A stretch of DNA of 41,953 nucleotides from an uncultured Candidatus Saccharibacteria bacterium (GTDB taxonomy: Bacteria > Patescibacteriota > Saccharimonadia > Saccharimonadales > AWTP1-31): the NCBI GenBank assembly GCA_903946795.1, contig CAJAXB010000015.1, positions 1 through 41,953 on the forward strand, read 5' to 3'. Numbering within the stretch: position 1 is the stretch's first letter; each line of letters opens with the position of its first letter. Shown here piece after piece: positions 1-41,953 of this stretch. The notes below the pieces were generated by a model that saw nothing but the letters and a program-made list of their open reading frames with translations, was not told where the DNA came from and searched no databases. Both the position numbers and the translations under genes were made by a program.

Positions 1-308
1 ACGACCCCAGTAAGAATTGTTGGTAGAAGATTTAGCATAAACGTAGCACCTGTCACAGTTCGCCGTAAAAAAATAATAGTTAGAAGAGCAGGGAGAACAA
101 GCAGTACAATAAGGACGATTGATTCGGCAGTGAAACTGTAATTTGAATAGAATGACTGGACTAGGTCCAATGTAGCCTTACTGGCAAAAGTTGCGAGCAC
201 ACTTCCAGCACATAGAGCCATAAAAACAAGTGCTGCTCTTGTTTTTAGAATGAGCATCAGTACAACTGGAACAGCAGTAATCACTGCCATAAGGATAAGC
301 GGATTCAT
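1..308 (-). CDS. Hypothetical multi-pass membrane protein (3' part beyond window)
   Basis: Manual minus-strand translation MNPLILMAVITAVPVVLMLILKTRAALVFMALCAGSVLATFASKATLDLVQSFYSNYSF...LLPTILTGVV is open to the window edge; hydrophobic segments. Confidence 0.7.
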   Translation of the reverse strand, partial: MNPLILMAVITAVPVVLMLILKTRAALVFMALCAGSVLATFASKATLDLVQSFYSNYSFTAESIVLIVLLVLPALLTIIFLRRTVTGATFMLNLLPTILTGV

Positions 309-339
309 ACTAATATTCTAGCATGGACGAGTTTGTATG

Positions 340-1242
340 TTATGCACCTACGCGGTCTTTGCGTCGTTTTGCTTTAGCGTTTTGCTCAATATATTCAATT
401 ATTTTTTCAGCGACATTTCGGCCTGTTACTTTTTCAATACCAAAACCTGGGCTTGGATTTACTTCCAGCACAAGAGGACCTCTTTCAGAACGCATCATAT
501 CTACACCGCAAATTGAAAGCCCCATTGCCTTAGCTGCTTTCAGTGCAGTCTTTCGCTCTTCGTCAGTAAGCTTAACGCTAGTACCTTCCCCGCCCTGATG
601 GAGATTAGAACGGAAATCATCGTCAAGACTCTGTCGTTTCATGCTTGCAACTACACGTCCACCTACTACAAAAGCACGTATATCCATACCTGCAGATTCT
701 TGTACGAATTCCTGCACCAAAAAGTTCACACCTTCGACATAGAAAGCTTGCATTACAGCTTGGGCAGCTTTTTTAGTTTCTGCGAGCACAACTCCATTGC
801 CATGAGTACCGCGAGCAACCTTAATAATGAGCGGTGCTCCACCAGCCTGCTCTACAACATCATCGAGATCAGTTGTTTCACGAGCGAACACTGTCTTTGG
901 AATTCCAACATCTGCTCGTGCAAGAATCTGCATTGATCGCAACTTGTCACGTGATCGGTTAATTGAAATGGAGCTTACAGTTGTGTATACACCCTGCATC
1001 TCAAACTGACGAACAATCGCAGTACCATACTTAGTAATACTCTGCCCAACACGAGGAATAATTGCATCTATATCAGTAAGATCTTCACCACGATATCGAA
1101 CAACCGGACGGCTTTTTTCTACAGTTACATAACATTCAGCATGATTAATAACACGAACCGTATGGCCGCGCTCAATAGCGACTTCTTTTAGTCGCTTTGT
1201 TGAGTAGTTTCCTGGTCCGCGGGATAAGATTGCAATATTCAT
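340..1242 (-). CDS. rimK: RimK-family ATP-grasp alpha-L-glutamate ligase
   Basis: 300 aa; ATP-grasp features (KVARGTHGNGVVLAE, VQEFVQESAGMDIRAFVVGGRVVASMKR, LEVNPSPGFGIEKVTG) typical of RimK. Confidence 0.93.
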   Translation of the reverse strand: MNIAILSRGPGNYSTKRLKEVAIERGHTVRVINHAECYVTVEKSRPVVRYRGEDLTDIDAIIPRVGQSITKYGTAIVRQFEMQGVYTTVSSISINRSRDKLRSMQILARADVGIPKTVFARETTDLDDVVEQAGGAPLIIKVARGTHGNGVVLAETKKAAQAVMQAFYVEGVNFLVQEFVQESAGMDIRAFVVGGRVVASMKRQSLDDDFRSNLHQGGEGTSVKLTDEERKTALKAAKAMGLSICGVDMMRSERGPLVLEVNPSPGFGIEKVTGRNVAEKIIEYIEQNAKAKRRKDRVGA

Positions 1243-1736
1243 GTATCTATTCCTTCCTCCTCGTCTAGAGGCAATTCAATTCCAAATTGATTCTTAAGTT
1301 TTCTTTTATTTATTCCTGTTTTCGCTGGATCTACCAGAAAATCATGATTCAATAATCTACGCCCAATGAGGATAGGGTATACATTATTCTTGCGATCTGC
1401 AAGGCTAAAGCTCGCTAACAATGTTTTAGAGCCTAAGCGAACGCGTAGTTTTACTTCATATCGCTCTTCACTATTACCAAAAGAGTTTGTTACGGTAATT
1501 TTTGAGAAACGAGCAGTTGTAATTCGTTCGATATCCTGAGTACACGCTGGATGTCCTTCAAGAAGGCTAAAGCTCAACGTATTGTCGTCATTAAGCGTAA
1601 TGCTTGAAGCATGGACAGAAGATCGGTATGCGCCAGTATCAGTTTTTGCGGGAATATTAAGAATGCCGTAATCAACAAAATCCATCGATTCAGCCCGTCC
1701 GATAATTTCCTTCTGAGAGTCCTTTTTTGAAACCAT
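1239..1736 (-). CDS. RimK-associated retropepsin-like (ATP-dependent zinc protease family) protein
   Basis: 165 aa; AKTDTGAYRSSVHA (D-T-G motif) and YPILIGRRLLNHDFLVD typical of the family; overlaps the rimK start by 4 nt. Confidence 0.85.
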   Translation of the reverse strand: MVSKKDSQKEIIGRAESMDFVDYGILNIPAKTDTGAYRSSVHASSITLNDDNTLSFSLLEGHPACTQDIERITTARFSKITVTNSFGNSEERYEVKLRVRLGSKTLLASFSLADRKNNVYPILIGRRLLNHDFLVDPAKTGINKRKLKNQFGIELPLDEEEGIDT

Positions 1737-1878
1737 AGCGATATCTTCCCTGCCCTTTAATTATTACATTTTACTAGTTGCATATTTTAACATACTTTTG
1801 TATTTTAAGCAATACCTTTTTACGCCCTTTGAGAGGTGTTATTTCGTATTGTATAAGGGTATTTTTGTAAACACAATA

Positions 1879-2802
1879 CTATATCACGCAACGAAGAGCT
1901 TTATGACAGGAAGAGATGTGAATTTCGCTATCTTTATCAATGGTATAGATCTCTCCATCAAGCTGAATATTTAGAGGGTGAGTAGTAATGCAAGAATAAG
2001 AGCTCGTCCGATCCTCATGCGCCATAACACCCGCAACGGACTTAACGAGCGTACCCATAAGCTTTACGACATTTGCATCTGATGTAAGTATTTCGAACAG
2101 TCCATCATCTACTTTGGCAGTTTTCGATAATGATAAGACTTTAGACATTTTACCTACATTACTCAATATAATACTTTGATACTCAAGCGCATGATCTCCG
2201 ACAACGATTGTGAACGGCTTATTTTTTACAAACGTTTTTAAAAAGATAAGTAACTCATTGGTTGAATTAAGATCTACCTCGTTAAGGGCTTTACCAACTT
2301 CAGAAGAGAGCCCGAATCCAATATATGAATGAGCATATTTATGCCATGGCCTTCCATTAATTCGTGATTCGATCTTAAGTACATCAATAGTTTGCACAGT
2401 TCCTGATTCAATGCGATCAATAACGTGAGGCTGGTGCAGCTGCTTGTAGTGATCGTTAGCGTTTCCAGATGGAAGTAGACCTGTAACGGGTGTATGTGCA
2501 GCATCTGCGGCTTCTAGTGCGCCATTGATAACCTCATGATAACCGCCATCGCCACTTGATGAAATAATGAGCGGACGAGCTTCACGCTTTGTTATTTCAT
2601 ATGCTATTTTGCGTGCATGGTCAGGGCGCTCTGTCACGATGAGTTTTACTACGTCTTTATATTGAGTGCGTTCTAATTTTTTTGCGATAGCACGCGCATT
2701 TAACTCACTCTCGCCGGTGCTGAAATCATTGTAAATTATTGTTATAGAACTGTATTCGTTCATTACACTTAGTATAGCCTGAATTATTATTTTATCGCCC
2801 AT
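1879..2802 (-). CDS. Diacylglycerol kinase-family (DagK/YegS-like) lipid kinase
   Basis: ISSSGDGGYHEVINGAL and LLPSGNANDHYKQL motifs of the DAGK catalytic domain. Confidence 0.85.
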   Translation of the reverse strand: MGDKIIIQAILSVMNEYSSITIIYNDFSTGESELNARAIAKKLERTQYKDVVKLIVTERPDHARKIAYEITKREARPLIISSSGDGGYHEVINGALEAADAAHTPVTGLLPSGNANDHYKQLHQPHVIDRIESGTVQTIDVLKIESRINGRPWHKYAHSYIGFGLSSEVGKALNEVDLNSTNELLIFLKTFVKNKPFTIVVGDHALEYQSIILSNVGKMSKVLSLSKTAKVDDGLFEILTSDANVVKLMGTLVKSVAGVMAHEDRTSSYSCITTHPLNIQLDGEIYTIDKDSEIHISSCHKALRCVI

Positions 2803-2824
2803 ATAGATTGCTATACTACTACTT

Positions 2825-3607
2825 ATGATCTACGTGCTTCACTCTTCAAAAACAATGCAGACAGTTGGGGGTGGTCACGAGCTAACACAAATACCACTAT
2901 TCTTGCTCAACGCCGAGGAACTACACACTTTTCTTGCGTCCTTGAGTACCTCACAACTTCAAGACTTGATGCATGTTTCAGAAAATTTGGCTAAGAGCAT
3001 TCATAAGCAAGTGCATGGTTGGAATACAGAACCACAAACACAGACTTTAGCGATTGATAGCTTTAGAGGGGATATTTTTAGCGGGCTCAGAGCGTCTTCA
3101 TTATCTGCATCGGAACGGGCCTACGCTAACCAGCATTTAATCTTTCTCTCGGGGCTATACGGGCTTATACGGCCATTTGATAGTATCATGCCGTATAGAC
3201 TTGAAATGGGTTATTCACTCAAAGGTTTCAAAACGACTTCTTTATATGAATATTGGGGCACTAAAATTGCTGACACTGTTTCTGACCAAACTATTCTTAA
3301 CTTAAGCTCAGTCGAATACTCGAAAGTGCTCACAAAATATATTGCAAAAGATAAAATATATAGTCCCCGCTTTCTATCATTAGACAGTAAAACAAACACA
3401 TATAAAAATGTTGCGGTTCATGCAAAAATTGCCCGAGGAGCATTTGCTCGATGGGCTATTCAAAATCGTATAAGCGACCCCAAAAAACTAATCGAATTTA
3501 AAGATTTAGGTTATATCTATAATAAAAAGCTTAGTTCCGAACACGGTCCAACATTTACCTGTGAAATTTTTCAAGGTCTTGGACTGAGTGTCCGAATGCA
3601 GGCTTAG
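2825..3607 (+). CDS. yaaA: YaaA-family (DUF328) peroxide stress protein
   Basis: 260 aa; FLSGLYGLIRPFDSIMPYRLEMG is the YaaA signature. Confidence 0.9.
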   Translation: MIYVLHSSKTMQTVGGGHELTQIPLFLLNAEELHTFLASLSTSQLQDLMHVSENLAKSIHKQVHGWNTEPQTQTLAIDSFRGDIFSGLRASSLSASERAYANQHLIFLSGLYGLIRPFDSIMPYRLEMGYSLKGFKTTSLYEYWGTKIADTVSDQTILNLSSVEYSKVLTKYIAKDKIYSPRFLSLDSKTNTYKNVAVHAKIARGAFARWAIQNRISDPKKLIEFKDLGYIYNKKLSSEHGPTFTCEIFQGLGLSVRMQA

Positions 3608-3861
3608 CTGTATTTAGCAGCAACTTGGTCTTTATTAATCCCGTTCACGACATTCGTAAAACCCTGTGATTCAAGAATCTGCTTCGATACATTTGAGCGG
3701 CTACCTGACACGCAGTACAAAATAATTTCTGTGTCTTTTGCTACATCTTTTAGTTGATCGGAGCCCTGCATTATTTCCGCTGGTGGAATATTGATAGCTC
3801 CATCAACGTGGCCACGTGCAAATTCTTCAGGTTCGCGTACGTCGATTATAATTCTCTGCAT
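3604..3861 (-). CDS. Rhodanese-like domain protein
   Basis: IIDVREPEEFARGHVDGAINIP...ILYCVSGSRS; single rhodanese domain with active-site Cys. Confidence 0.9.
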   Translation of the reverse strand: MQRIIIDVREPEEFARGHVDGAINIPPAEIMQGSDQLKDVAKDTEIILYCVSGSRSNVSKQILESQGFTNVVNGINKDQVAAKYS

Positions 3862-3863
3862 AT

Positions 3864-4370
3864 TTAGACTGTTGAAGAATTTGATTTATGTTGTTTATTG
3901 TATGAATCTAGCAAATGTACACATTCCTTTTCCAAAATGCCGCCCTTGACAACCATGCTATTGCCATCGCGTAGGTTCATTCGCTTTGCTTCATCTTCGT
4001 CATGAAATTTTCCTTTAATATCTACTAATGATGAGTCGACATCCTTATGGTAGGCTCCAAAAAAAATGCGAGGTATGCGTGCCCATGCAGCAGCACTCAA
4101 ACACATGTGACATGATTCAAGGGTCGTATAAATAGTGTAGTCGTGAAGATTATTTGTTTTAAGCTTTTTAGCTGCCTCTTTAATGCAATTAACCTCCGCA
4201 TGGGCAGTAGGATCATTTGTATGATTTGCAGTACTACCGCCTCGTGCAATGACCTCACCCGTTGATTCTTCAACTAGAACGGCTCCAATTGCTACCCCGC
4301 CCTCCAGCTGGGCTTCCTTAGCCGCCCTAATGGCTTCGCGCATATAATCTTCTCGTGATTGCAGACTCAT
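3864..4370 (-). CDS. Nucleoside/cytidine deaminase-family protein (guanine deaminase/TadA-like)
   Basis: HAEVNCI and TLESCHMCLSAAAWARI zinc-binding motifs of the CDA fold. Confidence 0.88.
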   Translation of the reverse strand: MSLQSREDYMREAIRAAKEAQLEGGVAIGAVLVEESTGEVIARGGSTANHTNDPTAHAEVNCIKEAAKKLKTNNLHDYTIYTTLESCHMCLSAAAWARIPRIFFGAYHKDVDSSLVDIKGKFHDEDEAKRMNLRDGNSMVVKGGILEKECVHLLDSYNKQHKSNSSTV

Positions 4371-4720
4371 GATTGCTTTCCTTTTTCTATAGCAGTTATT
4401 CGTGCTTTAAGTAATTTCTCAATGAGATCGTCTGGGAGTGGATGGTCCAACGTAAACTGAATAGTTCCTTTCGAGACCGTATACGAAGCAAGTTCATCTT
4501 TTAACGCTTCGATGGGAAAGGCAGTAGGGAACACGCTCAAGTGATCTTTAAATGCTGCAAAGTAGATCAATGGTTTGCCCTGATAGGTAAATGCCGGCAT
4601 GTCATAACTAAAGGCTTCTTCTGCATCTGGAACGTGTTTGTGAATTAGCGCACGGATATGCTGCAAGGCTGCTTTATTTTCTGGCGAAAGGGCGTTTAGG
4701 TAGATATCGATATGAGACAT
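4367..4720 (-). CDS. DUF1801/YdhG-like protein
   Basis: EEAFSYDMPAFTYQGKPLIYFAAFKDHLSVFP typical of the DUF1801/YdhG family. Confidence 0.85.
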   Translation of the reverse strand: MSHIDIYLNALSPENKAALQHIRALIHKHVPDAEEAFSYDMPAFTYQGKPLIYFAAFKDHLSVFPTAFPIEALKDELASYTVSKGTIQFTLDHPLPDDLIEKLLKARITAIEKGKQS

Positions 4721-4754
4721 TAGCTACATTGTAGCAAAGTGAAATGGTTATTCT

Positions 4755-6479
4755 CTATTGATATCTTTTTCGAACGACAAACCCAGCTGCAGATAGGCTC
4801 ACTACAAGAGCAATAGCCGCGAGAGGATTATTATGATCTTCAGTACTCTTTTCAAGTCCAGTACTAGGTGCACCAACCGTAATCAAGGAAAGCATTATTG
4901 GATCTTTAATTATCTTATTAGCAACTCCATCACTATCCAATGTTCCACCGTCTGTGATATTGTATGTGACCGTTGTTTTGGTGACACCACCGATTGAACG
5001 AGTACCAAATGTTGCACCACTTACCGTTTGAAAATTTTTCGTGGTTGGATTGTAGTAACGTAGCACGGATTTCGAAGTGTCATATACCTTATCGTAGATA
5101 ACTGTGATCGGCACAGTCATACCTGCAGTCGGGCAATAGACTTCAAAGCCAGTAGTTGTTGTAAGTTGTGGCGCAAACCCAGTGTCTGTCTGTGAGCTAT
5201 AAGGATTAGACCACTGTGGATTCTCAATTGTGCAATTTGAATTTGCAGGAGTTTCTATAGTACTCCACACGTCTGCGTCATTGGGAAGAGATTTAACATA
5301 TGCCTGGTAGGAATCATCAATGCCATCGCCGTTTGCGTCACCATTGTTTGGGACATTGCTTGGAACCAACATTGCCTGTAACCCGCGCAGAGTTGGGTAG
5401 TCGTTTTCTTGTGCTTGCCATATTGTATTAAAATCCCAAGTATCTATTGGTGTAGTGGTGTTATCGCCTTTCCATACTTCAGGTGCTGCCTGACTATTTG
5501 TCGCACCGCTGCACGTATTTGAACCGCCCCAAACACAGTTGCCGGTACCAATTCTATACAAATCAAACCAGTTATTAGTCGATATTCCATTATCTCCTGA
5601 GCCCCATAATCCGCCTACCCCGCCTATTCCATTAGCTAAAGATGCCGAGAATGAGTCAGTTACAGTGCCTTCAAAGAATCCGCCGATAAGACCACCAGCG
5701 CTCGCTTGTGTGCCGTCAAAATTGATTGTCGATGAACTATATATCCTACTAACCTGTGCTCCAGTTGAGAACATTCCGCCAATTGCACCACCTGAGTAGC
5801 TAATCGCAGGGTTGACAGTACCGTCCACAAAGCTATCTTCAATAACAACTTCATCTAGAAACACACCGCCTACAAGGCCACCTAAATATCCGACTGGTGC
5901 ACTTACTGAACCGCTGAAAGAACTCTTCGTAAAAGAAAAAGAGCCTGTGCCTCCAAATATCATACCTACAAGGCCACCAGTGTAGCCCCCTTCTGTAGCA
6001 ATATCCATATTTGAATGTACGTTAGTAATGAGCGTTGCACCTCCGGCAATCCCAACTATGCTTCCAGCTGTATTTGTACTTGTTATCGATCCACTTTCGA
6101 TGCGAAAATCTTTTATTGTTGCATTCTTTGCAGATGTAAATAGTCCTAAGCCATTAATTGTGAGGTTTTTAATTGTGTGGTTATTGCCAAACAGTTTACC
6201 TGTAAAGTCACTGATATTGTATATGCCGATACTTGTAAACTCCACACCTTCACAATCAATATTTGAAACAAGTTCATAGGTTGCATCTATGTGATCATTC
6301 ATTGACTGTAGTTGTGCACAGTTTGCTATTCTATAGGGGCTCTCGTCAGTACCGTCACCGTAGCCTGAAAATGGAGTTGCACCATTCGCGTATGCTGTTA
6401 CTGGACGTAAGCCAATACTCAAAACGCTCAATACCAAAACTGCAACCAGTGAAATCGCCCCAAACCTTGTACGTTTCAT
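4755..6479 (-). CDS. GLUG-repeat cell-surface protein with choice-of-anchor-U-like domain and PxTG-like C-terminal anchor
   Basis: N-terminal signal-like segment; GGLVGxxF GLUG-like repeats; YYNPTTKNFQTV...YNITDGGTLDSDGVAN...; C-terminus GAPSTGLEKS...PLAAIALVVSLSAAGFVVRKRYQ (motif + TM + basic tail). Confidence 0.85.
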   Translation of the reverse strand: MKRTRFGAISLVAVLVLSVLSIGLRPVTAYANGATPFSGYGDGTDESPYRIANCAQLQSMNDHIDATYELVSNIDCEGVEFTSIGIYNISDFTGKLFGNNHTIKNLTINGLGLFTSAKNATIKDFRIESGSITSTNTAGSIVGIAGGATLITNVHSNMDIATEGGYTGGLVGMIFGGTGSFSFTKSSFSGSVSAPVGYLGGLVGGVFLDEVVIEDSFVDGTVNPAISYSGGAIGGMFSTGAQVSRIYSSSTINFDGTQASAGGLIGGFFEGTVTDSFSASLANGIGGVGGLWGSGDNGISTNNWFDLYRIGTGNCVWGGSNTCSGATNSQAAPEVWKGDNTTTPIDTWDFNTIWQAQENDYPTLRGLQAMLVPSNVPNNGDANGDGIDDSYQAYVKSLPNDADVWSTIETPANSNCTIENPQWSNPYSSQTDTGFAPQLTTTTGFEVYCPTAGMTVPITVIYDKVYDTSKSVLRYYNPTTKNFQTVSGATFGTRSIGGVTKTTVTYNITDGGTLDSDGVANKIIKDPIMLSLITVGAPSTGLEKSTEDHNNPLAAIALVVSLSAAGFVVRKRYQ

Positions 6480-6567
6480 TTTTTACCTCAAAAACTAAAC
6501 TATGGTCTCATTGTACCACCAACCATAAGCAATACAAGAAAATGAGGATACGCTATACTAGGCTTCT

Positions 6568-6849
6568 ATGGAGACGAGCTCAGCTACATCAGTATTGCGG
6601 CTACGTATAGGCGTAGTATTGCTATTTATTTGGTGGGTGCCAATTTGGATTATTGGACCTCAGCTTGCTAACGTACTAGGTCTTGACCCTAATCATACCC
6701 GCATAATTATCATGCTCATACAAACAATAATTGGCTTTATCGGGGCTATCATTGTCGGCAAGCAAGTCGCTGTAATCGTCAGAAAAAATCCGTTCAAAAA
6801 AATGCCAGGAGTGATCTGGAAGGCGCTCCGCTACGGATCTATCGGATAG
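6568..6849 (+). CDS. Small hypothetical membrane protein
   Basis: 93 aa, two hydrophobic segments, spaced between flanking genes. Confidence 0.65.
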   Translation: METSSATSVLRLRIGVVLLFIWWVPIWIIGPQLANVLGLDPNHTRIIIMLIQTIIGFIGAIIVGKQVAVIVRKNPFKKMPGVIWKALRYGSIG

Positions 6850-7566
6850 CTACTTATACGGCTTAATGCCGAACAGTTGATCGACGGTCACAAAAGTATA
6901 GCCGTCTGCTGTAAGTGCACTCACGGTATGCTTTACGCTTTCGACAGTTTCTTTGCGGGCTGCCCCCTTCCCGTTGTATCCGTCATGAAATATTAAAATA
7001 CCTCCAGGCCGAGCTCTTGTGACTGCAGTCTTTGCAATCTTTTCTGGTGATACGTGAAATACTTCTAGATTATTGCAAAAGAGTCCGGAAACAGGGAACA
7101 AACCCATGTTTTTTGCAGAACGAAGGAGCAGGGGAGTTCTAAAAAGCCAAGGTGGGCGGAATAACGCAGGCTCCTTCCCTAGTACTTGCTTAAACTCTGC
7201 TTGAGATTCTTGTAACTCCGTACGGAAACTCGGTTGCGTAAAATACTTAAGAAAACTATGGCTCTGTGAATGATTGCCAATAACATGACCCGTATCATAC
7301 ATTCTTTTCGTTAACTTCGGTTCTTGCTTTACGGCTTTTCCAACTTGGAAGAATGTAGCCTTAATATTTCGTGAATCCAAATAGTCAACAATCTCAGATG
7401 TATACGGCTCATTGGGCCCATCATCAAAAGTAAGAGCAATGACTTTTTTAGTTTCATTAACTTTTTTATATGGAAACGCTCCAAATACTTTTGAATATGG
7501 CGACATGAAAAGCCAGTAGAGTAAAAAAGTAATTACACCAAACAAACTAATGATGAAGATGATCAT
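6850..7566 (-). CDS. Polysaccharide deacetylase (NodB/CE4 family)
   Basis: ALTFDDGPNEPYT, IGNHSQSHSF, FRPPW and ILIFHDGYNG motifs. Confidence 0.93.
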   Translation of the reverse strand: MIIFIISLFGVITFLLYWLFMSPYSKVFGAFPYKKVNETKKVIALTFDDGPNEPYTSEIVDYLDSRNIKATFFQVGKAVKQEPKLTKRMYDTGHVIGNHSQSHSFLKYFTQPSFRTELQESQAEFKQVLGKEPALFRPPWLFRTPLLLRSAKNMGLFPVSGLFCNNLEVFHVSPEKIAKTAVTRARPGGILIFHDGYNGKGAARKETVESVKHTVSALTADGYTFVTVDQLFGIKPYK

Positions 7567-8330
7567 CTTTTACTTATCTCCTTTAATTTTGTTTGGAATT
7601 TTTCTCGAATATTAGGAGCTGAACCTATAATCTGCGCCTTGAAAATACGACTTAATAAATACTCGAGGAGATAGTAATAAATGAGCGTAACGAATAGATT
7701 ATAAAAAAGTCCCCGCCTTAATCTTCTGGATGATGTGTATGTTGGGTTAGTATTATCGAAGACTATCTTTCCTTTTTTCTTGATTTTGCGTAGTAAATCA
7801 AGCTCATCTCCGCCCTGCGTAAGTTTTGTATCATAGCCTTCCCATGCACTTTTCTTAAATGCAGTATTAGTTGCAGTTATATAGAATGGTCTCCCAATGA
7901 CTTTAGCTACTAGGCTTACGCTACCAAACAAAATACGAGGATATATTGCACCCCAATAGGGAGGATCAACGAATCGGCAAGGCCCCATAACTGCAACGAC
8001 ATTTTTTTCTTGAAAATTAGCATCTATAGTCTGTAGCCACGAAGGGCTGAATACAGTATCTGCATCAGTAGAAATAACTATTTCACCCGTAGCTGCTTCA
8101 GTCCCCTTTTGCCGAGCCCAGCAAACTCCGGGATGTTTTGCATGCACAACTCTTGCTCCAAGCTTTTTAACAAGATCGGCCGTACCGTCGGTGCTATTAT
8201 TATCGGCAACTATTATTTCATAATCGCCTTTATAGTCTTGGTCTTGGAGTGACTTAATAGTATCACCAATATATTCCTCTTCGTTATAGGCTGGAATAAC
8301 AATGCTAAAACGCGGCTTATTATGTTTCAC
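7563..8330 (-). CDS. Glycosyltransferase family 2
   Basis: FSIVIPAYNEEEYIGDTIKSL...VADNNSTDGT...STDADTVFSP; 4-nt overlap with the deacetylase. Confidence 0.92.
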   Translation of the reverse strand: MKHNKPRFSIVIPAYNEEEYIGDTIKSLQDQDYKGDYEIIVADNNSTDGTADLVKKLGARVVHAKHPGVCWARQKGTEAATGEIVISTDADTVFSPSWLQTIDANFQEKNVVAVMGPCRFVDPPYWGAIYPRILFGSVSLVAKVIGRPFYITATNTAFKKSAWEGYDTKLTQGGDELDLLRKIKKKGKIVFDNTNPTYTSSRRLRRGLFYNLFVTLIYYYLLEYLLSRIFKAQIIGSAPNIREKFQTKLKEISKR

Positions 8331-8590
8331 AAATTATTGACTCTTTTTTGTAAACGTAAACCAACAAAAATCAATATTGCACCGGCAATTATGCCTACGG
8401 GAATACTTAATAACGAAACTATATTAACGATTGCAATTTGGGTAGAGTCTGTTTCTGGCCGCAGTATAGATCTCATTACTATTTGAAATAAAATACTTAT
8501 TATGGGAAATACGCTTAGAGTTAGAATTATGAAACCCACTTTAGTAATACGCTTGCCTTTTCTTTCCTGAGATTGACTACTTTGCGACAT
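8327..8590 (-). CDS. Small hypothetical membrane protein
   Basis: 87 aa, two TM segments, 4-nt overlap with downstream GT2. Confidence 0.65.
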   Translation of the reverse strand: MSQSSQSQERKGKRITKVGFIILTLSVFPIISILFQIVMRSILRPETDSTQIAIVNIVSLLSIPVGIIAGAILIFVGLRLQKRVNNL

Positions 8591-8754
8591 TTTTATTCCT
8601 TATGGTTACTCTGACCAACTATACCAGCTAAGGAATATACTTGGCTACGAGATAATCACTAACGGCGTACGGCTACATGATTAAAGATATAGCATTTACT
8701 CTGGGAGTTTTATGCGCTTCATAATCAATCCAAGAAAAGTACTCTTTCAAAAAA

Positions 8755-9159
8755 CTACTGTTTTTTACTACTGTATGCAGCCCGCCATCTACCATCTTTT
8801 TTAGCAGCCTCTACATGCACCATGCCACTAGGCTGCATTCTTCCTTGAGTAAAAAGTTTTTGGACTTTAGCTACATTAATTTTAGACCACACACTCTTTG
8901 GTCTTCTCGGCGTATATCTAACTAAGTAAGATTCTTCATCATATTTATTAATAAGTCCGTCAATCCAGCCAAAGCAAAGGGCTACATCTAACGCTTCATC
9001 GTAATGAATAGTTGGTATTTTTGAATCTTTCTTATAAAAACGCAGCCAAAATCCAGTCGATTGCTGATAATGATTTGATAGCCAATTCCAGAAATCTGCT
9101 TCTGTTTCAAATGAATATACCGGTAGGTCTTTGTGTGTTAATTTTATTTTAGCATTCAC
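8755..9159 (-). CDS. YdeI/OmpD-associated-like protein
   Basis: FWNWLSNHYQQSTGFWLRFYKK...DEALDVALCFGWIDGLINKYDEESYLVRYTPRRPKSVWSKIN. Confidence 0.88.
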   Translation of the reverse strand: MNAKIKLTHKDLPVYSFETEADFWNWLSNHYQQSTGFWLRFYKKDSKIPTIHYDEALDVALCFGWIDGLINKYDEESYLVRYTPRRPKSVWSKINVAKVQKLFTQGRMQPSGMVHVEAAKKDGRWRAAYSSKKQ

Positions 9160-9215
9160 TTAAAGAACTATACATCAAGAAAACGAAAAATATAATGCAT
9201 AACAATAATCAACAG

Positions 9216-9497
9216 TTATCTATTTTTAATACCATCAAGTCGTAGCACATCGCTGTCGTCACTATGTGTACTTCCGCTATTAACATGCTTGTCATTAATC
9301 TTGGGACCATTCTTAATCACATGAACTAGTGCCATTGCGTGACCCCGTCCTAAGTCAAAGTCTTTTTTGAGCCACTCGACTATTTCACTTGGCTTTGTGT
9401 CATAGCTAAAGCCTTTTACGTGTGCTAAATCGATAAGTTCCTTAGGAGTTTTACCTGTTTTTGTTTCTATATTATCTAGATATGCTTGGAATGACAT
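9216..9497 (-). CDS. DUF4287-like protein
   Basis: MSFQAYLDNIETKTGKTPKELIDLAHVKG...GRGHAMALVHVIKNG; start placed at MSFQAY, inside the listed ORF 9216..9527 and just after a terminator hairpin. Confidence 0.82.
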   Translation of the reverse strand: MSFQAYLDNIETKTGKTPKELIDLAHVKGFSYDTKPSEIVEWLKKDFDLGRGHAMALVHVIKNGPKINDKHVNSGSTHSDDSDVLRLDGIKNR

Positions 9498-9516
9498 TAT
9501 ATATATCTTATCAAAA

Positions 9517-9538
9517 AACGGAGACAAAAGTCTCTGTT
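9517..9538 (-). terminator. Hairpin just after repeat A (terminator-like)
   Basis: Minus strand AACAGAGAC-tttt-GTCTCCGTT followed by TTTT. Confidence 0.7.
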
Positions 9539-9553
9539 TAAGTGTATGCGATA

Positions 9554-9583
9554 TTGGAGGTCCTTAGTCTTGTCCATAGCAAC
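9554..9583 (-). repeat. Cassette repeat A
   Basis: Minus strand GTTGCTATGGACAAGACTAAGGACCTCCAA. Confidence 0.85.
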
Positions 9584-9625
9584 TAAAATAAACAGAGGTG
9601 GGCGATTATATATTGTAAACTTGAT

Positions 9626-10165
9626 TTAGTCACTAGCGACTAGAGTGTTTAGCATTTTTTTGGCACGACCTGCAACTGATTTTCTGTCACTTTTTGAAAA
9701 ATTTTCTAACCTAGGAATGATCCACATTCTTAGCTTTTCATCGTCTTTTGCCCAAGCTGATAATGTTTCAATCGTCGTATTTTGAACGATCCAATCGTCA
9801 CTTTTATTAAGATTATTTTTTAGTATTTCTTTTGCCTTTTCTAGCTGTGGCTCAGACATATCATCTTCTAACCACAAGAATAATTGAGCTAGTGTCCATT
9901 GCGTAGAGGCTTGGTTGATTTTTTAAATATTTATTAGGAATTTATCGATATATGATACAAGCCAGTCAGGATGCTCTTTGCATATACGCTTCATAGCATT
10001 TGATACTCGTAATCGCACCACTTCATCATCAGAGTAGTAACATTGATATAAGTCTTCTAGCTTTTTTCTGTCGGCCAGTATTAGATTTACAACTTCAACT
10101 GTGTTGCCAAGTGAATTTGGGTGCCCACCAGTGAGCATTTCTTCAAATGTGTTGATTTTAGCCAT
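9626..10165 (-). pseudogene. HEAT-repeat-like protein gene interrupted by one in-frame TAA
   Basis: ORFs 9923..10165 and 9626..9877 are in the same frame, separated by TAA plus 15 sense codons (KINQASTQWTLAQLF) that complete a continuous protein. Confidence 0.75.
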
Positions 10166-10210
10166 GAGTATATTGTATCAAAATTATTCCAACCAAGTCT
10201 AGAACTAAAT

Positions 10211-10273
10211 AACAGATACAAATTAGTGGCAATAGAACAGAAGTGTTGCTATTGGAACTAACAGGTATCTGTT
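10211..10273. repeat. 63-nt imperfect inverted repeat (cruciform/terminator-like)
   Basis: aacagatac(10211-10219)/gtatctgtt(10265-10273) perfect; ttagtggcaatag(10223-10235)/ctattggaactaa(10249-10261) 11/13 paired. Confidence 0.85.
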
Positions 10274-10282
10274 TAAATATCT

Positions 10283-10312
10283 TTGGAGGGCTATAGTAGA
10301 TGCTATCGCAAC
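10283..10312 (-). repeat. Cassette repeat B
   Basis: Minus strand GTTGCGATAGCATCTACTATAGCCCTCCAA. Confidence 0.88.
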
Positions 10313-10827
10313 TGACTTGTCTTTAAACTCTGCAGGTATTCGTCAGCTTGTTTCTGGTTACGAAAAATCAATACGTTCTTATGGTTATTCCATTTATTAA
10401 TTTGTTTGTGTGTTTTTGGTAGTTCATTCTTTCTATACGTAAGAATATATCCAACAAATTCCAGTGGCAACCTCTCTTTCCAGTTTTTGGGCATTTCAGG
10501 CCTTGAATTAAAGCGATAATTCAATCGTCTTAAAATTGCATGATATAGACAAATATAGGTCGGAAAATCTAGAAAGATTATTGTGTCCGAAGCTTCAAAT
10601 CGGGCTTTAAATGTATCGTTAAAGTCACCATCAATTATCCACTTACTTCCAGATGTAGCTACTTCGATCTTCTTGTTCCAATTATTCTTGTCTGTTTTAT
10701 AGCTACCGTTAGGATCGTGATAAATGCTGTCTAAATTTATTAAAGGAAGCTTGGTTATTCTATGTAGTTTTGCGGAAAAGACACTTTTGCCAGCACCTGG
10801 GCAACCAATTACTGAAATTCTCTGCAT
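10303..10827 (-). CDS. FlaR/adenylate-kinase-like P-loop nucleotide kinase
   Basis: ISVIGCPGAGKSVFSAKL Walker A; IDGDFNDTFKARFEASDTIIFLDFP; stop codon lies inside repeat B. Confidence 0.85.
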   Translation of the reverse strand: MQRISVIGCPGAGKSVFSAKLHRITKLPLINLDSIYHDPNGSYKTDKNNWNKKIEVATSGSKWIIDGDFNDTFKARFEASDTIIFLDFPTYICLYHAILRRLNYRFNSRPEMPKNWKERLPLEFVGYILTYRKNELPKTHKQINKWNNHKNVLIFRNQKQADEYLQSLKTSQLR

Positions 10828-10884
10828 ACATACATTATATCAATAAGCCGAGGGGTATTACATCTGTTTTAAGTATAATCGATA

Positions 10885-10914
10885 TTGGAGGTCCACAGTA
10901 GATGCTATTGCAAC
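10885..10914 (-). repeat. Cassette repeat C
   Basis: Minus strand GTTGCAATAGCATCTACTGTGGACCTCCAA. Confidence 0.88.
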
Positions 10915-10941
10915 TATTTTTAACGGGAAGAAACAAGCTAT

Positions 10942-13900
10942 TTAGTTGTGCTTGCCAAGACCCGTATTAGGCGCTCCAACTACATTAACCGCTAAACCTG
11001 CAGGGTCAGTAATCAGACCGTCTTCTAGTCCGTCAGCATCACGGGAGCTACCGTCTTTTACAGTGTAAGTTACACGTGTTGCTGGTTGATTCTCGATAGT
11101 AATTTGCTCCAAAACTGCGTCGGCTATGGTGAAGTAAGCTCCAGTTGTTGGATTGTATTTGCGAATTGTTACTTCTCCGGGAGTAACTCCAAAGTAGGTC
11201 TGTGTGACTGTTGTCGTAAAGCCAGCCTGGCCACAATCGGCGTTAAAGCCTACTAATCCATTCGGATAGTCGTAGGCCACATCATTTGGAGCACCACCAT
11301 CAAGCTCTTGCTTGAAAAGAGCTTCGAACGTACACTCAGCTGATAGCTCTAGCTTTATAGGTTTATTGGTTTGCGGACTGATGAACGCTACACTGTTTTC
11401 AGCACAACCCAAGTCCCACTGGAGACATGGAAAGCCCTCATTATAACTGTCATATCGTGACCAAATAGCATCAAAATCAAACTCAGTCATTGGCCCGTTG
11501 GTGGTTGATTTAAAGTAATTAACATTGTTTTCAATTTTTGTGCAGTTGTCGTTACCAAGCTGATACCCACCATCCTGATAGTTATAACATGGCATATCGG
11601 GATCATCGCTGTCGGTCAGATTCCAATAAACATTGTCTACAAATGGACTTGAAGCAAGTGATATCTCGCCAATTATACCTCCAGAAATCGTGCCAACTAC
11701 AGATCCACTAGCAAACGAATCTTTAACATTGATATTGTTATTGCTTAGGTTGTGATATCCGCTAATACCGCCAACATAATTATGACTAGCGTTAACAATT
11801 TCTCCAGTTGAATAGGTTCTCTCTAGTGAGGCACCTTGTGACTGACCGACAATTCCACCTGTGTAGTCACCATTGCCCGTGACATCCCCCCTAGAATAAC
11901 TGTCGGTAATAGAAACAATATTCATATAGCCAACCAATCCACCTACATAATAATTACCCTCAACACTTCCGGTGGCGTACGATTGATTAATAGATCCATC
12001 ATAAATTGCCCCAACCAGACCACCAGCATTACTATTGCTTGTAAGTACGTTTCCGGATGCGCTTGATTGACTAATTTCAGAATTATCATATAATTCGCCG
12101 GCCAAACCGCCAGCTGTACAGTTAGCTGTAACATTTCCGGTTGCCTGAGTCCCGATTATGTCTTTAGCCCTATTGGATCCAACAACACCCCCTGCATTAC
12201 AACTACTTACCGTCACATCAACATCGGCTGATGAATCTACGATAGTACTGTTTGATGGATTATCGGTGCCGACGTATTCACGCGTGTTCCAGGTGTCTAG
12301 ATATGACTTGTTTTCAGGGGTGTCAGGATACTGAGTATTTAGGTCATAGGTGCCCATCCCTTGGTACGGCAGAGGATCGACATGCGTACCAAGTGTACCC
12401 AGATTTGCATGCTTATACAGTGCTTGGTTGTTAAGTATAAAGCTGCGTTCTTTTCCTTCTGGGACGGCGTTATATGGGAATTCAACATTTAGCTGGTCGC
12501 CATAGCGCATAACTGCATATTGATCATCTTTGCTTTGTAATAGCGGCGTGACGTCACCGTATTTGGTGAACTTACCATATTGATTCTTAAACTGAGTAGC
12601 TGGATAGGGCTTTACATCGTAATAGTCGTGGTCGTTAAAATGAGATCGATCAATTGCTGTAAACCCATGGAAATCAAGATCAACCGACTCTGGCTCGTAG
12701 GTATTTGTTTCTACAGGAACTTGTGGAGAAGTATCGATGGCAAAGTAGTTGGCCTGCAAGGTGTCGAAGCCGACTTTTACTTGATAGTTGTCACTGAGGA
12801 ACTTACCGGTCAGATCAATAGTTCGAAGCCTTGGTGAGCCATCACTACCAATGTCGTTTTTGTTATAAATCTCTACCCAGTTACCGTTTTGATCTTTTAC
12901 CTGAACGGTACGCAACTTACTCTCTGGAGTCTCATCGTAATTTCGAGCACCACGCATTACAAGCTGAACATTCTCGTCCTTACTAGCCGAAAGGTCGCCG
13001 AAGTCCATGACCCAATAGTTAACTTTACTGTCGTCTTTGTAACTCCATTTGTCGTCGTAGCTTCCGAGACTGTCTTTGCAGTCATTACCGTATTTGTCTA
13101 CACAGGACTGCATAGTATTTGTCGGGGTGTCGCTGATTGTCCTTAGATCGTCTTTTGTAGTATTACGGAACAAGGGCGATACAACGCTGTAGCCTGGCTG
13201 ATGGTCGAAAGTCATCAATGATAATTGGTCGTAGTAGACAATCTCGTTATATTCCTGCGCAATCTTCATGGAATATTTGCCGTCTTTTGGCGCCAAAGCA
13301 CTTTTGTCTATCTGGGCTAAATCTTCAGCATTAGTATAGCGAGGTAACTGACCTCCGACATCATCTGTATAGATATACTTACTTCCGTTCCAGGTATAGA
13401 CAAGCGGACTAGAGTTGTCTAGGTTGCCGATCGGCACATGCTGACCAACTAGACCACCAGAGGTACGATATCCATTAACCGTTCCGCTGGCATGGACGTT
13501 TTCGAGGTGCCCTACCAAACCACCGGCCACAGCTCCGACATACCAATCTCCTGTAATATCAGCATTGGATAGGGTGAAGTTCTCTACGGTTGCGCCATCA
13601 TCAATGACTCCAAACAGCCCAATGTTGCTCTGGTTGGGACGATCTATGAAAAGACCCGAAATAGTAAAGTTTTGGCCATCGAATGTTCCGGTAAACGAGG
13701 TTGGCGAACCTTGGTTACTATAGTAGGTGCCGATTGGCTCAAATCCATAACCATCTCCCCATATACCAACATTGTTAAAACCCGGAGTACCTGGATTAGT
13801 TAGCGAACAATCGATGTCATTGCCTAGGATGTAATCTTCGTTTAGAGGATAAGCGTTGTTGATACCTATTTGAGCCAATTCATCACACGTATTTATTTCT

Positions 13901-13998
13901 ATCTCACCTACGGCATTCACATTAGGAGGAAATGCATTGAACCCAATTAAACTACTAAAAATTAAGGCAATAAAAAATGCCTTCACTCTTTTAAACAT
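10942..13998 (-). CDS. GLUG-repeat surface protein with large internal inserted domain; ends shortly after PNTG motif
   Basis: Signal-like N-terminus MFKRVKAFFIALIFSSLIGFNAFPPNVNA (start inside listed ORF 10942..14037); repeated GGLVGxxxxxSIxxSYATGxV; C-terminus DGSSRDADGLEDGLITDPAGLAVNVVGAPNTGLGKHN*. Confidence 0.85.
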   Translation of the reverse strand: MFKRVKAFFIALIFSSLIGFNAFPPNVNAVGEIEINTCDELAQIGINNAYPLNEDYILGNDIDCSLTNPGTPGFNNVGIWGDGYGFEPIGTYYSNQGSPTSFTGTFDGQNFTISGLFIDRPNQSNIGLFGVIDDGATVENFTLSNADITGDWYVGAVAGGLVGHLENVHASGTVNGYRTSGGLVGQHVPIGNLDNSSPLVYTWNGSKYIYTDDVGGQLPRYTNAEDLAQIDKSALAPKDGKYSMKIAQEYNEIVYYDQLSLMTFDHQPGYSVVSPLFRNTTKDDLRTISDTPTNTMQSCVDKYGNDCKDSLGSYDDKWSYKDDSKVNYWVMDFGDLSASKDENVQLVMRGARNYDETPESKLRTVQVKDQNGNWVEIYNKNDIGSDGSPRLRTIDLTGKFLSDNYQVKVGFDTLQANYFAIDTSPQVPVETNTYEPESVDLDFHGFTAIDRSHFNDHDYYDVKPYPATQFKNQYGKFTKYGDVTPLLQSKDDQYAVMRYGDQLNVEFPYNAVPEGKERSFILNNQALYKHANLGTLGTHVDPLPYQGMGTYDLNTQYPDTPENKSYLDTWNTREYVGTDNPSNSTIVDSSADVDVTVSSCNAGGVVGSNRAKDIIGTQATGNVTANCTAGGLAGELYDNSEISQSSASGNVLTSNSNAGGLVGAIYDGSINQSYATGSVEGNYYVGGLVGYMNIVSITDSYSRGDVTGNGDYTGGIVGQSQGASLERTYSTGEIVNASHNYVGGISGYHNLSNNNINVKDSFASGSVVGTISGGIIGEISLASSPFVDNVYWNLTDSDDPDMPCYNYQDGGYQLGNDNCTKIENNVNYFKSTTNGPMTEFDFDAIWSRYDSYNEGFPCLQWDLGCAENSVAFISPQTNKPIKLELSAECTFEALFKQELDGGAPNDVAYDYPNGLVGFNADCGQAGFTTTVTQTYFGVTPGEVTIRKYNPTTGAYFTIADAVLEQITIENQPATRVTYTVKDGSSRDADGLEDGLITDPAGLAVNVVGAPNTGLGKHN

Positions 13999-14079
13999 TA
14001 ATTTCCCCTTTGTTTTGTAACTCGCAAGCACTACCAAGCCCTTTATTCCTACCTATTAGCACTATTGTATCAATAAACA

Positions 14080-14316
14080 TTAACGCTTTCCAACAAAGCC
14101 GGTATTTGGTGTACTTACAACTTGCGATGCGAGCCCTGCTGGATCGGCAATTTGTCCTGGCTCATCGTCCATGTCTAAATCTCCTCCGTCAGTTATTTGA
14201 TACGAAGCAACTGTAACTATATGGCCGTCGATGGTTACTTCTTCTAGTGTAGCTCCGTATGTGCCGGTTAGGTTGAAATAGATATTTGTGAATGGATTGA
14301 ATTTACGGACAATTAA
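14080..14316 (-). pseudogene. C-terminal remnant of a second choice-of-anchor-U/PNTG surface protein
   Basis: Minus translation LIVRKFNPFTNIYFNLTGTYGATLEEVTIDGHIVTVASYQITDGGDLDMDDEPGQIADPAGLASQVVSTPNTGFVGKR*; no start codon, stop immediately upstream. Confidence 0.8.
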
Positions 14317-14332
14317 TTATGTACTTAGATAG

Positions 14333-14362
14333 TTGGAGGGCCATCGTGAACGCTATTGCAAC
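14333..14362 (-). repeat. Cassette repeat D
   Basis: Minus strand GTTGCAATAGCGTTCACGATGGCCCTCCAA. Confidence 0.88.
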
Positions 14363-14724
14363 TGTAATAATTGCGATGGAGCTATAAACATGCCGTGAGA
14401 ATTCTTTTTCAATGCTATTTCGTTTATAACTGCATTTGTATTTAGTGCACCATAAATATGAGGGAAAAGTCCATCACGACCACTCAGGGCTTTTTCAAAT
14501 TTTACCTCAGCAGTAACTTTATCTGTATCAACTACAAGTAGGATTAAATTATCAAAATTTCTAAAATGACGATTAGCTATGTCAATTGTTTGATTGGGAT
14601 TTGAGCAATGAATAAAACCTACTTCATCTAGTGTCGAGGTAACAGTCGATTGTACATACTTTCCTGACTGCCTAGCTTTTTTCCAGACTGAATCTTGAGC
14701 AATTACGATTATTGGTTTTTGCAT
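14353..14724 (-). CDS. DUF952-like protein
   Basis: GFIHCSNPNQTIDIANRHF...LILLVVDTDKV...FPHIYGALNTNAVI; stop codon lies inside repeat D. Confidence 0.88.
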   Translation of the reverse strand: MQKPIIVIAQDSVWKKARQSGKYVQSTVTSTLDEVGFIHCSNPNQTIDIANRHFRNFDNLILLVVDTDKVTAEVKFEKALSGRDGLFPHIYGALNTNAVINEIALKKNSHGMFIAPSQLLQLQ

Positions 14725-14740
14725 AAAGATATAATAACAA

Positions 14741-14760
14741 AAAGACGCTTTCGCGTCTTT
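14741..14760 (-). terminator. Hairpin just after repeat E
   Basis: Minus strand AAAGACGC-gaaa-GCGTCTTTTT. Confidence 0.8.
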
Positions 14761-14774
14761 GAAGCATAAGCGTT

Positions 14775-14804
14775 TTGGAGGTCCATTGTCTTGTCTATCG
14801 CAAC
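14775..14804 (-). repeat. Cassette repeat E
   Basis: Minus strand GTTGCGATAGACAAGACAATGGACCTCCAA. Confidence 0.88.
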
Positions 14805-14818
14805 CGAGATCAAGTTTG

Positions 14819-15280
14819 TTAGGAATTTGACGTTTTAATATTTTTTGAGATTAACGATAGAACTAAAGCAATTATCAATACTGGTATTAGTAGCTTAGTT
14901 GAAATAGCTCCTGGTGGTGTGTGCTCAGAAATAACTGGTTTTAGTTGGCCGACTCCATAACGCAAAAACTGTTCAAGCAATAATAGTAATATGGCTAATG
15001 GTGTCAAAAACTTATATCGAATAATGATAACCCAACATAGTATTGCCATAAGTAGTTGGCTACTACCCCATTGTCCAAATATCGCAATTATATTTGAGCC
15101 ACCAGCAACAGAGGTATTAATTCCTGCAATAGAGTGGGCTCCTCCGTCGCTAGCAAACATGTGAATAAGGCTTCGTACTGTATTAACAACAGTTAGCAGT
15201 ATTAAAAAATAATATGCAATTTCCTGGCCTTGATATTTATTATTAGTTTTTGGAACAATATTCTGTACGGTAATTTTCAT
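14819..15280 (-). CDS. Hypothetical multi-pass membrane protein (first cassette after tRNA-Lys)
   Basis: Start placed at MKITVQNIVPK; the first 30 aa of the listed ORF are a translation of the tRNA and its terminator. Confidence 0.75.
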   Translation of the reverse strand: MKITVQNIVPKTNNKYQGQEIAYYFLILLTVVNTVRSLIHMFASDGGAHSIAGINTSVAGGSNIIAIFGQWGSSQLLMAILCWVIIIRYKFLTPLAILLLLLEQFLRYGVGQLKPVISEHTPPGAISTKLLIPVLIIALVLSLISKNIKTSNS

Positions 15281-15292
15281 AATAAAATTGTA

Positions 15293-15323
15293 ACAAAAAA
15301 CAGAGACATTTAATCTCTGTTTT
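15293..15323 (-). terminator. Intrinsic terminator of tRNA-Lys
   Basis: Minus strand AACAGAGA-ttaaatg-TCTCTGTT-TTTT. Confidence 0.85.
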
Positions 15324-15337
15324 AAGCATATTCGTAT

Positions 15338-15414
15338 TGGAGGGCCAGGAGGGACTCGAACCCTCGACACCCTGCTTAAGAGGCAGGTGCTCTAACCAGC
15401 TGAGCTACTGGCCC
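15338..15414 (-). tRNA. tRNA-Lys(CUU)
   Basis: Minus strand GGGCCAGTAGCTCAGCTGGTTAGAGCACCTGCCTCTTAAGCAGGGTGTCGAGGGTTCGAGTCCCTCCTGGCCCTCCA; acceptor GGGCCAG/CTGGCCC, loop CTCTTAA, encoded CCA. Confidence 0.96.
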
Positions 15415-15466
15415 ATATCTTTAATAAGACGCTGTAAATAGTAACATATTACCTCTGTTTATGCAA

Positions 15467-17098
15467 TCAGTCTGACTCGTCTTTTTCCAGATTTATTGGG
15501 ACCGTAAGAGTGAATGTGGATCCTTTTTTAAGTTCTGATTCTAGACCTAGTTCTCCATGAATATGTCGGGCTAGCTTTGCTGTAATAAATAGACCAAGTC
15601 CGGTACCGTTAGTAGATCTCGTAAGCGGGTCTTCCGAACGCCAGAATTTATCATACACTTTAGCTTGTTCGCTTTTTGCTATGCCGTTTCCGGTATCTTT
15701 TACTGCAACAATAATATTATTGCCTTTTTTGTTGATTGTAACCGTGATGCCGCCTTGTTGCGTATACTTTATTGCATTAGTAACAAAGTTCTGCATGATC
15801 TCTTTGAAGTAAAGTTTATTAGTAGAAATTTTATCTACTGCCGGATCAATAGCAATCTTGAGATATAACCCCTTCTTTGCCGCTTGTGCGGTATATAGTT
15901 GTTCTATTTCTTTAATGATATCGCCAACCTTAAAAGTTTGAATCTCCATCTTTGTATCGCTTCGCTCTGCTCTTGAAAGAGCCGTTAAGTCATTAACCAT
16001 ATCAGCAAGAAAGACAACTTGGTCATGCGCTTTAGTTACAGATTCTTTGATATCTTCTACTGCAAGTTTAGGCTTATCGACAAGAAGCATACCCATAGAT
16101 AGCTCACCTTCGGCAATAGTAATTGGAGTGCGGAGCTCGTGACTCACTTCAGAAATGAACATATCTTTTTCTTCGTCGAGTGATTTCTCTTTCGTGATGT
16201 CTCTTAATAAGAGCGTGTAGCCCTCTTTCTTAGAGAATAAGGATGTGCCTTTAATCGTACTAATACTGAGATCCAGAGAAATTTGATCTGTGCTTCCTAC
16301 TGGCAATACAAGATCTTTTCGTCTTTGAATGTTTGTTGTACTCTCAAGCTCTTTGAAAATATCAATCGTATTTCCTTTTGAATCTTTAAGTTTCAAAATA
16401 CTTCTTATATGTTTTCCAGTAAGTGTCATGTGTGTATCTAATAGATTTAGGGCGGCAGCATTGTATGCCAAAATATATCCTCTCCCATCTGTCGTAATCA
16501 CTGGATCATACATCGTATTAATAAGCCCAAGCAGTCGGGCTCTTTCTCGCTCTACCTGATCTACCTTAGATTCCATATCTGTACGTTTTTGTACATTTGA
16601 AAAAACGAGTTGTGTAAGGATAATACTGACGATAAGGAGTAGTATGTATTGCGGTACAATTTTATTGAATGAAGCTATGGTAAGGCCATTATCCTGGTAC
16701 TGAACACCCATGACGAGCGCAGCCCATAGTGCAATAGAGCTATACACAACTCCTTTAGCCTGATAGCTAAAGTAGGTGAGGTAGATCAGTAATACCCATA
16801 TATACAAAAAGTAAGATAGCGTTGGCACAATAAAAATAAGTACAAAACAAAGTATCCAGTGGTAGGCATAGATTGATGCAGCTTTTGAAACATGGGGCCG
16901 TACACTCGGTAAAAGATGCGCGCCGGCAAAAAGAGAAAGGAAAAGGGCAGTGCCATACACGAGATATGGGTTAGTACTAAACGTCTGGTTTGTTAGAAAA
17001 TTAAAGATAAGTAAAAGGCTAATACCAACAATAGCAGCCACGATGATTCGTGGGTTTATTTCAGGAGATGAAGCTGATCGAACATTAGACTGAGCCAT
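15467..17098 (-). CDS. Membrane sensor histidine kinase with PAS-like domain
   Basis: Multiple N-terminal TMs; MYDPVITTDGRGYILAYN; H-box FISEVSHELRTPITIAEGEL; N-box NFVTNAIKYT; DTGNGIA; GTGLGLFI. Confidence 0.95.
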   Translation of the reverse strand: MAQSNVRSASSPEINPRIIVAAIVGISLLLIFNFLTNQTFSTNPYLVYGTALFLSLFAGAHLLPSVRPHVSKAASIYAYHWILCFVLIFIVPTLSYFLYIWVLLIYLTYFSYQAKGVVYSSIALWAALVMGVQYQDNGLTIASFNKIVPQYILLLIVSIILTQLVFSNVQKRTDMESKVDQVERERARLLGLINTMYDPVITTDGRGYILAYNAAALNLLDTHMTLTGKHIRSILKLKDSKGNTIDIFKELESTTNIQRRKDLVLPVGSTDQISLDLSISTIKGTSLFSKKEGYTLLLRDITKEKSLDEEKDMFISEVSHELRTPITIAEGELSMGMLLVDKPKLAVEDIKESVTKAHDQVVFLADMVNDLTALSRAERSDTKMEIQTFKVGDIIKEIEQLYTAQAAKKGLYLKIAIDPAVDKISTNKLYFKEIMQNFVTNAIKYTQQGGITVTINKKGNNIIVAVKDTGNGIAKSEQAKVYDKFWRSEDPLTRSTNGTGLGLFITAKLARHIHGELGLESELKKGSTFTLTVPINLEKDESD

Positions 17099-17208
17099 AT
17101 CTTTAAAGTATACCTGTTATGCTTGCGGTCGTGAAATAATAAAAAGCCTTATTGTTATAGACCTGTCAGACCATTAGCATTTTTGCTACACTGGAACAGG
17201 AGGAAAGA

Positions 17209-17811
17209 ATGAAAAACACTAAAAATAGTAAATGGCTAATACCGGGCATAATTGCCGGAGTAGTATTATTAATAGTTTTAATGGTGGCGAGCAGCTACAA
17301 CGGTCTTGTGAATAAAAGAGAAAACGTCCGTAAATCTTTTGGCAATGTGCAAACGCAATACCAAAGACGCTCAGATCTTGTCCCTAACCTCGTCAATACG
17401 GTCAAAGGCGCTGCTAACTTTGAACAAACGACGCTTAATCAAGTAGTTGAAGCTCGTTCAAAAGCTACGAGTATCCAAATTGATCCTACAAAAGTAACTT
17501 CAGCTCAGCTACAACAGTACCAATCCGCACAAGGTGAGCTTGGCCAGGCAATTAGTCGTCTTCTTGTTACGGTTGAAAGCTATCCACAAATAAAATCAGT
17601 GGAAGCATTCAGGGATTTGCAGGCTCAACTAGAGGGAACTGAAAATCGTATTGCGGTTGCTCGTAAAGATTTCAACGATACAGCTTCTACGTATAACGCA
17701 ACTGTACAACGCTTCCCTTCTAACATTACAGCTGGGGTATTCAACTTTGATAAGTTCTCCTACTTTGAAGCTGATCCAGGCAGCCAAAAAGCACCTACAG
17801 TTACTTTCTAG
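17209..17811 (+). CDS. LemA family protein
   Basis: Single N-terminal TM then YNGLVNKRENVRKSFGNVQTQYQRRSDLVPNLVNTVKG. Confidence 0.95.
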   Translation: MKNTKNSKWLIPGIIAGVVLLIVLMVASSYNGLVNKRENVRKSFGNVQTQYQRRSDLVPNLVNTVKGAANFEQTTLNQVVEARSKATSIQIDPTKVTSAQLQQYQSAQGELGQAISRLLVTVESYPQIKSVEAFRDLQAQLEGTENRIAVARKDFNDTASTYNATVQRFPSNITAGVFNFDKFSYFEADPGSQKAPTVTF

Positions 17812-17824
17812 CACGTAGATAGTT

Positions 17825-18739
17825 ATGGTAAAAAAAATCAGAACTCTTGCGGTCACACTTTTCGCTGTTTTCGCGTGTGTATCTTTATTTGGCAGCAACT
17901 CGAGAGTATCCGCTTTAGCCGTGCCTCCGGCACCAACAGATATCCCAATCGTTGATACGACTAATACATTATCTGAAGAGCAGAAAAATAGTCTTGCGAA
18001 TAGTATCGCTGAATCTAGAGCGAAAACATCAAATCAAATCGCCATTCTCATGATCCCTTCTCTCGAAAATGGTTCGCTCGAAGAGTACTCTATTGATGTT
18101 GCACGACAGTGGGGTGTTGGAACAAAAGACAAGAGCAATGGCGTACTCATTCTCATTGTAAAAAATGATCGTAAAATTCGCATTGAGGTCGGCTATGGAC
18201 TCGAAGGTGCACTAACTGATGCAAAAACAAGCCAGATTATCCGAAATGTTATTACTCCGGAGTTCAGGCAAGATAAGTATTTCGAGGGGATTAGCTCAGG
18301 CGTACAATCAGTACAGCTTGCTATTCAAAACGAATTCGATCCCGCTCTAGAAAATAATGGTGACACCAAATATACGGCCAGTTTCTGGGAGTTCATGTTC
18401 TTTGCAGTTTTCTTTGGTCTTGTGTGGCTCAGTTCCATACTTGCACGATCTAAAAGCTGGTGGGGCGGTGGAGTTGTAGGAGGAGTATTGGGAATAGTTA
18501 TTGGTGTAATTTGGGGATTCATAATTACTGGCATCCTTGCAATCCTACTATTAGTAGCTCTGGGCCTATTGCTCGATAGGGCAGTATCGAAGAATTATGC
18601 TCAAAGAACAAAATCTAAACACACCCCAAGCTGGTGGGCTGGAGGAACATACTTTGGTGGTGGTTCAAGCGGAGGTGGAGGATTCGGTGGCTTTGGTGGT
18701 GGAGGATTCGGTGGCGGTGGTTCAAGCGGGAGCTGGTAA
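17825..18739 (+). CDS. TPM domain (YgcG-like) protein with Gly-rich tail
   Basis: VDTTNTLSEEQKNSL...VGTKDKSNGVLILIVKNDRKIRIEVGYGLEGALTDA; C-terminal GGGGFGGFGGGGFGGGGSSGSW; follows LemA. Confidence 0.95.
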   Translation: MVKKIRTLAVTLFAVFACVSLFGSNSRVSALAVPPAPTDIPIVDTTNTLSEEQKNSLANSIAESRAKTSNQIAILMIPSLENGSLEEYSIDVARQWGVGTKDKSNGVLILIVKNDRKIRIEVGYGLEGALTDAKTSQIIRNVITPEFRQDKYFEGISSGVQSVQLAIQNEFDPALENNGDTKYTASFWEFMFFAVFFGLVWLSSILARSKSWWGGGVVGGVLGIVIGVIWGFIITGILAILLLVALGLLLDRAVSKNYAQRTKSKHTPSWWAGGTYFGGGSSGGGGFGGFGGGGFGGGGSSGSW

Positions 18740-18772
18740 TTTTTAGGAAAAAATTTCAGTTGGAAATTAAAA

Positions 18773-18793
18773 AACCTCCGGGGAGGTTATTTT
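18773..18793. terminator. Intrinsic terminator, possibly bidirectional
   Basis: AACCTCC-GG-GGAGGTT with flanking A-run and T-run between a + CDS and a - tRNA. Confidence 0.8.
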
Positions 18794-18800
18794 GATCATA

Positions 18801-18877
18801 TGGTACACCCGGACGGATTCGAACCGCCGACCCTCTGTTCCGAAGACAGATGCTCTAATCCACTGAGCTACGGGTGC
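18801..18877 (-). tRNA. tRNA-Arg(UCG)
   Basis: Minus strand GCACCCGTAGCTCAGTGGATTAGAGCATCTGTCTTCGGAACAGAGGGTCGGCGGTTCGAATCCGTCCGGGTGTACCA; loop CTTCGGA. Confidence 0.94.
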
Positions 18878-18941
18878 AAAATGTTACATGGCAATTTAAT
18901 AACAGGGGTAATTATACGCTGAAATAGTGTTTTTCGCAACT

Positions 18942-19517
18942 CTACGAAGAGGCGTCTGACTTTTTTGGGTCTTGGGTCTTCTTTTTTGCAGACGTCTTAT
19001 TGCTACTTTCTTGTTTTTCTGCCTGCTTAATTGACTGTTGCAGCATTTTAATAAGAGATTTCGCATGATCCTTGCTCATACCAACTCGTGATACGGCAAG
19101 CGGTTGACTGCCGGTTCCGTTTGTTTGCATGAAGTTCATAACTACACCGTAGTTATTTACCATGACATGCGCCGTATCGGTATACACAACCCGGAGATCT
19201 ACAGGCATAAGCATTGCAATCGGCTGTGCAAGATCTAAAGAACCCTGATCTGAGCTATCGGAAGCCGTTTCAGTATACCCTGCAAGGCGATAAAGCTTAG
19301 ATGCGTATTCTTCTTCAATTTCAAAATAACTTATTAAAAGAGAAAGGATTTCTTCTTCGGGTCTCTGTTCACCTTTTTCAATAGATTCCAGTGATACTGG
19401 CTCTATTTCGACCGCTCCTGATGCCTCAGTGATAGATCGCTTTCTTCGCTCGCGATATAGTTTTAATTTTCTTCCAAGTTCACTATACGGATTTTGTACA
19501 CTATCATCTCTGCTCAT
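18942..19517 (-). CDS. Helix-turn-helix (XRE-like) protein
   Basis: YSELGRKLKLYRERRKRSITEASGAVEIEPVSLESIEKGEQRPEEEILSLLISYF. Confidence 0.8.
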   Translation of the reverse strand: MSRDDSVQNPYSELGRKLKLYRERRKRSITEASGAVEIEPVSLESIEKGEQRPEEEILSLLISYFEIEEEYASKLYRLAGYTETASDSSDQGSLDLAQPIAMLMPVDLRVVYTDTAHVMVNNYGVVMNFMQTNGTGSQPLAVSRVGMSKDHAKSLIKMLQQSIKQAEKQESSNKTSAKKKTQDPKKSDASS

Positions 19518-19604
19518 ATTTCTATTTTACGCCCTACCTCAGTTAAGAGCAAGGTATTATATCTGTTAATGCACTCGCTACTCGTGCATAATGACTGTAC
19601 TAAT

Positions 19605-20660
19605 ATGACTGATGTCCAGTACTATATGCATATGCATATTCAAAAAAATGTTTCGCTAGCTAAATATTCTACGATGCGTCTCGGTGGTGAAGCTAAGTTT
19701 TTTGCGACTGTTAAAGAAAAGTCAGATATTCCGCACCTGCTCGATTGGGCAGAAGAACGTAAACTCCCGGTCATTATGATTGGCGGTGGTAGCAATCTCA
19801 TTTGGAATGACAAAGGTTTTGAAGGACTTGTTATCGTCAACAAAATACGAGGATATAAGCTAGAAAAAGAAAATGATAAGAATAGCTACGTAACCATTGG
19901 TTCTGGAGAAGATTGGGACAGCGCTGTTGCAAAAACTGTAGCAGATGGTTTACACGGTATTGAAGCATTATCTCTCATTCCAGGGTCTACTGGAGCTACA
20001 CCAGTACAAAACGTTGGTGCTTACGGGCAAGAAATTGCCGACACGCTGGTAAGTGTTGAAGCCTATGATTCTCATTCGAAAAAATTTGTTGTTATTCCTG
20101 CTGAGCAATGTGGTTTCGGATATCGCACTAGTCGATTTAAAACAAAGGATAAAGGCAGATTCTATATAACTGAGCTGTGTTTCAGATTACATCACAAAGA
20201 TCCAGAACCGCCCTTCTATCCCTCTTTGCAAACGTACATTGATGAAATGGGAATTAAAAAGTTTACGCCTAAAACTCTGCGTGAGATTGTCATTGCAGTG
20301 AGGTCTAGCAAACTTCCTGATCCGAAAAAAGTGGCCAACAACGGCTCTTTTTTTGCCAATCCTATAATTACTAAAAAGCAATTTAACGTATTACATAAAA
20401 AATATCCTAAAATTGCTCATTGGGAACTAAAGAACGGAAACATTAAGCTTGCTGCCGCCTGGCTTATTGCGAATGCTGGATTCAAAAATTTTCATGATGC
20501 AAAAACTGGCATGGCAACTTGGGAGAAGCAACCGCTGGTGTTAGTGAATGAAAATGCAGAGTCTACATCAGATCTACTACTATTTCGTAATCGTATCATT
20601 AAAGAGGTTCATGCTAAATTTGGCATAGAGCTTGAACAAGAGCCCGAATTAGTTGGATGA
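19605..20660 (+). CDS. murB: UDP-N-acetylenolpyruvoylglucosamine reductase
   Basis: STMRLGGEAKFFATV, GGGSNLIWNDKGFEGLVI, IPGSTGATPVQNVGAYGQEI, GYRTSRFK; start placed at MTDVQ or a slightly later Met. Confidence 0.94.
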   Translation: MTDVQYYMHMHIQKNVSLAKYSTMRLGGEAKFFATVKEKSDIPHLLDWAEERKLPVIMIGGGSNLIWNDKGFEGLVIVNKIRGYKLEKENDKNSYVTIGSGEDWDSAVAKTVADGLHGIEALSLIPGSTGATPVQNVGAYGQEIADTLVSVEAYDSHSKKFVVIPAEQCGFGYRTSRFKTKDKGRFYITELCFRLHHKDPEPPFYPSLQTYIDEMGIKKFTPKTLREIVIAVRSSKLPDPKKVANNGSFFANPIITKKQFNVLHKKYPKIAHWELKNGNIKLAAAWLIANAGFKNFHDAKTGMATWEKQPLVLVNENAESTSDLLLFRNRIIKEVHAKFGIELEQEPELVG

Positions 20661-20668
20661 GAGTTCGC

Positions 20669-21961
20669 TTATATATCGCTAGGCAGTGGGAATTGTAAGG
20701 AGAATGCGGTAACTGTATTTTTCAGCTCGGCAAGAGCCTTTTCGTCAGAGTGCTTCGTAAGTGCAGTGTGCATCCACTCAGCAATGAGATCCATATGCTC
20801 TTCCTTTAGACCACGCGTAGTAATTGCAGGAGTACCAAGCCGCAGGCCACTAGGTCGATATGGCGGTAGCGTATCGTCAGGTATAGCATTACAGTTTGCA
20901 TTAAGTCCAATTGCATCCAATGTTTCTTGCGCATCTCGACCGTTCAGACCTTTAATGCTAGCCGGTATATCTATTAGAATCATGTGATTATCAGTACCAT
21001 TTGTGACGAGCTTAAAGCCTTTTTTCTGAAGCGATGTAGCGAGTCGCTTCGCATTTGCAATTATCTGCTTAGCATACGCTTGAAATTCTGGCTGTAATGC
21101 CTCTCTAAATGCAACAGCTTTTGCCGCAACAGTATGCATATGAGGGCCCCCTTGAAAACCTGGAAATACCTCACGATCTATGAGTGTTGGTAGATTTTCT
21201 ATAGTTTTGTCTGGTGCTTTTAGGGTATTACCCGCAATACCCTTGCTTACAATAAGTCCACCCCGTGGACCTCGTAATGTTTTATGTGTTGTGCTTGTGA
21301 GCACATGGAAACCATGATCAAGTGGATTCTCGATAGCCTTGCCCGCGATAAGTCCAGCAACGTGTGCCATGTCCGCCATGAGTAATGCACCGCATTCTTC
21401 ACCAATTGCTGCAAACTTGTCATAATCGAGCGTACGAGTATACCCACTGAAGCCAGCAATAATTATTTTTGGCCTCGTCTTGAGGGCTACAGCGCGCATT
21501 TCATCGTAGTCAATCTCACCAGTTTCAATATCTTTCATTCCATAGCGAACAAAGTTATATGCTTTAGAGCTCGATGTTACGGGATGACCGTGAGTTAGAT
21601 GCCCTCCATGATCGAGACGCATCGCCATGATTGTATCACCAAGATTAAGCCATGACTGATACACCGCAATATTAGCTGGAGCACCAGAATGCGGCTGCAC
21701 ATTAGCGTGATCACCATTAAATAATTCTTTAGCCCGTTCTATTGCCAGTGATTCAACGACGTCAGTATTTTCTTGGCCACCATAGTAACGCTTTCCTGGA
21801 TACCCTTCTGAATATTTGTTGGTGTACACGCTGCCAAGTGCTGTTAGGACATCACGACTTACATAGTTTTCGCTCGGTATAAGTTCCAGTCCTTCTCGTT
21901 GTCTTTTTTCTTCGGCAGTTATAAGCTTTGCAATTTTCGTATCTTTCATATGGTCCTCCAT
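20669..21961 (-). CDS. glyA: Serine hydroxymethyltransferase
   Basis: EGLELIPSENYVSRDVL, TNKYSEGYPGKRYYGGQENTD, TSTTHKTLRGPRGG; likely start at MKDTK (21949). Confidence 0.97.
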   Translation of the reverse strand: MEDHMKDTKIAKLITAEEKRQREGLELIPSENYVSRDVLTALGSVYTNKYSEGYPGKRYYGGQENTDVVESLAIERAKELFNGDHANVQPHSGAPANIAVYQSWLNLGDTIMAMRLDHGGHLTHGHPVTSSSKAYNFVRYGMKDIETGEIDYDEMRAVALKTRPKIIIAGFSGYTRTLDYDKFAAIGEECGALLMADMAHVAGLIAGKAIENPLDHGFHVLTSTTHKTLRGPRGGLIVSKGIAGNTLKAPDKTIENLPTLIDREVFPGFQGGPHMHTVAAKAVAFREALQPEFQAYAKQIIANAKRLATSLQKKGFKLVTNGTDNHMILIDIPASIKGLNGRDAQETLDAIGLNANCNAIPDDTLPPYRPSGLRLGTPAITTRGLKEEHMDLIAEWMHTALTKHSDEKALAELKNTVTAFSLQFPLPSDI

Positions 21962-22079
21962 TGCTCTATATAGAGTACAAGGTACTCAGCATCTAGGCTA
22001 GTACTTCTTTAAAATATCTTGAAAAAGCGAGTAGACCTTTCCTTGCATTCATATCGTATAAGGTATATATTAATGCAAT

Positions 22080-23603
22080 ATGTCATCTGCAAATGAAAAA
22101 ATTGGCCGCTTAATTTATCAGTTACGGCAAGAACGCGGCCTCACTCAAGCAGCTTTTGCGAAACAACTTCAAACCAGCCAATCGGCAGTTAATCGCATTG
22201 AACATGGCAAACAAAATCTTAGCATAGAAACTCTTGGCCGCATTAGTGACGTACTTAATAAGTCGTTGATTCAGATTGGTGAAGGGGGCGTCAATCTACG
22301 TATTGAGGGCGGTCATGAACTGCGAGGAACAATTGAACTTAAAACGAGTAAAAATGCTGCTGTTGCTTTACTGTGTGCTAGTTTGCTCAATCATGGTGTG
22401 ACCCGCTACAAATCCTTCCCTCGCATCGAAGAAGTCAATCGAATAATTGAGGTTCTAGAGAGTATTGGAGTGAAATGTAAATGGCTACCTGGTAATGATC
22501 TTGAAATTCGCCGTCCTGCAAAGCTTGATCTGGGCGCGATCAACGGTCCTGCTGCACGGAAAACAAGAAGTGTCTTAATGCTCATTGGCTCACTCATGCA
22601 TGACTATTCACACTTTAAAATTCCCTATGCTGGGGGCTGTAAGCTTGGAGTAAGAACCATTGAGCCACATTTGCTGGTACTGGAAAATTTCGGTGTTGGC
22701 GTTCGAACTGTAACCGGTCATTACGATGTCAAAGTGAAAAAACGAACGCCCGGCGAACGCATTATGCTCTATGAAGCCGGTAATACGGTAACTAATAATG
22801 CACTCATGGCAGCCGCTCGCACTCCTGGAACAACAATTATTCAAAATGCCAGTGCTGACTATATGGTACAGGATCTTTGCTTCTTCTTGCAGAAATTAGG
22901 AGTTAAAATTTCAGGCATCGGATCTAATGTATTAACAGTGACTGGACTAGCTACTATAAAGAAAAATATAACGTTTGCTCCAAGCGAAGACCCAATTGAA
23001 GCAATGTTCTTTATATCAGCTGCGATTACGACTAATTCAAAGGTGACAATCTCACGTGTGCCAATAGACTGGATAGGGCTTGAGCTCTATAAACTCAAGG
23101 TCATGGGATTACGCTACAAAATATCTGAAAGGTATAAGGCTACAAACAATATAGTAGATCTTGTGAATCTCACTATCGAGAAACACAACGGCGGTCTTAA
23201 TGCACCAAAAGATAAATTACACCCGAATCTATGGCCGGGCGTTAATCCCGATAATATCCCCTATTTTGTACCTATAGCCGCTGTTGCTAAAGGTCGTACA
23301 CTTATCCACGACTGGATGTTTGAGAACAGAGCAATATATTACACTGAGCTGACAAAAATTGGAGCAAGTCTCGAACTCGTCGATCCGCATAGAATTTACG
23401 TGAATGGACCAACAAGATTTACAAAAGCAGATGTCGTCTGTCCTCCAGCCCTTCGCCCGGCTAGCTTGCTACTAATCGGGATGCTTGCTGCTAAAGGCAC
23501 ATCAATGCTTCGTAACGTCTATACTATTAATCGTGGATATGAAGACATTGCTGAGCGACTCAATAGTATCGGCGCGGACATAACTGTTCTCAACGAATTA
23601 TAA
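22080..23603 (+). CDS. murA: UDP-N-acetylglucosamine 1-carboxyvinyltransferase with N-terminal XRE-type HTH domain
   Basis: N-terminus IGRLIYQLRQERGLTQAAFAKQLQTSQSAVNRIEHGKQNLSIETLGRISDVL; then EPSP-synthase-like domain with TSKNAAVALLCASLL and GGCKLGVRTIEPH (catalytic Cys). Confidence 0.92.
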   Translation: MSSANEKIGRLIYQLRQERGLTQAAFAKQLQTSQSAVNRIEHGKQNLSIETLGRISDVLNKSLIQIGEGGVNLRIEGGHELRGTIELKTSKNAAVALLCASLLNHGVTRYKSFPRIEEVNRIIEVLESIGVKCKWLPGNDLEIRRPAKLDLGAINGPAARKTRSVLMLIGSLMHDYSHFKIPYAGGCKLGVRTIEPHLLVLENFGVGVRTVTGHYDVKVKKRTPGERIMLYEAGNTVTNNALMAAARTPGTTIIQNASADYMVQDLCFFLQKLGVKISGIGSNVLTVTGLATIKKNITFAPSEDPIEAMFFISAAITTNSKVTISRVPIDWIGLELYKLKVMGLRYKISERYKATNNIVDLVNLTIEKHNGGLNAPKDKLHPNLWPGVNPDNIPYFVPIAAVAKGRTLIHDWMFENRAIYYTELTKIGASLELVDPHRIYVNGPTRFTKADVVCPPALRPASLLLIGMLAAKGTSMLRNVYTINRGYEDIAERLNSIGADITVLNEL

Positions 23604-23646
23604 TAATCACGTTGTATAAACTAAAATAGGGAGTACACTAAAAATA

Positions 23647-23753
23647 GTTACCTATGTAACGCCAGTTATGAAGCATACTTTATATGTGGTCGCTTGAAGT
23701 ATGTGGAACTAGTAGCGAACCCACGGCATTGTGTAGAAATCTCTTGGGTTTTT
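23647..23753 (+). ncRNA. Candidate structured RNA or leader ending in an intrinsic terminator
   Basis: Successive stems GTTAC/GTAAC (23647-23660), CATACTT/AAGTATG (23674-23703), AACCCA/TGGGTT then TTT (23718-23753). Confidence 0.35.
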
Positions 23754-23766
23754 ATAAAAGGGAATT

Positions 23767-24411
23767 ATGGAATCTGACAAACACTCTTTCAAGACCCCTC
23801 AAGAAAAATACATATACGATATGTCGTATATGATGGGTAGAACTATGGGTTCAATGTTGGTACGATACGTTCTTCTTGAGGAAGCTCTACATCGACAAAC
23901 AGAAGAGGCGCATAGAGATCATACGACTAAACTACTTAATTCGGCTGCAATAGAACACAAGGGTAACGAATGGGTGCAACTACGAAAACCGTTTGTAGCA
24001 ATATATTTTGATCTTCTCAATTTTAAAAAGATTAATGATTTGCACGGACATACAAATGGCAATCAATATCTACAGGATATTGGTAATATTATAGTAACTG
24101 TTACCAAGAAAGAAGATTTAGTAGCTCGTATAGGTGGGGATGAATTCTTAATATTGCTTGATACCGCAAAAGCAGAACAAGAACCAAGTGTAATCGCTCA
24201 TAACGTGATGGATAGGACTTCAAGGTACGTCACAGGCTACAACTCAGTAAACTATCCAGATATAGATAACTTAGGAATATCCAGTGGATATGCGATCTAC
24301 GATCCCTCAATGCATCCAACACTTTCTAGTGTAATAAGCGAAGCGGATATTTCTATGTCTTTGAATAAAAAACAGCAACATCATGATAATGGAGGCGCAT
24401 ACAGGGTGTGA
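23767..24411 (+). CDS. GGDEF-domain protein (putative diguanylate cyclase)
   Basis: FVAIYFDLLNFKKINDLHGHTNGNQYLQDIG...VARIGGDEFLILLDTA; canonical GGDEF. Confidence 0.9.
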   Translation: MESDKHSFKTPQEKYIYDMSYMMGRTMGSMLVRYVLLEEALHRQTEEAHRDHTTKLLNSAAIEHKGNEWVQLRKPFVAIYFDLLNFKKINDLHGHTNGNQYLQDIGNIIVTVTKKEDLVARIGGDEFLILLDTAKAEQEPSVIAHNVMDRTSRYVTGYNSVNYPDIDNLGISSGYAIYDPSMHPTLSSVISEADISMSLNKKQQHHDNGGAYRV

Positions 24412-24475
24412 TGTTCTTGCATGTTTGTGAATATATGGTTATGCTTAACAATAGTAAATAAATAGGACCCTTCTC

Positions 24476-24733
24476 ATGGATCAAGACCAACAAACACCTC
24501 AACAAAAAACAGATCAGCAAGCTGACCAAGCTTCAGCCCCCGCCCCAGCAACACCAGAAACTGCTCCTGTAGCTCCTCCGACAGCAGGAATGCCTGCAGA
24601 TCAGCCAATTCAAGAAAATACGCCCGGAATGCAAGACAATTCAGGATCAATGCCTAAGAAACGTGCTCTTGCGATACTTGCAGTAATCGTTCTTATTGGT
24701 CTAGCATTTCTTATTACGCAATTGTTGCGCTAA
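24476..24733 (+). CDS. Pro/Gln/Ala-rich protein with C-terminal TM segment
   Basis: Low-complexity N-terminus then KKRALAILAVIVLIGLAFLITQLLR. Confidence 0.65.
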   Translation: MDQDQQTPQQKTDQQADQASAPAPATPETAPVAPPTAGMPADQPIQENTPGMQDNSGSMPKKRALAILAVIVLIGLAFLITQLLR

Positions 24734-24734
24734 G

Positions 24735-25832
24735 TTAGCTAAAGAATCCTCGTTTGCCTGCAGTTGCTTTAAATTCTTTAAGAATATCTTGTTGACGCTT
24801 CGTCAACTTAGTCGGTGTTTCAACAATCACCGAAACTATATGTGCGCCGCGACCATTACCCTTCATATGCGGTACACCGTGCCCAGATAATTTAAAATCG
24901 GTACCACTTTGTGTGCCAGCAGGAACCTTCATGCGAATTGGTCCGTCTACTGTTGTAACATCAATATCTGTTCCGAGTGCTGCATCAACCATAGGAATGT
25001 GCACTTCACTTAAAATTAAGTCACCTTCTCGAGTAAACGACTTGTGAGGTTTTACACGAATATGCACGTACAAATCACCTTTTGAGCCACGAGCAATTGC
25101 TTCACCTTGTTCACGAAGCCGAATTGTTGCACCATCGTCAATTCCTGCAGGAATTTTAAGCGTAATTGTTTGATCTTTTTTAGCCGTTCCCTTACCGTGA
25201 CAAACGCTACATACTTTCTCGGGTATCTTTCCTGAACCCCTACAATCATTACAGACAGTTGCCTGTTGAATATCTCCGAATACCGTTCGTGTAATACGGG
25301 TTACTTGACCACTACCCTTACAGGTGTCACATGTCTTTAAATCATGCCCAGGCTCTGCCGTAGATCCCTTACAATGATCACACGTATCATCAAGTGTTAC
25401 GCTCAGCTTATGCTCTTTACCAAATATTCCTTCTTCAAAACTAAGGTCTACTGAAGTTTCTATATCTCGGCCACGTGATGGTTGCTGACGCTGTTGGCCG
25501 CCGCCAAAGAAACTTCCAAAGATGTCACCTAATCCAAGATCACCAAAATCAAAGTTTACATTTTGGCCACCGCCGAAGCCAGCATATGGATTGCCACCGT
25601 CACTTGCAGCACTACTGCCTACTCCCGCGTGACCAAACTGATCGTAGCGTTGACGCTTGCGATCATCTTTTAGCACTTCATATGCTTCGTTTATTTCTTT
25701 AAACTTAGCTTCATCTCCACCAGCCTTGTCAGGGTGGTGTTCAATAGCTTTCTTCCGAAATGCTTTCTTGATTTCGTCATCACTGGCAGTCTTACCGACT
25801 CCCAGCACGTCGTAGTAGTCGCGCTTACTCAT
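24735..25832 (-). CDS. dnaJ: Chaperone DnaJ
   Basis: J-domain with HHPDKAGG, G/F-rich region, four CxxCxGxG zinc repeats; start at MSKRDYY. Confidence 0.97.
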   Translation of the reverse strand: MSKRDYYDVLGVGKTASDDEIKKAFRKKAIEHHPDKAGGDEAKFKEINEAYEVLKDDRKRQRYDQFGHAGVGSSAASDGGNPYAGFGGGQNVNFDFGDLGLGDIFGSFFGGGQQRQQPSRGRDIETSVDLSFEEGIFGKEHKLSVTLDDTCDHCKGSTAEPGHDLKTCDTCKGSGQVTRITRTVFGDIQQATVCNDCRGSGKIPEKVCSVCHGKGTAKKDQTITLKIPAGIDDGATIRLREQGEAIARGSKGDLYVHIRVKPHKSFTREGDLILSEVHIPMVDAALGTDIDVTTVDGPIRMKVPAGTQSGTDFKLSGHGVPHMKGNGRGAHIVSVIVETPTKLTKRQQDILKEFKATAGKRGFFS

Positions 25833-25883
25833 TACTGTTAATCTTAGCACCTACATGGGTTAGGGCGCTAGCCTTGTAAGGTG

Positions 25884-27791
25884 TTATTTATCTTTTTTTT
25901 CGTCTTCAACAACTTCGCCTTCTACAGGTTCGTCTTTTTCTTTTTTATCTTCAGCGTCTTTATCTGATTCTTCTTTTGCGGCAGCTTCGTACATTTTTGC
26001 ACCAACTGGCATAATTGCATCACTCAGTTCTTTTGCTGCTTTTTCAAGTGCGTCCTTGTCAGCGTCTTTATCTTCAGCAACTTTCTTGGCAACTTCAACT
26101 GCATCGTCAATTACTTTTGCGTCTTCTTCCGAAATCTTATCTTTGTTATCTGACTTCATCTTTTCAGCTTGGTACATAGCACTATCCAGCTGGTTTCGTG
26201 CATCGATACTTTCACGCTTCTTCTTATCTTCTTCGGCGTGGGCTTCAGCTTCTTTTGCCATCTTTTCGACTTCTTCTTTAGATAGACCACTACTTCCTTG
26301 AATCGTGATAGATTGTTCTTTGCCAGTTCCCTTGTCTTTTGCAGAAACGTTTAGGATACCGTTTGCATCAAGGTTAAAGGTAACTTCGATTTGCGGGACG
26401 CCACGTGGCGCAGATGGAATGCCATCGAGCACAAAGCGGCCAAGGCTTTTATTGTCAGCAACGAACTCGCGTTCACCCTGCACAACATGAATTTCTACCT
26501 GGCTCTGATTATCTGCAGCTGTACTAAATACTTCGCTCTTACTGCTTGGTATGGTTGTATTGCGCTCAATAAGTTTTGTCGCAACACCACCAAGAGTTTC
26601 GATACCCAAAGAGAGTGGGGTGACATCTAGAAGGAGTACATCCTTCACATCACCTTGCAATACTCCCCCTTGAATTGCAGCACCAATAGCGACAACTTCA
26701 TCTGGGTTAACACCCTGCATAGGATCTTTACCAAAGATCTTTTTCACTTTTTCTACAACTGCTGGCATACGGGTCATACCACCAACGAGGACTACCGCAT
26801 CAATATCACTTGCTTTGAGCTTTGCGTCTTTAAGCGCTTTTTCACAAGGGATAGCAGTCTTATCGATAAGATCGCCAACGAGTTTTTCAAGATTTGCACG
26901 ACTGAGCTTGTGTTCAAAGTGCTTAGGTCCATCTGCATCGGCAGTTAAGAAAGGTAGGTTGATATCAACTTCATTGGTTGTAGATAGTTCAATCTTAGCT
27001 TTTTCTGCTTCGTCACGAAGTCGCTGCATTGCTGCCTTGTCATCAATGACATTAACACCACTTTCTTTCTTAAACTCTTCAACAAGGTAATTAACTATGA
27101 CGCGGTCAAAATCAGCACCACCAAGGTGTGTGTCACCATTAGTGCTCTTTACTTCAAAGACACCGTCACCGAGCTCAAGAATTGAAACGTCAAATGTACC
27201 ACCACCAAGGTCGAATACAGCAATCTTTTCATCTTTCTTACTACCCTTATCAAGTCCGTAGGCGAGGGCAGCTGCTGTTGGTTCGTTAATAATTCGCTTG
27301 ACTTCAAGTCCAGCAATTTTACCAGCATCTTTAGTTGCTTGACGCTGAGAATCATCAAAGTATGCAGGCACCGTAATGACTGCTTCTGTCACAGGACCAC
27401 CAGTAAAGCTTTCAGCATCTGCTTTTAGTTTACTGAGCACCATGGCACTTACTTCTTCAGGGCTGTATTCTTTATCACCCATCTTAACTTTAACGCTTTT
27501 ACCGCTCTTGACCATTTCGTAGCCCATAAGCTTAATATCGCGCTGGACTTCTTTATCTTCCCAGCTACGTCCAATAAGACGCTTTACTTCATAAATTGTA
27601 TTTGCTGGATTTGTAACCATTTGTCGTCGAGCAACTTGACCAACAAGGCGTTCCCCATTTTTATTGAGTGCAACAACACTTGGAGTTGTGCGCGCACCTT
27701 CGCTATTAGCAATAATTTCAGGTTTTCCTGATTGCATAACAGCCATGGCGCTGTTTGTTGTTCCAAGGTCGATACCGATAATCTTACCCAT
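25884..27791 (-). CDS. dnaK: Chaperone DnaK (Hsp70)
   Basis: [47 protein letters not shown]. Confidence 0.98.
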
Positions 27792-27852
27792 ATTATGATT
27801 CTCCAATTATTTTATTAGTTATCATTTTATCAATATATACTGCACTGATAAG

Positions 27853-27879
27853 CTAGCAGACCAGCATATTGAGTGCTAA
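27853..27879 (-). promoter_or_regulatory. Degenerate CIRCE-like operator, dnaK-proximal
   Basis: Minus strand TTAGCACTC-N9-GTCTGCTAG (right arm 6/9 to GAGTGCTAA). Confidence 0.55.
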
Positions 27880-27900
27880 TACAATTGTATCATAATAAAT

Positions 27901-27927
27901 TTGGCAGTCTAGTGTCAAGAGTGCTAA
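27901..27927 (-). promoter_or_regulatory. Degenerate CIRCE-like operator overlapping dnaK promoter
   Basis: Minus strand TTAGCACTC-TTGACACTA-GACTGCCAA (right arm 7/9); the N9 spacer contains a TTGACA -35 and TATGAT lies 18 nt downstream. Confidence 0.75.
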
Positions 27928-27946
27928 TTTTGTTAAATAATAATTA

Positions 27947-28438
27947 TTATTGCTTTGTTACTTTTACCATTGCATGGCGAATGATAGTATCACCGATTTG
28001 GTAGCCTGCTTGTAGTTCTTCAGAAACAATTTCCTTATCCCCTTCTCCGTCATCTACTCCAACAGCTTCATGTACGTGTGGATTGAACTCCTGGCCAACA
28101 GTTGGAATGCGTTGCACACCCATATCAGATAGTGTTTTTTCGAATTGCATGACCACTCCCTGGACACCCTTGACGTAATCATCGTTTTTTAAGTTTTCAG
28201 GTACATGCTTCAGTGCTCTTTCAAAGTTATCAATCACGGGCAGTAACTCGCTCACAACACTTGCTTTTAAGGTCGATTTTAGATTAGTTATCTGCTCATC
28301 ATGACGTCTGCGCATATTCATTGCATCTGCGCGTTCTCGTTGCAAGGCTTCAGTTAGTGTTTCAACTTCGTGTGTCAACAGAGCCGTATGATCAACTTTC
28401 GGTTCTTTTGGTAGTGGTTGTTTCTGGTCTTTAGCCAT
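27947..28438 (-). CDS. grpE: Nucleotide exchange factor GrpE
   Basis: ELLPVIDNFERALKHVPE...FNPHVHEAVGVDDGEGDKEIVSEELQAGYQIGDTIIRHAMVKV. Confidence 0.96.
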   Translation of the reverse strand: MAKDQKQPLPKEPKVDHTALLTHEVETLTEALQRERADAMNMRRRHDEQITNLKSTLKASVVSELLPVIDNFERALKHVPENLKNDDYVKGVQGVVMQFEKTLSDMGVQRIPTVGQEFNPHVHEAVGVDDGEGDKEIVSEELQAGYQIGDTIIRHAMVKVTKQ

Positions 28439-29141
28439 ATAATGCCTCCTCTAATGCTTCTCCTGTGCGTCGTACTAACATCATGACGTCTCGATAACTT
28501 TGCCGTGTTGGACCGAGTACCCCAACATAGCTACTGTCACTATAGTTACTGCGAAATCGACTGACGATGAGTGAGCAACCAGCACTGCGACCAATTGGAT
28601 TCTCTTGACCAATATACACACTTAAGGGTTCGTTCGGTGCGGCTTCGTATAGCCATGGTTCAAGATTATCAAGCAGGCGTGCAACTTCTCGCACTTGCTC
28701 GTTATTAATAAATTCAGGCTGACCAAAAAGATTAGAGAGACCACTCATATAAAGCTGATCTCCAATTGTAGCGATACCAAGGTTATGCGTTAAATCAACT
28801 AACGTATCGACAGCATTTTTTATGATTTGGTCGCTAACACCTCCATGTATAACCCGAGTTGCAAGTGCTTTTTCGGCCCTGCGCTCCACTGCACTTGCTG
28901 GATGATTCGCATTGAGGTTGTTGACGTAATAACGATACCCTTTGTCTGTAGGTATTCTGCCAGCACTCGTATGCGGTTGTGTAATAAGGCCTTGGCGTTC
29001 TAGGACAGCCATTTCAGAACGAATAGTGGCAGAAGAAACAGAAAAAACCTTCGCCAGTAAACTAGAGCCCACAGGGCTAGCCACTTCTGCGTATTGCTCA
29101 ACGATTGCCTGCAATATTCGTACTTGTCGATCAGTTAACAT
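28431..29141 (-). CDS. hrcA: Heat-inducible transcription repressor HrcA (short form)
   Basis: LTDRQVRILQAIVEQYAEVASPVGSSLLAK...VSSATIRSEMAVLERQGLITQPHTSAGRIPTDKGYRYYV. Confidence 0.95.
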   Translation of the reverse strand: MLTDRQVRILQAIVEQYAEVASPVGSSLLAKVFSVSSATIRSEMAVLERQGLITQPHTSAGRIPTDKGYRYYVNNLNANHPASAVERRAEKALATRVIHGGVSDQIIKNAVDTLVDLTHNLGIATIGDQLYMSGLSNLFGQPEFINNEQVREVARLLDNLEPWLYEAAPNEPLSVYIGQENPIGRSAGCSLIVSRFRSNYSDSSYVGVLGPTRQSYRDVMMLVRRTGEALEEALYG

Positions 29142-29150
29142 GTATGTATT

Positions 29151-29177
29151 TTAGCACTTAACGTCAATGACTGCCAG
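29151..29177 (-). promoter_or_regulatory. Degenerate CIRCE-like operator upstream of hrcA
   Basis: Minus strand CTGGCAGTC-ATTGACGTT-AAGTGCTAA with N9 spacer; arms 6/9 and 8/9 to consensus; TTGACG in spacer. Confidence 0.6.
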
Positions 29178-29178
29178 A

Positions 29179-29898
29179 TTAGTGCTTTTGTAGCCTGTCA
29201 AGTAACCGTTCGGCTACTTGTTTTGCTGCACGCTCTTTGTTTGGATCTGCCTTACCATGAGCAATGTCTGTAATGTCTTGAACAACCTCAGGTAGCGCAT
29301 CGTTAATAACAAAGTGGTAATATCCCGTGTTCAATGCTGTCTGTAATTCATTGCGCGCACTTTCCATACGGTGCTGTTTTTCAAGGTCAGCGATTGCTCC
29401 TCGTTTAACCCACCTATTCATCCATTCATCGTAGCTTGGCGGCACAACAAAAATTGCTATAGCTTCAGGATTTGCTTTCATAATAACTTCTACACCTTGC
29501 ACTTCAAGATCGGTAATCGCAAGCTTATTGGCTTGAGCCGCTTTATCAAACTCTTCAATACTTAACCCCGAAACTTGCTGGTCATGAATCAAGGCAGCTT
29601 CGATGTATTTTCCCTGCTTAAGTCTTTCAAGCACTTCTTCTTCACTGCGAAACCAGTATTGGACTCCGTCTTGCTCGAGCACTCCATCATTGAGACGCTT
29701 TTCTCGAGTTGTATCTGAAATAACAGGGTAGAATTGTTCTGTGTTTAAAAGTTCTTCAATAATAGTATTCCGTCCAGAGGCTGTAATTGCGCTTAACATA
29801 ATAAAGTTTGTGCGCGATAGAAGCTCTCTAGAAGTAGCGGACATGACATAAGATTGTAATATTTCTCGGAATTCTTCTGCATGTCGTAGTGTATTCAT
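29179..29898 (-). CDS. Guanylate-kinase-like protein with degenerate P-loop
   Basis: ISDTTREKRLNDGVLEQDGVQYWFRSEEE resembles GMK substrate-binding region; Walker A position reads SAITASGRNT instead of GPSGxGKST. Confidence 0.7.
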   Translation of the reverse strand: MNTLRHAEEFREILQSYVMSATSRELLSRTNFIMLSAITASGRNTIIEELLNTEQFYPVISDTTREKRLNDGVLEQDGVQYWFRSEEEVLERLKQGKYIEAALIHDQQVSGLSIEEFDKAAQANKLAITDLEVQGVEVIMKANPEAIAIFVVPPSYDEWMNRWVKRGAIADLEKQHRMESARNELQTALNTGYYHFVINDALPEVVQDITDIAHGKADPNKERAAKQVAERLLDRLQKH

Positions 29899-29928
29899 AG
29901 TATATTTATAGCAGAAAGATAAAATTTT

Positions 29929-30402
29929 ATGGAGAAAGATATGAAAAAAGCACCGGAATTTTCACTACCAGATCAAAACGGAAAGCTGCGAACGCTTAAA
30001 GAATTTGCTGGACGCTGGATTGTTCTCTATTTCTATCCAAAGGATAATACGCCAGGTTGTACAAAAGAAGCATGCAATTTTAGGGATGAACGTGATGCGA
30101 TTGCAGAGTATGGAAATGCAGTTGTTATTGGCGTGAGTAAGGATTCTGTTGAAAGTCACGCAAAATTTGCTGAGAAGCATAATATTAACTTCACCCTGTT
30201 AAGTGATACTGACCATAAGACTATAGAAGCGTATGGATCGTGGAAAGAAACACATATTCTTGGAGTAACAAAAGGAGCCATTAAGAGAAATACTTATTTA
30301 ATTAGCCCTGATGGTATGATCGCCAAAGAATATGTTGGTGTCAATCCCGTTACGCATGCCGCACAAATCATTAAAGATTTGCAAGAACTAGCCAAGAAGT
30401 AA
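29929..30402 (+). CDS. Peroxiredoxin (Bcp/PrxQ type)
   Basis: FSLPDQNGKLRTLKEFAGRWIVLYFYPKDNTPGCTKEACNFRD. Confidence 0.96.
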   Translation: MEKDMKKAPEFSLPDQNGKLRTLKEFAGRWIVLYFYPKDNTPGCTKEACNFRDERDAIAEYGNAVVIGVSKDSVESHAKFAEKHNINFTLLSDTDHKTIEAYGSWKETHILGVTKGAIKRNTYLISPDGMIAKEYVGVNPVTHAAQIIKDLQELAKK

Positions 30403-30438
30403 TAAATATAGATGTGTTAGTACTGTATACTGACAGGT

Positions 30439-30762
30439 ATGAAACCTACATTCAATCTTGACGAAGCAAAGCTAACTGTAAAACGATTCCGACTCATTTC
30501 AGCCGTAGCGCTGGGTACTTTATTGTTTGGCACGTGGGCATATCACCTCATAGAAAAATGGTCTTGGGTTGACTCATTTTATTTCTGTGTGGTCAGCCTT
30601 ACGACTGTTGGCTATGGAGACATTACTCCATCTACTCGGTTCGGTAAATTATTTACTTGTCTGTATCTACTCATTGGTGTCGCTATTATAGCCTCACTTG
30701 TCAATATTTTGCTCAAAGGGACAATTGCACGTCGGCGACTAAAAAAATATGAGGAGCAGTAA
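30439..30762 (+). CDS. Two-TM potassium channel family protein
   Basis: Selectivity filter SLTTVGYGDITPST flanked by two TM helices. Confidence 0.93.
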   Translation: MKPTFNLDEAKLTVKRFRLISAVALGTLLFGTWAYHLIEKWSWVDSFYFCVVSLTTVGYGDITPSTRFGKLFTCLYLLIGVAIIASLVNILLKGTIARRRLKKYEEQ

Positions 30763-31847
30763 TGCATACCGATAAAATAAAATTCACAAAGTCTCAACAA
30801 AAAGCTCTATCGATAGCAGTTATTATTGCACTCATAGTGGGCACACTGTTTCTTCGAGCCTATATAGGACTCCTTGCCGTAGCTGCAATAGTCTCATTTA
30901 TATTTTATCCAGTTTATGATTTTATTTTGAATAAAACTAAAAGAAAAAATCTTGCTGCCAATGCGACATTTCTCATTAGTTTACTCGTGTTTATTATTCC
31001 AGTCTTTCTAGTCAGTGCAGTAACAATTGTGCAATTAAGCCAGATTATTAAAGATATAGCTAAGATTTCAAGCTCCGTAGATTTCAATCAGCACTTTAGA
31101 GATTTTATTAATCAAATCAATTCATTCCTGAATCAGCTGCCAGGAAATGGACTTTCACTATCAACGGAAAGCATCACTAAATCTCTACAAAATAATCTAT
31201 CATCCATTGCTAATAGTATTCTCAGTGCCCTGCAATCATCAATTGGAAGTATTCCACGAATTATTACGCAGTTTATTATTTATATCTACGTATTTGTTTC
31301 GATACTCCTGCATAGAGATACTCTTGTTGCAATGCTCAAGAAGCTCAATCCAATGGGGAGCGATATAACCGAATTATACCTTAAGCGCGCGGGACTCATG
31401 ACAGGAGCCATGGTTCGTGGCCAATTCGTGATTGCGGTACTTCAAGGATTGGTTGGAGCCCTCTTTTTACGTATTTGTGGTGTCGACTATTTCGCTTTTT
31501 TCTGGCTCTTATTGACAGCTCTTTCAATCATTCCGCTTGGTGGGGGGATCATTATTATCCCATTCGGTATCATTAATTTACTCATTGGAAACTACTGGCA
31601 AGGACTTGTCCTATTACTTAGTCACTTCCTGATCACGACAAATATCGACAATGTATTGCGCCCTAAGATGGTTCCTAAAGATGCTAAATTAAATTCTGCA
31701 TTAACTATTCTTTCAGTCTTTGCAGGGATTGGCATCTTTGGCTTTATTGGAATTATCATCGGACCAGTTGTTATGATTATTCTGGTTACAACAATACAGG
31801 TCTACCTTCAAGACGAACAAAAATCTATCGAATCAAAAACTACCTAG
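30762..31847 (+). CDS. AI-2E family transporter-like permease
   Basis: Multiple TMs and LLSHFLITTNIDNVLRPKMVPKDAKLNSALTILSVFAGIGIFGFIGIIIGPVV. Confidence 0.9.
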   Translation: MHTDKIKFTKSQQKALSIAVIIALIVGTLFLRAYIGLLAVAAIVSFIFYPVYDFILNKTKRKNLAANATFLISLLVFIIPVFLVSAVTIVQLSQIIKDIAKISSSVDFNQHFRDFINQINSFLNQLPGNGLSLSTESITKSLQNNLSSIANSILSALQSSIGSIPRIITQFIIYIYVFVSILLHRDTLVAMLKKLNPMGSDITELYLKRAGLMTGAMVRGQFVIAVLQGLVGALFLRICGVDYFAFFWLLLTALSIIPLGGGIIIIPFGIINLLIGNYWQGLVLLLSHFLITTNIDNVLRPKMVPKDAKLNSALTILSVFAGIGIFGFIGIIIGPVVMIILVTTIQVYLQDEQKSIESKTT

Positions 31848-32742
31848 CTTTTTGTAAGAAACTTGGTCGCGATATACGAACATATGCAATTGCGAGCAAT
31901 AAGAGACCAAGAATGAACATATATGACATCTGAGATAAGAATGGGCTCCAAAATGCATCATACAAATTAGATGTTAGTGTGCGTAAGTTAGTTGATTGTA
32001 GCATTGCAATTGCCGGAGGCTTTACAACAGGACCAATAATCATGCCGAGTACTGAAGATGACATCAATAGGATTCCAGCACGCTTGAAACCTTGGCGTAT
32101 GCTTAATTTACGCAATCGAATAATCGCCACAAACAAACCAATGATTGCAAGAGATGCAAAAGGAACCATCCAAGCAAGAATAACGCTATATTTATAGAAC
32201 GATGGAATGGTGCCTGGTTCAACCAACACAATCTTATCTGGAATTGTTGAGGAATCAATAGAAACTGAGCTTGATTTATCGACAACATCAACAGCCTTAC
32301 TTAAAGCAATAATAATAGGCTTAATTTCCGAAAGACTAATTTCGATTGGTTTTTGCTTTGGAGATGTAAGATAGACTACGGTATCATTTGATACCCGAGT
32401 CACTAGTTTATTTGCAATATCCGTTCCAAGTAGTGAAGTAACAATAGACGCAAGCTTATCTCCAGCAACACGTCCGAGAATTGGCTTGTCTTTGAAAACT
32501 TGATCTGATACTTCGTTACCTATAGCTTCACGACTACTATCTAATGCAAGGACACTGCTTACCTTTTGTGAGAAATTTTGACTATTTATAAAGTTTTGGT
32601 TCATCCAATAGGCTGAGTGTAATACGAGCAATAATACTACTATGCACGCGGAAGCAGCACCACTAAACCAGCGCTTCGCTCGATCTTTATGCGTGCGTGA
32701 TGTTGAAATCGCTTTACTTGGTGTCTTTTTTGTTGATGCCAT
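31840..32742 (-). CDS. Hypothetical membrane protein
   Basis: 300 aa, N-terminal TM, large extracytoplasmic region, three C-terminal TMs. Confidence 0.75.
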   Translation of the reverse strand: MASTKKTPSKAISTSRTHKDRAKRWFSGAASACIVVLLLVLHSAYWMNQNFINSQNFSQKVSSVLALDSSREAIGNEVSDQVFKDKPILGRVAGDKLASIVTSLLGTDIANKLVTRVSNDTVVYLTSPKQKPIEISLSEIKPIIIALSKAVDVVDKSSSVSIDSSTIPDKIVLVEPGTIPSFYKYSVILAWMVPFASLAIIGLFVAIIRLRKLSIRQGFKRAGILLMSSSVLGMIIGPVVKPPAIAMLQSTNLRTLTSNLYDAFWSPFLSQMSYMFILGLLLLAIAYVRISRPSFLQKAR

Positions 32743-33091
32743 AATTTGAAATAATTAAAAATCCTACTGCGATAACTACGAGAGCTTGAAATGCCTGACC
32801 TAACGATGTGCCGCCAAGGTTAAATCGACTAATCAGTGCCGCAACACCTGCGAGCAGTAACAATAGACCTGCAGCTGCATGCTTTGGGGCGGTAGAAATT
32901 CCTGCGATTATGAACGCGAATGGCCACAATGCACTTATAACGTCATAACCGACTAAGTTCTTTAGCGCATCGAAGAAAATAATTATGCCAAGCGTTACGA
33001 TAATATATCCAAATAATTTGTAATTGACCATTATTATTTTTGTATCCTTATTGTTTATATATTTCTGTATGTAGCTTACTCCAGTTGACAA
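32714..33091 (-). CDS. Small multi-TM membrane protein (LiaI/LiaF TM-like)
   Basis: LFGYIIVTLGIIIFFDALKNLVGYDVISALWPFAFIIAGI; start likely at MVNYKLFG. Confidence 0.6.
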   Translation of the reverse strand: MSTGVSYIQKYINNKDTKIIMVNYKLFGYIIVTLGIIIFFDALKNLVGYDVISALWPFAFIIAGISTAPKHAAAGLLLLLAGVAALISRFNLGGTSLGQAFQALVVIAVGFLIISNYGINKKDTK

Positions 33092-33155
33092 ATATTCTCA
33101 ATATCTTGACAGGATGCGATATAATTCAAATTAGAACTAACTTTAAGGAGATGCC

Positions 33156-33704
33156 ATGAAGGCTGAGATCGCAATTTATAAAAATAACTGGTGGATGTTC
33201 CTTATCGGGGGTCTAGTTACCCTTCTGTTTGGAATCGTAACAATTATTAACCCTGGTCAGACACTCTTAAGTCTTTCCTTCTTTTTTGGGCTCTACCTAC
33301 TCATTCGTGGTGTGCTTGAAATTATCATTAGCCTCGGGGCAAGCAAGCAAAAGAAACTATGGCTTGCGAACATTGTATTAGGCGCACTAGAAGCAGGTAT
33401 CGGTATTTACCTACTTCAGCGACCGCTGCTCGTACTAAAAACGTTTGTTGTATTTGTAGCACTTGCTTTACTTGTACGTGGCGTCATTCACTTCATTGAA
33501 GCACTCGATTCTACATACCCTGCAACATACCGTACATGGCAAATTATCGCTGCTGTTGCTTCTGTTCTTGCAGCAACACTCGTATGGCGATACCCTGTAC
33601 AAGGAACGCTCGCATTCGTATGGATCATTGGGGTATATGCTATCGTGACAGGACCACTAATGATTGCGTTTGCACTTGAAGCTCGAGACGGCTTTAAAAA
33701 ATAA
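33156..33704 (+). CDS. HdeD/DUF308 family membrane protein
   Basis: WWMFLIGGLVTLLFGIVTIINPGQTLLSLSFFFGLYLLIRGVLEIIISL. Confidence 0.9.
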   Translation: MKAEIAIYKNNWWMFLIGGLVTLLFGIVTIINPGQTLLSLSFFFGLYLLIRGVLEIIISLGASKQKKLWLANIVLGALEAGIGIYLLQRPLLVLKTFVVFVALALLVRGVIHFIEALDSTYPATYRTWQIIAAVASVLAATLVWRYPVQGTLAFVWIIGVYAIVTGPLMIAFALEARDGFKK

Positions 33705-33719
33705 AATCTTGTTCTATCA

Positions 33720-34514
33720 TTGATGCACGTTATTCATCGATTTGCACTTTTACTTAAGAGACTGTTGATTGGCATTGTCTTAGTATTAGTTTGGCTCGCT
33801 GCATACAACATCGTAATAAGTAGCATCTTTGTTGATCGACACTATATTGTAGGCAGTTTAGTACTTTGGATACTAACTGCCTACATTTTTTTACCTCGTA
33901 TACATCGCAGATTATCAAAACTGTATCTTCCCGATTATTTTATTGGGCGGGTACGAACAGCTGACGGCCTGCTGGGTGATCCAGTTAACCTAGGCATCAA
34001 TGGGTCACAAAGGCAATTGATACGTTCTATGAATAATGCAGGATGGCAACAAGCAGACGATGTTACCCTTACTTCTTCATGGAAGATCGTAAAAGCAACA
34101 CTGCTTCGCAAGAGCTACCCTACAGCACCTGTCAGTCCGTTATTTTTATTTGGCAATAAACAAACTATCGCATTCCAACAGGAAGTAGATGGTAATCCCG
34201 CACAAAGACATCATGTTCGGTTTTGGAAAACACCGAGTGGTTGGTTCTTACCTGGTGGGCATACAGTTAAGTGGGTGGGTGCCGCAACATTCGACACGAA
34301 TGTTGGATTTTCATTATTTACACTTCAAATAACCCATAAAATAGCTGAAGATACGGATATAGAACGTGACTACGTGACGCATAGCATTACCAGCCATAAT
34401 GCATCGGCTTCATGTGAGATTATTCAACATTTCTCAACCGGATACCATCACCGAAATGGCGGTGGTGACCGGATAAAAACTGACGGTAACTTGCCAATTA
34501 TTTCATTGAAATAG
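33720..34514 (+). CDS. LssY C-terminal-like domain membrane protein
   Basis: Two TMs, then DPVNLGINGSQRQLIRSMNNAGWQQADDVT...SPLFLFGNKQTIAFQQEVDGNPAQRHHVRFWK. Confidence 0.85.
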   Translation: MMHVIHRFALLLKRLLIGIVLVLVWLAAYNIVISSIFVDRHYIVGSLVLWILTAYIFLPRIHRRLSKLYLPDYFIGRVRTADGLLGDPVNLGINGSQRQLIRSMNNAGWQQADDVTLTSSWKIVKATLLRKSYPTAPVSPLFLFGNKQTIAFQQEVDGNPAQRHHVRFWKTPSGWFLPGGHTVKWVGAATFDTNVGFSLFTLQITHKIAEDTDIERDYVTHSITSHNASASCEIIQHFSTGYHHRNGGGDRIKTDGNLPIISLK

Positions 34515-34520
34515 ACTGTG

Positions 34521-37500
34521 CTATGCAGTATTAATAGCGATTGCTGATGCACCTTTTGCTGGTGCCCTATTCAATGGAAGCGCTACAATCACTGTAGTAC
34601 CTTTATTAAGTTGACTCGTAATGCTAATCTTACCACCAAGTTTATCGATTATTACTTTATCAGCATACAGATCGAGTCCAATACCTTCATAGTTATACTG
34701 CATTGAGTCTGTGCCACGAGTGAAAGGACGAAGCAAACTTGGTAGCTTATCGCTAGAAATACCTATTCCTTGATCCTTTACTGTCATAACAATTTTATTA
34801 AATCGCCTGTGTAAAGTGACGTTCACTGTTCCACCGTCGTTGCTAAATTTAACTGCGTTATCTAGGACTGAAGTAAAGACTTGTTTCATTTCAGCGGGTT
34901 GTATTCGCGACACCACACCAAGATCGATATCAGAAACAATCGTGATTTTCTTTTCTTGAGCCTTTGTTTGCATTTCTCGAATCACACGATTCACGTACGT
35001 CGTAATGTCAAATAGTGGCGGATTATCAGATACATCAGCGAACATAGTGAGGTTATTCAGGGCTACACTGACTTCTTCAAGCTTGGCAAGACCATTAAAG
35101 AAAAGATTCGATTGAGGAATAGCCTTTAGTCCGGCTCCTGCATTCCTTATAGCAGTAACATTCGCGCCAATTGTTGCAGCGGCTTTAGGTATAAACGCGC
35201 TGCGCTTATCATAGAGTTCTTTTTCTATGCGAAGCTGTTCGCGTGCCAGTCGTTTTGTATCTTCCAGCATATCTCGGTATCGGTATGCAAGGACAACTAG
35301 CGCAAGGCTAAGGGTAAACAGTAGCACCTCGATACCAATCCGTATTCTGGATCGACTGAAGACCTCAGCGTACATAAACATTATGTTGGCGAGAATAATC
35401 AACCATAAGGATATTAGCGCAGGAATCCAGACCTCACGTTTAAATAGAGGGTTAGTTTGTTTGGCGTGAATTTGTTTAAGGTCTTTTGTTGATTGTGCAC
35501 CAGAGACTTGATTATCGACAAGTAATTGTTGCACATCGTCAGTATTTTTCTTAATAGCCTTTGTAAGCATCTCGGCTTTTTCTTTAGTAATCTTCTTTAA
35601 TGCAGTGAGCAATTCTACAGCTCCACCCATAATGGCTGATGGGGTATTCAAATAATGCGTAGTTATCGCAAGGAAGTTATCAACCGACTCTTTAGTAGCA
35701 ATAACGCGCAGTAAGCTTCTACGGTACTCCGATAGCTCACTATATTGCCTTAGTGCTTGCCATGAATAGAGTGCAGCGAGAAGAAGAAGTAACAATATGA
35801 ATAGATATGGTAAGCTTTGAGCAACAATTGGAGGTACACTTCCTATCAATACTTTAAGTCCTTTTACGCGTTGTGGGTTGGCGTTAACTTTACCCAGCTT
35901 TTTCGCAATATTTCGAACATAGCCGACAGTTGTTGGATTTGTAAATGAACTTGTTATTTCAGTCGGTGGTATTACCGGAGTAATAGGAGTTGGTGGTGTT
36001 GGAGGGGTTGGAGCAGTCGGTCCTACGCCAGGGTTTTCTGGACTTACAGCGCCCGCTACAAACTTTGGATAATCTTTCTGTTGCGTATACCATAAGCCGT
36101 TAAAGTTCCAGCTCGTAAGCGGGGCATTTGTCTTATTATTAATAAAGTAATTTTGCTGTTTATTATTTTCATTTACCAAATTACAGCTTGGCCTTTTTAC
36201 AACTGGGTCAATGTACATACTGGCCCAGTTTTCAGGAAAATTAGGCTCTATAAGATTATTGTCATTTGCATCAGGAATATACTCTGTCTTATACGCCGTA
36301 TTCACAACATCATAGGCAGATCCGCTTGGTCCAACACAATCATTAACGGTAATTTTTGAACGGTCAAAATAATTATTGGATTGTGAAAGAATATTACTAT
36401 CACTAATGTCATTGCCTACCACTGCGCCTATTGGAGAAAGGGTTAGTCCAGAAAAACCAGCAGTCAGAGTGTCACCTGTGATGCTGAGAGGTGATGCAGA
36501 AAAAACATTACGAATCGTCTGAGGCTTACTGACAAACTCATTAAGATCCGTAATGCCGGATGCTTCCGGGGAAGTAATTTTAGTTATGTTGGGCTTTGGA
36601 ATTGCAAAATTTACTCCAATAATACCGCCCGCAACTGAAGGTATTTCAGGTAACTTCAATTGATTCGGTCTACGATCTTGGGGGAAACTTACTGTAGGCA
36701 TTGAAATTGCACCGCTTGCATATGAGTTCTCAAGCAATCCACCTGGCGCTGCATACACGCCGACAAGACCACCAATAGCACTCGGTGTATACGTACTTAC
36801 ATTATTAACAAATGTCGCACCAGGGTCACGCTCGTTAGGGTTTAAGGTAAATACATTACGAAGTCCAGTAACATTGCTGGTTGCATAGGTGTTGGTGACA
36901 TCAATAGGACGTGAATCATCAAGATACGTTGCTAGATTAATACCAAGGATGGGTACTGAGACTGTGCCGATTTCTGAAATTGCTCCTGCCAAGAATGCTG
37001 TAGCAACTCCTGAGAGACTTCCAAGCTGCCCCGCTATACCACCCGCAAGTGAACCCCTAACGCTACCAGTTGCGTATGACTTATTAATGCTAAGGGACAA
37101 TTCTCCAGATCCTAAAAGACCTCCAGCAATGATGCCATTCACAGATCCTTTCGCAAAGGTAGAGTCAATACGAATTGCAGCTGGAGCAGTTGCCGGATCT
37201 ACGACGTCGGGACTGATGATCGGCACTATATCTGATCCTATGGCGACACCGCTTAATCCTCCAGCAATTGAGATCGAATTATCATTTTTAGAGACTGTTT
37301 CAATAACGGCCTCACCGTCCACGCCCGTATCAACCTCTATACTTTCACGGTTATCATTTACTACATTACCTAGAGCATGTGAGTTTGCCAAAGTCACCTT
37401 ACCAAGCATTACCCCTGTTGCACCACCAGAAATAGTTGCATTGACTCCAGGTCCAATTTTAGTATTACGAACTTCGCCAGTAGCATATGAATTATTTATT

Positions 37501-40500
37501 ACAAGGCCGTACGTTGGTGCTATTGGTTCTTGAAGAATAAGACCAAGGGTATATGGAACATCTATACCAATACCGACACCAACCAGACCACCCGAAATTG
37601 ATGCACCGCCCTGTGAAGTGCTTTGCATTGTATTCTTAACCTGTCCTGTAGCATATGAGGATTGGATTGTGCCGCTACCGGCATATACGCCAACCAGACC
37701 AGCATTAATAGAGACTAAGCCTGTTGGGCTTTCTGCATTGACATTACCTGTTGCGTAACTATTGGATATTACATAATTTCCATTCTGATCACCTGAGTTA
37801 AGCATGATGCCAGAAAGACCGCCTGCAACACCTATGTATACAGGGTACTTGTTTGTATCAGCTGGTAACGTATTTATTGCTCGTACGGCTCCCGTTGCAT
37901 GACTGTTTACGATGCGTGATTGCAATAAAGCACCACTCAAGCCGCCCATTACTCCACCGTACGCATTACCGAATACTTGTTCATCTAGTGTACTTGCGGA
38001 ACAGGTACTGACAGCGCCAGACGCTGAAGACGACTCAATACTTACGCCACTTCCAGCACCGATTAAACCGCCAAGGGCACCGACGCGCACCTGGCTAGGC
38101 GCTTGACAGGCACTTACAAGTCCAGATGCTGATGAATTTCTAATAATAACGTTTTGCGATGATAATGTATCGCGAATTTGTGTTGGTGTATTATCTTGAA
38201 TACCAAGCAAGGCTAATGCAGCCCTTGAAGATCCTACGCCGAGCAAGCCTCCCCCAATATTAGCTTCTACAGATGCGGATGAGCTACTATTCTGTATTGT
38301 CAGAGTCACTGGTTCTGGAGACTGCAGGTCAGGACGAGATGCAGCAATCGCAACAATACCTCCTGAAATAAATCCGAATACTGAGCCATTGGATGACAAG
38401 TTATCAAGTGTCAGAGATGTATCTTGCCCCTCAAAATCGAGGAGCACATTATTGGTTGTCGTAAATGTTGATAATGGTATGACTATTCCAAAGACACCGC
38501 CACTCACTGCACCACTCACAATAGTGTTATTGACTTGTATATTGGAATAAGTACCGCTGCCACCAACTACACCTGCCACCGTTCCGAGTGCCCAGCGGGT
38601 AAGTGTCTCTACTCCACCGATAGTCTGCTGTCCTGCTGTTTGACCTGCGTTAATCGCTTCTTCTTGAGTTGGTATTTGTGGGTTTGCTGGATCTACAGGA
38701 AGAGTTGGTGCATCGGGGAGGCCATTGCCATCAGTATCGATTTCAGGTACTAGATTAGCAATTCCACTAACGGAGCTGTTAGAAATCTTGATGTTTTGTA
38801 AGTTTGCTCCCGCTACCACACCAAATAGTCCTGCACCTTCATACTTTGTTCCGTCATTAGTCGTCGTAACATCTATTGTCAAATTACTAATTGTGTAGCC
38901 TCTACCATCCAAAGAACCAGCGAAAAAGAGTTTCCCGTTACCGACAGGTTGAAAATTTACGCCGTCACAGTCAATATTGGCTGTTAGTATATATGCCCCG
39001 TCAAGGTCGTCACGCATTCCCTGCAATTCCCCACAATTAGAAATTGTATGGTTGATCACGGCAGTTGTAGATGCAGTAATTATATCTGACCATGGCCCGT
39101 TGCCTGCTGCGTTAACAGCACTTATCTGAAATTCATATGATGTCTGTTCACTAAGGCCCCTAATGATAGCTTGCAAATTAGAGTATTCTATAATCCCATT
39201 CTCAACCCAATCCGTCGCTCCAGTTTTTCGATAACGTAATTGGTAGCTTGTTGCAGTCTCGACAGCGTCCCAATTAAAGGTAAAGGATTTTGCAGCAGGC
39301 GTATTTTGTATATTTTGCGGGGCAGTCTCTGGCATGCCAGTAGCAAAATTATACTCATTTGAGTATAATCCACTGCCAAAATCACTCATGGCCCTGATTC
39401 TAAAATCATAGTTTCCTGGAATAGTGAGTCCGGATAATACAGCGCTTGTATTTGTACTGATCCCGTCATCATAGTAGGCCCATGAATACTGATCTGATCC
39501 ATGGTTTCGATAATAAATTTGGTAGTCAGTTATTCCATCTGACCGGCCTCCCTCAACTGCCGACGCTGTCCATGAAATATCAAAATCGTTTCCATCTCGT
39601 GTTACGAGTAAATCGGTTGGTGGATTTGCACGAACTGATCTTTGCTTAAGCGTAGGTAATGCAGACCCTGTAAGCTCCCAATCTGAAGTTCTGTCCCATG
39701 TGCCATAAACTGCTCGATTACTATCGTAAAAATATCCAGGTTCGCTGCCATCAGTATTCACCGCAGTACAGGCACTAGCAACTGTTCCTGCACACTCGCT
39801 GAGCTCGACTGCAGTACTATCAAAATAATTTGATGTAATGTCTAGATCGTTAATCTCAAGATTACCAACAATTCCGCCCTTGTAACCAAGAGAACCAGTG
39901 ACGGAGCTAAGTGTAAAGTTATTAACAATTTGAGGGTTATTCGTTGGGTCATCACTAGAATATCGAGCAACACGTCCAACAATTCCGCCCTGATTTGCAG
40001 AATTAGCTGAACAGAAAATATTACCTGTAGAGTAATCCTTGGCCACTGTTGAAAATGCATCCGAGTAGCCTACTATACCTCCACAGTTTAGTCCTGAAAA
40101 GTTATTAGAATCATTAGTACCCATTGAAATATCGCTCACGGAATAGCTATCGATTAAGCTACCAGTCGAATTATTGTAACCGTCCATCAGTCCCGCAATA
40201 CCGCCTAAATTTGCGTTTCGTTCAGTTAAGTCGGATTGCGATAGACTAACCAGTCCAGTAACCTTTGCATACGAAATATAACCTCGATTAATCCCTGCCA
40301 GGCCGCCAACATTTGTAGATTGGCTGTTTCCTTGCACGTTCAGCTCACTATATATATTTTTGAGTTGTATACCGCTCAGCAGTTCACCGGCGATGACTCC
40401 AACATTAGAACCGCCGTTTATTGCTACTTGCCCTGTGGTAGCTGGGCCATTTAAAAAACGAAGATTGGTTACAAAACTTGCATTAGTAGTATAACTAAAT

Positions 40501-40889
40501 AGCCCTACAGCATATTCAGTGGGTCTGTTAATATATAGCCCCGTGATCGAGTAGTTTCGTCCGTCCAAGCTTCCTGAAAAATTTATTGGTTGGAATCCTT
40601 GTCCATTATTCCAGTTGACCGTATCGTTACAATCAATGTCTTGTGTAAGCACAAAATAGTTGGTTGGTGCAGTGTTCATTTCCTGCAGTTGTGCGCAGTT
40701 GGTGATACGATATGGCACATCAAGCGTACCTTCTCCGACACCGCTAAACGCTTTTGCGGTATTTGGGCTGACAACTGAAATATAATAAACACCAGTAAAA
40801 AGTGCTATCAATGCAAAGAAAGATAGACCTAAAATTCTAATTCTTTTGGTAGAACCCCCAAAAAATTGTTTTTGCTCCTGAATTTTCAT
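34521..40889 (-). CDS. Giant GLUG/Fn3 surface protein with C-terminal histidine-kinase module
   Basis: 2122 aa: N-terminal TM; repeated GGLxGxxxGSxIxNSYATGxV; Fn3-like segments (~39.07-39.64 kb); TM VAQSLPYLFILLLLLLAALYSW; THYLNTPSAIMGGAVELL; two TMs; N-box VLDNAVKFSNDGG, DQGIGIS, YEGIGLDLYA. Confidence 0.9.
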   Translation of the reverse strand: MKIQEQKQFFGGSTKRIRILGLSFFALIALFTGVYYISVVSPNTAKAFSGVGEGTLDVPYRITNCAQLQEMNTAPTNYFVLTQDIDCNDTVNWNNGQGFQPINFSGSLDGRNYSITGLYINRPTEYAVGLFSYTTNASFVTNLRFLNGPATTGQVAINGGSNVGVIAGELLSGIQLKNIYSELNVQGNSQSTNVGGLAGINRGYISYAKVTGLVSLSQSDLTERNANLGGIAGLMDGYNNSTGSLIDSYSVSDISMGTNDSNNFSGLNCGGIVGYSDAFSTVAKDYSTGNIFCSANSANQGGIVGRVARYSSDDPTNNPQIVNNFTLSSVTGSLGYKGGIVGNLEINDLDITSNYFDSTAVELSECAGTVASACTAVNTDGSEPGYFYDSNRAVYGTWDRTSDWELTGSALPTLKQRSVRANPPTDLLVTRDGNDFDISWTASAVEGGRSDGITDYQIYYRNHGSDQYSWAYYDDGISTNTSAVLSGLTIPGNYDFRIRAMSDFGSGLYSNEYNFATGMPETAPQNIQNTPAAKSFTFNWDAVETATSYQLRYRKTGATDWVENGIIEYSNLQAIIRGLSEQTSYEFQISAVNAAGNGPWSDIITASTTAVINHTISNCGELQGMRDDLDGAYILTANIDCDGVNFQPVGNGKLFFAGSLDGRGYTISNLTIDVTTTNDGTKYEGAGLFGVVAGANLQNIKISNSSVSGIANLVPEIDTDGNGLPDAPTLPVDPANPQIPTQEEAINAGQTAGQQTIGGVETLTRWALGTVAGVVGGSGTYSNIQVNNTIVSGAVSGGVFGIVIPLSTFTTTNNVLLDFEGQDTSLTLDNLSSNGSVFGFISGGIVAIAASRPDLQSPEPVTLTIQNSSSSASVEANIGGGLLGVGSSRAALALLGIQDNTPTQIRDTLSSQNVIIRNSSASGLVSACQAPSQVRVGALGGLIGAGSGVSIESSSASGAVSTCSASTLDEQVFGNAYGGVMGGLSGALLQSRIVNSHATGAVRAINTLPADTNKYPVYIGVAGGLSGIMLNSGDQNGNYVISNSYATGNVNAESPTGLVSINAGLVGVYAGSGTIQSSYATGQVKNTMQSTSQGGASISGGLVGVGIGIDVPYTLGLILQEPIAPTYGLVINNSYATGEVRNTKIGPGVNATISGGATGVMLGKVTLANSHALGNVVNDNRESIEVDTGVDGEAVIETVSKNDNSISIAGGLSGVAIGSDIVPIISPDVVDPATAPAAIRIDSTFAKGSVNGIIAGGLLGSGELSLSINKSYATGSVRGSLAGGIAGQLGSLSGVATAFLAGAISEIGTVSVPILGINLATYLDDSRPIDVTNTYATSNVTGLRNVFTLNPNERDPGATFVNNVSTYTPSAIGGLVGVYAAPGGLLENSYASGAISMPTVSFPQDRRPNQLKLPEIPSVAGGIIGVNFAIPKPNITKITSPEASGITDLNEFVSKPQTIRNVFSASPLSITGDTLTAGFSGLTLSPIGAVVGNDISDSNILSQSNNYFDRSKITVNDCVGPSGSAYDVVNTAYKTEYIPDANDNNLIEPNFPENWASMYIDPVVKRPSCNLVNENNKQQNYFINNKTNAPLTSWNFNGLWYTQQKDYPKFVAGAVSPENPGVGPTAPTPPTPPTPITPVIPPTEITSSFTNPTTVGYVRNIAKKLGKVNANPQRVKGLKVLIGSVPPIVAQSLPYLFILLLLLLAALYSWQALRQYSELSEYRRSLLRVIATKESVDNFLAITTHYLNTPSAIMGGAVELLTALKKITKEKAEMLTKAIKKNTDDVQQLLVDNQVSGAQSTKDLKQIHAKQTNPLFKREVWIPALISLWLIILANIMFMYAEVFSRSRIRIGIEVLLFTLSLALVVLAYRYRDMLEDTKRLAREQLRIEKELYDKRSAFIPKAAATIGANVTAIRNAGAGLKAIPQSNLFFNGLAKLEEVSVALNNLTMFADVSDNPPLFDITTYVNRVIREMQTKAQEKKITIVSDIDLGVVSRIQPAEMKQVFTSVLDNAVKFSNDGGTVNVTLHRRFNKIVMTVKDQGIGISSDKLPSLLRPFTRGTDSMQYNYEGIGLDLYADKVIIDKLGGKISITSQLNKGTTVIVALPLNRAPAKGASAIAINTA

Positions 40890-40978
40890 GCAATAAGATA
40901 TATTACCCTCTATACAATACCAAAAATTTCGGTTATGCTAAAATCAAGTTTATAAAAAAGTAGTGCGAGGAGAGTCGA

Positions 40979-41443
40979 GTGAAGGATCAACCAAATAATC
41001 AATCTGCACCTGCAGTGAACGGCAAAAATATCCTAAAGAATAAAAAGCAACTATCTCTTATTCTGGGTGTAGTTTTGGTTCTCGTTCTCAGTACTGGTAT
41101 TGCATTCTACTCTGGCATCCAGGTAGGAAAAAAAGAAGCGACAAAGGCAATAAATCGAAAAATTGGCGATTTCTTAAACCCACTAACTGCATTAGCGACT
41201 AATCCACTCTTTCCTGACTCAATCGTAGGAAAAGTTACTAATGTGAACGGTAAGTCCATTACTGTTAAACGAATAGATGGTAAGACTGAAACAATAAGTA
41301 TCACCGACAAAACACTCATAACTCAGAATACCAAGACTCTCTCAACATCAGATATCAAAAAAGATGCTAATGTAACGGTATTCACTGCAAAGAGTGCAAA
41401 CAAGGATTCTCTGAGTGCTGCTCGAATTATCGTTCGATCGTAG
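40979..41443 (+). CDS. Hypothetical protein with N-terminal TM and DUF5666-like segment
   Basis: GTG start after GGAG; TM LSLILGVVLVLVLSTGIAFYSG; KVTNVNGKSITVKRIDGKTETISITDKTLI. Confidence 0.7.
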   Translation: MKDQPNNQSAPAVNGKNILKNKKQLSLILGVVLVLVLSTGIAFYSGIQVGKKEATKAINRKIGDFLNPLTALATNPLFPDSIVGKVTNVNGKSITVKRIDGKTETISITDKTLITQNTKTLSTSDIKKDANVTVFTAKSANKDSLSAARIIVRS

Positions 41444-41953
41444 TTAGTCTCGCTTTAGCATAACGGTAAAGGCTTCTGCAGGAATATCAACTTTTCCAAA
41501 ACGCTTCATGCGCTTCTTACCTTTTGCCTGTTTTGCTAATACTTTTTTCTTACGAGATACGTCACCACCGTACAGTCCTGTTGTCACGTCTTTTCGATAG
41601 GCTGAAATATCTTCTCGTGCTATAAACTTTCCTCCAATGCCTGCTTGCAGTGCAACCTGGAAGTTTTGTCTTGGTATTACTTCTTTTAGTTTAGTAACGA
41701 TTTCACGTCCAAGTCTTTGTGATTCACTTCTGTGTACCATGACACTGAGTGCTTCTACCATCTCGCCTGCAACATAGAAATCGACCTTTACAAGATCTTC
41801 TGCACGGTAATCATCAAGCTCGTAATTAAAGCTACCGTACCCGCTTGTAACACTCTTTAGCTGGTCGTAGAAATCAGTCAAGAGGTTGGCAAGAGGGGCC
41901 TCAAATGAAACGAGGGCTAACTGAGCGTCGACGTAGCTTAGATTTTTCTGAAT
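41444..41953 (-). CDS. lepA: Elongation factor 4 (LepA), C-terminal part (5' part beyond window)
   Basis: Frame open to window edge (IQKNLSYVDAQLALVSFEAPLANLLTDFYDQLKSVTSGYGSFNYELDDYR...GGKFIAREDISAYRKDVTTGLYGGDVSRKKKVLAKQAKGKKRMK). Confidence 0.96.
   Translation of the reverse strand: MQKNLSYVDAQLALVSFEAPLANLLTDFYDQLKSVTSGYGSFNYELDDYRAEDLVKVDFYVAGEMVEALSVMVHRSESQRLGREIVTKLKEVIPRQNFQVALQAGIGGKFIAREDISAYRKDVTTGLYGGDVSRKKKVLAKQAKGKKRMKRFGKVDIPAEAFTVMLKRD

Follow-up and report, generated by a model that had tools for sequence, protein, structure and literature searches.

The window (the whole stretch of DNA that was analysed, 41,953 bases) contains a tRNA-Lys(CUU) gene as the anchor of a series of gene units, which are bounded by short repeats and framed by conserved flanks (Table 1). 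By pattern scan of the window, exactly five copies of GTTGC-N18-CCTCCAA were found, all on the minus strand and at the coordinates claimed in a first-pass annotation, compared with a mean of 0.007 per window expected by chance (order-1 Markov shuffles). Outside the window, the 766-kb genome holds one additional match (<=2 mismatches), which lies on another contig and is chance-like. The 3' ends of the repeats coincide exactly with the encoded CCA of tRNA-Lys, and about 10 nt, TGGCCCTCCA, are common to the repeats and the 3' end of the tRNA, as the annotation had stated. Its repeat form GTTGC-N18-CCTCCAA also stands, but the conserved site is longer and reaches leftward to about position -5, with A at -5, T at -1 and R at 0.

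The likeness noticed earlier beyond the tRNA is real as well: TACG..TATGCTTAAAACAGA is a tRNA-3'-flank/terminator motif, present after tRNA-Lys and after a minority of the repeats. A right-hand motif, GCTTATGC/GCATAAGC, was rejected as a fixed second half-site, because it has a fixed place after only ~15-35% of sites, depending on the mismatches allowed; at such a minority of sites it is probably a travelling remnant of the tRNA 3' flank or terminator. By eye only, the core also seemed to be the centre of a symmetric dyad, but this is not claimed.

Table 1. Features of the tRNA-Lys locus, in window coordinates
Feature	Position	Strand	Basis
Conserved gene, distal edge of variable region	8755..9159	-	82% nt match at the same place in G003
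Last unit, DUF4287 gene past repeat A	9216..9497	-	Pfam
Repeat A, cassette site	9554..9583	-	Pattern scan
Cassette 5, two small ORFs (80 and 77 aa), without Pfam match	9626..10165	-	Pfam
Repeat B, cassette site	10283..10312	-	Pattern scan
Cassette 4 gene, P-loop kinase-like (weak AAA_18); stop codon within repeat B	10303..10827	-	Pfam
Repeat C, cassette site	10885..10914	-	Pattern scan
Cassette 3 gene, GLUG-motif surface protein, 1018 aa	10942..13998	-	Pfam
Repeat D, cassette site	14333..14362	-	Pattern scan
Cassette 2 gene, DUF952 protein; stop codon within repeat D	14353..14724	-	Pfam
Repeat E, cassette site	14775..14804	-	Pattern scan
Cassette 1 gene (membrane protein in the first-pass annotation), without Pfam match	14819..15280	-	ORF, Pfam
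tRNA-Lys(CUU), anchor; shared attB-like core TGGCCCTCCA at the 3' end	15338..15414	-	ARAGORN (CTT), Rfam RF00005
Histidine kinase gene; proximal flank conserved along with the tRNA	15467..17098	-	Comparison with G003

Among the gene identities proposed earlier, DUF952, GLUG and a weak AAA/kinase match were recovered by Pfam, but the "HEAT-like" protein was not confirmed. The start codon of the cassette 1 gene was picked downstream of the ORF start, which overlaps the tRNA. The main ORFs of the window are co-oriented as described, although this orientation is not absolute across relatives, where co-oriented and opposed cases stand at 130:24. Compared with G003, a genome of the same genus, the flanks are 72-74% identical at nucleotide level, and zero array proteins are in common; the DUF4287 gene of the last unit is missing at the corresponding place. 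The predicted turnover at repeat boundaries was borne out, with content wholly different between two species of one genus.

The expectation that such repeats occur elsewhere in the lineage was likewise confirmed, since a profile search finds the site class-wide at tRNA-Lys. Using a 38-column sequence model, the site family was detected in 102 of 393 Saccharimonadales genomes, representing 69 of 148 genera; most of the data in these comparisons are MAGs. It is also present in a second order of the same class, and a phylum-wide draw of 385 gave a single match outside the class. In 32 arrays a tRNA-Lys lies upstream in the same strand, and 21 more have no tRNA-Lys in the fetched piece; among further loci chosen by the site alone and containing tRNA-Lys, it is upstream and in the same orientation in 11 of 11. 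A model-free count of downstream copies of the last 10-mer of tRNA-Lys(CTT) gave 60 in the same strand and 0 in the opposite strand, with 0.25 expected by chance. The largest array (G225) contains 21 repeats in 17 kb, none of them reversed. For the pattern match in G191 (L040), no tRNA was found in 19 kb. Two pattern matches in records titled Bathyarchaeota and Bacteroidales (L088, L094), with no tRNA in the fetched piece, were taken as chance.

Across relatives, 157 cassettes were summarized, with a median of 745 bp and mostly one ORF. Toxin-antitoxin, NUDIX or DUF genes are frequent cargo, while 214 of 241 protein families in the arrays are singletons, and no candidate recombinase gene recurs. 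We found 23 cross-genome cassette pairs, most with their ends at repeats, and similarity is missing from the upstream flank in 20 of 23 and from the downstream flank in 18 of 23. For example, one cassette matches over 721 of 721 nt at 96.7%, repeat to repeat, between G014 (family f3) and G421 (family f7). Matching cassettes in different genomes stand beside unrelated neighbours, and the cassette start after repeat B of the window has relatives of 86-89% identity in other genomes, again behind different neighbours. The same cassette type can be tRNA-adjacent in one genome and internal in others (L163 vs L155/L044). Close relatives differ also inside the arrays and not just at the tRNA end, so the proposal that new cassettes enter only beside the tRNA could not be established.

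These exchanges make it hardly credible that gene turnover has nothing to do with the repeats and that they are instead a regulatory RNA, a terminator or a family arisen by chance. Terminator-like hairpins do occur after 55 of 163 repeats, against 153 of 3000 random places, but they sit beyond the repeat, in the following cassette. The repeats are not a known RNA family: Rfam matches the tRNA only, and their folding is no more stable than that of shuffles. A family of sites linked to tRNA-Lys in a single orientation, exchange from repeat to repeat and complete turnover within a genus describe an array that captures genes at a tRNA by means of a cassette site of ~30 nt, and they support site-specific recombination as its motor, in line with the first-pass annotation.

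As that annotation had proposed, there is no recombinase gene within the array itself. Its expectation of a tyrosine recombinase failed: the only PF00589 protein of the window genome is a XerD-like housekeeping recombinase on a different contig, there is none beside the tRNA-Lys of the window, and in relatives the enzyme encoded flush on this tRNA gene is a large serine recombinase (LSR). A dedicated tyrosine integrase was rejected in a survey of PF00589 in 56 genomes, where most array genomes contain only Xer and second tyrosine recombinases are mostly away from arrays; one tRNA-Lys island, in G204, has an internal tyrosine recombinase.

Housekeeping Xer itself might move the cassettes, the 30-nt repeat being a dif-like site of 11+8+11 nt, as in the Xer/dif modules of Acinetobacter plasmids. 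Xer is the sole site-specific recombinase of the window genome and of G003, it is present in 36 of 36 genomes of one PF00589 survey, and the repeat can be divided into two 11-nt arms and a variable centre of 8 nt. However, the two arms are not inverted copies of each other, as the XerC and XerD arms around the central 6 bp of a 28-bp Xer/dif site are; three array genomes have no PF00589 match (assembly gaps are possible), and a search with a generic dif pattern yielded no consistent chromosomal site, and hence no dif consensus for comparison. Serine-recombinase islands end in this same repeat on their far side. We had taken the lack of an integrase as pointing to Xer, and gave this up as the main reading once the LSR islands came to light; we now regard it as quite unlikely.

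In 8 genomes an LSR lies antisense and flush on tRNA-Lys, intact in 6 (G204, G282, G118, G014, G112, G259) and as a remnant in 2 (G435, G348). In these relatives of the window genome the ORF runs into its tRNA target, and the protein resembles CcrB/CcrC (NCBIfam). The next boundary downstream of the LSR is a standard repeat in G204, G118, G112, G259 and G435, giving islands of 5-11 kb between tRNA-Lys and repeat; in G259, element genes packed one after another fill this space. The elements can stand in tandem, some members lack a recombinase, and the 3' end of the target is directly repeated at the far boundary. A second small serine recombinase (CcrA/DsiA type) was not found, and the LSR is the sole PF00239 match at the G204 and G112 tRNA-Lys islands. 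No serine recombinase was found in the window genome nor in G003 (98% complete), and 13 of 40 array genomes checked have no PF00239 match. Since the LSR is missing from the window genome and from most array genomes, it would have acted in trans or have been lost in the past.

The LSR-less cassettes have in common only the left half-site; right of the core their sequence is not conserved and is different from that at the right end of LSR islands, and for this reason an LSR that moves them is given a candidate role only. At island ends of other tRNAs, a convincing match to the left half-site was found in one case only (Arg). Conservation of just one half-site would also suit a fossil record, in which successive LSR islands at tRNA-Lys eroded to single genes and left immobile cassettes between attR scars. 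The two LSR remnants on tRNA-Lys agree with this, as do the integrase-less members among Dehalococcoides ssrA islands (PMC3146451). We consider it unlikely all the same, since small cassettes recur repeat to repeat across families with different neighbours, and one type is both tRNA-adjacent and internal. Very unlikely, in our estimate, is a further recombinase outside PF00589 and PF00239, or one from a phage, plasmid or partner cell, with LSR islands merely sharing the site. The array genomes lacking a serine recombinase, and most lacking a second tyrosine recombinase, would fit it, but no candidate recurs among the largely singleton families of the arrays, and the strict repeat pattern has 0 matches in 2.9 million viral contigs.

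The reading we favour, with moderate confidence, is a class-wide integron-like cassette array at the tRNA-Lys 3' end, with the tRNA-Lys LSR as the best candidate enzyme; a large serine recombinase, and not an integron integrase, is probably what moves the cassettes. A cassette would be a short unit, usually one gene, which starts right after the tRNA-Lys CCA or the previous repeat's TGGCCCTCCA core and ends in a bipartite site, where a putative recombinase half-site of ~25 nt, A-N3-TRGTTGCRATAG-N8-R, is fused to the tRNA-like TGGCCCTCCA. Cassettes may circularise and then integrate at the tRNA or a repeat, and recombination within the shared core would leave the tRNA intact. The candidate enzyme would be a tRNA-Lys-specific branch of a CcrB/DsiB-like LSR family targeting tRNA 3' ends, and LSR-less cassettes may be unable to move by themselves, and either be mobilised in trans or have stayed behind when the LSR was lost. 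To the stronger proposal of a distinct Saccharimonadia gene-capture system, with a half-site fused to the tRNA-Lys acceptor end, single-gene cassettes and a trans-acting recombinase, we give slightly less than an even chance. Its recombinase, serine or unrecognised, would come from rare helper islands, and parallel versions might exist at other tRNAs, such as tRNA-Trp in G303.

In the literature on integrons or large serine recombinases together with Saccharibacteria or Patescibacteria (subscription journals excluded), no prior description was found. Episymbionts with genomes under ~1 Mb keep acquiring genes, and in Saccharimonadia a cassette site that can be recognised at tRNA-Lys across the class lets gene gains and losses be read directly. 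The arrays are a ready catalogue of accessory genes, with toxin-antitoxin pairs and unknown families in large number, and the site is a natural landing place for genetic tools. If the system is LSR-based, it would be a second route to integron-like single-gene arrays without IntI, and the cassette-array lifestyle would be separable from the integron enzyme.

Like integrons and superintegrons, these arrays have co-oriented one-gene cassettes, frequent toxin-antitoxin modules, one anchor and an array-wide site family, and cassettes are exchanged as units. Membership in the integrons proper, however, did not hold: there is no IntI in the genome and no attI, a tRNA is the anchor, and cassettes often open with a terminator. 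The site (GTTGCRATAG) lacks the GTTRRRY core of attC, and its single-strand folding is no better than that of shuffles. Variable regions of units bounded by tRNA-end repeats are shared with tycheposons, which use tyrosine recombinases, and with the additive flexible genomic islands of Methylophilaceae, which have 20-bp repeats of tRNA-Lys(ctt) (PMC10872708); the latter belong to another phylum and have plain tRNA fragments, with no half-site or single-gene cassettes described. Acinetobacter pdif modules, which have 28-bp XerC/XerD sites on plasmids and are served by a housekeeping enzyme (PMC6449649), are likewise small gene modules between short sites without a dedicated recombinase; no tRNA anchors them.

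The closest precedent is provided by the Dehalococcoides ssrA islands together with SCC. SCC and ECC elements, with CcrAB large serine recombinases at the rlmH 3' end and known composite forms (PMC6222049), share related recombinases (NCBIfam CcrB/CcrC similarity), a fixed 3'-end target and attL/attR repeats; their target is a protein gene, and they measure tens of kb, with no single-gene cassette arrays. The ssrA islands stand in tandem downstream of one RNA gene, bounded by 3'-end repeats (McMurdie 2011, PMC3146451). Their DsiB is a CcrB-like LSR of ~540 aa on the reverse strand beside attL, with its ORF running into the RNA gene, and about half of the islands have no integrase (PMC3146451). 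Tandem units at an RNA gene 3' end, an antisense LSR running into the target and recombinase-less members are thus common to both systems. The Dehalococcoides integration module has a second small serine recombinase, whereas none was seen here, and the target there is tmRNA instead of tRNA-Lys. A plain 20-bp copy of the ssrA 3' end there corresponds to ~10 tRNA nt plus a conserved non-tRNA half-site of ~25 nt here, and kb-size multi-gene islands there to one-gene cassettes of ~0.7 kb in the Saccharimonadia arrays.

Repeats A to E are all present in the window, each at the position claimed by the first-pass annotation. A pattern search for GTTGC-N18-CCTCCAA gave 5 occurrences in the 42 kb window, on the minus strand only, whereas shuffled windows averaged 0.007, and the 3' limit of the repeats is exactly the encoded CCA of tRNA-Lys. 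Beyond these five, no convincing further copy was found in the own genome of the window (766 kb, 94.6% complete). At the array, an Rfam search matched the tRNA alone and no other family, and repeat folding was not above that of shuffled sequences. By eye, the stretch separating repeat D from the GLUG gene appears to contain a C-terminal remnant of a second PNTG-type surface protein.

Sites of this kind form a family that spans the lineage and is linked to tRNA-Lys. Of the 394 class genomes searched, 21 match the exact repeat pattern (reversed control: 1), and the matches are arrays or single units, except one lone match in G191. In all pieces holding both tRNA-Lys (CTT or TTT) and an array start, the tRNA is upstream in the same orientation. 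A sequence-only site model (38 columns, built on 70 sites) matches 102 of 393 Saccharimonadales genomes, in 69 of the 148 genera. A second order of the class also has the site (L263, five sites behind tRNA-Lys), and a phylum-wide draw of 385 genomes gave one match outside the class. Among loci picked by site match alone and holding tRNA-Lys, the tRNA is upstream and co-oriented in 11 of 11. A model-free count of the last 10-mer of tRNA-Lys(CTT) downstream gave 60 same-strand and 0 opposite copies (chance 0.25) in loci preselected for arrays, with the strand contrast as control. The conserved site extends from about -5 to +29 and reads A-N3-TRGTTGCRATAG-N8-R-TGGCCCTCCA, of which only the last ~10 nt match the tRNA.

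This type of locus is a cassette array. We summarized 157 cassettes in 54 loci (median 745 bp), 86 of which contain a single ORF of 55 aa or more. Largest ORFs run with the tRNA in 130 cassettes and against it in 24, and a stop codon lies within the repeat or at most 60 nt ahead of it in 108 of 132 cases. For example, the G225 array contains 21 repeats in 17 kb, none reversed, the first one 389 nt past tRNA-Lys. The 297 array proteins form 241 families (214 singletons), and the most frequent Pfam domains are toxin-antitoxin parts (PIN, YafQ, YoeB, ParE, Phd, RelB), NUDIX, HAD, peptidase S51 and DUFs. A terminator-like hairpin is present after 55 of 163 repeats and after 19 of 34 tRNA-Lys genes; for random places the count is 153 of 3000.

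The arrays of L084 and L036 enclose complete tRNA-Lys(UUU) genes; judged by eye, the one in L084 is a hybrid, with a T-arm and a 3' acceptor strand resembling tRNA-Lys(CUU) and a mismatched acceptor stem. In L043 (G117), an unrelated segment of ~80-90 nt, also ending ATGGCCCTCCA, occupies the position that is tRNA-Lys(TTT) in relatives. A ~138-nt DNA element, mostly ending GGTGGRCCTCCA, is repeated in some arrays and is a possible alternative boundary.

The first-pass annotation had also suggested comparing downstream regions. On both flanks, tRNA-proximal and distal, the window and G003 (same genus) share 72-74% nucleotide identity, with one gene as the common distal edge of their variable regions, while the cassette content between these conserved flanks is wholly different (0 proteins in common). 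Most of 23 homologous cassette pairs across genomes span repeat to repeat, and their flanks are dissimilar upstream in 20 and downstream in 18. One cassette in G014 (family f3) and G421 (family f7) aligns over 721/721 nt at 96.7%, flush with both boundaries, and one cassette type is tRNA-adjacent in L163 and array-internal in L155 and L044. In the close relatives L043 and L084, 6 of 20 mismatches over the common 1.6 kb fall within one 30-nt repeat, indicating that the sites change faster than the cassettes. Cassettes move as units, and the existence of a tRNA-Lys-anchored array of exchangeable cassettes is near certain.

As to the enzyme, the first-pass annotation expected a tyrosine recombinase co-occurring with the repeats; a XerD-like housekeeping recombinase is present in 36 of 36 genomes checked, mostly without a second tyrosine recombinase, and no integron integrase was found in these genomes. 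The housekeeping Xer is a less likely candidate for moving the cassettes; a search for its chromosomal dif gave no consistent site. G204 and G118 each carry, in a large tRNA-Lys island, a tyrosine recombinase close to genes for Dcm, Vsr and HNH proteins; the two enzymes are related.

A large serine recombinase (LSR) is the best candidate. In G204, an LSR gene lies antisense and flush against tRNA-Lys(CTT), with its ORF extending into the tRNA, and the next site downstream, 11.2 kb off, is a standard repeat. By NCBIfam it is similar to CcrB/CcrC, far below equivalog cut-offs. Searching 393 genomes with this LSR gave full-length homologues of at least 49% identity in G282, G118, G014, G112, G063 and G259 and a fragment in G435, every one array-positive. 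These homologues adjoin tRNA-Lys, G063 excepted, and G348 has an additional tRNA-Lys remnant; a tRNA is beside the LSR gene in 28 of the 30 best loci, with distant relatives adjoining other tRNAs. The standard repeat is likewise the next boundary in G118, G112 and G435, and the interval between tRNA and repeat in G259 is filled by element genes in one compact block. Because the LSR is flush on tRNA-Lys and the repeat stands at the far end of the island, the repeat is most plausibly an attR-type end belonging to a family of LSR islands specific for tRNA-Lys, of which the small cassettes would be non-autonomous relatives. We lean towards this LSR model with moderate confidence. However, the LSR occurs in few array genomes and neither in the genome of the window nor in G003, and 13 of 40 array genomes checked are without any serine recombinase. 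Moreover, LSR-less cassettes retain only the left half-site (the conserved ~25-nt non-tRNA part) and the core, and half-site likeness at the island ends of other tRNAs is clear for one Arg case only.

A broad LSR family is found antisense at tRNA 3' ends in Saccharimonadales genomes (L195-L224, L117-L146), at Lys, Trp, Gln, Gly, Tyr, Ser, Arg, Asn, Leu, Pro, Met and Glu tRNAs; tRNA integrases in these genomes seem commonly to be serine, not tyrosine, enzymes. Downstream of tRNA-Trp in G303 stand four further copies of its last 9 nt (CCCCTGCCA), all in tRNA orientation with none inverted, which suggests a cassette array at tRNA-Trp. In G154, a second, divergent LSR lies inside the array, flush with a repeat that contains its stop codon.

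Coordinates of features in the window and in the compared loci
Feature	Location	Strand	Context
tRNA-Lys(CTT)	window, c15338-15414	minus	upstream of the five repeats, same orientation
Apparent PNTG-type remnant	window, 14090-14330	minus	between repeat D and GLUG gene
Distal-edge gene	window, 8755-9159		common to window and G003
tRNA-Lys(UUU) gene	L084:1640-1715		inside array
Segment at the place of tRNA-Lys(TTT)	L043:2557-2650		G117
~138-nt element copies	L049 8172-8309, 11447-11585, 12501-12643; L105:1628; L046:12337; L093:5886
Island tyrosine recombinases	L177:11234-12388 and L180:8906-9841	- and +	G204 and G118 large tRNA-Lys islands
Divergent LSR	L039:10203-11879		G154, flush with repeat 10187
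tRNA-Trp 9-nt copies	L225, 9087, 9270, 9455, 11246		G303, reverse-complement coordinates

In its working the array resembles an integron, as the first-pass annotation proposed, yet it is no integron: no integron integrase was found in the genomes checked. Of the systems described so far, the tandem ssrA islands of Dehalococcoides come closest; their DsiB is a CcrB-like serine recombinase of ~540 aa whose ORF extends into ssrA and which about half of the islands lack (PMC3146451). SCC/ECC (PMC6222049) come next; additive islands with tRNA-Lys(ctt) repeats in Methylophilaceae follow the same general principle (PMC10872708). Compared with these systems, the Saccharimonadia arrays are distinguished, and made integron-like, by a half-site fused to the tRNA end, miniaturised cassettes of one gene each, the lack of a resident recombinase, and array length.

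Follow-up and report, generated by a model that had tools for sequence, protein, structure and literature searches.

How does a host-dependent bacterium sense that it has reached its host? The question arises for the Patescibacteria, whose genomes hold few signalling genes and among which the Saccharibacteria are ultra-small, host-dependent bacteria. The locus analyzed here appears to offer a possible answer. In a 41,953-nucleotide saccharibacterial contig (CAJAXB010000015.1; this entire stretch is the window of the following text), a single gene encodes a 2122-aa protein that was initially annotated, from the nucleotide sequence alone, as a fusion of an adhesin-like GLUG/Fn3 ectodomain with a cytoplasmic histidine kinase and as a possible sensor of host contact. 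Is this fusion genuine, is the kinase complete, and is the architecture an isolated case?

A single receptor gene in the lepA-gmk locus

The open reading frame is intact (Table 1), and the Pfam matches and GLUG repeats agree with the annotation of a single polypeptide that combines an adhesin-like ectodomain with a histidine kinase. An origin of this frame by a frameshift or an assembly join of two genes, the outcome that would have undone the annotation, is ruled out by the existence of collinear, full-length orthologues: L020 (2121 aa, 70% identity over 2123 columns), from a metagenome-assembled genome (MAG) labelled uncultured Candidatus Saccharimonas sp., and L042 (2189 aa, 53%) and L044 (2301 aa, 39%) from two further genera. 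All three belong to other genomes of the same taxonomic family and share the lepA-gmk locus: lepA lies just upstream of each, and gmk follows the kinase, although immediately adjoining it in some genomes only. In another genome (G001), the opening 559 aa of the orthologue are visible before the contig ends, and the full-length architecture is encoded as a single frame in at least four genomes. That the lineage is Saccharibacteria is supported by the kinase region, whose match reaches 84% in a MAG that carries the label uncultured Candidatus Saccharimonas sp.; in a scan of named genomes, the single kinase sequence found two matches, a close relative and a generic HATPase.

Table 1. Features of the receptor kinase gene and its neighbours (window positions; res, residues of the 2122-aa protein)
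Feature	Residues	Positions	Strand	Basis or remark
Kinase ORF		34521-40889	minus	2122 aa; ATG start; internal stops absent
N-terminal signal/TM segment	1-47	40749..40889	-	hydropathy peak res 19-37; sequence; possible cleavage between AKA and FSG
GLUG solenoid module A	48-425	39615..40748	-	GG[LIV]xG repeats; weak Pfam GLUG
Two fibronectin type III domains	~426-612	39054..39614	-	Pfam fn3 E 2e-18, 2 stretches
GLUG solenoid module B	613-1480	36450..39053	-	repeats, cap motif, periodic short beta strands in low-confidence model
Ectodomain end and Pro/Thr-rich stalk	1481-1685	35835..36449	-	sequence
TM1	~1688-1710	35760..35828	-	hydropathy 2.35; K/R per 100 aa 11.2 before vs 20.5 after
DHp1, HisKA-like phospho-acceptor, H-box THYLNTP	~1725-1800	35490..35717	-	Pfam HisKA in relatives, HK853 profile, His conservation
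His1745 codon	1745	35655-35657	-	within DHp1 H-box THYLNTP
TM2	~1818-1842	35364..35438	-	hydropathy 2.24; almost all relatives hydrophobic here
TM3	~1849-1871	35277..35345	-	hydropathy 2.32; TM2-TM3 loop ~8-12 aa, K/R-poor
DHp2, pseudo-HisKA	~1880-1975	34965..35252	-	aligned to SrrB and HK853 DHp; HisKA Pfam match in L117
Ala1905 codon, His-equivalent position of DHp2	1905	35175-35177	-	alignment to DHp
CA, HATPase_c with N, G1, F and G2 boxes	~1990-2110	34560..34922	-	Pfam E 1.8e-20 (res 1999-2107)
Companion, 154-aa single-TM DUF5666-like protein		40979..41443	+	divergent from kinase; weak Pfam match
lepA, 3' part		41444..41953	-	marks conserved lepA-[companion/kinase]-gmk locus

A histidine kinase core divided by a membrane hairpin

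The annotated C-terminal HATPase with its intact motifs is readily confirmed: the N (VLDNAVKFS), G1 (DQGIGIS), F and G2 (EGIGLDLY) boxes are all in place. Correct as far as the ATPase goes, the motif list overlooked the H-box of DHp1 with His1745, as well as a second, degenerate DHp region. The finding of DHp1 rules out the possibility that the protein is an ATPase devoid of a phospho-acceptor. The Pfam HisKA match of the 2122-aa protein by itself is under the cut-off (E 0.006), but HisKA is recognized in 19 of 26 relatives (best, 4e-6), and the matching stretch falls in DHp1 where coordinates are listed, with the exception of L117, whose best stretch is DHp2. A profile of TM1-DHp1-TM2-TM3 (A2), compared with the PDB, picked out the DHp domains of CpxA, EnvZ and HK853 (E 3e-6 for the last), and the HK853 alignment sets His on His; conversely, ordinary histidine kinases of ~370-780 aa from many genomes match A2 at E 1e-8 or better, only at model positions ~28-115, that is, in DHp1. 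Judging from these profile comparisons, DHp1 is a true HisKA homologue. A profile of DHp2-CA, in turn, matches SrrB and HK853 over their complete DHp-CA core (E 1e-31), with Ala in the His column of the present protein. The acceptor His of DHp1 is found in 42 of the 47 aligned relatives, in 40 of these with the following T-P, whereas DHp2 is devoid of it in all 47.

The hairpin loop contains 8.1 K/R per 100 aa, compared with 15.8 and 22.0 on its cytoplasmic flanks, a charge pattern that fits, and supports, a topology in which DHp1 lies inside, the hairpin loop outside, and DHp2-CA again inside. Given the transmembrane peaks (residues ~1688-1706, 1820-1838 and 1851-1869), the alignments of DHp1 and DHp2, the His counts and the charge pattern, the order of the core is TM1-DHp1(His)-TM2-TM3-pseudoDHp-CA. 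The His-bearing DHp does not lead straight into CA: almost all aligned relatives have two transmembrane helices and a DHp without His between them. Hence, of the annotated cytoplasmic histidine kinase, the kinase stands and is complete, but it is no ordinary cytoplasmic transmitter because the membrane hairpin and the pseudo-DHp interrupt it. An AlphaFold2 model of the kinase, built from two sequences, has a pLDDT of 52, so that the agreement of its helix order carries no evidential weight; Foldseek matches this model to generic histidine kinases (E ~5e-4).

Both DHp regions and CA align to those of the HisKA/HATPase_c transmembrane sensor kinases HK853, SrrB, CpxA and EnvZ, and the likeness extends to the general plan of a dimerizing receptor with extracytoplasmic input. 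However, in ordinary sensor kinases DHp and CA make up one kinase core (PMC12471899), unlike the present arrangement, in which the His-bearing DHp is parted from CA by two transmembrane helices and a second DHp without His.

An adhesin-like ectodomain

The N-terminal membrane segment of the initial annotation corresponds to a hydropathy peak, and the Fn3 assignment holds as well; the GLUG assignment is probable, the matches being individually weak. The fn3 match (PF00041) reaches 66.8 bits over two stretches, above the cut-off, whereas GLUG (PF07581) scores 18.3 and 14.9 bits (E 0.003-0.04) against a curated cut-off of 20.5; the same model exceeds this cut-off in the relatives L062 and L066 and in the window ORF 10942-14037. 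About 20 GG[LIV]xG repeats are arranged in two blocks (residues 195-345 and 686-1430), and modules A and B open with a common cap, NCxxLQxM ... DIDC ... F.GSLDG (37% identity over 99 aa). An AlphaFold2 model of module B (pLDDT 47) consists of repeated short strands; its top Foldseek matches are beta-helix proteins, none of them significant.

The ectodomain was also said to be of the same family as anchored proteins encoded in the window. This link holds because the cap is common to all: it recurs in the window proteins 4755-6479 and 10942-14037, two proteins with GLUG-type N-termini to which the ectodomain is homologous at 30-35% identity (E 6e-15 to 2e-16). The likeness to such GLUG-motif surface proteins and adhesins thus lies in the solenoid and its cap; the difference is that they are anchored or secreted whereas here GLUG is fused to a kinase. 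Both window proteins are encoded on the minus strand and end in AP[NS]TG motifs: 4755-6479 has an APSTG-TM-RKR tail that resembles a sortase-type sorting signal, and 10942-14037, which ends directly after its motif, is perhaps truncated.

So could the protein be primarily an adhesin, with the kinase a vestige or a minor feedback device? Three quarters of the protein belong to the head, which is similar to the anchored GLUG proteins of the window, and some giant relatives have decayed G1 boxes. We nevertheless regard this reading as very unlikely, given that all kinase motifs of the 2122-aa protein are intact and that the kinase region is the best-conserved part between same-genus orthologues (81-90% identity vs 52-76%). 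The dN of the kinase region is 0.06-0.15, and dS is at or near saturation, so that only the contrast in dN was used. By comparison, the membrane-distal module A is the fastest-diverging region between same-genus orthologues (52% identity vs 72-90% elsewhere), as would be expected of a partner-facing surface, although relaxed constraint would look alike.

A receptor family with interchangeable heads

A profile survey within the Patescibacteria, using the kinase module or the DHp1-hairpin profile, detected full-length matches in all seven genomes of the source's taxonomic family, most of them multi-copy, sporadically in genomes of the order and of the class Saccharimonadia, and in three genomes of other patescibacterial classes (G316, G418 and G438). 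By this measure, the kinases appear to form a lineage-expanded family of the Patescibacteria, mainly of the Saccharimonadia. The heads carried by the relatives include GLUG+Fn3, NHL propellers, DUF285, Ig-like, DUF11/Big, He_PIG, InlB-type, PA14 and RCC1+TIG domains, and members of family f35 have short heads. Three paralogues on one contig of genome G005 have kinases that are 60-66% identical and heads that are essentially unrelated. Conversely, the head of L056 is 37% identical to that of the 2122-aa protein over 1588 aa, similar to the 35% of a true orthologue, while the L056 kinase sits in a different supported clade. The kinase tree as a whole requires at least 14 changes of head type. 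Judged by these comparisons, the GLUG architecture is not a one-off but one head type of a larger receptor-kinase family with interchangeable heads. The hybrid two-component receptors of Bacteroidetes, with large ectodomains of the beta-propeller/Y_Y_Y type on a kinase and many paralogues per genome, offer a possible parallel to this family; both the large ectodomain and the multitude of paralogues are shared, but the chain described here is without a receiver or an AraC output domain, and its order of DHp regions differs.

The division of the core raises the question of whether a receptor molecule phosphorylates its own His at all. DHp1 might instead relay phosphoryl groups that it receives from another kinase, or be phosphorylated only between clustered neighbouring receptors, with no reaction in cis in the same molecule. 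A membrane hairpin lies between CA and the His, which sit on different bundles, and split histidine kinases are known: in Rhodobacter sphaeroides, the acceptor and catalytic parts are divided between CheA3 and CheA4 (PMC3591291). The two cases are alike in placing these functions on separate structural units; however, CheA3 and CheA4 are two distinct CheA-type proteins, whereas here a single HisKA-type polypeptide is divided by the hairpin. Some members of the family do retain the His without G1, which is lost in L067, L109 and L113-L115; the last three keep the H-box, are very large (at least 3385 to 6423 aa, with an RCC1/TIG head in L114) and, for lack of G1, may be kinase-dead giants. Yet 37 of the 47 relatives keep the His together with all scored CA motifs (N, G1 and G2) in one chain, and the loss of the DHp1 His (in L052, L054, L055, L066 and L112) tracks the decay of CA motifs, if weakly (Fisher p 0.03, with sequences that are not independent). 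By their motifs, members that lack the His or G1 seem to be inactive. We therefore consider phosphorylation exclusively by other molecules to be unlikely, and favor a receptor in which His and CA work together.

Another possibility is that DHp2-CA reads a phosphorylated response regulator, as DivL of Caulobacter, with a Tyr at its acceptor position, reads DivK~P (PMC4211667); the kinase region would then be partly an input, and DHp1 a phosphatase or a sink. DHp2 indeed retains the DHp signature, never with the His, and thus shares with DivL a DHp-CA core without the acceptor. Furthermore, three small headless paralogues in three genomes, L052 (7992-9218), L054 (7265-8623) and L055 (8047-9357), have Ser or Tyr at the DHp1 His site (Tyr in L054 and L055) and lie divergent from, or beside, genes of OmpR-type response regulators; by sequence, they are possible DivL-like pseudokinases and perhaps a clue to the partner regulator. 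For the 2122-aa kinase, however, such a role seems distinctly improbable: in DivL the His is replaced in the only DHp, whereas here an additional, intact DHp1 precedes the pseudo-DHp and retains the full H-box, and most members, the 2122-aa kinase included, have intact CA motifs.

A companion gene and the search for a response regulator

Strong homologues of the companion protein (E below 1e-24) number 12 in 22 genomes, and 10 of the 12 adjoin a kinase of this receptor family; these kinases include L056 and L057, which lie elsewhere in the chromosome. Homologue L124 adjoins a giant ORF that the contig truncates and whose N-terminus is kinase-like, and L122 is located at a contig end, where the neighbourhood is not assessable; for weaker homologues in the 22 genomes, linkage to receptor kinases was not found. 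This linkage suggests that companion and kinase share a function, which would make the companion a candidate accessory subunit, possibly a periplasmic or surface modulator.

No linked cognate response regulator is encoded in the window. In a search of 26 genomes, and headless pseudokinase paralogues apart, the only regulator close to a kinase of the family is directly upstream of one in G064:C4, which has Asn at the His site; otherwise regulators are at a distance of several kb or lie on separate contigs. The source genome encodes six receiver domains, along with six HATPase hits including gyrase: two receivers are beside a long kinase (contigs C89 and C82), two are in kinase-regulator operons, and two are without a neighbouring kinase. 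The first pair consists of single-domain receivers adjoining L078 (C89) and L081 (C82); since the same ~720-aa kinase starts on both contigs, they represent an assembly overlap or a duplicate. An orphan 134-aa receiver at G000:C71 and an OmpR-type regulator at G000:C50, both of the source genome, are the foremost candidate partners of the receptor.

A proposed model of surface-contact signalling

All these observations seem to be accommodated, with reasonable though far from full confidence, by a modular membrane receptor kinase for surface contact, split into DHp1 and DHp2-CA, that feeds an unlinked response regulator. What the sequence establishes is the order of the domains, the topology signals, the conservation of the motifs, the exchange of heads and the linkage of the companion gene; we infer that His1745 would be phosphorylated by the receptor's own CA, that contact or tension would be the signal, and that a regulator would be the target. 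An adhesin-like stalk, composed of a GLUG beta-solenoid, two Fn3 domains and a second solenoid, would project from the epibiont and be tied via TM1 to the four-helix bundle of DHp1 that bears His1745, whereas CA would be held on the separate, His-less bundle of DHp2, anchored in the membrane by the TM2-TM3 hairpin. Binding of, or tension on, the ectodomain would then shift TM1 and DHp1 relative to the fixed hairpin, DHp2 and CA; this shift would change the access of CA to His1745, from which the phosphoryl group would pass to the unlinked regulator. Such a receptor may let the cell feel what it adheres to.

A further-reaching and tentative version, which we hold to be possible rather than probable, is that these proteins are a distinct class in which a pull on a swappable adhesin head gates autophosphorylation between the hairpin-divided bundles, making them tactile sensors of host attachment with a dedicated companion. 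A limited search of the open-access literature found no description of a kinase family with swappable heads or of tandem DHp regions around a hairpin. Swappable adhesin heads on one conserved kinase are a concrete candidate for host-contact sensing, which would lead from contact to phosphorylation, and the tandem DHp with its membrane hairpin shows, instructively, how nature has rearranged the core of a histidine kinase.

Other genes in the window

The window also encodes an ordinary PAS-HisKA-HATPase kinase without an adjacent response regulator (15467-17098, minus strand). An EPSP-synthase-family protein with an N-terminal HTH_3 domain, either UDP-GlcNAc enolpyruvyl-transferase-like or an AroA fusion, is encoded at 22080-23603 on the plus strand.
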